DNA of 42,421 nucleotides, from assembly GCA_035717485.1 (NCBI GenBank), contig DASTIQ010000217.1, forward strand, positions 1 to 42,421, in the 5' to 3' direction. Position numbers and translations under genes: made by a program. The notes under the pieces were generated by a model that made no database searches, was not told the origin of the DNA, and was given only the letters and a program-made list of their open reading frames with translations. The stretch comes from Thermoanaerobaculia bacterium. GTDB lineage: Bacteria > Acidobacteriota > Thermoanaerobaculia > UBA5066 > DATFVB01. Below are positions 1-42,421 of this stretch, piece by piece. Position 1 is the first letter of the stretch; each line of letters begins with the position of its first letter.

Positions 1-18
1 GACCCGCCGCGCCCTCGA

Positions 19-34
19 CGTACGCCCCGGTACG
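19..34 (+). repeat. 16-bp dispersed repeat, copy 1
   Basis: The sequence CGTACGCCCCGGTACG occurs here and, in exact reverse complement, at 14701-14716 downstream of ccmB. Both copies are intergenic. The unit is nearly palindromic and rich in CG, so it may be a REP-like intergenic element, but only two copies are visible in the window. Confidence 0.4.
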
Positions 35-60
35 CCTCGGGACGCGGCGGGCTCGGCTCC

Positions 61-99
61 CATCCCGTCGGGCTCGCACCTCGCCGCGCCTCGTCGTCG
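61..99 (+). repeat. 39-bp intergenic repeat, copy 1 (upstream of lpdA)
   Basis: This 39-base stretch matches 1622-1660 at 35 of 39 positions. Both start CATCCCG and contain CCTCGCCGCGCCTCG, and both are preceded by a GGTACGCCTC block. The copies flank the lpdA gene in direct orientation. They do not form part of any convincing coding region and look like an intergenic repeat family. Confidence 0.5.
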
Positions 100-132
100 G
101 TGTCCCCGAGCTCGCTCCCGCCATGAGCCATG

Positions 133-152
133 TAGAATCGCGCCCGCGGAGG
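133..152 (+). promoter_or_regulatory. lpdA -10 hexamer and Shine-Dalgarno
   Basis: TAGAAT at 133-138 fits a -10 hexamer; transcription would start near 145. GGAGG at 148-152 is then a strong Shine-Dalgarno nine bases before TTG at 162. This arrangement favours the TTG start over the upstream ATG at 123, which has no Shine-Dalgarno and would lie before the predicted transcription start. No good -35 is seen. Confidence 0.45.
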
Positions 153-161
153 AAGATCAAT

Positions 162-1568
162 TTGAGCGCCAACGCATCGTACGATTTCGTCGTCATCGGC
201 TCGGGACCGGGCGGTTACGTCGCCGCGATCCGGGCTTCGCAGCTCGGATTGAGGACCGCCATCGTCGAAAAGGACCCGGTGCTCGGGGGAGTCTGCACGC
301 TCCGCGGCTGCATTCCGACGAAAGCGCTCCTCCACGCCGCCGACGTTCTCGAGGAAGCCCGCCACGGCGGCGACATCGGCGTCGTGGCGAAGGAGATCCG
401 ATTCGAGCTCTCGGCGGCGATGAAGCACAAGGCGAAAGTCGTGCGGCAGAGCAGCAACGGAATCGGCTTCCTCATGAAGAAGAACAAGATCGACGTCCTC
501 ACGGGGTTCGGATCCCTTCTCGACGCGCACACGGTTTCGGTGAAGGGGGAGTCGGGGGAAACGCGGCTCGGGGCGAAATTCGTGGTCATCGCGACGGGGT
601 CGAAGCCGCGGGCGCTCCCGATCATCCCGACGGACCACCAGACCGTGCTCGATTCGGACTCGATTCTCGAGCTGACCGAAGTTCCGAAGTCGCTCGTCGT
701 GATCGGCTCGGGCGCGGTGGGCGTCGAATTCGCGTCGATGTTCTCGCGATTCGGGGCGAAGACGACGATCATCGAGATGCTCCCCCGCCTGGTCCCGATC
801 GAGGACGAGGAGATCTCCCGGGAGCTCGCCTCGGCGTTTCGGAAGCAGGGGATCGCCTCCTTCGTGGACACGAAGGTCGAAAAGGTGGAAAAGGCCGCCG
901 CGGGCGTGGAGGTGATCGCCCGGACGTCGGCGGGAAAGACCGAGACGATCAAGGCCGAAAAACTCCTCGTCGCCGTCGGGCGCCAGCCGCTCTCGCAGAA
1001 CCTCGGTCTCGAAGCGCTCGGCATCGCGACCGAGCGCGGGTACGTCAGGATCGACGATCGTTGCCGCACGTCGGTGCCGAACGTGTTCGCGATCGGCGAC
1101 GTCGTCCCGACGCCGTGGCTCGCGCACGTCGCATCGGCCGAGGGCGTGGTCGCCGCGGAGACAGCCGCCGGCGCGCCGACGTTTCCCCTCAACTACGACC
1201 AGATTCCGGGATGCACCTACTGCCATCCCGAGATCGGGTCGATCGGACTCACGGAGGCGAAGGCGCGGGAACGGGGGCACGACGTCGTCGTCGGGAAGTT
1301 CCCCTTCACGGCGAGCGGAAAGGCCCGCTGCCTCGACGACACGCAGGGCTTCGTGAAGATCGTGAGCGACCGGAAATACGGGGAGGTGCTGGGCGTCCAC
1401 ATCATCGGTCCGACGGCGACCGAGCTCGTCGCGGAGGCGGGAGCCGCGATGAAGCTCGAAGCGACCGCGGAAGACCTCGTCCGGACGATCCATGCGCATC
1501 CCACGCTGTCGGAGGCGGTGCACGAGGCCGCGGAAGCGATCGCCGACGGCCACTCGATCCACATTTAG
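162..1568 (+). CDS. lpdA: dihydrolipoyl dehydrogenase (E3)
   Basis: FAD-dependent flavoprotein that re-oxidises the lipoyl groups of 2-oxoacid dehydrogenase complexes or the glycine cleavage system, reducing NAD+. Near the N-terminus is the FAD-binding GSGPGG motif, followed by the redox-active disulfide CTLRGC (residues 45 and 50 from the TTG start), a second dinucleotide fold IGSGAVGVE, the FAD-binding ATGD-equivalent FAIGDV, and a C-terminal dimerisation domain with the catalytic HAHPTLSE segment. Length (468 aa) is normal for the family. TTG 162 is chosen because GGAGG lies nine bases upstream and the protein then begins just before the Rossmann fold; ATG 123 would add 13 residues. No E1/E2 genes lie alongside, so the gene may serve more than one complex. 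Confidence 0.93.
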   Translation: MSANASYDFVVIGSGPGGYVAAIRASQLGLRTAIVEKDPVLGGVCTLRGCIPTKALLHAADVLEEARHGGDIGVVAKEIRFELSAAMKHKAKVVRQSSNGIGFLMKKNKIDVLTGFGSLLDAHTVSVKGESGETRLGAKFVVIATGSKPRALPIIPTDHQTVLDSDSILELTEVPKSLVVIGSGAVGVEFASMFSRFGAKTTIIEMLPRLVPIEDEEISRELASAFRKQGIASFVDTKVEKVEKAAAGVEVIARTSAGKTETIKAEKLLVAVGRQPLSQNLGLEALGIATERGYVRIDDRCRTSVPNVFAIGDVVPTPWLAHVASAEGVVAAETAAGAPTFPLNYDQIPGCTYCHPEIGSIGLTEAKARERGHDVVVGKFPFTASGKARCLDDTQGFVKIVSDRKYGEVLGVHIIGPTATELVAEAGAAMKLEATAEDLVRTIHAHPTLSEAVHEAAEAIADGHSIHI

Positions 1569-1621
1569 GGGCGGGCTCGACGTCCGTTTTTCGGTACGCC
1601 TCACCGCCGGCCGGCAACCCG

Positions 1622-1660
1622 CATCCCGCCGGGCTCGTGCCTCGCCGCGCCTCGACGTCG
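1622..1660 (+). repeat. 39-bp intergenic repeat, copy 2 (downstream of lpdA)
   Basis: Direct repeat of 61-99 with four substitutions. It lies between the lpdA stop and the adaptor gene. A weaker relative of its first 25 bases (three mismatches) occurs at 12473-12497, upstream of ccmC. Confidence 0.5.
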
Positions 1661-1702
1661 ATTCGACGGAGTGACGGGTGAGGAAGTCGCGTCGCTTTCA
1701 CG

Positions 1703-1708
1703 TAAAAT
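1703..1708 (+). promoter_or_regulatory. -10 hexamer of export operon
   Basis: TAAAAT stands out in GC-rich sequence 25 bases before the adaptor start codon. No convincing -35 is visible. The predicted leader would be about 20 bases and contains the GGGGGTGA ribosome-binding region. Confidence 0.4.
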
Positions 1709-1733
1709 GCTCTGTTCGGGGGTGATTGATCCG

Positions 1734-2888
1734 ATGTCCCTAGACCGACCCGCTCCCGCCGACCTGTCGGCTCTGCGCATCCATCGCGACCGCGAGCCGA
1801 GGAAGCCCGTCGGGATGCTGATCTTCTTCGCGATCCTGGCCGTCGCGATCGGCGCGGGGATCTACGTGGTCGCGAGCGGCGTCTTCACGGTGCGAACCGT
1901 GGAAACCGTCTCCGCCGCGGTCGTCACCGAGGGGCAGGCGGAAACGATTCTTTCGGCGACCGGGTACGTCGAGGCGGACACGAAAGCCGATCTCTCTCCG
2001 AAGATCACGTCGAAGGTCACCGCCCTCTACGTCACCGAGGGCGACACGGTGAAGAAGGGCCAGGTCCTCGCCCGCCTCGATCGGACCGACCTCGACGCGC
2101 AGCTCGCCGACGCGAAGGCGTCGTGGGTCAACGCCCAGGCGGAATTGAAGCGCCAGAAGGCGCTGCTCTCGGAGGGCCTGACGCCCCAGTCCGCCGTGGA
2201 CTCCGCGATCGCCGCCGAGGCTTCCGCGCGGGCGAAGGTGCACTACGTCGAAGCGCAGCAGGACTACGCCGAGATCCGCGCTCCCTTCGCCGGCCGGGTG
2301 ATCGCCAAACGCGCGCACGTCGGCGAGGCCGTCTCCCCGTACGGAGCGCCGGGACAGGGCTCGTCGAACGGCGGCGCGATCGTCACGCTCGTCGATTTCT
2401 CGACGCTGTACGTCGGCGCCGACGTCAACGAGTCGAACCTGGGCCGGTTGCAGCCGAACCAGCCGGCGGAGATCGTCCTCGACGCCTATCCGGACCACAC
2501 CTACCACGGCCACCTGCTCCAGGTGATTCCGACGGCCGACCGTTCGAAGGGGACCGTCAAGGTGAAAGTCGCCTTCGAAGATCCGGATGCGAAGATCCTC
2601 CCGGAGATGTCGGCGCGCGTGAACTTCACGGCGAAGAAGACGACCGGAACGGCCGCGGCGAAGACGCGCGTCACGATCCCGAAGAGCGCGCTCGCAAACG
2701 TCGACGGGCGCAGCGGCGTGTATCTCGTCGCGGGAGGCCGAGCGCTCTTCCGGGAGATCGAGCCCGGCGCGGAGAATTCGGGGCAGCTCGAGGTCCGCTC
2801 GGGACTCCAGGGAGGAGAACGGCTCGTCGCGGAGCCGGCGAAGTCGGGCGTCCGGAACGGGGAGAAGGTCAAGGTCAAAGGAGACTGA
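1734..2888 (+). CDS. HlyD/MacA-type periplasmic adaptor subunit
   Basis: Membrane-fusion protein that links an inner-membrane ABC exporter to periplasmic or outer-membrane partners. It has a cytoplasmic N-terminus, one transmembrane segment (about residues 26-46), a lipoyl-like half domain with [20 protein letters not shown], a helical hairpin rich in Ala/Gln/Glu, the second lipoyl half ([19 protein letters not shown]), then beta-barrel and membrane-proximal domains. ATG 1734 is chosen because a G-rich Shine-Dalgarno lies about nine bases upstream; a GTG at 1671 would add 21 residues that lie before the predicted promoter. It is the first gene of a four-gene operon, one base from the ATPase gene. 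Substrate unknown. Confidence 0.88.
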
Positions 2889-2889
2889 G

Positions 2890-3606
2890 ATGGCGTCGCT
2901 GATTTCGATCGAGCACCTGACCAAGATCTACCGCCGCGGCGCGGAGGAGATCACCGTCCTCCAGGACCTCGTCCTCGAGGTGCCGGAAGGGGAATACGTC
3001 GCACTGATGGGACCGTCGGGCTCGGGCAAGACGACGCTCCTGAACCTCATCGCGGGAATCGATTCCCCCACGCGCGGCCGCGTGATCGTCGCCGGGACCG
3101 ACATCGGACGGCTGTCGCAGACCGAGCTCGCGCGCTGGCGCGCCGAGACCGTCGGGTTCATCTTCCAGCTCTACAACCTGATCCCCGTCCTGACGGCGTT
3201 CGAGAACGTCGAGCTGCCGCTGCTGCTGACGCACCTCTCGAAGAAGCAGCGTCGCGAGCACGTCGAGACGGCGCTCTCGATCGTCGGACTCGCCGACCGG
3301 ATGAAACACTACCCGCGGCAGCTCTCCGGCGGACAGGAGCAGCGCGTGGCGATCGCGAGGGCGATCGTCACCGATCCGAAGCTCCTCGTGGCGGACGAGC
3401 CGACCGGCGATCTCGACGCGAAATCGGGCGAGGACGTGCTGACGCTCATGAACCGGCTCAACAAGGAGTTCGGAAAGACGATCGTGATGGTCACGCACGA
3501 CCCGAAGGCGGCGGCGCACGCGCACCGCCTCGTGCATCTGGAGAAGGGCGTGCTCGTCGAGCAGCAGTCCGGCGAGAGCGCCGGACGCGCCCGGACGGCC
3601 CCGTGA
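2890..3606 (+). CDS. ABC transporter ATP-binding protein, MacB/LolD type
   Basis: Cytoplasmic ATPase driving the exporter formed with the next two genes. Walker A is GPSGSGKTT, the Q-loop follows in [18 protein letters not shown], the signature is [14 protein letters not shown], Walker B is [12 protein letters not shown], and the switch histidine is in MVTHD. The [19 protein letters not shown] segment is typical of the MacB/LolD subgroup. The signature reads GGQEQ where GGQQQ is usual, a mild variation. The stop overlaps the start of the first permease (GTGA), implying translational coupling. 238 residues is normal for a stand-alone ATPase of this group. Confidence 0.93.
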
Positions 3607-4754
3607 AGTTCTTCCGCCTCGTCTGGAAGAACGTCTTCCGGAAGAAGACCCGCACGTTCCTGACGATGGGATCGATCGTCCTCGTTCTCGTGCTCATCGT
3701 CATCCTCGCGTCGCTGCTCAAGGCTCTGGAATACGACCAGAACGCCGGCGGAAACCGCATCGTCGTGCAGCACGCCACGGGGCTCGCGAACTTCATGCCG
3801 CTCGGCTACCGTCAGCGCATCGAACAGATTCCGGGCGTCGTCGCGGTCGCTCCCGAAGTCTGGTTCGGCGGGATCTGGAAAGACGACAAGCCCGAGAACT
3901 TCTTCGGGCAGCTCTCGACCGACCCCATGGTCTGGCCGAAGATTTTCGACGACTACGCGATCCCCGCCGACCAGGTGAAGACGTGGCAGAACGAGCGCGA
4001 CGCCTTCATCGCGGGACAGGAGCTCGTGAACCGGTATCACTGGAAACTCGGCGACCGGATCCAGATCCGCGGCACGTACATCTCGCTGACGCTCGACCTC
4101 GTGCTCCGGGGCGTCTATCGCTCCAAGGACGAGGCGAACATCTTCTTCCACAACGAGTACCTCGAGAACTCGTGGATCGGCACGCGCGGACAAACCGGGA
4201 TCTTCTACCTGAAGGCGTCCTCCCCCTCGGAAGTGCAGCCGGTGACCGAGGCGATCAACCGGATGTTCGAGAACTCGTCGGCGCCCACGAAGGCGATGTC
4301 GGAGCAGCAGTTCCAGCTGCAGTTCGTCGAGATGCTCGGGAACGTCAAGCTGATCATCCGCCTGATTTCGCTCGCCGTGCTCTTCGTGATCGTTCTCATC
4401 GTCGCCAACACGATGGCGATGTCCGCGCGCGAGCGGGTCACGGAGATCGCGGTCCTGCGGGCGCTCGGCTTCCTGCGCCGCCAGGTTCTCTCCATCGTGC
4501 TCCTCGAGGCTGTCGTGCTCGCGCTCCTGGGCGGGGTCGTCGGCGTGCTCCTGTCGCTTCCGATGGTGCACGGAATCGTCGAAGGGCTGAAGCACTCCCC
4601 GGCCGCGACGTTCACGTACAACTTCAAGGTGACCGGCGCGACCCTGCTGATGGCGTTCCTCGCGTCGGTGACGATCGGGGTCCTCTCCGGGATCGTTCCC
4701 GCGATCCGTTCCTCCCGGGTGAAGATCGTCGACGGCCTCCGGCAGGTGGTCTGA
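3603..4754 (+). CDS. ABC transporter permease, FtsX/MacB family (1)
   Basis: Inner-membrane permease of the MacB/LolC/FtsX superfamily. One transmembrane helix near the N-terminus (about residues 20-40) is followed by a periplasmic core domain of roughly 200 residues and three C-terminal helices (about 265-375) forming the FtsX-like domain, with the conserved [21 protein letters not shown] coupling segment between the first two. The GTG start overlaps the ATPase stop by four bases. It is followed three bases after its stop by a second, different FtsX-type permease, so the transporter probably works as a heterodimer like LolCE rather than a MacB homodimer. Confidence 0.9.
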
Positions 4755-4756
4755 AC

Positions 4757-5932
4757 GTGGCGATCCCGCTCAAGTACAACGTCCGGAACCTCTCGGTCCG
4801 GAAGGTTTCGACCGGGATGACCGTGTTCGTCATCGCGCTCGTCGTGATGGTGTTCCTGCTGGTCATGTCGCTCGCGGAGGGGATCAAGAAGACGCTGACG
4901 AAGAACGTCTCGGATCGGAACGTGATCGTCATGCGGACCGGCGCGCAGTCGGAGCTGCAGTCGTTCGTCCAGCCGGATCAGTTCGAGACGCTCCGCACGC
5001 TTCCCGGAATCGAGCGGAACGCGCGCGGCGAGTCGATGGCCTCTCCGGAGCTCGTGGTCCTGATCAACGTCCCGAAGCGCGATGGAAAGAAGACGAACGT
5101 CCAGGTGCGCGGGGTCCTCCCCGCCGCGCTCGAGGTCCGCCCCGCGATCCGGGTCGTCGAGGGGAGGATGTTCGGGGCGGGAACCGCCGAGGCGATCGTT
5201 CCGAAGAGCGTCCGCGACCGTTTCGAGAACGCACAGATCGGCGGGACCCTCGTCGCGGGCTCCGAGCGCTGGACGGTGGTGGGGATCTTCGACGCCGCGA
5301 GCACTCCATACGATTCCGAGATCTGGGTCGATTTGCATAACCTCCAGGGGCAGTCGAAACGCGGTCCCGGCTACTCCTCCGTCACCCTCCGGGCCGCCGA
5401 TTCCGCGGCCCGCGATCGCATCATCGCGAGCGTCAAGGGGGACCAGCGCGTGAAGCTCGAGGGGAAGACCGAGAAGAAATATTACGAGGAGCAGATGTCG
5501 ACGGCCGCGCCGATCAAGATCCTCGCCTATCTCGTCGGGGTCATCATGGCGGTCGGCGCTTCGTTCGGCGCGATGAATACGATGTACGCGCAGGTGTCGG
5601 CGCGCACCCGGGAGATCGGGACGCTGCGAGCGCTCGGGTTCTCGCGGCGGTCCGTGCTCGGATCCTTCGTCGTCGAGTCGCTCGCGCTCGCGGCGATCGG
5701 CGGGGTCGTCGGCACGTTCTTCGCGTGGGCGTTCGTGAAGATCTTCCTGACCGGACCGGTGGGAACGCAGAACTTCCGGACGTTCTCCGACATCCTCTTC
5801 AATTTCACGCTGACGCCGGCGCTTCTCGTCGGCGGGGTCGTGTTCTCGCTCGCGATGGGACTGTTCGGAGGCTTTTTCCCGGCGTTTCGCGCGGCCCGCC
5901 TGAAGATCGTTTCGGCGCTGAGAGAAATCTAG
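4757..5932 (+). CDS. ABC transporter permease, FtsX/MacB family (2)
   Basis: Second permease of the exporter, 391 residues. Topology repeats that of its neighbour: one N-terminal helix (TVFVIALVVMVFLLVMSLAE), a periplasmic domain, then three C-terminal helices with the ARTREIGTLRALGFSRRSV coupling motif. GTG 4757 follows the previous stop after two bases; an open frame extends further upstream inside the first permease but has no membrane-protein character, so the short version is correct. The operon ends here; only 44 bases separate it from the convergent kinase gene. Confidence 0.9.
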   Translation: MAIPLKYNVRNLSVRKVSTGMTVFVIALVVMVFLLVMSLAEGIKKTLTKNVSDRNVIVMRTGAQSELQSFVQPDQFETLRTLPGIERNARGESMASPELVVLINVPKRDGKKTNVQVRGVLPAALEVRPAIRVVEGRMFGAGTAEAIVPKSVRDRFENAQIGGTLVAGSERWTVVGIFDAASTPYDSEIWVDLHNLQGQSKRGPGYSSVTLRAADSAARDRIIASVKGDQRVKLEGKTEKKYYEEQMSTAAPIKILAYLVGVIMAVGASFGAMNTMYAQVSARTREIGTLRALGFSRRSVLGSFVVESLALAAIGGVVGTFFAWAFVKIFLTGPVGTQNFRTFSDILFNFTLTPALLVGGVVFSLAMGLFGGFFPAFRAARLKIVSALREI

Positions 5933-5941
5933 CCCGACGGA

Positions 5942-5955
5942 CTCGCCGCGGCGAG
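5942..5955. terminator. palindrome between convergent genes (weak terminator)
   Basis: CTCGCCGCGGCGAG is a perfect 14-base palindrome in the 44-base gap between the export operon and the kinase gene, which converge here. It could form a short hairpin for either strand. There is no T-run on either side, so intrinsic termination is uncertain. Confidence 0.3.
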
Positions 5956-5976
5956 CCGAAACGATTCGCGCGCCCG

Positions 5977-8688
5977 CTATCCCTTCCGCCCGGTCAGCAG
6001 CTCCCACAGCGTCGGGCCGCGCAAAGGTCTTAGCGCGACGATGTCGCTGTTGTCCTTCACGCGCACGACGAGCAGCCTCTTGCCGGACGGATCGATCGCC
6101 GAACCGTACAGCCGCCACGTCTCCGGGAAATCCGTCAGCCGAACGGGGGACGAGCCGTCGACCGGAACCCGGAAGACGTTCTGTCGAACCGGCGGTCCCT
6201 TCTCCCTCATCACGGCGACGATCGAGCCCGAATCGGCCGTCCACGTGACGAGGTGCCCGGCCGACGAGATCCGGGTCTCGAACAGACGGCGTCCGTCCGC
6301 GGCGCGCAGGACGTAGACCGGAACTTCTCCGTCGTGCTCCGGTTCCGAGGTCACCGCGACGAGCTTGCCGTCCGGCGAAACGCTGGGGAACTCGTCGTCC
6401 GCGTTGGCGAACACCTCCGCGCGCCCGGACGCGAGGTCCGCCCGCTTCAGGATCGGGTTCCCCCGGGCGTCCGCGCTCTCGAAGAAGAAGGCGCGGCCGT
6501 CCGGCGCGAAGGAAGCCTGCCCGTTGAAGACGTGCGTATCCGTCAGCCGCCGCGGCTGTCCGCCGTCGAGGCTCTGAAGATAGATCTCGTGGTTCCCGGT
6601 CCGGTTGGACGCGTAGACGACGCTTCGCCCGTCGGGCGTCCATCCCGGCCACCCGTAATCCGCTTTGAGCGGCGTGAGCTCCCGGGCGTCGCTCCCGTCG
6701 GCGTTCATCACCCAGATCGAGCGGAACCCCGTTCGTGTGGACGTGAAGGCGATCCGCGTGCCGTCCGGAGACCACATCGGGCGATAGTCCCCTTCGTTGT
6801 CTTCGGTGAGGGACCGGACCGCGCGCGTGTCGGCCGCCGGGTCGCCCGTCAACGGGACGAGGTCGATGTTCGAATTCTCGCGATAGTTCGCCGCCACGCC
6901 GATCGTTCCGGACGCATCGACGGAGAGACCGCGATAGTCGGAGACGCCCGAGGTGAGCGCGCGGACCGCTCCGTGCTCGAGCTTCGAGAGCTCGCCGCCC
7001 CGGCCGTAGATCGGGCTTCCGGTGAGGAGGAGCCCTCCCGAAGCGGGATCGACGGCGAATCCGCTGATCATCATGGGGACCTCGTCGCGCGGATCGTCGG
7101 AGAACTCGAGCTTGCCCGAGGCGGGGTCGAACGTGCCCAGGCGGCTCCGGCTCGTCTGCGCCGAACCGAGAGCGAGGCGAAGCGTCCGCGAATCGGGCAT
7201 CCACGAGAACGCGAGGAGCGAGTCGGGTTCGGGCGCGACCGGCACGCAGCGCGCCTGCTCCCCGTTGTCCCCGGACACGCAGAGGTCGTAGGAAGGGTGC
7301 GCGCCGGGACGATCGCGCACGAATGCGAGCCGCCGCCCGTCGCGCGACGGGTTCGGGCGAAATCCCGCGAGCAGCTTCCGCGGAGAGCCCCCGAGCACGT
7401 CCACCCGGAAGATCGCGTTCTCCCCGGTGCGGTCGACGGCGTCGAAGAAGAGAGAAAGCCCGTCGCCCGAGAACGCCGGGTTCGCCGCGGAGAGACCCGC
7501 CGTGTCGATCGCGAGCGCCGACGAGCCGCGCAGGTCTCGCAGGAGGAGTTTCCGGGGAACGCCTTCCTCGACGTACGCGACGCGCGTTCCGTCGGGGGAA
7601 ATCGCCGGCGAGGACCCGTTCCCCGTCGTCGTCAGGCGCAGCACGCGGACGGGGGGCGGGGCGATCGCGTTGCGCACGACCAGCACGGCCGCGATCGCCG
7701 CCGCCGCCGACACGGCGGCGATGGCCGGCCCGCGCCTCCGGCGAGAGCCCGGGGGGGGATCGATCGCCCGGCGGGCGGAGGAGGAGATCAGGCCGCTGTC
7801 GAAGTCCCGGCGGATCGCCTTCAGCTCGAGGGAAAGATCGCGCATCGACTGGAACCTCTCCTCCGGATCCTTCGAGAGGCAACGCTCGATCGTGCGCGCG
7901 AGATCCCGCGGAACGTGCGGGGCGACGTCGGCGAGCGGGCGCGGCTCGTCGTGGAGCATCGCCGAAAGGACGTCGACCGCCGATTCCCCCTCGAACGGCG
8001 TCCGCCCCGCGAGCGCCTCGTAGAGGACGATCGCGAACGAGAAGATGTCGGAACGGCCGTCCACCGGGCGCCCCCGCGCCTGCTCGGGCGACATGTACGA
8101 AGCGGTTCCGACGACGAAATACTCGCCGTCGAGCGTGCGGGCCATCGACGACCGGCCCGGCTGCGTCACCCGGGCGAGGCCGAAGTCGAGGACCTTCACG
8201 TAGCCGTCCGCCCGAACCATGAGGTTGTCGGGCTTGAGATCCCGGTGGACGATCCCGGCTTCGTGCGCCCGCATCAGCGCTTCGGCCGTCTGCACCGCGA
8301 TGTCGAGCGTCTTCTTGATCGAGAGAGGGCCGCCCGAGAGGATCTCGCGGAGCGACTTTCCCTCCACGAACTCCATCGCGATGAAGGGCACTCTCCGCTC
8401 GCGGGCGCCGCCGGGACCGACCGAGGCCGAGACGATCTGCTCGCCGACTTCATAGACCGTGATGATGTTCGGATGGTTCAGCGCCGACGCGGCCTTCGCT
8501 TCCCGCTCGAAGCGCGCGAGATGGTCGGAATCCTCGACGAGCTCTTCGGGAAGGACCTTCAGCGCGACGGAGCGGTCGAGGCGGGCGTCCGTCGCGCGGT
8601 AAACGCGCCCCATCGCTCCTTCGCCGGCGAGCGCCTCGATTCGGTACGGGCCGACCATGACTCCGGGACGGAGCCGGACGGACGTCAT
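5977..8688 (-). CDS. Ser/Thr protein kinase with C-terminal PD40/TolB-like beta-propeller
   Basis: Membrane-anchored Hanks-type kinase of 903 residues. The cytoplasmic kinase domain (about 14-280) has the glycine loop GEGAMGRVY, catalytic Lys44 in VALKVLP, the HRDLKPDN catalytic loop (Asp150), DFG at 168-170 and SPEQARG in the activation segment. A single transmembrane helix lies near 315-337. The rest is a series of WD40-like PD40 blades, recognised by repeated SPDGTRVAYV, SPDGTRIAFTS, TPDGRSVVYASN and SPDGKLVAVTS strands, placed outside the membrane and likely a sensor or partner-binding propeller. This architecture is very common in Acidobacteriota. A terminator separates it from ccmF, and a TAATAT hexamer nine bases upstream of ATG suggests its own near-leaderless promoter. 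Confidence 0.93.
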   Translation of the reverse strand: MTSVRLRPGVMVGPYRIEALAGEGAMGRVYRATDARLDRSVALKVLPEELVEDSDHLARFEREAKAASALNHPNIITVYEVGEQIVSASVGPGGARERRVPFIAMEFVEGKSLREILSGGPLSIKKTLDIAVQTAEALMRAHEAGIVHRDLKPDNLMVRADGYVKVLDFGLARVTQPGRSSMARTLDGEYFVVGTASYMSPEQARGRPVDGRSDIFSFAIVLYEALAGRTPFEGESAVDVLSAMLHDEPRPLADVAPHVPRDLARTIERCLSKDPEERFQSMRDLSLELKAIRRDFDSGLISSSARRAIDPPPGSRRRRGPAIAAVSAAAAIAAVLVVRNAIAPPPVRVLRLTTTGNGSSPAISPDGTRVAYVEEGVPRKLLLRDLRGSSALAIDTAGLSAANPAFSGDGLSLFFDAVDRTGENAIFRVDVLGGSPRKLLAGFRPNPSRDGRRLAFVRDRPGAHPSYDLCVSGDNGEQARCVPVAPEPDSLLAFSWMPDSRTLRLALGSAQTSRSRLGTFDPASGKLEFSDDPRDEVPMMISGFAVDPASGGLLLTGSPIYGRGGELSKLEHGAVRALTSGVSDYRGLSVDASGTIGVAANYRENSNIDLVPLTGDPAADTRAVRSLTEDNEGDYRPMWSPDGTRIAFTSTRTGFRSIWVMNADGSDARELTPLKADYGWPGWTPDGRSVVYASNRTGNHEIYLQSLDGGQPRRLTDTHVFNGQASFAPDGRAFFFESADARGNPILKRADLASGRAEVFANADDEFPSVSPDGKLVAVTSEPEHDGEVPVYVLRAADGRRLFETRISSAGHLVTWTADSGSIVAVMREKGPPVRQNVFRVPVDGSSPVRLTDFPETWRLYGSAIDPSGKRLLVVRVKDNSDIVALRPLRGPTLWELLTGRKG

Positions 8689-8697
8689 TTGGAGCGG

Positions 8698-8703
8698 ATA
8701 TTA
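8698..8703 (-). promoter_or_regulatory. -10 hexamer of kinase gene, near-leaderless
   Basis: On the minus strand TAATAT ends nine bases before the kinase ATG at 8688, so transcription would start only two or three bases before the start codon. No clear -35. Confidence 0.4.
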
Positions 8704-8752
8704 GCCGTGTTCGGCCCGGCGGGACGCGGGAAGGGGGCGGCGGGGCGCGAAG

Positions 8753-8784
8753 AAAAAGGCCCGATCCGACGACGGACTCGGGCC
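8753..8784 (-). terminator. Rho-independent terminator of the ccm operon
   Basis: Read on the minus strand: a stem with arms GGCCCGA and TCGGGCC (8784-8778 and 8764-8758), extended by an inner TCCG/CGGA pairing, followed at once by TTTTT (8757-8753). It lies 26 bases after the ccmF stop and separates the ccm genes from the downstream kinase gene. Confidence 0.8.
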
Positions 8785-8809
8785 TCGATTCCGGTTTCGG
8801 CGGTCTGGC

Positions 8810-11128
8810 CTAGGTCTCGGCTCTGGCGTGAGCGGTCGCCGGCAGCCGGCGGGAACCCGAGCGGGGCTCGCGGACGTCGGCCGGGGAAGCCGCCCCCGAC
8901 GTCGCGACCGCGAGCCGGGCCTGTCCCGCCCGCTTGACGAAGGCGACGAGCGCGCCGGCCATCATCACGTAGAAGCCGCCCCACACGAGTGCGATGAGCG
9001 GCTTCCGGGTGACGTCGACGGAAAGGGTCTCCGGAGTCGGCGGGACGAAGTCGGGCGTCAGGCCCGCCACCGAGAGGAGCAGCTGTCCCTGCACCGGGAC
9101 GACGTTTTCGATCATCATCGACGAGCGCGGAAAACCGGCGACCGCCTGCGGCTCGCCTTCGTTCGGGGCCGAGCCGTCCATGTGGGCGACGTAGCGGAGC
9201 GACTGGACCTGCGCCGGCTGCCCGTCGGGGGTCACGGTCAGGTTCGCGGCGATCAGCACGGTCTTCCCGTCCGCGCCGCCGGACTGGTCCATCCGGAGGT
9301 CGTCGAAACGGATCGTCGCCGGGCCGACCCGCACGGTCTGCCCGCGCTTCATCGCGACCTGCTTGCCGAGCTTCATCGGTGTGCCGGGATCGTATTCCTG
9401 CGGCGAGATGTAGAGATCGGCGAGCGGGCTGTTGCGGATCGAGGGATTCGCCATCAGCTGGTTCGTCCGCGTGTTGATGTACATCTTCGGATAGGCCCAG
9501 AACTCCTTCCCCTTCGGGGTCACGACGCGAACTTCCATCGCCTGCTTCGAGTTCTCGGTGGGCGGGATGACCTGCGTGAACATCAGCGTGTAGCCGTGCA
9601 CGCGCACCGGCTGGTTCTTGGGAAGCGAGATGCGCTGGGAAACGGCGTAGAAGCCCGAGATCACGATCCCGACGAGCATGATCGAGACCCCGACGTGGGC
9701 GAGATAGCCCCCCGCGCCGCCGAATTTCCCGCCGCGCGTCTTCCGGATGACGGCGCGGAGGTTCATGTCGAAGCCGAACGCGGTCACCGCGACGAAGAGG
9801 AGCGGCTCGGCGTTGCGGACCCCCGCGAGGAACGCGAGGACGGCCGCGGCCGCCGCGACGAGGAGCGATCGGCGGGAGCTCAGGAAAAGGCTCTTCGCCG
9901 TTTCGCCCTTCCAGGAGACGAAGGGCACCAGAGCGAAGAGGAGGGCGAGGAGGAACCCGCCGGGACTCGTCGTCACCCGGTAGAAGTTCGTCGAAACCTG
10001 CGAGGGCTTCGCGGCGAAACGGGTCAGGAGGGGAGAGGAGGTGCCGAGCAGGATCACGAGCGCGAGGCCGACGATCGCGGCGATCGCGACGATGAAGAAG
10101 ACGCTCCGCGACAGCGCGGGCGTCTGCTCCTCCTCCGCCGGGATCGACTTCCAGCGCCAGACCATGAGCGCCGCGCCGAGGAGCAGGAAGATCATCAGAT
10201 CGGCCACGAGCCAGCCGGTGATGCCGAGATCGACGAACGAGTGGACCGAGAAATCGGCGAGGACGCCGGAGCGGGTGAGGAACGTGCCGTACAGGATGCA
10301 GACGTAGGCGATGATCGCGAGGAAGAGATTCACGCGGCGATGGCGCTTGCGCGATCGTTGCAGGAACATCCCGTGGACCAGCGCGACGGTGAGGAGCCAG
10401 GGCACGAGCGACGTGTTCTCGACGGGGTCCCAGCCCCAGTACCCGCCCCAGCCGAGCGTCTTGTAGGCCCAGTAGCCGCCCATCAGGATCGCGGTTCCGA
10501 GCGTCAGGAACGTGAGCAGCGCCCAGGGGAGCGCGCGGACGATCCATCCGTCCCACCGCTTCTTCCAGAGCGCGGCGATCGCGAAGGAGAACGGGACCGA
10601 CAGAGAGGCGAACCCGAGGAACATCACCGGCGGGTGGATCACCATCCAGTAGTCCTGGAGGAGGGGATTCAGTCCGGAGCCGTCCGGCGGCACGGTCGCG
10701 AGCAGGCGGAACGGAGACTGCCGGCAGAGGATCGCCACGAGAGCGAGGAACGTCGAGATGTAGACGATCATCACGGGCGCTTCCTGCTCCTTGGCCGACC
10801 GCCAGACGAAGAGGCCGATGAGGGATCCCCAGAACGTCCAGAGGAGGAACGATCCCTCCTGCCCGGCCCAGAAGGTCGAGATCAGGAAGTGGAGCGGGAG
10901 ATCGCGCGACGAGTACGACGCGACGTAGGAGACGTCGAACCGGTGATTGAGGAGGAGCGCCATCAGGATCGCCGATGTCGCGACGACGCAGGCGACGAAC
11001 ATCGCGTAAGCGCGGCGCGCGAACGGGAGGTAGTCGGCGGCGCCCCGGTCGGCGCGGTAGTAGCCGTAGATCGAGGCGAGCCCGCAGAAGAGCGCGGCCC
11101 AGAGGGTGGCGACGCCTGGCCAGAACAT
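8810..11128 (-). CDS. ccmF: cytochrome c haem lyase subunit CcmF
   Basis: Large polytopic inner-membrane protein (772 aa, many helices) that transfers haem from CcmE to apocytochrome c. The tryptophan-rich haem-handling motif WGGYWGWDPVENTSLVPWL is present in the first half, with conserved membrane histidines such as MVIHPPVMFLG and RSGVLADFSVHSF. The C-terminal third contains the periplasmic domain before a last helix near 725-745. Length is slightly above the usual 630-680 residues because of an extended periplasmic C-terminal part. It is the last gene of the ccm cluster and is followed by an intrinsic terminator. No ccmG, ccmH or ccmI follows, unlike in proteobacterial operons. Confidence 0.95.
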   Translation of the reverse strand: MFWPGVATLWAALFCGLASIYGYYRADRGAADYLPFARRAYAMFVACVVATSAILMALLLNHRFDVSYVASYSSRDLPLHFLISTFWAGQEGSFLLWTFWGSLIGLFVWRSAKEQEAPVMIVYISTFLALVAILCRQSPFRLLATVPPDGSGLNPLLQDYWMVIHPPVMFLGFASLSVPFSFAIAALWKKRWDGWIVRALPWALLTFLTLGTAILMGGYWAYKTLGWGGYWGWDPVENTSLVPWLLTVALVHGMFLQRSRKRHRRVNLFLAIIAYVCILYGTFLTRSGVLADFSVHSFVDLGITGWLVADLMIFLLLGAALMVWRWKSIPAEEEQTPALSRSVFFIVAIAAIVGLALVILLGTSSPLLTRFAAKPSQVSTNFYRVTTSPGGFLLALLFALVPFVSWKGETAKSLFLSSRRSLLVAAAAAVLAFLAGVRNAEPLLFVAVTAFGFDMNLRAVIRKTRGGKFGGAGGYLAHVGVSIMLVGIVISGFYAVSQRISLPKNQPVRVHGYTLMFTQVIPPTENSKQAMEVRVVTPKGKEFWAYPKMYINTRTNQLMANPSIRNSPLADLYISPQEYDPGTPMKLGKQVAMKRGQTVRVGPATIRFDDLRMDQSGGADGKTVLIAANLTVTPDGQPAQVQSLRYVAHMDGSAPNEGEPQAVAGFPRSSMMIENVVPVQGQLLLSVAGLTPDFVPPTPETLSVDVTRKPLIALVWGGFYVMMAGALVAFVKRAGQARLAVATSGAASPADVREPRSGSRRLPATAHARAET

Positions 11129-11171
11129 CAGAATCCCCTTCCGGAAACGGGGCGGCGGCCGCCGTTCGGCA

Positions 11172-11564
11172 TCAGGATTTCACCCCGTACTGCCGTTCGA
11201 CTTCCTGCCCCTGGTACTTCGACGGGCACTTCACGAGGAGCTTGTCGGCGTGAAGCGCGCCGGACTGATAACGGCCGATCGCGACGATCGACAGGGCATC
11301 CCGGAAATTCGCGGGCTTGATGCCGCGGTAGACGACCGGGAGCGTGCGCCCGTGGTCGTCGATGATCGAGAACGCGAGCTCCTGCGAGGTCGAGTCGTAC
11401 TTTTCGCTTCCCTTCTCGAGAGAGCCCATGACCTGGACCGACCCGGCGGTCTTCATCGCGACATCGAAGGTGACGTAGGGGGTGAGGGTCGAGCGGAAGG
11501 CGGTGACCCCGAGAACCAGGAAACCGACGGCGAGAACGGCGGCGACGATGTAACCCTTCTTCAT
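11172..11564 (-). CDS. ccmE: haem chaperone CcmE, cysteine (CxxxY) type
   Basis: Periplasmic haem chaperone anchored by one N-terminal helix (about residues 5-24), followed by an OB-fold (130 aa in all). In Escherichia coli CcmE haem is bound covalently by the histidine of HDENY. Here the equivalent segment reads LLVKCPSKYQGQ, so Cys113 replaces the histidine and Tyr117 is kept, giving the CxxxY pattern known from the variant system I* of archaea and Desulfovibrio. That variant also lacks CcmH, which fits the gene set here. The gene sits between ccmD and ccmF. Two palindromes lie in the 66-base gap before it. Confidence 0.92.
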   Translation of the reverse strand: MKKGYIVAAVLAVGFLVLGVTAFRSTLTPYVTFDVAMKTAGSVQVMGSLEKGSEKYDSTSQELAFSIIDDHGRTLPVVYRGIKPANFRDALSIVAIGRYQSGALHADKLLVKCPSKYQGQEVERQYGVKS

Positions 11565-11584
11565 GACGACATCATCCTGTCTGC

Positions 11585-11598
11585 GAGGGGCGCCCCTC
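11585..11598. promoter_or_regulatory. 14-bp GC palindrome upstream of ccmE
   Basis: GAGGGGCGCCCCTC is a perfect palindrome 20 bases before the ccmE start codon. In RNA it can fold into a five-pair hairpin that would sit near the ribosome-binding region of ccmE. No T-run follows, so it is unlikely to be a terminator. Confidence 0.4.
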
Positions 11599-11599
11599 C

Positions 11600-11615
11600 T
11601 GATTCATATGAATCA
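11600..11615. promoter_or_regulatory. 16-bp AT-rich palindrome upstream of ccmE (possible operator)
   Basis: TGATTCATATGAATCA is a perfect 16-base palindrome, conspicuously AT-rich in this genome, located between ccmD and ccmE. Such a site would suit a dimeric transcription factor. It does not match the FNR spacing (TTGAT-N4-ATCAA). The protein that would bind it is unknown. Confidence 0.45.
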
Positions 11616-11630
11616 AACTGCTCAAATGGA

Positions 11631-11753
11631 TCACCCGGCGGATCTCTCGTGCCGCTCGGAAGCCTTCAGGCGGGCGTCCAGACGGAGGAGGTAGACCCAG
11701 AGTCCTATCCAGATGACAGCGTTGCACGCGGCGACGAATCCCAGTGCGTTCAT
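11631..11753 (-). CDS. ccmD: CcmD-like small haem exporter protein
   Basis: A 40-residue frame starting MNALGFVAACNAVIWIGLW, with a single transmembrane helix followed by a charged tail (VYLLRLDARLKASERHERSAG). CcmD proteins are of this size and layout (one helix, basic cytoplasmic C-terminus with an LRxR-like region); they hold CcmE to the CcmABC complex. It lies exactly between ccmC (stop seven bases upstream) and ccmE, the standard place. Sequence conservation of CcmD is low, so the call rests on size, topology and position. Confidence 0.8.
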   Translation of the reverse strand: MNALGFVAACNAVIWIGLWVYLLRLDARLKASERHERSAG

Positions 11754-11760
11754 TCGAGCC

Positions 11761-12417
11761 TCATTCCAACGCGCGCTGCGCGCGTTTCATTCTCTCGAGC
11801 CGGCGGTCGAGATCCCACATCCAGAAGAAGAGCCCGGTGAACCCCGCGAGCGCGGCGAAGAAAACCGTCCGGGTCGGCATGTCCATCAGGTTCTTTCCCT
11901 CACGGTTGATCACGGTCTGGGGATGGAGCGAAGCGGTGACCCGCGGCACGACGAACATCAGGAAGGGCATCACGAACCCGGAGAAGAGGGCGTAGACCGC
12001 GCAGAAGACCCCGCGTCGCTCCGGGTCCGCGATCGCTCCGCGCAGGAAGAGATAGGCGGCGTAGAGGAAGAGGAGCAGCACGATCGAAGTCTCGCGCGGA
12101 TCCCAGTTCCAGTACGATCCCCACATCACGTCCGCGAAGATCGAGCCCGTCACCGTGGCGAGGATCGAATAGAGGAAGCCCTGCCGCACGGCCGCCGCGG
12201 CGGATTCGTCGGAGGACACGTCCCGCTTGACGAGATGGACGATCGACGCGATCGCCGCGACGATGAAGGCGAGCGTGGCCGTCCACGCGCACGGCACGTG
12301 GAAGAACACGATCCGCGACGACTCGCCGATGAACCCCTTCGCGGGCCGGGGCCAGAAGAACGCGGCGACGATGACCGCCAGCATGTAGGGGCCGAGCAGC
12401 CATTTGAGGACGCGCAT
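11761..12417 (-). CDS. ccmC: haem transporter / CcmE-loading protein CcmC
   Basis: Inner-membrane protein with six helices that delivers haem to CcmE. It has the tryptophan-rich WGSYWNWDPRETS motif and flanking histidines (FFHVPCAWT near the N-terminus, ASLHPQTV near the C-terminus). 218 residues from ATG 12417. An upstream in-frame ATG at 12429 lies inside a TATGAT -10 hexamer (12430-12425) that ends seven bases before ATG 12417, so the downstream ATG is taken as the start of a leaderless message. The diheme cytochrome gene ends 103 bases upstream on the same strand. Confidence 0.93.
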   Translation of the reverse strand: MRVLKWLLGPYMLAVIVAAFFWPRPAKGFIGESSRIVFFHVPCAWTATLAFIVAAIASIVHLVKRDVSSDESAAAAVRQGFLYSILATVTGSIFADVMWGSYWNWDPRETSIVLLLFLYAAYLFLRGAIADPERRGVFCAVYALFSGFVMPFLMFVVPRVTASLHPQTVINREGKNLMDMPTRTVFFAALAGFTGLFFWMWDLDRRLERMKRAQRALE

Positions 12418-12424
12418 CGGCGGG

Positions 12425-12430
12425 ATCATA
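12425..12430 (-). promoter_or_regulatory. -10 hexamer of ccmC, leaderless
   Basis: TATGAT on the minus strand is a near-consensus -10 ending seven bases before ATG 12417. The predicted transcription start coincides with the start codon. It also explains why the longer ccmC start at 12429 is unlikely. No clear -35. Confidence 0.5.
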
Positions 12431-12472
12431 ACCCGCGATCGGGCGATGGATCGAGCCGGGCGGGGCTCCCCG

Positions 12473-12497
12473 CATCCCGCCCGGCCCGCGCCTCGCC
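12473..12497 (+). repeat. possible third copy of intergenic repeat
   Basis: The 25 bases beginning CATCCCGCC match the start of the repeat at 1622-1660 with three mismatches, then diverge. It lies between ccmC and the diheme cytochrome gene. In such GC-rich sequence the match could be partly fortuitous. Confidence 0.3.
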
Positions 12498-12531
12498 CGC
12501 TCCGAGAGAGTCCCCATCGGGCTCCCGACCC

Positions 12532-13881
12532 TCACAGAGACTTCAGGTATTCCACCAGATCCGCCTTCTGGGCGTCGGTCAGCCCGAGCGCGAACGTTCC
12601 GTCGTAGTGATCGACGACGTCGCGAAGCGTCGGGAAGCGGCCGTCGTGGTAATAACCCCCCTTCGCGTGAGACCAGACTCCCGCCAGCGGCGAGGTTCGA
12701 TACCGGTGGTCGGGAGCGCGGTTGGCCTGGAAGTCGTCGATTCCGATCTCGGCGGGCGTGTGAAGGTTCCAGCCGGGCTCCGTGAACAGGGGCGGCACGT
12801 GACAGGTCGCACAGCGCCCCGCGCCGTCGAACACGAGCTTTCCACGTCCCGCGGCGGCGGAGTCGAAGCTGCCGGCGGGCGGCTTCGGAGCGGGAATCGC
12901 GAGCTGGTAGAACTCGAGCGCACCCAGCTTCGGCGTGACGAGATCGGGCGTCGACCGCACGTGGCCGAGGCCGTTCGCCGCGGCGAGCGGGAACTGCGCG
13001 GCGTCGTCGAGGCGAGGATCGAGATACGTCCCCTCGCCGTGCATTTCGAGGGTCGCGACGAACGCGTTCCAGTTCGTGACCGATCCCCAGCCCGTCCAGG
13101 TGTGCAGATTCACCCCCGCGAGGCCGAAGGCGGGCGGGATCAGCGTCGCGGCGGAACCGTTGGGCCCGGCCGCTTTTCCGTCGAGGAACAGTTCGGCGTC
13201 GAACTTCCCGGGGCCCCAGCCCGCGAGCACCTGCTTCACCGTCGCCACGTCGACTCCGAGGGCGGAAGCCACGGGCGAAAGGTCGGGGGAGAGCGAAACG
13301 ATCGCGCCCACGTTCAGGTCGCGGTTCGCCCATCCGTCGAGCCGGCGGCCGATCCCCGGCGCGAGCGAGTCGTCGACCGTCGAGTGGCACAGCGCGCATT
13401 GGATCCCGACCGCGGTGAGCTTTCCGCCGCCGTCGAACGTTCCGTGGACGCCGACGACGGAGTCGAGCTGCAGGAGGGCGACCGTCGTCGCCGGATCGTC
13501 GAGATTCACGTTTCCGTGGCGGAGCGCATCCTTCAGAGACGAAGGGAGGGCGTCGGCGTCGACCTTGAGGCCGACCCCGAGTGCCGTTTTCGGACTGACC
13601 CCCGGCCCGACCCCGCCGAGAGCGGCGCCTTCGATCGCCTCGTGGAGGCGGAGCGCGCCCCCCCAGAAGGCTTCGTCCCCGAACGTCTCCTCGCGGAAAG
13701 TGCGGCGGCCTTCCGCGAACATCGACGCGGCGTGCGCCGCCGCCGGATCGTGCGCGGAGGCGAGGACGAGCGGGGGGCGGCCCGGCGCCGCCGCGACGAG
13801 GAGGGCGGCCGCGCCGATGCCGAGCGCGGCGGCGAGCGCGCCGGCGATGCGGGAGCGAAGCGAGCGAGAGTTCCGGATCAT
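12532..13881 (-). CDS. periplasmic diheme c-type cytochrome (cytochrome c peroxidase/MauG-like)
   Basis: Exported protein of 449 residues with a basic N-terminus and hydrophobic signal segment (about 11-33). Two CxxCH haem attachment sites are present: CALCH (162-166) and CATCH (357-361). A C-terminal GGYYHDGRFPTLRDVVDHY followed by LTDAQKADLVEYLKSL is the usual ending of the diheme peroxidase/MauG superfamily. Whether it is a peroxidase, a MauG-like oxidase or an electron carrier cannot be told from sequence. ATG 13881 is chosen for its AAGGAG Shine-Dalgarno and the signal peptide. Its place inside the ccm cluster fits, since it needs Ccm for haem attachment. Confidence 0.8.
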   Translation of the reverse strand: MIRNSRSLRSRIAGALAAALGIGAAALLVAAAPGRPPLVLASAHDPAAAHAASMFAEGRRTFREETFGDEAFWGGALRLHEAIEGAALGGVGPGVSPKTALGVGLKVDADALPSSLKDALRHGNVNLDDPATTVALLQLDSVVGVHGTFDGGGKLTAVGIQCALCHSTVDDSLAPGIGRRLDGWANRDLNVGAIVSLSPDLSPVASALGVDVATVKQVLAGWGPGKFDAELFLDGKAAGPNGSAATLIPPAFGLAGVNLHTWTGWGSVTNWNAFVATLEMHGEGTYLDPRLDDAAQFPLAAANGLGHVRSTPDLVTPKLGALEFYQLAIPAPKPPAGSFDSAAAGRGKLVFDGAGRCATCHVPPLFTEPGWNLHTPAEIGIDDFQANRAPDHRYRTSPLAGVWSHAKGGYYHDGRFPTLRDVVDHYDGTFALGLTDAQKADLVEYLKSL

Positions 13882-14026
13882 GACGGTCTCCTTTCCTGAG
13901 CCACTCTCATGGAGTCGGAAGGAGCTCCGTGGTGACACGGAATCGAACGCGGGGAGAATCCTGAAGAACGGATGAAACCCGCGCTCCCGGGGGATTTCGC
14001 ACAGGGCGGCGAACCGCCGCCCCGGA

Positions 14027-14527
14027 TCAGGAGGCCGGGGAGCCGGCCTCTCGCCACGCGGCGAGGTTGCGCTCGATCTGGCCGGCATGCTTGTGGACGT
14101 GCTCCGAGTAGATCGTGAGCCAGCGGTCCACGTCCCAGACGCCCATCCCGCTGTGGCGTCCGGTCCGGCCCCAGGCGTCGGCGGGAAGGCGTCGGAGCAG
14201 ATCGGCCGTGTGCGCCCGGACGGCGCGCACGGACTCGAGCGAGGGTTCGAGGGGAAAGTCGTGGTAACGAAGATCCCTCGCCCATTTCGCTTCGTCGTAC
14301 GCCTGGATCACGGGGTCGGGCTCGCAGAGGAGATAGCGCAGCCGCATCGCGGCGTTGACCTCGGCGTCCCCGCAGTGGCAGACGACTTCGTGCGCGGACC
14401 ACTTTCCCTCGCCCGGCCGCCACTTCCGCGCCTCTTCCGGAACGGAACCGATCGCGGCGCGCAGCCGCTGCGGCCCCTCGGCATAGCGGTCGATCAGGCG
14501 GCGGCGTTCGGCGTCGGAAAGAGGCAT
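14027..14527 (-). CDS. DinB-superfamily four-helix protein
   Basis: 166 residues of predominantly helical sequence with the metal-site pattern of the DinB/YfiT-like superfamily: a histidine in the first half (GKWSAHEVVCHCGDAEV) and a C-terminal HVHKHAGQIERNL segment. Members include divalent-metal hydrolases and mycothiol- or bacillithiol-dependent transferases; many have no known activity. The stop lies 145 bases before the diheme cytochrome start. A promoter CTGGCA-17-TATGAT ends six bases before ATG 14527, so it is likely transcribed separately as a leaderless mRNA. No functional link to haem maturation is evident. Confidence 0.75.
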   Translation of the reverse strand: MPLSDAERRRLIDRYAEGPQRLRAAIGSVPEEARKWRPGEGKWSAHEVVCHCGDAEVNAAMRLRYLLCEPDPVIQAYDEAKWARDLRYHDFPLEPSLESVRAVRAHTADLLRRLPADAWGRTGRHSGMGVWDVDRWLTIYSEHVHKHAGQIERNLAAWREAGSPAS

Positions 14528-14533
14528 GGGGGA

Positions 14534-14562
14534 ATCATATCGAGTACACGCAAACCTGCCAG
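14534..14562 (-). promoter_or_regulatory. promoter of DinB-like gene, leaderless
   Basis: On the minus strand CTGGCA (14562-14557) and TATGAT (14539-14534) are separated by 17 bases. TATGAT ends six bases before ATG 14527, so transcription would begin at the start codon. One of the best-formed examples in the window. Confidence 0.6.
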
Positions 14563-14700
14563 CCTCTGCGGGACGAGGGTTCGCCTTCGGCGACGACGGG
14601 GCCTTGAGACGCGCGGATGAAAAGGGAAAGTGGCGCCCTCGATCAGGCGCCGCCAGACGTGCCGGAAGACGCGCGAGGAAACCCGGGCCGGCGGGCGCGG

Positions 14701-14716
14701 CGTACCGGGGCGTACG
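14701..14716 (-). repeat. 16-bp dispersed repeat, copy 2 (inverted)
   Basis: Exact reverse complement of 19-34. It lies in the 253-base gap between the DinB-like gene and ccmB, which holds no gene I can recognise and otherwise shows only the DinB promoter. Confidence 0.4.
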
Positions 14717-14780
14717 TTAAGCCTGCCGGCCGGGTTTCCGCGTCCCGTATAACGGCGCGTATGGTCCGCGGCTGTCTCCC

Positions 14781-15467
14781 TTATCCTTCCCAGACGAAGC
14801 GCATGAGCACCATCCCTCCCACGGTCGCCAGCCCGTCGTAGGAGATCAGGACCTTCCATACGGGGTCGATCGCGGCGAACGAGGGATCCGCCGCGGCGCG
14901 CGCCGTCGCCTCGACGGCGGGAAGCAGGAGCGGCATCAGCAGGGGAAGCGCCGTCAGGACGAAGAGGATGTCCTTCTGTCCCGCGCGCGACACGATCGCC
15001 GACAGGAACGTCGAGACGAACGAGACGCCCCATCCCGAGAGCACGAGGACGATCGCGAGCGACGCGGCGTTGGCGGGCGTCCACGTCTGAAGGAGGCAGA
15101 AGAGCGGCACCGCGACGGCGGCGATCGCCGAGAAGAGCAGGAAGTTGAAGAGGAACTTCCCCGCCAGGACCGCCTCTCCGCCGGAGATCTTGCGAAGAGC
15201 CAGGGCCGTTCCGCTCTCCTCCTCCCGGACGAACGAACGGGGGAGCCCCGAGGACGCCGAGAAGAAGAGGAGGATCCAGAGCACGCCGGCGTTCAGCTTC
15301 GCCCGGTCGCCGGCGGGGAGGGCGACCGAGGCGAGCGAGAACGAGATCAGGATGAGCGCCGCGGCGGCGAAGAAGAGGACCGCGGCGATCGTCGTGCGCC
15401 GGCGGAGCTCGCGCCGCGCGTCGCGCAGGAAGACCGCGGCCGCCTGGCTAAGAAAGGGAGACTTCAT
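14781..15467 (-). CDS. ccmB: haem exporter membrane subunit CcmB
   Basis: Six-helix inner-membrane subunit of the CcmAB ABC complex, which uses ATP to release holo-CcmE from CcmC. The 228-residue length is typical. Family features include the N-terminal RDARRELRRRTTI, the FVREEESGTALALRKI loop after the second helix, and a last helix ending MRFVWEG. It overlaps ccmA by 20 bases, implying coupling. In transcription order it is followed by a DinB-like gene and a diheme cytochrome before ccmC, an unusual interruption of the ccm order. Confidence 0.88.
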   Translation of the reverse strand: MKSPFLSQAAAVFLRDARRELRRRTTIAAVLFFAAAALILISFSLASVALPAGDRAKLNAGVLWILLFFSASSGLPRSFVREEESGTALALRKISGGEAVLAGKFLFNFLLFSAIAAVAVPLFCLLQTWTPANAASLAIVLVLSGWGVSFVSTFLSAIVSRAGQKDILFVLTALPLLMPLLLPAVEATARAAADPSFAAIDPVWKVLISYDGLATVGGMVLMRFVWEG

Positions 15468-16062
15468 CGTCCGCGTCCTCGATGTCGCGCCGGTCGTTCG
15501 TCGCGAGGATCACGAGACCGGTCTCGCGCCGCACGTTCATGAGCGTGCGGGCGGCGTCGATGCCGTGCGTGTCGAGATTCGAGTAGGGCTCGTCCCACAG
15601 CAGGACGGGCGGATCCAGAAGCAGCGAGAAGCCGAGCCGCACTCGCTGCTTCATGCCCGAGGAGAACTCGCCGACGCGGCGATCGTGCGCCGAGCGGGCG
15701 AGGCCGAGCGCGTCGAGGATCCCGGCGATTCCGCCCGCCGCCGCCGGCCGCCCGGCGGCGCGGGAGAGGAGCGACAGGTTCTCGACGGCGGTCAGCTCGT
15801 CGATGAATTCGAGCTCCGGAGAGGCGAAGCCGATCGCGTGCGACCGGTCGCCGTCGTCGAGCTCCACGCCGTCGCTCCAGATCGCGACCGTCCCGCGGCT
15901 CGGCCGCATGAGGCCGGCGAAGATCTTGAGCAGCGTGGACTTTCCGCTGCCGTTGCGCCCCGTGACGGCGACGAGACCGCGCTCGGCGGAGAGCGACACG
16001 TCGCGGAAGATGGGCGGCCCGGCGAACGCCTTCGCGAGCTTCGTCGCTTCGAATCGCGGCAT
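15448..16062 (-). CDS. ccmA: cytochrome c biogenesis ATP-binding protein CcmA
   Basis: ATPase of the CcmAB complex, 204 residues. Walker A is GRNGSGKST, the signature is FSSGMKQRVRL, and Walker B is VLLWDEPYSNLD. The SSGMKQR signature and short length are typical of CcmA. ATG 16062 is taken as the start: a TATCGT hexamer with an extended TGC ends eight bases upstream, again a leaderless layout. A GTG at 16080 would add six residues but lies in that hexamer region. First gene of the minus-strand ccm cluster, divergent from the cytochrome oxidase operon. Confidence 0.9.
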   Translation of the reverse strand: MPRFEATKLAKAFAGPPIFRDVSLSAERGLVAVTGRNGSGKSTLLKIFAGLMRPSRGTVAIWSDGVELDDGDRSHAIGFASPELEFIDELTAVENLSLLSRAAGRPAAAGGIAGILDALGLARSAHDRRVGEFSSGMKQRVRLGFSLLLDPPVLLWDEPYSNLDTHGIDAARTLMNVRRETGLVILATNDRRDIEDADDEVSLS

Positions 16063-16070
16063 GCGCGGGG

Positions 16071-16079
16071 ACGATAGCA
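16071..16079 (-). promoter_or_regulatory. extended -10 of ccmA, leaderless
   Basis: TGCTATCGT on the minus strand is an extended -10 (TGnTANNNT) ending eight bases before ATG 16062. The same TGCTANNNT form occurs at the cox promoter and at the EamA transporter gene. Confidence 0.5.
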
Positions 16080-16299
16080 CGCGCGTCCGAGCGCTTCGTT
16101 TGATGCATTCGACCCGTTTTCTTCGGCCTCGTTCGCGTCGTCCTCGTCCCGCCGAAGAAATATCGCGGAGACGACGATTCAGCTTCCCATGGCGCCGCCA
16201 CGTGCCTTATCCTCGCGCGCGAATTTTCGGGAAGCGCGATATCAGAGGGGGACCTCGCCATGCGGGTCGAGACGGGACGCCGAATTTCGGGCGATTTTC

Positions 16300-16328
16300 T
16301 TGAACGGACAAATTCGCTGTGCTAGCAT
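16300..16328 (+). promoter_or_regulatory. promoter of cytochrome oxidase operon
   Basis: TTGAAC (16300-16305) and TAGCAT (16323-16328) are spaced by 17 bases, with an extended TGC just before the -10. Predicted start is near 16335. The rest of the 16063-16299 intergenic stretch shows the ccmA promoter and nothing else that I can recognise. Confidence 0.65.
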
Positions 16329-16335
16329 CCGCCCT

Positions 16336-16353
16336 TTGTGACAAATTTCACAA
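16336..16353. promoter_or_regulatory. CRP/FNR-family operator overlapping the cox transcription start
   Basis: TTGTGACAAATTTCACAA contains the exact CRP consensus half-sites TGTGA-N6-TCACA with an extra matching T/A pair. It begins eight bases after the -10 hexamer, so it covers about +1 to +19 of the predicted transcript. A bound regulator here would be expected to repress. The regulator gene is not in this window. Confidence 0.65.
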
Positions 16354-16383
16354 GCAAAACTGGGTCTTTTTAGGAGAATCTCG

Positions 16384-17223
16384 ATGAAATTCAACTCGAA
16401 GCTCGCCTGGATCGCGTCTCTCGCGCTTCCGCTCGCCGTGGGTTGCGGCGGCGGATCGAAGGAAGAAGCCCCGTCGTTCGACGCCGGAAACGCCGCCACG
16501 ACGACGACCACCACCACCACGGCCGCCGCGGCTCCCGCCGGCGCGCCGGCCGGCGCTCCCGCCGCGGCGACGCCCGCCGGCGGCGCGACGATTTCCGGCA
16601 AGGTCACCCTCGCGGGCGCCGCGCCGGCGATGGAAACCCTGAAGATGGACGCGGACAACTACTGCAAGTCGAACCACCCGGCGCCCGTCAAGTCGCAGGA
16701 AGTCGTCGACAACAACGGAAATCTGCAGTGGGCGCTCGTCTACGTCAAGAGCGGCCTTCCGGCGAGCGCGAACTATCCCGTGCCGACGGAGCCCGTGATG
16801 CTCGATCAGCAGGGGTGCATGTACACGCCGCACGTCTTCGGCGTCCGCGCCGGCCAGAAGGTCAAGATCGTCAACTCCGACGCGACCCTCCACAACATCC
16901 ATCCGCTTCCGGCCGTCAACGCGCAGTTCAACATCGGAATGCCGATCAAGGGCATGACGCAGGAGAAGGTGTTCGACAAGCCGGAGCTCCCGCCCTTCCA
17001 CATCAAGTGCGACGTCCACAAGTGGATGTCCTCGTACTGCGGCGTCTTCGCCCATCCGTTCTTCGCGGTCACCGACCAGGACGGCAACTACAAGCTGACC
17101 GGGCTCCCCGCCGGCACCTACGTGATCGAGAGCTGGCAGGAGAAGTACGGCCCGCAGGACCAGACGGTCACCGTGTCGGGAACCGACGCGAAGACCGCGG
17201 ACTTCAGCTACAAGGCATCGTAA
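16384..17223 (+). CDS. amicyanin-like blue-copper lipoprotein
   Basis: Lipoprotein (279 aa) with a signal peptide ending in the lipobox LAVGC, so it is likely membrane-tethered and periplasmic. A low-complexity Thr/Ala/Pro/Gly linker (about residues 38-68) leads to a domain with type 1 copper ligands: His170 in DATLHNIHPL, Cys209, His212 and Met215 in KCDVHKWM. The C-x2-H-x2-M spacing is that of amicyanin. A strand-rich C-terminal segment (NYKLTGLPAGTYVIESWQEKY) resembles carboxypeptidase-regulatory-like folds. AGGAG lies seven bases before ATG. As first gene of the oxidase operon it may donate electrons to CuA, though a copper-delivery role is also possible. Confidence 0.8.
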   Translation: MKFNSKLAWIASLALPLAVGCGGGSKEEAPSFDAGNAATTTTTTTTAAAAPAGAPAGAPAAATPAGGATISGKVTLAGAAPAMETLKMDADNYCKSNHPAPVKSQEVVDNNGNLQWALVYVKSGLPASANYPVPTEPVMLDQQGCMYTPHVFGVRAGQKVKIVNSDATLHNIHPLPAVNAQFNIGMPIKGMTQEKVFDKPELPPFHIKCDVHKWMSSYCGVFAHPFFAVTDQDGNYKLTGLPAGTYVIESWQEKYGPQDQTVTVSGTDAKTADFSYKAS

Positions 17224-17230
17224 CCGCGCC

Positions 17231-17998
17231 ATGAACCGTCGACGCCCGTCCTGGCTGAGCCTGATCGTCGGCGCCGCGATCGTCGCGGCGCCCGCCCTTC
17301 TTCTCGCCGCGAGCGAGCCGAACGCGCCGTGGAGGCTCCCCGAAGAGGCCTCCACGTACGCGGGGCGAATCGACGGCATCTTCAACCTCATCCTCTGGAT
17401 CACCGGAATCGTGTTCTTCCTCGTGGAGATCACGCTCCTCGTCTTCCTCTTCAAGTACCGCGCGAAGGCCGGCGGGCGGGCGACGTACACGCACGGGAGC
17501 AACCGGCTCGAGGTGATCTGGACGATCATTCCCGCGCTCATCCTCGTCTTCCTCGCCGTCGTGTCGCAGGACTCGTGGGCCTACATCCGCAACCACTTTC
17601 CCTCCTCCGGCACCGTCATCGACATCACGGCCGAGCAGTTCGCCTGGAACATCCGGTATCCGGGGCCGGACGGGAAGTTGAACACCGACGACGACATCGT
17701 GACGCTGAACCAGCTGCACTTTCCCGTCGACAAGCCGGCGCTCATCAACCTGCACTCGAAGGACGTCATCCATTCGTTCTTCCTCCCGGAGTTCCGGATC
17801 AAGCAGGATGCGGTGCCGGGCATGACGACGCGCGTCTGGGTGCAGGCGAAGCACACCGGCAACTGGGAGATCGCGTGCGCCGAGCTCTGCGGTCTCGGCC
17901 ACTACCGGATGAAGGGATACCTCACCGTCGACACGCCCGAGGGCTTCCAGAAATGGCTGGCGGAAACGGCCGCGGAAAACAAAACGGAGTCGAAGTAA
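17231..17998 (+). CDS. coxB: cytochrome c oxidase subunit II
   Basis: Membrane-anchored CuA subunit that accepts electrons and passes them to subunit I. A signal-like N-terminus is followed by two transmembrane helices (about 48-75 and 95-115) and a periplasmic cupredoxin domain. The CuA ligands are complete: His in HSKDVIHSFF and the CAELCGLGHYRM loop (C-x3-C-x3-H-x2-M). No C-terminal cytochrome c domain is fused, so an external donor is needed. Tightly linked to the lipoprotein gene (seven bases) and to coxA (stop and ATG adjacent). Confidence 0.96.
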   Translation: MNRRRPSWLSLIVGAAIVAAPALLLAASEPNAPWRLPEEASTYAGRIDGIFNLILWITGIVFFLVEITLLVFLFKYRAKAGGRATYTHGSNRLEVIWTIIPALILVFLAVVSQDSWAYIRNHFPSSGTVIDITAEQFAWNIRYPGPDGKLNTDDDIVTLNQLHFPVDKPALINLHSKDVIHSFFLPEFRIKQDAVPGMTTRVWVQAKHTGNWEIACAELCGLGHYRMKGYLTVDTPEGFQKWLAETAAENKTESK

Positions 17999-19765
17999 AT
18001 GAGTGAAGCCGTCGCCGTCGCCCACGGACACGGGGTCCATGCGGCCCCGACCTCCTTCTGGCGCAAGTACGTCTTCTCGCTCGATCACAAGGTGATCGGC
18101 ATCCAGTACATGAGCTACAGCCTCTTCATGCTCGTGATCGGGGGGCTGCTGGCGATGCTCGTGCGGTGGCAGCTCGCGTTTCCCGGGCGCCCGCTCGCGT
18201 TCATGGGGAAGATCGTGCCGGCCGGAATGCCGGGCGGCGTGATGCTCCCGGAGTTCTACAACTCGCTCTTCACGATGCACGCGACGATCATGATCTTCTT
18301 CGCGATCATGCCGCTGCTCATCGGCGCGTTCGGCAATTACGTCGTTCCGCTGCAGATCGGCGCCCGCGACATGGCGTTCCCGCGGCTGAACATGATGTCG
18401 TTCTGGACGGCGGTGCCCGGCGCGTTCCTGATCATCGCGTCCTTCTTCGTCGAAGGGGGAGCCGCGCAGTCGGGGTGGACGTCCTACGCGCCGTTGTCGG
18501 CGATCCAGCCGAAAGGCCAGACCCTGTGGCTCCTCGCTCTTCTCGTGCTCGGGATCTCGTCCCTCCTGACGGCGGTCAACTTCATCACGACGATCATCAA
18601 CCTGCGCGCGCCGGGGATGCACTTCTTCCGCATGCCGCTCACGGTGTGGGCGCTCTTCATCGACGCGATCCTGCTCCTGCTGGCGCTCCCGGTCCTGTCG
18701 GCCGCCATGATCATGCTGCTCTTCGACCGCATCCTCCACACGACGTTCTTCCTTCCGGCGGGGCTCATCGTCTCGGGCGCGGCGTGGACGAACGCGGGAG
18801 GCGGCCAGCCGCTCCTGTGGCAGCACCTGTTCTGGTTCTTCGGACACCCCGAGGTCTACATCATGATCCTTCCCGCGATGGGGATCGTCTCCGACGTGAT
18901 GGCGGTCTTCGCGCGGAAGCCCATCTTCGGGTACCGCTCGATGGCGTACGCGATGTGCGGCATCGCGGGGCTCGGGTGGATCGTGTGGGGGCACCACATG
19001 TTCCAGTCGGGCATGAATCCGTACCTCGGCACCACGTTCATGATCTCGACGATGGTCATCGCGGTCCCCTCGGCCATCAAGACGTTCAACTGGCTCGGGA
19101 CGCTCTGGCGCGGCCAGATCCATTTCACGACGCCGATGCTGAACGCGATCGCGTTCGTCGCGATGTTCGCGATCGGCGGGCTGTCGGGCATCTTCATGGC
19201 CTCGACTCCGGTGGACATCTTCATCCACGACACGTACTTCATCGTCGGACACATCCACTACGTGCTCTTCGGAGGCTCGCTGTTCGGCGCTTTCGCCGGC
19301 CTCTATTTCTGGTTCCCGAAGATGTTCGGCCGCAAGATGAGCGAGACGTGGGGAAAGGTGCACTTCTGGCTGTCGCTCATCTTCTTCAACGGGGTCATGT
19401 TCCCGATGCACATCCTCGGCATGCGCGGGATGCAGCGCCGGATCTACGACTACACGCAGTACAGCCATCTCAAGGGTCTCCAGCCGCTCAACATCTTCAT
19501 GTCGTTCTCCGCGTTCGCCCTCGGCGTGTCGCAGATCGTCCTCATCGTGAATTTCTTCTGGAGCCTGAAGTTCGGCGAGCGCGTCGGAAACAACCCCTGG
19601 AGGGCGAACACGCTCGAATGGCAGACCACCTCTCCGCCGCCGCACGAGAACTTCGCGGAGATCCCGATCGTGTACCACGGGCCCTACGAGTACAGCGTTC
19701 CGGGAATGGCCGAGGACTATCTTCCGCAGACGCAGCCGGCGTCGGCGCCGCTGTCGTCCCACTGA
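17999..19765 (+). CDS. coxA: cytochrome c oxidase subunit I
   Basis: Catalytic 12-helix subunit (588 aa) carrying haem a and the haem a3-CuB centre. Visible ligand regions: TMHATIMIFF (low-spin haem histidine), FFGHPEVYIMILPAMG with the CuB histidine, conserved Glu and the Tyr of the His-Tyr crosslink, HHMF, and HDTYFIVGHIHYVLFGG with the haem a3 and haem a histidines. The glutamate in GHPEVY marks an A-type (aa3) oxidase. The start codon follows the coxB stop directly. Confidence 0.97.
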   Translation: MSEAVAVAHGHGVHAAPTSFWRKYVFSLDHKVIGIQYMSYSLFMLVIGGLLAMLVRWQLAFPGRPLAFMGKIVPAGMPGGVMLPEFYNSLFTMHATIMIFFAIMPLLIGAFGNYVVPLQIGARDMAFPRLNMMSFWTAVPGAFLIIASFFVEGGAAQSGWTSYAPLSAIQPKGQTLWLLALLVLGISSLLTAVNFITTIINLRAPGMHFFRMPLTVWALFIDAILLLLALPVLSAAMIMLLFDRILHTTFFLPAGLIVSGAAWTNAGGGQPLLWQHLFWFFGHPEVYIMILPAMGIVSDVMAVFARKPIFGYRSMAYAMCGIAGLGWIVWGHHMFQSGMNPYLGTTFMISTMVIAVPSAIKTFNWLGTLWRGQIHFTTPMLNAIAFVAMFAIGGLSGIFMASTPVDIFIHDTYFIVGHIHYVLFGGSLFGAFAGLYFWFPKMFGRKMSETWGKVHFWLSLIFFNGVMFPMHILGMRGMQRRIYDYTQYSHLKGLQPLNIFMSFSAFALGVSQIVLIVNFFWSLKFGERVGNNPWRANTLEWQTTSPPPHENFAEIPIVYHGPYEYSVPGMAEDYLPQTQPASAPLSSH

Positions 19766-19769
19766 TCGC

Positions 19770-20738
19770 GTGACGGCGGCGGCGGATTTCCCCCGGGGAC
19801 TCGCGGCGATGGCGAAGATCCTCTTCGCCTCCACTTTCCTTCTCGTGATCGCGGGCGGGCTCGTGACGTCCACGGGATCGGGGCTGTCCGTCCCCGACTG
19901 GCCGACGACCTACGGACAGAACATGTTCACGTTCCCCCCTTCGAAGTGGGTCGGCGGGATCCGGTTCGAGCACTCGCACCGCCTGATCGCCGCGACCGTC
20001 GGCATGCTCACCGTCGCACTCGCCGTCCGGGCGTGGGCGGCCGGCGCTCCGCGCGCCGTGCGCGTGCTCTCGGCCGTCGCCGTCGCCGCGGTCTTGACGC
20101 AGGGATTGCTCGGCGGGTTGACGGTGAAGTACCTGCTTCCGACGCCGATCTCGGTCGCGCACGCGTGCCTCGCGCAATCCTTCCTTTCGCTCACCCTCGT
20201 CATCGCGATCCTGACCTCGAAGGCGTGGCGGGAGTCTTCGCGGCCGCTGTCGTTCTCCCCGGGCGAGCGGGCCGGCCTCGCCGCCGGGCTGCTCGCCTTC
20301 GCGGCCGTCTTCGTGCAGCTCGTGCTCGGCGCCTGGATGCGCCACAGCGACGCCGGGCTCGCGATTCCGGATTTCCCCGCGTCTTTCGGACATCCCGTGC
20401 CGGACCACTGGAACGCGAAGATCGCGGTCCATTTCGCCCACCGGGCCTGGGCGGCGTTCGTCGCGCTCGCGGTCTTCTCGTCGGCGTTCGTCGTCCGCCG
20501 CGCGCGCCGCGACGCCGCCCCGCGGCGCGTCTCGCTCGCCCTCTCGCTCCTCCTCCCGGTCCAGATGTTCCTCGGGGCGCTGTCGATCTGGTCTCGAAAG
20601 GCCGTCGTCTTCACGGTCGCTCATCAATCGACCGGCGCCCTGATCCTCGCGGGGACCGTCGCGCTCTCGATGGCGCTCGCGCGCGGCGAAAGCGCCGCGG
20701 CGGCGGACGTCCGGATCCGGCCGGCGGTGTCCGCGTGA
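19770..20738 (+). CDS. ctaA: haem A synthase (CtaA/Cox15)
   Basis: Eight-helix membrane protein (322 aa) that oxidises the C8 methyl group of haem O to give haem A. Conserved features: GGLVTSTGSGLSVPDWPTTYG after the first helix, EHSHRLIA, a second internal repeat half with GAWMRHSDAGLAIPDFP, HRAWA, and HQSTGALIL. GTG start, four bases after the coxA stop. Its presence with coxA supports an aa3-type oxidase. The gene ends in a GTGA overlap with ctaB. Confidence 0.93.
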   Translation: MTAAADFPRGLAAMAKILFASTFLLVIAGGLVTSTGSGLSVPDWPTTYGQNMFTFPPSKWVGGIRFEHSHRLIAATVGMLTVALAVRAWAAGAPRAVRVLSAVAVAAVLTQGLLGGLTVKYLLPTPISVAHACLAQSFLSLTLVIAILTSKAWRESSRPLSFSPGERAGLAAGLLAFAAVFVQLVLGAWMRHSDAGLAIPDFPASFGHPVPDHWNAKIAVHFAHRAWAAFVALAVFSSAFVVRRARRDAAPRRVSLALSLLLPVQMFLGALSIWSRKAVVFTVAHQSTGALILAGTVALSMALARGESAAAADVRIRPAVSA

Positions 20739-21631
20739 GCTCGCGCCCGCTCGTTTCCGCCGAGACGCCGTCGCGCGTCCGCCCCGCGGATTTCGTGACG
20801 CTCGCCAAGCTCCGCGTGAACACGCTGGTCCTGGTGACGACGGCCCTCGGCTATCTGCTGGCGCGCCGTACCGTCGACGCGTGGACGCTCTTCCACGCGA
20901 TTCTCGGCACCGGCCTCGTCGCCTCCGGCGCGGCGGCCTTCAACCAGATCTGGGAGCGGGAGCTCGACGCCAAGATGCGCCGGACGGCCCAGAGGCCGCT
21001 CGCGTCGGGGCGGATGGAGGTCCTTCCCGCTTCGCTCTTCGCGTTCGCCCTCGCGCTCGCGGGGCTGGCGCAGCTTTCCTTCGGCGTCAATCTGCTCGCG
21101 GCGTCGATCGCGGCGTCGACGCTCCTCCTGTACGTCCTCGTCTACACGCCGATGAAGCGGGTCACGTCGCTCGCGACGATCGTGGGGGCGGTCCCGGGGG
21201 CCCTTCCGCCGGTGATCGGCTGGGCGGCGGCCGGCGGCGGCCTGGCGCCCGGCGCGTGGGTCCTCTTCGCGATCCTCTTTTTCTGGCAGATGCCGCACTT
21301 CCTCGCGATCGCGTGGCTCTATCGCGCGGATTACGCCCGGGCGGGTTTCCCGATGCTTCCCGTGCTCGAGCCGGACGGCGCTTCGACGGGGCGGCAGGCG
21401 GTCCTCTACGCGGCGACGCTCGTGCCGGTTTCGCTCGCGCTGTCGACGCTCCGGGTGACGGGCCCCCTGTATTCGGCGGGCGCCGTCGTGTGCGGCGTCG
21501 CGTTCACCGCGGCGGCCGCGGCCTTCGCATTCCGGCGAACGACGTCCGCGGCGCGGTGGCTCTTCGCCGCGTCGATCGTCTATCTGCCGGCGCTCCTGAT
21601 GCTGGCGTTCTTCGACGGGGGACGCGCGTGA
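20735..21631 (+). CDS. ctaB: protohaem IX farnesyltransferase (haem O synthase)
   Basis: UbiA-family prenyltransferase, 298 aa with about nine helices, adding a farnesyl group to haem B. The two aspartate-rich motifs are visible as NQIWERELDAKMRRTAQRPL and WLYRADYARAGFPML, with YTPMKRVT between them. GTG 20735 overlaps the ctaA stop by four bases; an open frame extending upstream into ctaA is only a shadow. It produces the substrate of CtaA, so the pair supplies haem A to the oxidase. Also called cyoE in other organisms. Confidence 0.93.
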   Translation: MSSRPLVSAETPSRVRPADFVTLAKLRVNTLVLVTTALGYLLARRTVDAWTLFHAILGTGLVASGAAAFNQIWERELDAKMRRTAQRPLASGRMEVLPASLFAFALALAGLAQLSFGVNLLAASIAASTLLLYVLVYTPMKRVTSLATIVGAVPGALPPVIGWAAAGGGLAPGAWVLFAILFFWQMPHFLAIAWLYRADYARAGFPMLPVLEPDGASTGRQAVLYAATLVPVSLALSTLRVTGPLYSAGAVVCGVAFTAAAAAFAFRRTTSAARWLFAASIVYLPALLMLAFFDGGRA

Positions 21632-21828
21632 GGAGGGACCCCCGGCCGGATCCGAACGATCCGGAGATCCGCCGGCGCCTGCGGCGCACGGCCTGGACGC
21701 TCGTCGCGGTGATGGCGGCGCTCGCGATCGGCGCGGCCTGTTTCATCGCCGCCAACGGCAAGAAGTCGCGCACCGTCCTGCATTCCGAATTCGCCGCCGC
21801 CGGGCGGCCGACGGCGGTCCGGGGATAG
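21628..21828 (+). CDS. 66-aa single-helix membrane protein in cox operon, unknown
   Basis: Small protein starting with GTG in a four-base overlap with the ctaB stop. The N-terminal third is strongly charged (MRRDPRPDPNDPEIRRRLRR), then comes one transmembrane helix (about 22-44) and a short polar tail. It ends 14 bases before the subunit IV gene, whose GGAGAGGAAG Shine-Dalgarno starts right after. Tight overlaps on both sides and the topology make it a plausible oxidase assembly factor or small subunit, but I recognise no family. Confidence 0.65.
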   Translation: MRRDPRPDPNDPEIRRRLRRTAWTLVAVMAALAIGAACFIAANGKKSRTVLHSEFAAAGRPTAVRG

Positions 21829-21842
21829 AGAAGGAGAGGAAG

Positions 21843-22169
21843 ATGGAAATCCAGGAGAGCCCCTCGCAGACGCCGCACCGCCAGCCGCGGTACATGGCGA
21901 TTTTCTGGTGGCTCCTCGCGCTGACGGTGCTCGAGGTGCTCGCCTCGATGAAGCTCCCCATCGGCGAGGGACCGAAGATCGTGCTGCTCGTGTCGATGGC
22001 GATCGTGAAGGCGCTGCTCGTCGCGCTCTATTTCATGCACCTGAAATTCGAGCGGCTGAGCCTCGGGGTGACCATCTCGCTCACCCTCGTGCTCGCGCTC
22101 ATTCTGGTCACGGCGAACCTGATGCAATGGCTGTTCCATTCGCCGTCGACCGTGATGCCCCCCCACTGA
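21843..22169 (+). CDS. cytochrome c oxidase subunit IV (prokaryotic COX4/CyoD-like)
   Basis: 108 residues with three transmembrane helices (about 20-38, 45-68, 76-100). The middle of the protein has the family's KIVLLVSMAIVKALLVALYFMHLKFE stretch, in which YFMHL is characteristic. Non-catalytic subunit thought to stabilise the CuB site during assembly. Strong GAAGGAG-like ribosome site before ATG 21843. Lies between the 66-aa protein and coxC. Confidence 0.85.
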   Translation: MEIQESPSQTPHRQPRYMAIFWWLLALTVLEVLASMKLPIGEGPKIVLLVSMAIVKALLVALYFMHLKFERLSLGVTISLTLVLALILVTANLMQWLFHSPSTVMPPH

Positions 22170-22194
22170 CCGAGACAACGAGGAGACGAACGAA

Positions 22195-22791
22195 ATGGAA
22201 GCGATGACCCTCACGCACGGGATGGAAACGGAAGGCGGCGTCGGCCTTCCCGACAAGAAGCTCGGGATGTGGGTGTTCCTCTGCTCGGAGGTGATGTTCT
22301 TCACCGGTTTGATCGGCGGCTACATCGTGCTGCGGTTCGGATCGCCGATGTGGCCGGTGCCGAGCACGGTCCTGAACGTTCCGCTGACGGGGTTCAACAC
22401 GTTCCTCCTGATCTGCTCGTCGGTGACGATGGTCCTCGCGCTCGCGGCGATCCAGCGGGGCGACGAGGCGAGGATGAAGCGATTCCTCGTCGCGACGTGC
22501 CTGATCGGAGCCGGATTCCTTTCGGTCCAGGTCGTCGAGTACCGCCACCTCCTCTTCGTCGAGCACTTCACGCCGTCGAAGAGCCTGTTCGGTTCGGTCT
22601 TCTTCACCACGACGGGGTTCCACGGCTTTCACGTGCTCTGCGGCGTGATCTGCATGACGTTCGTCACGATCAAGGCGTTCCGCGGGAAGTACAGTCAGGC
22701 GGATCACCAGGGGGTCGAGAACATCGGCCTGTACTGGCACTTCGTGGATCTCGTCTGGATCATCCTCTTCACGGTGATCTACCTCATCTGA
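22195..22791 (+). CDS. coxC: cytochrome c oxidase subunit III
   Basis: Short bacterial subunit III of 198 residues with five helices, the version lacking the two N-terminal helices of the mitochondrial type. Conserved: MWVFLCSEVMFFTGLIGGY near the N-terminus, FLLICSSVTMVLA, FTTTGFHGFHVLCG and the C-terminal YWHFVDLVWIILF. Supports proton-uptake stability of subunit I. Its stop is overlapped by the likely CTG start of the SCO-like gene. Confidence 0.95.
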   Translation: MEAMTLTHGMETEGGVGLPDKKLGMWVFLCSEVMFFTGLIGGYIVLRFGSPMWPVPSTVLNVPLTGFNTFLLICSSVTMVLALAAIQRGDEARMKRFLVATCLIGAGFLSVQVVEYRHLLFVEHFTPSKSLFGSVFFTTTGFHGFHVLCGVICMTFVTIKAFRGKYSQADHQGVENIGLYWHFVDLVWIILFTVIYLI

Positions 22792-23351
22792 CGACGGCTT
22801 CTTCCGGGTTCCGCTTCAAGAGCCCGGCGGGCGCGGCGATCCTCGCGGGGCTCCTGCTCCTCCTCTTCGCGGCCGGAGCGTGGCTGAAGACGCTCGCGAC
22901 GCGCGCTCCCGAGCGGCTGCCGGACCTCGGCCCCGCGCCGCCGTTCTCGGCGCGCGACGCGGGCGGGCGCCCGTGGACCGAACCCGACCTCGACGGCAGG
23001 ATCTGGATCGCCGACGCGGTGACGTCCGAATGCGGCGGTTGCCTCGTCCGGAATCTCCGGATGACGGACCTGCAGACGTCGTTCGCGCGCGCGGGGGACG
23101 TCGTCCTCGTCACGTTCGTCGCCGATCCGTCGCTCGCGGCGCCGGAGAAGCTCCGCGAGCTCGCCCGGACGTTCGGAGCGGTCCCCGGGCGATGGACGTT
23201 CGTCGCGGGCATGCCGCCGTTTCCGGGAGACCGGTTCGTCGCCGTCGATGCGGCGGGGCGCCTCCGGGCGAGCATCGCCGATTCCGACCCGGCTCTCGCC
23301 TCGCGGCTGCTGGACGCGGCCGGCGACTTGCTGCGCGAGCGCCATCGGTGA
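22788..23351 (+). CDS. SCO1/SenC-like thioredoxin-fold protein with CxxC site
   Basis: 187-residue membrane-anchored protein: one N-terminal helix (about 10-30) then a thioredoxin fold resembling SCO copper chaperones, with VVLVTFVADPSLAAPEKLRELARTF matching the SCO core and GDRFVAVDAAGRLRASI the C-terminal strands. The active site reads SECGGCLVRN, a CxxC instead of the SCO CxxxC, and the copper-ligand histidine before the RFVAVD strand is missing. It may be a thiol oxidoreductase for CuA assembly rather than a copper carrier. No ATG, GTG or TTG exists before the helix; CTG 22788, overlapping the coxC stop as CTGA, is the best start. Confidence 0.7.
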   Translation: MTTASSGFRFKSPAGAAILAGLLLLLFAAGAWLKTLATRAPERLPDLGPAPPFSARDAGGRPWTEPDLDGRIWIADAVTSECGGCLVRNLRMTDLQTSFARAGDVVLVTFVADPSLAAPEKLRELARTFGAVPGRWTFVAGMPPFPGDRFVAVDAAGRLRASIADSDPALASRLLDAAGDLLRERHR

Positions 23352-23385
23352 TTCGAAACGGAAGAAGTCCTGGCCCGCCGGGTCG

Positions 23386-23400
23386 AGCGGCTCCGCCGCT
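23386..23400. terminator. hairpin between convergent genes
   Basis: AGCGGC-TCC-GCCGCT in the 64-base gap between the SCO-like gene and lepB, which converge here. It could fold on either strand but has no T-run, so its role as a terminator is uncertain. Confidence 0.3.
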
Positions 23401-23415
23401 TCAACTCGGCGCGTC

Positions 23416-24141
23416 CTAAAGCTTCGGAGCGGTCGCGAACGGACGGCCGAACCGGGCGAGGCGGGGCCCCTTCAGGATCTCCGGGTGCCAGCTCCAGAAG
23501 ATGCCTTCCGCCTTGCCGAGCAGGTCGGAGACCGGCCGGGGTCCGAAATAGCGCGCGTCGCGGCTGTCGTCGCGGTTGTCTCCCATCAGGAAGACGGAGC
23601 CCGGGGGGACGACGACGGGTCCGAACGTCCGCATGGCCGGCCGATCGGGGAGGACCTGGACCGGGTGCGGCCTTCCCCCGAGGTCTTCCGTTCCGACCCA
23701 TCGGAACGGCTCCTCTCCGTCCGGGGCGACGGGGTGCATCCGGAGCGTCTGGGAGACGCCGTTGACGAAGAGGCGCTCGTTCTGGAGGCGGACGACGTCC
23801 CCCGGCAGCCCGACGACGCGTTTGACGAGGGGGACGGCGCCTCCGTCGGGGTTTCGGAGCACGACGACGTCGCCGCGCCGCGGGGAGCCCGTCGGGAACA
23901 GGCGGAGCGCGGTGAACGGAAACCGGATCTGGTACGCGCACTTGAGAACGAACACCCGATCCCCTTCGAGGATCGTCGGCTTCATCGAGCCGGTCGGAAC
24001 CTGGTACCAGTCGGCGAGGACCGACCGGCCGGTGAAGAGGAGGAGCGCGATCAAGGCGAGCTGGCGGAGCTCTCCCAGGATGCGCGCGGCGCGGCTCGGA
24101 GGGGACACCTCGGGCGGGGCTTCGGGGGCGTGGTCGGGCAT
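23416..24141 (-). CDS. lepB: signal peptidase I
   Basis: Membrane-bound serine protease that removes Sec and Tat signal peptides. One N-terminal helix (about residues 25-40) precedes the catalytic domain. Nucleophile Ser52 lies in QVPTGSMKPTI, the general-base Lys107 in VKRVVGLPGD, and the conserved GDNRDDSRDARYFGP box is present. 241 residues, normal size. Transcribed away from the CPLC protein gene and towards the oxidase operon; the neighbourhood gives no extra hint of specificity. Confidence 0.95.
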   Translation of the reverse strand: MPDHAPEAPPEVSPPSRAARILGELRQLALIALLLFTGRSVLADWYQVPTGSMKPTILEGDRVFVLKCAYQIRFPFTALRLFPTGSPRRGDVVVLRNPDGGAVPLVKRVVGLPGDVVRLQNERLFVNGVSQTLRMHPVAPDGEEPFRWVGTEDLGGRPHPVQVLPDRPAMRTFGPVVVPPGSVFLMGDNRDDSRDARYFGPRPVSDLLGKAEGIFWSWHPEILKGPRLARFGRPFATAPKL

Positions 24142-24206
24142 GGGAGCCGAAGGCTATACGCCCGGACGGGAGGCGTCAAACGCTGCGCGGCGGGCCGCGA
24201 TTGCGA

Positions 24207-24212
24207 TACGAT
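24207..24212 (+). promoter_or_regulatory. possible -10 of CPLC protein gene
   Basis: TACGAT ends seven bases before ATG 24220, matching the leaderless layout seen at other genes. No -35 is evident. Confidence 0.35.
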
Positions 24213-24219
24213 CCCGGCG

Positions 24220-24528
24220 ATGTTCCGCCGGGTCTCGACTCTCCTGCTCGCGATTTCCCTCGCCGCCTCGACGCGGATCGCCCAGGCGTGCCCGCTCTGC
24301 GCGGACAATCTCGCCAACGACGTCTACGGCAAGAATCCGACGCAGCTCGGGCGTGGATTCTTCTGGTCGATCATCTTCATGATGGCGCTGCCGTTCGTGA
24401 CGGTCGGAATCGTCGCCGCGCGGATCCTGATCGCCCGACGCCGGCGGAGCGCCGCGCGCGACGCCGCCGCGGGCGGGGCTTCGCCCGAACGCGCCGGCGC
24501 GATGGGGCTTCCCGAAGCCTCTTCCTGA
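24220..24528 (+). CDS. small membrane protein with signal peptide and CPLC motif, unknown
   Basis: 102 residues. An N-terminal signal segment (MFRRVSTLLLAISLAAS) ends near the sequence AQACPLCADNL, giving a CxxC (CPLC) just after the likely cleavage site. One further transmembrane helix (about 49-70) and a basic Arg-rich cytoplasmic tail follow. The CPLC pair faces the periplasm, where it could bind metal or take part in disulfide exchange. It is the first gene of a short run with ctaM and the DUF374 gene, so a link to oxidase assembly is possible but unproven. Confidence 0.65.
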   Translation: MFRRVSTLLLAISLAASTRIAQACPLCADNLANDVYGKNPTQLGRGFFWSIIFMMALPFVTVGIVAARILIARRRRSAARDAAAGGASPERAGAMGLPEASS

Positions 24529-24550
24529 CGCGGGCCGGGCTTCTCCCGCC

Positions 24551-24973
24551 GTGATCCCGTACGAAAAGCTTCCCGCGGTGAACGCGGCGTTGAACGGCCT
24601 CTGCGCGGTGCTGCTCCTGATCGGATTCGGCTTCATCCGGCGGCGGAACGTCGCCGCGCACCGGCGCACCATGAAGACGGCGTTCGTCGTCTCGGTGATC
24701 TTTCTCGCGAGCTATCTCACGTACCACGCGCACGCCGGCGTTCATCGCTACCCGGGCCGCGGGCTCGAGAGGACGCTCTACCTCGGGATCCTCGCGACCC
24801 ACACCGTGCTCGCCGCCGCCGTCGTCCCGCTCGTTCTCCGCACTCTGTATCTCGCGACGCGGAGCCGGTTCGTCGAGCATCGCCGCATCGCGCGGTGGAC
24901 TCTGCCGATCTGGTTCTACGTATCGGTGACCGGAGTCGTCGTGTACCTCATGCTCTATCGGATCGCGCGGTGA
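24551..24973 (+). CDS. ctaM: DUF420 membrane protein, CtaM-like cytochrome aa3 assembly factor
   Basis: 140-residue protein with four helices. The family hallmark is the HRRTMKTAFVVSVIFLASYL segment ending in TYH, followed by a charged loop, a helix with LATHTVLAAAVVPLVL and a final WFYVSVTGVVVYLMLYR helix. DUF420 proteins of Firmicutes (CtaM) are needed to mature haem A oxidases. The nearby ctaA, ctaB and cox genes fit that role. GTG start; its stop overlaps the DUF374 gene start as GTGA. Confidence 0.8.
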   Translation: MIPYEKLPAVNAALNGLCAVLLLIGFGFIRRRNVAAHRRTMKTAFVVSVIFLASYLTYHAHAGVHRYPGRGLERTLYLGILATHTVLAAAVVPLVLRTLYLATRSRFVEHRRIARWTLPIWFYVSVTGVVVYLMLYRIAR

Positions 24974-25620
24974 ACCTCGGCGCCGCCGCCGCGACCGCGG
25001 CGGTCTCCTCGCTCCTTCGCGCCTACGACTTGACCTGGCGCATCGAGCGGGTGCACGGCGAGCGGTGGACGCGGCTTCGCGATTCCGGCGATCCGTTCAT
25101 CTTCGCGCTCTGGCACGGCCGGATGCTCGTGCCCATCTGGTCGCATCGCGGGCAGCGGGTCGCCACGATGGCTTCGAAATCGAAGGATGGGGAGATCATC
25201 ACGAGGTGGCTCGCCGGACACGGCTACGTGCCGGTGCGCGGCTCGACGAACAAGGGGGGCGCGCGAGGCATCGTGCGGCTCGCCCGCCTCGTCGCCGAAG
25301 GCCACCCGGCGGCGCTGACGGTGGACGGGCCGAAGGGCCCTCCGCGCGCCGTGCAGGAAGGGATCGTGACGCTCGCCCGCCGCACGGGGGCGTGGATCCT
25401 TCCGATATCGGGGAGCGCGACGCGGCCGCGTTTCCTGAAGTCGTGGGACCGATACCTCGTGCCGAAGGCCTTCTCGCGGAATTTCGTCGTGTACGCCGAA
25501 CCTTTCCGGATCGGGGCCGAGGACGACGCGGCGGCCTGCGCAAGGATCAAGGCGGGGATCGACTCGGCCACGGCGGAGGCCGACGCGCGGGCCGGAGTGA
25601 TCCCCCCCGCGCCGTGGTGA
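24970..25620 (+). CDS. DUF374 lysophospholipid acyltransferase-like protein
   Basis: 216-residue protein of the DUF374 family, related to LPLAT acyltransferases. Recognisable blocks are FALWHGRMLVPIW (the H-x-R-like acceptor motif), SKDGEIITRWLAGHGYVPVRGS, and the LTVDGPKGPPRAVQEG glycine-rich motif. Family members are thought to acylate lipid A-like or other envelope lipids. It starts with GTG overlapping the ctaM stop and ends 15 bases before the convergent unknown gene. The association with ctaM is positional only. Confidence 0.82.
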   Translation: MNLGAAAATAAVSSLLRAYDLTWRIERVHGERWTRLRDSGDPFIFALWHGRMLVPIWSHRGQRVATMASKSKDGEIITRWLAGHGYVPVRGSTNKGGARGIVRLARLVAEGHPAALTVDGPKGPPRAVQEGIVTLARRTGAWILPISGSATRPRFLKSWDRYLVPKAFSRNFVVYAEPFRIGAEDDAAACARIKAGIDSATAEADARAGVIPPAPW

Positions 25621-25635
25621 GATCGCGCGGGCCCG

Positions 25636-26079
25636 TCAGGAAGCTTTTTGCGGAATGAGTTCTTCGAGCGGCTCGGCCTCGTTCCAGCGGATCCCGCAGG
25701 CGGCCAGCAGCGCGGCGTCCTTCTTCGCGATGTCCCCCCGTCGCTCCGCCCGGACGACCCAAAATTTGCGGATCGGGCTCGTCACGACGCGGTTGGCGAA
25801 CTCGAGACGCAGCCCGCGCGCCGCGACGACCCGCGTCTGGATGATGCTTCCTCCCCAGGTGCACCCGTTGATCGCCGTCCGCGCGGGACCGCCTCCGTTC
25901 CGGTCGAACCACCCGCCGGCGACCTGGTAGCTCGAGTCGTCCGCGACACGGATCGTGTACACCGAGTTCTCCGTCTCGACGAAGACGTGATCCCCCCGGC
26001 GCAGCTCCGCCTTTCGCAAGGCTTCGCACTGCTCGTCGTGCCCGAGAATCCGGGAGAGCGTTCGCGCCACGACCGTCAT
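25636..26079 (-). CDS. conserved-looking soluble protein of unknown function
   Basis: 147 residues, no signal peptide or membrane segment. The sequence alternates short beta-like stretches (GDHVFVETENSVYTIRV, SSYQVAGGWF, RLEFANRVVTS) with a helical start and end, suggesting a small beta-rich domain. I recognise no family. ATG 26079 is chosen because AAAAGG lies nine bases upstream; a GTG at 26109 is in frame but inside the predicted leader. The start is preceded by a perfect inverted repeat whose loop holds the ribosome-binding site, and by a promoter about 100 bases upstream, which suggests post-transcriptional control. Confidence 0.65.
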   Translation of the reverse strand: MTVVARTLSRILGHDEQCEALRKAELRRGDHVFVETENSVYTIRVADDSSYQVAGGWFDRNGGGPARTAINGCTWGGSIIQTRVVAARGLRLEFANRVVTSPIRKFWVVRAERRGDIAKKDAALLAACGIRWNEAEPLEELIPQKAS

Positions 26080-26102
26080 CGAGTTGCGCCTTTTGCAACT
26101 CG
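26080..26102 (-). promoter_or_regulatory. hairpin with Shine-Dalgarno in its loop, directly before start codon
   Basis: CGAGTTGC (26102-26095 on the minus strand) and GCAACTCG (26087-26080) form a perfect eight-pair stem around the seven-base loop AAAAGGC. The Shine-Dalgarno-like AAAAGG is in the loop, and the stem ends directly at ATG 26079. This could be a translational switch, a protein-binding RNA hairpin, or a DNA operator. Confidence 0.55.
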
Positions 26103-26178
26103 CGTGCACGAGATCGATCGCGGCGACTGGGGAGGCCGGTTTTCCGCCTGACTGGAAGTCACGAGAACCTCTTGCCCT

Positions 26179-26209
26179 ATTGTACGCGCCCGAACGGGAA
26201 GGGTTTCAA
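26179..26209 (-). promoter_or_regulatory. promoter of unknown gene, long leader
   Basis: On the minus strand TTGAAA (26209-26204) and TACAAT (26184-26179) are separated by 19 bases. The predicted transcript has a leader of about 92 bases, much longer than elsewhere in the window, ending in the hairpin at 26080-26102. The remainder of the 26110-26311 gap shows nothing else recognisable. Confidence 0.45.
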
Positions 26210-26311
26210 TTTCGGGGTGTTGCGGATCGGAGAACGGAGGGTTCGACGGGAGCCGCATCGCCTTCTCCGTGGAGCGGCGAACGACGCCGAGCGGGTCTCC
26301 GGAACGGGCGA

Positions 26312-27424
26312 TTAGGCGGCGGGGCGGACGACGCGCCGATACTCGGAGTCCCGCTCGAACGGTTCCCGTCCGGTCTCGCGGATCATCTCCTCGAAAGCGG
26401 AGCGGGTCATCCCGCGCGCGGTCTTCGCTCCGGCGGCGTGGGTGATCGTCTCCTCGACGAGCGTCCCGACGAGGTCGTCCGCGCCGAAAGAAAGGGCGAC
26501 CTGGGCGAGCTTCGTCCCGATCTGGATCCAGTAGGCCTTGACGTGCGGGAAGTTGTCGAGCATCAGGCGCGAGGCGGCGATCACCCGGAGGTCGAGCTGC
26601 CCGGACGTTTCGGGCAGGTGCGCGAGCGGCGTGTTCTCGGGATGGAAGGCGAGCGGGATGAGGCCCGTGAAACCGCCCGTCTCGTCCTGGAGCTCGCGCA
26701 GCCGGACCAGGTGATCGACGCGCTCCTCGACCGTTTCGACGGAGCCGTAAAGGATCGTCGCGTTCGTCCGCACCCCGTTTTCGTGGCACACCTTCGCGAC
26801 TTCGAGCCACCGTTCTCCCGAGATCTTGTTCCTGCAGATCACGTCGCGCACGCGGCGCGCGAAGATCTCGGCGCCTCCGCCGGGGCAGGAGTCGAGCCCG
26901 GCCTCCCGGAGCGCGAGGACGGTGTCGCGGAGCGAGCGCTTGCCGACGCGGGCGATCCAGTCGATCTCGACCATCGTCCAGGCCTTCAGGTGCACGCCCG
27001 GAAACTCCCGCTTCAGGGCCGAGAGCAGACCCGTGTAGTACTCGAACGGCCAATAGGGGTGCAGACCGCCGACGACGTGGAACTCGGTCACCGCCTCGCT
27101 GTATCCCTCCCGCGCGTGCCGGAGGCATTCCTCGATTCCCATCTCGTAGCCGCCCGGCTCGTTGACCTTTTTCGCCCAGGCGCAGAGAGCGCAATCGACC
27201 CAGCAGAGGTTCGTCGGGTTCAGGTACCGGTTGACGTTGAAATACGCCGCGTTTCCATGCTCGCGCTCCCGCACGAAGTTCGCGAGCCGGCCCACCCCGA
27301 GGAAGTCCCGGGTCGTGAAGAGGGTGGCCCCGTCCTCGAACGAGAGCCGCTCCCGCGCCGCGACCTTTTCGGCGATCGGGAGGAGGTCGGAGCCGCGAAA
27401 CGACCCGGGCAGGTTCTCGATCAC
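26312..27424 (-). CDS. mqnE: aminodeoxyfutalosine synthase MqnE (radical SAM)
   Basis: Radical SAM enzyme of the futalosine route to menaquinone, joining chorismate-derived 3-[(1-carboxyvinyl)oxy]benzoate with the adenosyl group of SAM. The 4Fe-4S ligands are Cys74, Cys78 and Cys81 in NPTNLCWVDCALCAW. Other family blocks are EFHVVGGLHPYWPFEYY, GLDSCPGGGAEIF, KISGERWLEVAKVCH, YGSVETVEERVDHL and LRELQDETGGFTGLIPLAFHPENTP, which distinguish MqnE from MqnC. 370 residues is standard. GTG start with TAGAAT ending six bases upstream, so it may be expressed alone as well as with the dienelactone hydrolase gene nine bases away. Other mqn genes are not in the window. Confidence 0.92.
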   Translation of the reverse strand: MIENLPGSFRGSDLLPIAEKVAARERLSFEDGATLFTTRDFLGVGRLANFVREREHGNAAYFNVNRYLNPTNLCWVDCALCAWAKKVNEPGGYEMGIEECLRHAREGYSEAVTEFHVVGGLHPYWPFEYYTGLLSALKREFPGVHLKAWTMVEIDWIARVGKRSLRDTVLALREAGLDSCPGGGAEIFARRVRDVICRNKISGERWLEVAKVCHENGVRTNATILYGSVETVEERVDHLVRLRELQDETGGFTGLIPLAFHPENTPLAHLPETSGQLDLRVIAASRLMLDNFPHVKAYWIQIGTKLAQVALSFGADDLVGTLVEETITHAAGAKTARGMTRSAFEEMIRETGREPFERDSEYRRVVRPAA

Positions 27425-27430
27425 CCGCCT

Positions 27431-27436
27431 ATTCTA
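27431..27436 (-). promoter_or_regulatory. -10 hexamer of mqnE, leaderless
   Basis: TAGAAT on the minus strand ends six bases before GTG 27424 and overlaps the end of the dienelactone hydrolase gene. A TTGCCG lies 15 bases further upstream, a short spacing. Confidence 0.4.
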
Positions 27437-28174
27437 TCTTTCCGCTCCGCCCGGCAACCGCCGGTCGAGCCATTCGAGCGTCCTCTGCCATGCGTCGACC
27501 GCGGCGTCGGCGCGGTACGAGGAACGCTCGTCGTTGAAGAAGCCGTGCCCCGCTCCGGGATAGGACACGATCTCGAAGGTCTTTCCGAGATCCCGCAGGC
27601 GCACGCCGACCGCCTCCACGTCGGCGGGGGGGATCGACGCGTCTTCCGCGCCGAAGAACGCGAGGAGCGGACATGCGATCGCGTCCGCTTCGGGGAGGAG
27701 CGGCCGGAGCTTCATTCCCGGTCGCTCGCGGGCGATCCCGCCGCCGTAGAAGCAGACGGCCGCCGCGACGTCCGTCCGGCAGGCGGCGAGGAACGCCGCG
27801 AATCCTCCCACACAGAATCCGACGGCGGCGATTCGCTCCCCGTCGACGGCCGGATCGGAGCGCAGGCGCGCCAGAGCGGCCCGGACGTCCGTCGCGATCC
27901 CGCCGTTGGTGAGCGCCCCCAGATGCGGGCGCACCGCGGAGAAGTCTTCGTATCCGAACGTCCGGGCCGGTCCTTCGCGGTGGTAGAGCTCGGGGGCGAG
28001 CGCGACGTAGCCTTCCCGCGCGAACCGCCGGCAGACCGATCGAATGTGGTCGTCCACCCCGAACGCCTCCTGCAGCACCAGAACGGCGGGATTCCGTTCC
28101 CCGTCGGGGGGAGCGGCGCGATGCGTCTCCATCGGTCCCTCCGGCGTCTCGACGACGATGCGATCCTCGGTCAT
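27434..28174 (-). CDS. dienelactone hydrolase family protein
   Basis: Alpha/beta hydrolase of 246 residues. The triad is visible: nucleophile Cys in GFCVGG, Asp in GAEDASIPP, His in YPGAGHGFFN. Like true dienelactone hydrolases it uses cysteine rather than serine, with the oxyanion segment LQEAFGVDDHIRSVCRRFA near the N-terminus. Many such proteins outside aromatic-degradation clusters have unknown substrates, and no catabolic genes are present here. A good GGGAGGAG site lies four bases before ATG 28174. It precedes mqnE by nine bases on the same strand. Confidence 0.87.
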   Translation of the reverse strand: MTEDRIVVETPEGPMETHRAAPPDGERNPAVLVLQEAFGVDDHIRSVCRRFAREGYVALAPELYHREGPARTFGYEDFSAVRPHLGALTNGGIATDVRAALARLRSDPAVDGERIAAVGFCVGGFAAFLAACRTDVAAAVCFYGGGIARERPGMKLRPLLPEADAIACPLLAFFGAEDASIPPADVEAVGVRLRDLGKTFEIVSYPGAGHGFFNDERSSYRADAAVDAWQRTLEWLDRRLPGGAER

Positions 28175-28195
28175 CGGCTCCTCCCGGCCGTCCAG

Positions 28196-28201
28196 AGCGT
28201 A
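28196..28201 (-). promoter_or_regulatory. possible -10 of dienelactone hydrolase gene
   Basis: TACGCT on the minus strand lies 21 bases before ATG 28174, leaving a leader of about 15 bases with the Shine-Dalgarno. No -35 is evident. Confidence 0.3.
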
Positions 28202-28254
28202 TCGCAGGGCGTTCCGGCGCCGGACCGTCCGCCCCTCCGTCGGCGCGACCGGGA

Positions 28255-28260
28255 TATGAT
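28255..28260 (+). promoter_or_regulatory. -10 hexamer of zinc-ribbon protein gene, leaderless
   Basis: TATGAT ends six bases before GTG 28267, so the transcript would start at or next to the start codon. No Shine-Dalgarno is present. No -35 match. Confidence 0.5.
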
Positions 28261-28266
28261 CGGCCC

Positions 28267-28491
28267 GTGGGACCGGTCTGGAAGCTCGTCAAGGGCACGA
28301 AAAACGTCTGCTCGCAGTGCGGGAAGGAGATCCTCGACTATCCCGCGGTGGGGCGCATCGTCGATTTCCAGTTCCTCGTCTCGGAGCGCTTCTGCTGGGA
28401 TTGCTACCGTTACAACGCCGCGTTCCTCGACGAGGTGGATCCCCAGTCCATGCACCCGTTCCAGCCGGTCACGAAACCGCTGATTCCCTGA
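28267..28491 (+). CDS. small zinc-ribbon-like protein, unknown
   Basis: 74 residues with two CxxC knuckles, VCSQCGKEI and FCWDCYRY, spaced by 26 residues between the second and third cysteines, the usual form of a small zinc ribbon. The C-terminus is Pro-rich. No family recognised. It begins with GTG under a leaderless-type promoter, and its 3' end overlaps the convergent EamA transporter gene by 23 bases. Confidence 0.65.
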   Translation: MGPVWKLVKGTKNVCSQCGKEILDYPAVGRIVDFQFLVSERFCWDCYRYNAAFLDEVDPQSMHPFQPVTKPLIP

Positions 28492-29374
28492 CCGCCCTCC
28501 GGCCGAAGATTCCGGGCGTGGCGAGGGCCGCCCCGGTGAGGATCATCGCGCCCCCCGCGAAGAACCGTCCGCCGACCCGTTCGCCGAGGACGAGCGCGCC
28601 GAGCGTCACCGCGACGAGCGTGTCGATCAGCGGGATCGCCCCGATCGTCGCCATCGGCACGCGGGGGATCAGCCGGAAGAGCGCGAGAAAGGCGATCACC
28701 GTTCCGAAGAGCGAAAGGTAGACCAGAGCGCCGGCCGAGCGCGCCGTCCATCGCGAACGAACTCCGGTCTCGAAGACGAAGGAGAGCGCGAAGAGGAACG
28801 CGGACCCGACGAGCGTCTGTCCCCACAGGTTCACCCGGGGCGGAACTCTCGCGAGGCGCCTCTTCATCCAGACGTTCGCGAAAGCGGAGGCGATCGAGGC
28901 GCCGAGGGGAAGGAGCGCGGCGACCGGGAACCTTCCTCCCCCGAGCGCCGTCTCGACGGCGGGAAGCTCGAGGAGCACGACTCCGGCCAGACCCACGACC
29001 GCGGCGACGGCGACGGCCGGGCGGAGCGGCTCGTCCGGAAGGAGCGCGTGCGCGAAGAGCGATATCCAGATCGGAAAGCTCGCGAAGAGGACGGCCGTCA
29101 TTCCCGAGTCGATCGTCCGCTCCGCCGCGAAGACCAAGGCGTACGAAACCCCGATCTGAAGGAATCCGGCGAGCGCGATCGCGCGGATCTCGGAGGCGTT
29201 CGGCCGGCGGCCGCCGCGGAACGCGAAGACCGTGAGAACGAGGCACGCCGATCCCATCCGCATCCCGGCGAAGCGGAACGGCGGGAGGTCGGGAAGCCCG
29301 AGCTTGATCACGAGCCACGTCGATCCCCAGATCGCGCAGCAGATCGAGTAGAGCAGGAGGGTCTTGCCGCGCAT
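28469..29374 (-). CDS. EamA/DMT-superfamily transporter
   Basis: 301-residue inner-membrane protein with ten predicted helices arranged as two EamA repeats (about 5-140 and 150-290). The first repeat begins MRGKTLLLYSICCAIWGSTW, a typical EamA start with the WGSTW motif. Such transporters export metabolites or amino acids; the substrate cannot be told. ATG 29374 is preceded by TGCTAGAGT ending seven bases upstream, so upstream in-frame starts to 29536 are rejected. Confidence 0.88.
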   Translation of the reverse strand: MRGKTLLLYSICCAIWGSTWLVIKLGLPDLPPFRFAGMRMGSACLVLTVFAFRGGRRPNASEIRAIALAGFLQIGVSYALVFAAERTIDSGMTAVLFASFPIWISLFAHALLPDEPLRPAVAVAAVVGLAGVVLLELPAVETALGGGRFPVAALLPLGASIASAFANVWMKRRLARVPPRVNLWGQTLVGSAFLFALSFVFETGVRSRWTARSAGALVYLSLFGTVIAFLALFRLIPRVPMATIGAIPLIDTLVAVTLGALVLGERVGGRFFAGGAMILTGAALATPGIFGRRAVRESAVS

Positions 29375-29381
29375 CGGGCGG

Positions 29382-29390
29382 ACTCTAGCA
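29382..29390 (-). promoter_or_regulatory. extended -10 of EamA transporter gene, leaderless
   Basis: TGCTAGAGT on the minus strand ends seven bases before ATG 29374 and shares the TGCTANNNT form with ccmA and the cox operon. Nothing else is recognisable in 29391-29549. Confidence 0.45.
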
Positions 29391-29549
29391 GGGAGAATGG
29401 GGGGAGCGCGGCGACGCATCGAACGAATACGGGCGCGTGCACCGTCCGCGGGCTCAACGTACGCGGGACCGTGCGCGCGGCGAGGGGGCGACGGCGATCG
29501 CGGTCGAGTCGCTCGTTCGACCGGTTCCCCGACCAATCGGCACCCGACG

Positions 29550-29609
29550 AGAAAAAGAGGCGGACCGGCTTTGGGTCCGGAGAGGGGGCCCTCCGGAGCC
29601 GGTCCGCCT
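29550..29609 (-). terminator. strong Rho-independent terminator after PKD protein gene
   Basis: On the minus strand, AGGCGGACCGGCT (29609-29597) pairs perfectly over 13 bases with AGCCGGTCCGCCT (29570-29558), with an inner TCCGGA pair, followed by CTTTTTCTC (from 29557 down). It lies ten bases after the stop of the PKD protein gene. Confidence 0.88.
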
Positions 29610-29619
29610 TACCCGAAAA

Positions 29620-32175
29620 CTAGCCCCGCTGGATCTTCATCGCGCGGAGACTCGTCGACGAAGCCACGACCAGTCGGTACTTGTACACGGTGAGCGTGTG
29701 CAGCGTGGAGCCCGATCCGGCCGAGTTCCTGACCGTCAGGGTCACGGTGTACGTTCCGGATTTCGAGAACCGGTGCGACGGGTTCTGCAGGCTCGACGTG
29801 TTCGAGGCACCCGACGCGGTGTCGCCGAAGTTCCACGACCAGGACGTCGGAGAGCCGGTGGACGTGTCCGTGAACTGTTCGGTCAGCACCTTTCCGCCGT
29901 AGGCCGCCGTGAACGAGGCGACCGGAGCGACGACCGGGGCGTTGATCGCGACGGTGTTCGTCGTCGAAGCGCTCCCCGCGCTGTTGGTGGCCGTCAGACG
30001 GATCGTGTAGGTCCCGGCGACGCTGTAGACGTGGGTCGGGTTCTTCGCGGTCGAGGTGTTCGACGTCGAATACGGATCGCCGAAATTCCACGACCACGAA
30101 GTGGGGGAATTCAGCGTCGTGTCCGTGAATTGCACGGTCTGGCCCGCGGACGCCGGGTTCGGCGTGATCGAGAAGTGGGGGTCCGGGAGAGCCGCGGCCG
30201 GGGCCGAGACGGTGACTGCCTGCGATGCCGACGCGCTCCCGGCCGCATTGGAGGCCTTCAGGGTGACCGTGTACGTGCCGGCGCTCGCGTAGACGTGGGT
30301 CGGACTTTCGGTCGTCGACGTCCCTCCGTCGCCGAACGTCCACGACCAGGAGGTCGGCGATCCGGTCGAGGTGTCGGTGAACTGGGTCGATTGGTTCGGC
30401 GCGGGAACCGACGGCGAGAAGGAGAAGCTCGGAACGGGGGCGGTCGCCGCCGGATTCACGGTGACCGTGTTCGTCGTCGACGCGCTTCCGGCGCCGTTCG
30501 TGACCGTGAGCCGCACCGTGTACGTGCCGGCAGCCGCATAGGCGTGAGTGGGATTCTGCGCGGTCGAGGTGTTGGTCGTCGACGCGGCGTCGCCGAAATT
30601 CCAGCTCCACGCGGTGGGGGAGTTGAGCGAGGTGTCGGTGAACTGGACGGTCTGGTTCGCCGCCGCCGGGTTCGGGGAGATCGAGAAGTGCGGATCGGGC
30701 GCCGTCCCGGTGGACGTCGCCGCGCTCTTCGGCAGCAGCACGAAAACGTTGAACTCGGGTCCGGATGCCGGCGGCGTGGTCCAGCCGACGGGAGCGGCGA
30801 CGGACAAGCCGGTCATCGGGAGCGAGATCGATCCTCCGCCGTACGTGCCGGTGAGGACCGGCGCGCCGAACCAGTCCTGCGCGTTCCGGACTTCGAACGC
30901 CTGACCGACGGTGAGAACGCCGCTGACGTCGACCGGGACGGTCGCGGCGAGGCCCCAGTTGTAGACCGTGATGTTGGCGCGGCCGGCCTCGTACTTGTTC
31001 GGACGCACGACGACCTTCAGGTTGGCCGGGTCCGAGGAGTAGAAGGTGTTCGACGGATACTGCGAGGAGGTCCAGTTCACGAGAGACGAATAGATCGCGT
31101 TCCCGGTCAGGGTCGTGTTCGTGTTGGCGGAATTCAGGTCGTACTCGCCGTTCCCGGAGTAGTTCCCCGTCATCTGCGGGTTCGACGCGCCGATGCCGTA
31201 GGGGTAGTAACCCATGTTGAGGTTGATCCCGTTGCCCCACGCCGTGTAGTAGAGACTGTTGTTCGCGACGATCGGGTTCTGGGCGACCACGCCGCCGCCG
31301 ATGATGATGTTGTTGGCGGGGCTGTCGACGATCGAGCCGTTGTTGAAGATCGTGTTTCCCTCGATGTCGAAGTTGTTGAGATACGCGGTCTCGGATCCAT
31401 AGCACTGGATCCCGTTCTGGAAGTTCTCGAAGATGATGTTGTCCTTGATGGCCATCGTCCCGGTCAGGTTCTGCAGATAGAGGCCATGTCCGTGCCCGCG
31501 ATCCGGCGCGTCCCAGCCGTCGTAGTAGATGACCGAACCGTAGAACTCGCTTCCGACCGCTTCCTTCCAGAGGCCGGCGTCCTGGATGTCGTGGATGATC
31601 AGGTTGATGAACTTCAACCCCGCGCCGGTGCGCGAAGTCTGCTCGGTCGCCAGGTTGCCGCGCCCGATGTCGGTCGGGTTCGAGCCGGTCTGCGACGAAA
31701 CGCGATTCGGATCGGAGCTCATCACTTCGAAGCCCCAGTACCAGGTGTAGGAGCCCGAGACCATCAGGATCGACGTCCAGCCCGAGTTGCCTCCGTCGAT
31801 CGTGGCGCGCTCGCCGGGATACTGCCGCACGACGATCGGTGCGGCCGAGGTCCCGTTCAGATACGAGGAATACGTGCCGTGATAGACGCCGCCGCGCAGC
31901 CAGATGGTGTCGCCGGGTTTGGCGACGGTCTGGTTGAGGGCGGTCTGGAGGTCCCAAGGACTCGAAATCGAGCCGGTGCCGGAGGACGAGCCGCCGGGCG
32001 CGGCGTAGAAATCGGTGGCGCGGGCGGCGCTCGCGGCGGCCAGCACCGCCGCTCCGAGAAAGAGCCATCGGAGAGCACCCCGGGGCGCCGTTTCCCGGCG
32101 GAGAGCGGCCGCACGGACGCGGGTCTCCCCGGAAAGGCGCGGGAATTCCGCGCGCAGGACTCGATTCGAATTCAT
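29620..32175 (-). CDS. secreted beta-helix protein with four PKD domains
   Basis: 851-residue exported protein. A long basic n-region precedes a hydrophobic signal segment (LRWLFLGAAVLAAASAARA, about residues 35-53). Residues 55-430 look like a right-handed parallel beta-helix of the pectate-lyase/NosD kind: FYAAPGGSSSGTGS, PGDTIWLRGGVYHG, then turns rich in N such as NNIIIGGGVV and GNTIFNNGS. After a strand-rich linker come four PKD domains (about 490-840), each with SWNFGD or SWTFGD and GTYTVTL. It is probably a surface polysaccharide-binding or -cleaving protein. No sorting signal is seen at the C-terminus. GAGGGGG lies before ATG 32175. Confidence 0.85.
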   Translation of the reverse strand: MNSNRVLRAEFPRLSGETRVRAAALRRETAPRGALRWLFLGAAVLAAASAARATDFYAAPGGSSSGTGSISSPWDLQTALNQTVAKPGDTIWLRGGVYHGTYSSYLNGTSAAPIVVRQYPGERATIDGGNSGWTSILMVSGSYTWYWGFEVMSSDPNRVSSQTGSNPTDIGRGNLATEQTSRTGAGLKFINLIIHDIQDAGLWKEAVGSEFYGSVIYYDGWDAPDRGHGHGLYLQNLTGTMAIKDNIIFENFQNGIQCYGSETAYLNNFDIEGNTIFNNGSIVDSPANNIIIGGGVVAQNPIVANNSLYYTAWGNGINLNMGYYPYGIGASNPQMTGNYSGNGEYDLNSANTNTTLTGNAIYSSLVNWTSSQYPSNTFYSSDPANLKVVVRPNKYEAGRANITVYNWGLAATVPVDVSGVLTVGQAFEVRNAQDWFGAPVLTGTYGGGSISLPMTGLSVAAPVGWTTPPASGPEFNVFVLLPKSAATSTGTAPDPHFSISPNPAAANQTVQFTDTSLNSPTAWSWNFGDAASTTNTSTAQNPTHAYAAAGTYTVRLTVTNGAGSASTTNTVTVNPAATAPVPSFSFSPSVPAPNQSTQFTDTSTGSPTSWSWTFGDGGTSTTESPTHVYASAGTYTVTLKASNAAGSASASQAVTVSAPAAALPDPHFSITPNPASAGQTVQFTDTTLNSPTSWSWNFGDPYSTSNTSTAKNPTHVYSVAGTYTIRLTATNSAGSASTTNTVAINAPVVAPVASFTAAYGGKVLTEQFTDTSTGSPTSWSWNFGDTASGASNTSSLQNPSHRFSKSGTYTVTLTVRNSAGSGSTLHTLTVYKYRLVVASSTSLRAMKIQRG
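29640..30710 (-). repeat. four tandem PKD-coding repeats
   Basis: Units of about 252-261 bases recur; the anchor TCGCCGAA (complement strand of the FGD codons) falls at 29822, 30077, 30329 and 30590. The first and third units (from the protein N-terminus) are most alike, as are the second and fourth, suggesting duplication of a two-domain block. Confidence 0.75.
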
Positions 32176-32343
32176 TGTTCCCCCTCGTTGCCTGGTTGGA
32201 TCCGCTTCGCTCGGACGAGACGCCCAAAATCGCCCCGTTCGGAAGTGGCTTCACGGTAAAGGCGCAGGGCGCGCGGGGACTACTGGTCGAGGTGTCAAAA
32301 AAAGAACAGGAATGCCGCCGTCCCCCGCCCTGTCCGCAGGGTC

Positions 32344-32358
32344 AGGCACGGGAATTGC
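32344..32358 (+). promoter_or_regulatory. candidate sigma-54 promoter upstream of LuxR-type gene
   Basis: AGGCACGGGAATTGC keeps the invariant GG and GC of sigma-54 promoters exactly ten bases apart (GG 32345-32346, GC 32357-32358) and matches GGCACG and TTGC. Transcription would start near 32370, giving a leader of about 68 bases to GTG 32438. Confidence 0.45.
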
Positions 32359-32402
32359 GAACCTCCTCCGTGCGGAGATGGAAAATCGCTTCCTGAGGAA
32401 AG

Positions 32403-32431
32403 TTGCCCCTGCGCCGGGAAGCGGCTACGCT
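32403..32431 (+). promoter_or_regulatory. sigma-70-type promoter of LuxR-type gene, leaderless
   Basis: TTGCCC (32403-32408) and TACGCT (32426-32431) are 17 bases apart, and the -10 ends six bases before GTG 32438. This decides the start codon. The rest of 32176-32343 holds the PKD gene's ribosome site and nothing else I can identify. Confidence 0.5.
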
Positions 32432-32437
32432 CCGAGC

Positions 32438-33112
32438 GTGGGCAACGTTTCGGACAAGAAGCCCATTACCGTCTGTCTTTTCTGGGTCCATCCTCTCGTC
32501 CGCTCGGAGTTCGAGCGTGCGCTCCCCGGCCGCGAATTCCGACTCGAAACGCTGCGCCTCGAGCCGAAGCTCGACGTCCGGCAGATCGACGTGCCGCTCT
32601 CCTCGCTCTACGTGCTCGACGGGGCCTACGCCCGCGTCGCCGCCGAGGCGCTGGTCTCGGCCGTCCTCGTCCGGAACCCGGCCGGACGTGCGCTCGTCGT
32701 CGCCGAGGCGTTCGACGAAGCCTCCGCGTTCCCCCTCCTCCGCCTCGGCGTCAAAGGGCTCCTCACCTACGCGGAGCTCGGCGAGCGGCTCTCCTCGGCC
32801 CTCGAAGAGGTCGCGGAAGGGGGATTCTGGGTTCCGCGCGCGCTCCTCTCCCGCTTCATCGACACGACGCTCACGAACTCGTCTTCGCGCGCCCTTCCGG
32901 CCGCCGGGCTCACGCCCACCGGCCTGACCCGCCGTGAGCAGGAAGTGTTGAACGACCTCCTCGAGAATTTCTCGAACAAGGAGATCGCCAAGCGCCTCCG
33001 GATCTCCGAGCGCACGGCGAAATTCCACGTCTCGAACGTGCTCGCGAAGTACGGCGTGCGCCGGCGCGCCGACCTGATCCTCCTTTCCTACACCGACTCC
33101 CGGCGCGGCTGA
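32438..33112 (+). CDS. LuxR/NarL-type regulator with degenerate receiver
   Basis: 224 residues. The C-terminal LuxR helix-turn-helix is clear: LTRREQEVLNDLLENFSNKEIAKRLRISERTAKFHVSNVLAKYG. The N-terminal domain has the outline of a response-regulator receiver (VLD strand end, LGVKGLLTY with the conserved Lys), but the acidic pair after the first strand is replaced by CLFWVHPLVR. Phosphorylation is therefore doubtful. GTG 32438 follows a TTGCCC-17-TACGCT promoter; an in-frame ATG at 32378 would add a 20-residue tail. It is followed by the NusG-like gene and probably controls the downstream locus. Confidence 0.8.
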   Translation: MGNVSDKKPITVCLFWVHPLVRSEFERALPGREFRLETLRLEPKLDVRQIDVPLSSLYVLDGAYARVAAEALVSAVLVRNPAGRALVVAEAFDEASAFPLLRLGVKGLLTYAELGERLSSALEEVAEGGFWVPRALLSRFIDTTLTNSSSRALPAAGLTPTGLTRREQEVLNDLLENFSNKEIAKRLRISERTAKFHVSNVLAKYGVRRRADLILLSYTDSRRG

Positions 33113-33156
33113 CGCGAACGCCGCGGAGGGGCGCCGGACGGGGACAGGGCCTCGCT

Positions 33157-33194
33157 CTCGCGGGTTTTATTCCGTCCCGGCCGGGCCCCGCGAG
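33157..33194 (+). promoter_or_regulatory. large inverted repeat between regulator and NusG-like gene
   Basis: CTCGCGGG (33157-33164) pairs with CCCGCGAG (33187-33194) around a 22-base loop that itself contains the palindrome CCCGGCCGGG (33176-33185). No T-run follows the second arm. It could end the regulator transcript weakly or be a target for a dedicated antiterminator, but it lies before the predicted sigma-54 start of the NusG-like gene. Confidence 0.35.
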
Positions 33195-33207
33195 CCCTCC
33201 AACTCAC

Positions 33208-33224
33208 TGGCATGCGGTGTGCTT
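33208..33224 (+). promoter_or_regulatory. candidate sigma-54 promoter of NusG-like gene
   Basis: TGGCATGCGGTGTGCTT has GG (33209-33210) and GC (33221-33222) ten bases apart and matches TGGCA and TGC of the -24/-12 consensus. Predicted start is near 33234, only about four bases before ATG 33238, in keeping with the short or absent leaders seen elsewhere here. Confidence 0.5.
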
Positions 33225-33237
33225 CGTCACCCCGGTG

Positions 33238-33822
33238 ATGCCTCTACTCAAACGTGAGCCCGACGTTTTTCCGGAGAGCCTTTTCGCCTCGCCCGGCGGC
33301 GCTCCCTGGACCGTCGCGCACGTGCGGAGCCGCCAGGAGAAAGTGCTCGCGCGGTTCCTCTCGCCGATTGGAATTCCGTTCTACGCGCCGCAGCGGGAGA
33401 AGCGGGCGCGCCGCAACGGACGGAACTTCGTCTCCTACCTCCCGCTCTTCCCCGGCTACGTGTTCCTCCGGGCGGCCGCGGAGGAGCGCGCGCAGATCTG
33501 GCGGAGCAACGTCGTGGTCCGGATGATCGACGTGCCCGACCAGGATCTGCTCGAGACGGAGCTCGCGCAGATCCACCGGCTGCAGCGTTCCGGCGCGCGG
33601 CTCGCCGCCGTGCGAGCGCTCGACCCGGGAGAGCCGGTCCGGGTCGTGGACGGACCCTTCGAGGGATATCTCGGCATCGTGGTCCGGGAGAGAGGCGCGG
33701 AGCGCCTTCTCGTCTCGGTTTCTCTTCTGCGGAAGACCGTCGCCGTCGAGTTCGAACGCGAGATGCTCGCGCCGCTCTCGATTCCCGCCGTTCTTCCGCC
33801 CGCGTCCGTCCCGGTCCTCTGA
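33238..33822 (+). CDS. NusG-family antiterminator (UpxY/RfaH/LoaP-like)
   Basis: 194-residue NusG paralogue. The N-terminal NGN domain begins WTVAHVRSRQEKVLARFL and includes FYAPQREKRARRNGRNF and LPLFPGYVFLR, the usual RNA-polymerase-binding blocks. The C-terminal KOW motif is GEPVRVVDGPFEGYLGIVV. Housekeeping NusG lies next to secE and ribosomal protein genes, which are absent here, so a locus-specific elongation factor is likely. Related paralogues control long capsule, exopolysaccharide or antibiotic operons. ATG 33238 is preferred over GTG 33217, which lies in the candidate sigma-54 -12 region. Confidence 0.87.
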   Translation: MPLLKREPDVFPESLFASPGGAPWTVAHVRSRQEKVLARFLSPIGIPFYAPQREKRARRNGRNFVSYLPLFPGYVFLRAAAEERAQIWRSNVVVRMIDVPDQDLLETELAQIHRLQRSGARLAAVRALDPGEPVRVVDGPFEGYLGIVVRERGAERLLVSVSLLRKTVAVEFEREMLAPLSIPAVLPPASVPVL

Positions 33823-33871
33823 CCGGACTCCCGGCGCGGAGCACAGCGACGCATCTGTCGGTACACCGAAA

Positions 33872-33890
33872 GGGGCGGAGCCTGCGCCCC
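33872..33890 (+). promoter_or_regulatory. small hairpin before UDP-sugar dehydrogenase gene
   Basis: GGGGCG and CGCCCC enclose a seven-base loop (GAGCCTG). The hairpin ends ten bases before the AGGAGG ribosome site of the dehydrogenase gene. It has no T-run. Possible target of the upstream NusG-like factor, but this is speculation. Confidence 0.3.
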
Positions 33891-33914
33891 GGCGAGGAAA
33901 AGGAGGAAATCCCC

Positions 33915-35288
33915 ATGTCGAGCGTTTCCGTCGTCGAGTTCGAGCGCCCCGCCGAAACCGCCGAAGCCCGTGCCGCCCGGCTGCTCGAACGGATCCGTTC
34001 GCGCGAGGCCCGCGTCGGCGTCGTCGGTCTCGGGTACGTGGGCCTTCCGCTCACGCTCGTGTTCAGCGAAAAAGGGTTCCCCGTCGCGGGCTTCGACCTC
34101 GACGGCGAAAAGGCGAAGATGCTGGCGGCCGGGCGGTCGTACATCCGGCACATCGACGGGGAGCGCGTCGCGCGGGCGAACGCGACCGGCCGGTACTCGG
34201 CGACGAACGACTTTCGCGGCATCGCCGATTGCGACGCCGTGCTGATCTGCGTCCCGACGCCGCTGACCCCCCAGCGCGAGCCGGACATGACCTACGTGGT
34301 CGCGACCGCCCGCGAGATCGCGGAGAACCTGCGCGAAGGGCAGCTCATCGTCCTCGAATCGACGACGTATCCGGGCACGACCGACGAGCTCGTTCGCGGG
34401 ATCCTCGAGGAGAAGACGGGATTGAGGTGCGGCGAGGACTTCTTCCTCGCATTTTCCCCGGAGCGCGAGGACCCGGGGAATCCCCGGTTCGGAACGGCGA
34501 CGATTCCCAAGGTCGTCGGAGGCGTCGACGAACGCTCCGGCGACGTCGCGCAGGCGCTCTACGACGCCGTCATCGAAGCCGGGACGGTGCGGGTATCCCA
34601 CTCCCGCGCCGCCGAGGCGACGAAACTGGTCGAAAACATCTTCCGGGCGGTCAACATCGCGCTCGTCAACGAGCTCAAGATCGTGTTCGAGCGGCTCGGC
34701 ATCGACATCTGGGAGGTGCTCGACGCGGCGTCCACGAAGCCGTTCGGATTCATGCGGTTCAACCCCGGCCCGGGATGGGGCGGGCACTGCATTCCCCTCG
34801 ACCCGTTCTACCTCGTCTGGAAAGCGCGCGAGTACGGGATCACGCCGAAGTTCATCGAGCTCGCCGGCGAGGTGAACATCCAGATGCCGCACTACGTCCT
34901 CGGAAAGCTCCAGCTCGCGCTGAACGACCGCGGAAAGCCGACGCGGGGGAGCCGCATCCTGGTCCTCGGCCTCGCGTACAAGAAGGACGTCGACGACGCG
35001 CGGGAGAGCCCGGCGTTCGAGCTCATCGACGGACTCCTCCGCCTCGGGGCGGACGTCAGCTATCACGATCCCCACGTCGCGAAAGCGCCGCGGATGCGCA
35101 CCTGGCCCGACCTCCCGCCGATGGAGTCGACGTCGCTGACCGCCGAGAACCTCGCCACCCAGGACGCCGTTCTGATCGTGACCGACCACAGCGCGGTCGA
35201 TTACGAGCTCGTCGCGCGTCACGCTCCGCTCGTCGTCGACACGCGCGGCATCTACCGCAACGGCCACCGGAACGTCGTGCGCGCGTGA
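33915..35288 (+). CDS. UDP-N-acetylglucosamine 6-dehydrogenase (WbpA/TviB-like)
   Basis: Nucleotide-sugar dehydrogenase of 457 residues oxidising the C6 hydroxyl to a carboxylate with two NAD+. N-terminal Rossmann motif VGVVGLGYVGLPL, sugar-binding middle helix with EATKLVENIFRAVNIALVNE, catalytic Cys292 in GWGGHCIPLDPFYL, and C-terminal LGLAYKKDVDDARESPA. The GGHCIPLDPFYL block and the KAREYG segment match the UDP-GlcNAc (WbpA/WbpO/TviB) branch rather than UDP-glucose dehydrogenases. AGGAGG lies eight bases before ATG. The stop overlaps the epimerase gene start. Confidence 0.88.
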   Translation: MSSVSVVEFERPAETAEARAARLLERIRSREARVGVVGLGYVGLPLTLVFSEKGFPVAGFDLDGEKAKMLAAGRSYIRHIDGERVARANATGRYSATNDFRGIADCDAVLICVPTPLTPQREPDMTYVVATAREIAENLREGQLIVLESTTYPGTTDELVRGILEEKTGLRCGEDFFLAFSPEREDPGNPRFGTATIPKVVGGVDERSGDVAQALYDAVIEAGTVRVSHSRAAEATKLVENIFRAVNIALVNELKIVFERLGIDIWEVLDAASTKPFGFMRFNPGPGWGGHCIPLDPFYLVWKAREYGITPKFIELAGEVNIQMPHYVLGKLQLALNDRGKPTRGSRILVLGLAYKKDVDDARESPAFELIDGLLRLGADVSYHDPHVAKAPRMRTWPDLPPMESTSLTAENLATQDAVLIVTDHSAVDYELVARHAPLVVDTRGIYRNGHRNVVRA

Positions 35289-36295
35289 AGACCATGGCGC
35301 CCGACTTCGACCGCGAGAGCGTCCTCGTCACCGGGGGCGCGGGGTTCATCGGCTCGCATCTCGTCGACGCGCTGCTCGCGCGCGGAGCGCAGGTGCGGGT
35401 GCTCGACAACCTCTCGACCGGGAGCCGCCGGAATCTCGCCCATGCCGCGGAGCGGATCGATTTTCGGCTCGGCGACATCCGCGATCCCGATGCCGTCCGG
35501 GAGGCCATGCGCGGCGTGAACCGGGTCTTCCACCAGGCGGCGCTCGGCTCCGTTCCCCGGTCCCTCGAAGACCCGGGCACCACCCTGGACGTCAACGTCA
35601 CCGGAACCGCGCGCGTGTTCGCGGGCGCGCGCGACGCGGGCGTGCGGCGCGTCGTCTACGCGTCGTCGTCGAGCGTCTACGGCGACAGCGACAAGCTTCC
35701 GAAGCGCGAAGGGGAGGAAGGAAAGCCCCTTTCCCCGTACGCGCTCTCCAAGCGGATGGACGAGGAGCTCGCGGACACGTTCCAGCGCTGCTTCGGCATG
35801 GAGCTCGTCGGCCTCCGCTATTTCAACGTGTACGGACCGCGGCAGAACCCCGACGGCGCGTACGCGGCGGTCATTCCCCGCTTCTTCAAGGCGTACCTCG
35901 GCGGGCAGCCGCCGGTGATCTTCGGGGACGGGGAGCAGAGCCGGGATTTCACGTTCGTGGCCGACGCCGTCGCCGCGAACCTCCTGGCTTCGGCAGTGGA
36001 CGCGAGCTGCTGCGGGAGGGCGTACAACGTCGCCGGGGGCCGCCGGACGACGCTTCTCGAGCTCGCGCGGCTCGTCGGCGAGGCGGCGGGCTCCTCCCGG
36101 GAGCCGCGCCACGCCCCGGAGCGTTCGGGCGACGTCCGTCACTCGCTCGCGGACCTCACGCTCTCGCGGAACACGCTCGGCTACTCCCCGGAATTCGATC
36201 TTCCCGAGGGACTCCCCCTCTCCCATCGCCACTATCTCGAATCTCTCGCCGCCTCGCTCCAGGCCGAGCCGGAGAGGATTCCGGTCGCGCGCTGA
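35285..36295 (+). CDS. UDP-N-acetylglucosamine 4-epimerase (WbpP/TviC-like SDR)
   Basis: Extended short-chain dehydrogenase of 336 residues. NAD-binding TGGAGFIGSH at the N-terminus; HQAALGSVPRSLEDP, a block typical of WbpP/TviC epimerases acting on N-acetylated sugars; catalytic SSSSVYG and YALSK; and RYFNVYGPRQNPDGAYAAVIP. With the dehydrogenase before it, the pair would make UDP-GalNAcA, as in Vi antigen or B-band O antigen pathways. GTG 35285 overlaps the previous stop as GTGA; ATG 35294 is an alternative start three codons in. Confidence 0.87.
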   Translation: MKTMAPDFDRESVLVTGGAGFIGSHLVDALLARGAQVRVLDNLSTGSRRNLAHAAERIDFRLGDIRDPDAVREAMRGVNRVFHQAALGSVPRSLEDPGTTLDVNVTGTARVFAGARDAGVRRVVYASSSSVYGDSDKLPKREGEEGKPLSPYALSKRMDEELADTFQRCFGMELVGLRYFNVYGPRQNPDGAYAAVIPRFFKAYLGGQPPVIFGDGEQSRDFTFVADAVAANLLASAVDASCCGRAYNVAGGRRTTLLELARLVGEAAGSSREPRHAPERSGDVRHSLADLTLSRNTLGYSPEFDLPEGLPLSHRHYLESLAASLQAEPERIPVAR

Positions 36296-36312
36296 CGCGC
36301 TCGAGAGGCCCG

Positions 36313-38172
36313 ATGTCGTCGATCTCCGAGTCTTCGCGCCTTCTTCCGGAGCGGATTCCCGGGCTCCGCCGAGCCGAGACCGCCCCATCGGCACGTTTCG
36401 CGGTCGAAGAGCAGGCGCGCCGCCGGCCGGGGGCGCTCGCTCTCTCCGCCGGCGCCCGGCGCCTCACGTTCGGCGAGCTCGATGCGCTCGCCGAGACCTT
36501 CGCGGCGGAGCTCGCCGACACCGGAGTCTCCGCGGACCGGCCGGTCGCGATCGTCCTGGCCGATCCGGGCGACCGCGCCGTCGCTTCTTTGGCCGCGTGG
36601 AAAGCCGGCGCCGCGTACCTCCCGCTCGACCCCGATGCCCCCCGGAGCCGGCTCGCGTTCATGGTGCGCGACTGCGCGGCACCGCTCGTCGTCGCCGAGG
36701 ACGAGGCGACATGGCTGGAGCTGGGCGCCCCCGTGATCCCGTTCCGCCGCGATCGGCCGGCGCGCGCCGGGGGACGTCGCCCGGAGCCGGACGGCTCGTC
36801 GGGACTCGCCTACGTCATCTACACGTCGGGCTCGACCGGGACCCCGAAGGGCGTCGAGATCGAGCACGGAAGTCTTTCGAATCTGATCGCCTGGCACCGT
36901 CGGGCGTTCGGCGTCGGGCCCGCCGATCGAGCGTCGCAACTGGCCAATCCGGCCTTCGACGCGGCGGTCTGGGAGCTGTGGCCGTCTCTGGCGGCGGGCG
37001 CGAGCGTCCATTTTCCCGATCCCGCCCTCCGCGGCGATCCGGCGCGGCTCCGCGAGTGGATGCTCGCGGAAGGGATCAGTGTCGCGTTCGCCCCGACGCC
37101 CGTCGCCGAGCGTCTCCTCGCGCTCGACTGGCCCGCCGACGCGGCGCTCCGGCTCCTCCTGACGGGCGGCGACGTCCTGCATCGACGCCCGCCGGCCGGT
37201 CTCCCGTTCCGTCTGGTGAACAACTACGGCCCGACGGAGGCAACGGTGGTCGCGACTTCCGGATTCGTCGTCCCCGCGTCCTCCCTCGCGGGAGGGCTGC
37301 CGTCGATCGGGAGCCCGATCGACGGCGTCGAGGCGCTCGTCCTCGACGAGCGGGGAGAACTTTGCCCGGACGGGGAGCCCGGGGAGCTGTGCCTCGCGGG
37401 GGCCGGCCTCGCGCGCGGATACGTCGGGGGGACCGCGAGGCACCCGGGCGGGTTCGCCCCTCATCCCTTCCGAGGAGGCGAGCGGATGTATCGCACGGGC
37501 GACCGGGTGCGCCGGCGCCACGACGGTCGGTTGGAGTTCCTCGGGAGGCTGGACGGACAGGTCAAGATCCGCGGATTCCGGGTCGAGCCGGCGGAAATCG
37601 AGGCCGCCCTCGAGACGCACCCCGATGTGCGGTCGAGCCTCGCCGTCGCGAAGACGGAGCGGGACGGAGAAGTTCGTCTCGTCGCCTACGTCGTTTCCGA
37701 AGAGGGCCGGCGGCCGGCGGATCTCCGCGAACATCTCCGCTCCCGTCTTCCCGAATACATGGTGCCGTCGGTGTTCGTGACGATCGACGAGTTCCCGCTG
37801 ACGTCGCACGGAAAGATCGACCGCGAAGCGCTTCCCGCGCCGCCGCGGGAAACGCCGGGCGCTTCGGCCGGCCGGCCGCCCGGATCGACGGCCGAGGCGC
37901 GCGTCGCGAAGATCGCGGCGGAGCTCCTCCGTCTCGACCGGATCGGAGTCGACGAGAATTTCTTCTCGCTCGGCGGGCACTCGCTCCTGGGAACCCAGAT
38001 GATCGCTCGCGTCCGCGACGCGTTTGGCATCGAGCTTCCCCTCCGCACGATCTTCGAGGCGCCGACCGTCTCCCGGCTCGCGGCCGAGGTCGAGAAAGCC
38101 GTGCGGCGCCGGGTCGACGAAATGAGCGAAGAGGAGGCGCGGCGCATCGCGGGCGCGGGAGAGGGCGCATGA
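36313..38172 (+). CDS. NRPS adenylation-thiolation protein, leucine-type code
   Basis: 619-residue A-T didomain with no condensation domain. Adenylation core motifs run in order: KAGAAYLPLDP (A2), YTSGSTGTPKGVEIEH (A3), FDAAVWELWPSL (A4, Asp216), NNYGPTEATVV (A5), GELCLAGAGLARGY (A6), YRTGDRVR (A7), [20 protein letters not shown] (A8), LPEYMVPS (A9), HGKIDREAL (A10). The carrier domain has LGGHSLLG with phosphopantetheine Ser557. By manual alignment the specificity residues read D-A-W-F-L-G-N-V-V-K, a code associated with leucine. A short acidic tail (VDEMSEEEARRIAG) may dock partners. The stop overlaps the P450 start as ATGA. Confidence 0.9.
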   Translation: MSSISESSRLLPERIPGLRRAETAPSARFAVEEQARRRPGALALSAGARRLTFGELDALAETFAAELADTGVSADRPVAIVLADPGDRAVASLAAWKAGAAYLPLDPDAPRSRLAFMVRDCAAPLVVAEDEATWLELGAPVIPFRRDRPARAGGRRPEPDGSSGLAYVIYTSGSTGTPKGVEIEHGSLSNLIAWHRRAFGVGPADRASQLANPAFDAAVWELWPSLAAGASVHFPDPALRGDPARLREWMLAEGISVAFAPTPVAERLLALDWPADAALRLLLTGGDVLHRRPPAGLPFRLVNNYGPTEATVVATSGFVVPASSLAGGLPSIGSPIDGVEALVLDERGELCPDGEPGELCLAGAGLARGYVGGTARHPGGFAPHPFRGGERMYRTGDRVRRRHDGRLEFLGRLDGQVKIRGFRVEPAEIEAALETHPDVRSSLAVAKTERDGEVRLVAYVVSEEGRRPADLREHLRSRLPEYMVPSVFVTIDEFPLTSHGKIDREALPAPPRETPGASAGRPPGSTAEARVAKIAAELLRLDRIGVDENFFSLGGHSLLGTQMIARVRDAFGIELPLRTIFEAPTVSRLAAEVEKAVRRRVDEMSEEEARRIAGAGEGA

Positions 38173-39419
38173 GCACCGTTCCGTCGGCCCGACCGGAGTC
38201 CGATCCGTCGCTCTCCCTCTTCCAGCTCCTCGATCCGGCGGTGCTCGCGAACCCGTATCCGCTCTACGCGCGGCTCCGGACCGAAGATCCCGTCCACTGG
38301 GACCCCTTCCTTCATGCGTGGGTGGTGACCCGGTACGCCGACGTGCTGACGGTCCTGCACGACTATTCGGCGGACCGGACGCCGACGCCCGATCAGCTCG
38401 CGGCGATGGGGCTCGAGAGCCTGACGCCGATCGCCGCCGTCATGGTCCGACAGATGCTCTTCATGGATGCGCCGGCCCACACTCGGCTGCGGGGGCTGGC
38501 GTCGGTCGCGTTCTCTCCCCGCCGCGTCGAGGTGCTGCGCGGGCACATCCAGGAGATCGCCGACCGCCTCATCGACGGCGCGCCGGGGGGCCGGATGGAC
38601 CTCATCGATCAGTTCGCGAACCCGCTTCCCGCGATCGTGACGGCGGAGATGCTCGGCGTTCCGGTCGAAGACCACGACCGGCTCAAGCGCTGGTCCGCGG
38701 ATTTCGCCGAGATGCTCGGGAACTTCCAGCACAACCCGGACCGCGTGCCGCGGGTCCTCCGGAGCGTCGAGGAGATGACGGCGTACTTCCGGGAGGCGAT
38801 CGCCTCGCAGAGCCGCGCGCCGCGCGAGGGCCTCGTGCGGTCGCTGCTGACGGCCGAGATCGACGGAGATCGCCTGAGCGAAGAAGAAGTGATCGCCAAC
38901 TGCATCGTGACGATGGTCGGCGGGCAGGAGACGACGACGAACCTGATCGGCAACGGAATGCTCACCCTCCTCCGGAACCCGGAGGCGCTCGAGCGCCTCC
39001 GCTCGGACCCGTCGCTCACCCCGTCGGCGGTCGAGGAGCTCCTCCGGTACGAGAGCCCCAGCCAGCACACGGCGCGGATGGCGCCCTCCGACCGCGAGCT
39101 CGGCGGACGCCCGATCCGGAAACGCCAGGCCGTGATCGCGGTGATGGGGGCGGCCAATCGGGATCCGGAGCGGTTTCCGGATCCCGACCGGCTCGATCTG
39201 TCGCGTCAGCCGAATCGCCACGTCGCCTTCGGCTGGGCGGCGCACTTCTGCTTCGGCGCCCCGCTCGCGCGCCTCGAAGGACAGATCGCGTTCGACACCC
39301 TCCTGCGCCGTCTCCCGGAGCTGCGGCTCCAGCCGGGGCCGCTCGAGTGGCGCGAGAACCTCGGGCTCCGCGGACTGAAGTCCCTTCCGGTGTCGTTCCG
39401 GTCGGCCGCGGCGGCGTGA
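38169..39419 (+). CDS. cytochrome P450, probably acting on carrier-bound amino acid
   Basis: 416-residue soluble bacterial P450. I-helix motif VGGQETTTN, K-helix EELLR (ExxR), and haem loop FGWAAHFCFGAPLARLE with thiolate Cys361. The loop has Ala where the usual FGxGxHxC has Gly. Overlapping the A-T gene start-to-stop and the next NRPS gene, it fits the recurrent arrangement in which a P450 beta-hydroxylates an amino acid held on an A-T protein. With a leucine code the expected product would be beta-hydroxyleucine, but the reaction is inferred from context. No ferredoxin or reductase gene is adjacent. Confidence 0.88.
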   Translation: MSTVPSARPESDPSLSLFQLLDPAVLANPYPLYARLRTEDPVHWDPFLHAWVVTRYADVLTVLHDYSADRTPTPDQLAAMGLESLTPIAAVMVRQMLFMDAPAHTRLRGLASVAFSPRRVEVLRGHIQEIADRLIDGAPGGRMDLIDQFANPLPAIVTAEMLGVPVEDHDRLKRWSADFAEMLGNFQHNPDRVPRVLRSVEEMTAYFREAIASQSRAPREGLVRSLLTAEIDGDRLSEEEVIANCIVTMVGGQETTTNLIGNGMLTLLRNPEALERLRSDPSLTPSAVEELLRYESPSQHTARMAPSDRELGGRPIRKRQAVIAVMGAANRDPERFPDPDRLDLSRQPNRHVAFGWAAHFCFGAPLARLEGQIAFDTLLRRLPELRLQPGPLEWRENLGLRGLKSLPVSFRSAAAA

Positions 39420-42400
39420 TGTCCCCACCGGAGCTCTCCGAAGCCAAGCGGCGGGTCCTCGAGAGCTGTCTCCGCGGCGAGCGGCTCCCGGCGGAACCCC
39501 CGCGGCCGGTCGCGGCGCGCGCCGGAGGCCCGGTTCCGGCGACGGCGGGCCAGCGCGAGATCTGGATGCACGAGCAGCTCGCCGGCCGCCCGATCTACAA
39601 CGAGTCGGCGACGATCCGGCGGCGCGGCGACCTCGACGAGGACGCGCTCGACCGGGCGCTTTCCGAAATCGTCCGCCGGCACGAATCGTGGCGCACGCGC
39701 TTCACGGTCGCCGGCGGACGGCTCGTTCAGCAGGTCGAGCCCGCGTTCCGAATCCCCGTCGCGCGGGAGGACCTCCGGGCGCTCCTTCCGGAGGCGCGCG
39801 AGAGACGCGCCGCGGAGCTCGCGGCCGCCGACGCGGCGCTCCCGTTCGACCTCTCGCGGCCGCCGCTCTTCCGGGCGCGCCTGATCCGGTTCGCCGACGA
39901 CGACCACCGGTTGTTCCTGACGATCCATCACCTCATCTTCGACACCGCGTCGCTGTTCGGAACGTTCTTCCCGGAGCTCGTCGGGATCTACGAGGCCTTC
40001 CGTGCCGGCCGGCCTTCGCCGTTGCCGCCGCCGCCGGTGCAATTCGCCGACTACGCGGCGTGGGAGGCGGATCGAATCCTGCCCCCGGAAGCGGTCGAGT
40101 TCTGGCGCGAGCGGCTCGCCGACCTGCCGGCGCCCACCGCGCTCCCTTCGGATCGCGAGCGACCGGGCGAGATCGCGGGGGTCGGCGCCGTCCGGCGGGT
40201 GGAATTTCCGGCCGAAGTGCGTGACGGAGCCGCTGGGCTCGCCGAAGAATGCGGCGCGACCCCGTTCGTCGTGCTCTTCGCATCGCTGGCCGCGGCGCTC
40301 TCCCGCTTCACCGGAGACGACGATCTCGTGCTCGGGTGCGTCTCGGCGGCCCGGCCCCGGACCGAATTCGAGGATGTCCTCGGATACTTCCTGAATCCGG
40401 TCCTGCTGCGAACGTCGGTTGCGGGCGACCCCTCTTTCCGGGATCTCGTCTCGCGGGCCCGCGAAAGCGTCGTTTCGGCCCTTGCGCACGCGGAGGTGCC
40501 GTACGAGCGCCTCGCCGCCGAGGTCCCGGGGCGCGGCGGTGCGCCGCTGTTCCGGATCCTTCTCTCCTACGAGCCGCCCCGCGCGCCCGTTCCGCCGGGC
40601 TGGGACCTGACCCTTTTCGAAGCCTCGAGCGGCAGCGCGAAATTCGACGTTTCGCTCGAGATGGAGAGCCGGCCGGAGGGAATCGTGGGCCGCTTCCTCT
40701 ACGACGCGGATCTCTACGACGCGGAATCGATCCGCGTCTTCGAGGCGCACTGGCGCGCCCTCCTCGGCTCCGCTCTCGCAGACCCCGATCGCCGGATCTC
40801 GGAGCTCGCGCTCGCCGGGGAAACGCCGGCGGACATCGGAGCGCCGGCGGGAACGTCGATGCGGCCGGCGCCGGTCGAGTTCGACCGTCGCGCGTCCGAG
40901 CTGGCGTCGGCGCCCGCGCTCCGATTCCACGGCAGGACGACGACGTACGGAGAGCTCGCCGGACGAGTCACGCGGATCGCCGCGGCACTGCAGAATCGCG
41001 GAATCGGGCGCGAGTCGATCGTCGCTCTCGCGATGCCGCGATCCGACGATCGCGTGGCGGCGATCCTCGCCATCGGCCGCGCGGGGGCCGCGTGGCTGCC
41101 GCTCGGCTCGGACTGGCCTCCCGCCCGCGTCGCCGCCGTTCTCGAACGCTCCCGTCCCGCCCTCGTGATCTCCTCCGGGAGGCCGGCGGCCTTCGGCGGC
41201 GTTCCGAGCGTCCCGCTCGTCGACCTCGAGACCGAGCCGGGATGGACTCTCGACGGCATCCCGGAGCTTTCCGATCTCGCCTACGTCCTGTACACCTCCG
41301 GTTCGACGGGGGAGCCGAAGGGAGTGGCGATCGAACACCGGCCGCTCGCGAACCTCCTCGCCTGGAGCCAGCGCGCGTTCCCTCTGGGCCGGGGAGACCG
41401 GGTTCTCCAGAAGGCCCCGCTCGGCTTCGACGCCTCGGTCTGGGAGATCTACGCTCCGCTCGTCGCGGGAGCCACCCTCGTCGTCGCGCCTCCCGGCGCC
41501 GGCGCCGATCCCCGCCTGGTCGCGGCCCTCCTTCGCGAGGAGCGGATCACGCACCTGAAGCTCGTTCCCTCGCTCCTCCGGATTCTGGTCACGCTCCCGG
41601 ACTTCGCCGAGGCGCCGGCGCTGCGGCACGTCTTCTGCGGAGGAGAGGCGATCCCGGCGGACCTCGTCCGGGAGTTCTTCCGGGTGAGCCGTGCCGAGCT
41701 CCACAATCTCTACGGGCCGACCGAAACGTGCGTCGACGTGGCGTCGTACCGCTGCCGCCCGCAGGACGCCGGGCGCCGCGTTCCGATCGGGACCGCGATC
41801 GACGGCGCCCGCCTCGACGTGCTCGATCGCCGGGGACGAAGAACCCCGGCGGGAGCTCCCGGGGAGCTGTACGTCGGCGGCGTCCCGCTCGCGCGCGGAT
41901 ATCTCGGCCGGGAAGATCTCACCCGCGATCGCTTCGTTCCGGATCCGTTCGGCGCCCCCGGCGACCGTCTCTACCGGACGGGAGACCGGGTGCGGCGCCG
42001 GGCGGACGGCGAGATCGAATTCCTCGGGCGCGTCGACGACCAGCGAAAGGTCCGAGGCGTCCGCGTCGAGCCCGCGGAGATCGAGGCGGCCCTTCGCCGC
42101 TGTCCCGGCGTCGAAGACGCGGCCGTCGCGGTCCGCGGAGAAGGTCTGGCCGCAACGCTCGCCGCCTACGTGGCCGCGCCGGCGGCGGCGTCCGAGGCGG
42201 CCGCTCGCCGGGAGCTCGCCCGCGCCCTGCGGGAACGGGTCGCGTCGATTCTCCCGCGGGCCTTCGTTCCGGAGGCGATCACGGTCCTCGCCTCGCTTCC
42301 CCTCACCGCGTCGGGAAAGGTGGACCGGCGGGCGCTCCCCGAGCCCGAACGCTTCTTCGAGAGCGCCGCCGCGCCCGGATCCCGCGAAGAGCGCCTGCTC

Positions 42401-42421
42401 GTCGAGATCTGGCGGGAGGTG
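39419..42421 (+). CDS. NRPS condensation-adenylation-(thiolation) protein, 3' end cut by window
   Basis: Open to the window edge (1001 codons). A condensation domain occupies about residues 38-460: [13 protein letters not shown] (C1-like), IHHLIFDT at 169-176 (HHxxxD with Thr instead of Gly), [18 protein letters not shown] and VPYERLA. The adenylation domain follows: [28 protein letters not shown] (Asp671), [53 protein letters not shown] and [12 protein letters not shown]. Specificity residues read by eye are D-A-W-K-F-G-L-V-D-K, nearest to glutamine/glutamate-type codes, with low certainty. The window stops as the carrier domain begins. ATG overlaps the P450 stop (TGATG). Further modules probably lie to the right. 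Confidence 0.93.

Follow-up and report, generated by a model that had tools for sequence, protein, structure and literature searches.

The question raised by this locus is whether a cytochrome P450 encoded next to a leucine-coded A-T protein acts on leucine while the amino acid is bound to a carrier. The window analysed here (the whole stretch of 42,421 nucleotides, from a Thermoanaerobaculia bacterium) is an entire contig, C217, one of the 339 that make up a 3.8 Mb genome, and its right end holds three genes on the plus strand. The first encodes a stand-alone A-T protein of 619 amino acids (36313-38172; ATG at 36313, stop at 38170-38172), in which Pfam detected AMP-binding, AMP-binding_C and PP-binding only, the last being the T (carrier) domain with the motif FFSLGGHSLL (37900-38088). 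The second encodes the P450 (38169-39419; ATG at 38169, stop at 39417-39419; Pfam p450), with GGQETT in the I-helix, an ExxR motif and the heme-ligand Cys361 in FGWAAHFCFG, so that all three motifs of a functional P450 are intact. The third encodes a C-A-(T) NRPS protein (39419-42421; Condensation, AMP-binding and AMP-binding_C), which starts with the ATG at 39419 and whose frame is still open at the contig end; its T domain breaks off after "..LLVEIWREV" and picks up on contig C138 as "GIHDNLFDLGGNSLL..". The genes overlap by 1-4 bases, the A-T/P450 junction being an ATGA overlap. Gene order, translational coupling and the lack of a condensation domain on the A-T protein are as described in the original prediction, which took the trio to point to a probable peptide initiated by beta-hydroxyleucine.

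Adenylation codes were read at GrsA positions 235/236/239/278/299/301/322/330/331/517, using a GrsA sequence verified against 1AMU. The code proposed earlier for the A-T protein, DAWFLGNVVK, was unchanged on this alignment and was also obtained by pairwise alignment, a reading that slips on some other A domains. In a survey of Leu/Ile/Val A domains from bacteria, DAWFLGNVVK ranks with the most frequent codes (PMC12283262), and in laxaphycins it is used at Leu and 3-OH-Leu positions alike (PMC7524897). Leucine is thus supported as the predicted specificity of the A-T protein. For the C-A protein, the first GrsA alignment and the pairwise alignment both gave DAWKFGLVDK, a code that we tentatively take to be Glu/Gln-like by analogy. 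A crowded MAFFT alignment had placed L or I at position 278 in two A domains (L in the C-A protein); this reading was dropped, since the pairwise and first alignments give K.

We searched 84,980 species genomes with the P450 as query. This single scan returned 80 loci with relatives at 67-78% identity over the best segment, distributed according to the record titles over about eight phyla (Acidobacteriota, Rokubacteria, Verrucomicrobiota, Chloroflexota, Alphaproteobacteria, Planctomycetota, Actinomycetota and Dormibacterota). Most loci come from MAGs, and the named-strain records include Thermogemmatispora, Dictyobacter, Roseomonas, Rhodococcus and a Bryobacterales strain. An A-T gene lies on the same strand within 700 bases upstream of the P450 gene in 68 of the 80 loci. 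The code of these upstream proteins is exactly DAWFLGNVVK in 58 cases, a one-residue variant in six, and truncated but consistent in four. Among the other 12 loci the A-T gene is mostly displaced, reversed or truncated, and it was absent from the stretch examined in four (L037, L072, L089 and L095). In a tree of 165 A domains, the 67 full-length cassette domains, together with three displaced ones, form one clade with a support of 1.0, into which the A domain of the window falls. Distances between A-T proteins and between P450s were correlated (Mantel r = 0.81, p = 0.001, n = 65), a value to which shared genome descent contributes. The pairing is not due to chance, the same pair with the same code occurring in dozens of genomes, and in many phyla the two genes have been passed on together. 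When 60 relatives of the window's genome were searched, the congener alone had a close P450 (89% identity), a distribution that fits horizontal acquisition.

The surroundings of the pair are variable. Downstream of the P450 gene we found C-A-T-TE proteins, coded for Val, Gly or another residue, together with a PPTase; elsewhere there are longer assembly lines, or a TE only. Some relatives have a C-A-T protein ahead of the A-T protein. In 14 acidobacterial loci (L032, L036, L038, L039, L049, L051, L054, L056, L058, L065, L066, L076, L079 and L086) a single open frame joins the P450 to a (C-)A-T-TE protein, through linkers that vary in length and sequence. The conserved pairing, the shared history and these fusions argue for a mobile leucine-oxidising cassette rather than a late tailoring gene. 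Our main reading, to which we give a probability of roughly 0.7, is that the P450 would oxidise carrier-bound leucine, at whichever position of the side chain. Besides the pairing and the fusions to NRPS modules, the precedent of Qui18/Qui15 points to this substrate: in that A-PCP and P450 system, Trp is hydroxylated only when loaded on the carrier (PMC3578932).

Comparison with the aminoacyl-carrier beta-hydroxylases NovH/NovI, NikQ, Qui18/Qui15 and OxyD revealed both likeness and difference. As in these systems, a stand-alone A-T protein adjoins a P450 (619 amino acids here, 611 for Qui18), a single amino-acid code is defined, and the amino acid would be oxidised on its carrier before assembly. 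Here the code is for leucine rather than Tyr, His or Trp, the A-T protein would feed a C-A-T protein, and relatives show P450-NRPS fusions. Whereas Qui18/Qui15 requires an MbtH protein (PMC3578932), none was found in the window's genome or in that of its sister species, the same search being positive in E. coli and B. subtilis. The missing MbtH counts against the main reading; an MbtH-like partner is an accessory that many A domains do not need.

The lineage of the P450 is a second point against it, and bears on the chemistry. Its identity to P450BioI and CYP267B1 is 41-43%, against only 30-32% to P450sky and OxyD, which fall outside its family in the tree; its assignment as a P450sky/OxyD-type enzyme was therefore dropped. 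P450sky of the skyllamycin pathway acts on NRPS carrier-bound residues, leucine included, within multimodular proteins and not on a dedicated A-T protein; the P450 of the window, 30% identical to it, has such a partner. By sequence, this P450 appears to lie on another branch than the aminoacyl beta-hydroxylases known so far. Of the earlier proposal that the P450 beta-hydroxylates a carrier-bound amino acid, its attachment to the A-T protein is supported, but it lies outside the lineage on which the analogy with skyllamycin and glycopeptide enzymes is based. P450BioI (CYP107H) is the closest solved structure both by sequence (41%) and by fold, its complexes with ACP ranking first when an AlphaFold2 model (pLDDT 85.6) was submitted to Foldseek; no NCBIfam model scored above its cut-off. 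BioI also takes its substrate on a carrier protein, but this substrate is a fatty acyl-ACP, whose carbon chain it cleaves for biotin, and the enzyme belongs to no NRPS. Enzymes of this neighbourhood often work on carrier-bound substrates, a point in favour of the main reading. Of the P450s outside the family whose gene context was inspected, the nearest are two from Nostoc plasmids (47%, the best plasmid match, and 43%), each with a FAAL-ACP protein on one side and PKS/NRPS genes on the other (L139, L140). The order of ligase-carrier protein, P450 and assembly line is the same as in the window, but the ligase is of the fatty-acyl-AMP type and not a Leu A domain, and the P450s fall outside the family clade. 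A Streptomyces plasmid P450 (45%) was found without a FAAL-ACP or PKS/NRPS-type neighbour.

Given the gene arrangement, beta-hydroxylation of the carrier-bound leucine would be the likeliest chemistry, with odds a little better than even. The characterised A-PCP/P450 pairs covered in PMC3578932, loaded with Tyr, His or Trp, beta-hydroxylate their residue. A system with a similar proposed product is PlyR of the polyoxypeptin pathway, a NikQ-like enzyme (37%) whose cluster encodes A, PCP and TE in genes of their own; it is a proposed beta-hydroxylase of PCP-bound leucine, giving 3-hydroxyleucine on its carrier (PMC3943440). Homology does not give the oxidation position, and nothing in the sequence fixes beta. 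The same cassette could oxidise leucine otherwise, by gamma- or delta-hydroxylation, desaturation or a multi-step oxidation as in BioI, an alternative that we consider possible but clearly less likely. It draws on the separation of the family from known beta-hydroxylases, on its proximity to BioI with its ACP-bound acyl chains, and on invariant stretches of its own. These include LGNFQHNP and FGWAAHFCFG; the I-helix motif GGQETT, with its acid-alcohol pair, is present in 82 of 84 sequences, and C361 is invariant. The P450 of the window carries both MVGGQETTTNLI and LGNFQHNP, which together with an A domain of the cassette clade mark the cassette.

That the P450 is instead a late tailoring enzyme, acting on a peptidyl carrier or on the released product and lying beside the A-T gene by chance, is improbable. 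The BioI/CYP107/CYP267 neighbourhood does hold late macrolide tailoring P450s (PikC, EryF), a third point against the main reading, and this is the sole P450 in the window's genome. Yet pairing with the Leu A-T protein is kept while the other modules all vary, two loci (L074 and L085) consist of A-T, P450 and TE only, and the P450 is more conserved across loci (mean identity 68%) than the A domain (52%). Still less probable is release of the modified leucine as a free amino acid and its re-activation by another module, for which the type II TE proposed to release beta-hydroxy-Trp in the echinomycin pathway (PMC3578932) and the relatives with A-T, P450 and TE only speak, but the next gene in the window encodes a C-A-T protein and the cluster pieces read hold no second Leu-coded module or stand-alone TE.

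To the right of the window the cluster continues on two further contigs, C138 and C97, outside the sequence on which the original prediction was based; the order C217-C138-C97 rests on contigs of a congeneric sister species. Contig C138 (minus strand) opens with the rest of a T domain. Sister contig C307 carries the A-T, P450 and C-A-T genes and next to them the gene with which C138 begins; when C217 and C138 are aligned to C307, they are 18 bases apart. Another sister contig, C30, overlaps C138 at its end and C97 at its start, and supplies about 2 kb that are absent in the window's genome, corresponding to one C domain plus half of an A domain. From the A-T protein on, the NRPS genes encode A-T, P450, C-A-T, an A-T-TE protein with a remnant of a C domain, C-A-T-TE, a TauD-type oxygenase, a second A-T protein, a C-A-T protein and a PPTase. 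The codes of the later modules are presumably those of Asn (DLTKVGEVGK, A-T-TE), Val (DAFWLGGTFK, C-A-T-TE), Asp (DLTKVGHVGK, second A-T) and a Gly-like residue (DIAQLGLIWK, last C-A-T). The first 250 residues of the A-T-TE protein (L015 6807-10298, minus strand) resemble the C-terminal remnant of a C domain, and two adjacent proteins in this region each terminate in a TE. The Asp-coded A-T protein, which like the first lacks a C domain, adjoins the TauD-type oxygenase (L015 1-2770, minus strand); this second oxygenase/A-T pair possibly makes beta-hydroxyaspartate.

According to the reading of a carrier-tethered leucine oxidation, the A domain would adenylate L-Leu and load the T domain of its own protein, and the P450 would bind leucyl-T and oxidise its side chain, most likely to 3-hydroxyleucyl-T. 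A C domain would then accept the modified residue in trans; it probably belongs to the next protein, with its Glu/Gln-like module. The Asn, Val, Asp (with the TauD-type oxygenase) and Gly-like modules on C138 and C97 would contribute the remainder. Since six A domains stand against three complete C domains, two of the A-T proteins being C-less, the order of the residues, and hence whether the peptide is initiated by leucine, is not readable from the cluster. Beyond leucine loading and the A-T/P450 pairing, which are strongly supported, we infer the substrate of the P450, the oxidation position, the residue order and the product. No known product was found, in agreement with the original view that it appears undescribed.

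In both sister species the NRPS genes are located within what appears to be a single long co-directional polysaccharide-type operon (window 33217-36295; L106 1-7547; L138 1-20000). The genes from the regulator to the epimerase described next are on the plus strand. A LuxR/GerE-type regulator (32438-33112; GerE, E=6.9e-16) lies immediately upstream of the operon, at the same place in the sister genome. The operon is headed by a NusG-like protein (33217-33822; Pfam NusG, E=2.6e-8), conserved in the sister genome and a probable processive antiterminator; NusG-like genes are also present upstream of the cassette in L046, L049 and L054. These are followed by a UDP-HexNAc-uronic acid dehydrogenase (33915-35288; WbpO/WecC-like, from Pfam and from UDP-ManNAcA and NDP-GalNAcA dehydrogenases as best PDB sequence matches) and a UDP-HexNAc 4-epimerase (35285-36295; WbpP/WbgU-like, from Pfam and the PDB matches WbpP and WbgU), whose gene stops 17 bases ahead of the A-T start. 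Past the PPTase come an ABC-2 permease, NeuB, a UDP-GlcNAc 2-epimerase, a NeuA-type cytidylyltransferase and a Wzt-like ATPase, then an asparagine-synthase homologue and glycosyltransferases; the operon holds a Wzm/Wzt-like exporter besides its sugar genes. Beside the cluster, a large protein with four PKD domains (29620-32175, minus strand) is conserved in the sister genome. Iterative local profiles detected at least one polysaccharide-type gene in 30 of the 80 loci, a plain observation without a background rate.

The logic of an A-T protein working with a P450 is known already. What appears to be undescribed is a cassette specific for leucine with a P450 of this lineage, as well as its breadth and its fusions: we found no description of a Leu-A-T/P450 cassette or of P450-NRPS fusions in the open-access literature searched, nor of NRPS genes in capsule or O-antigen loci. 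The polysaccharide-type operon in two sister species and the TauD/Asp A-T pair are further unusual points. A broader, speculative proposal, which we regard as rather doubtful, is that of a mobile, self-contained Leu-A-T/P450 module, its P450 recruited from acyl-carrier P450s independently of the known aminoacyl hydroxylases, that would feed an oxidised leucine to many unrelated small NRPSs across about eight phyla. In this lineage, where it lies in a polysaccharide operon, it would provide a peptide with oxidised leucine that is either linked to a nonulosonate/uronate glycan or leaves the cell together with it.

What began as a guess from a single contig has become a recognisable and testable family, in which the A-T/P450 pair stays intact amid changing surroundings in soil bacteria of about eight phyla. 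Its chemistry is open to direct access through the natural P450-NRPS fusions and through minimal loci of named strains, which include Dictyobacter kobayashii and Rhodococcus yunnanensis, and the motifs of the P450 provide a marker with which peptides containing oxidised leucine can be sought in such soil bacteria. Should the link to the operon hold, the cluster would offer an unusual example of an assembly line that produces a glycan substituent.
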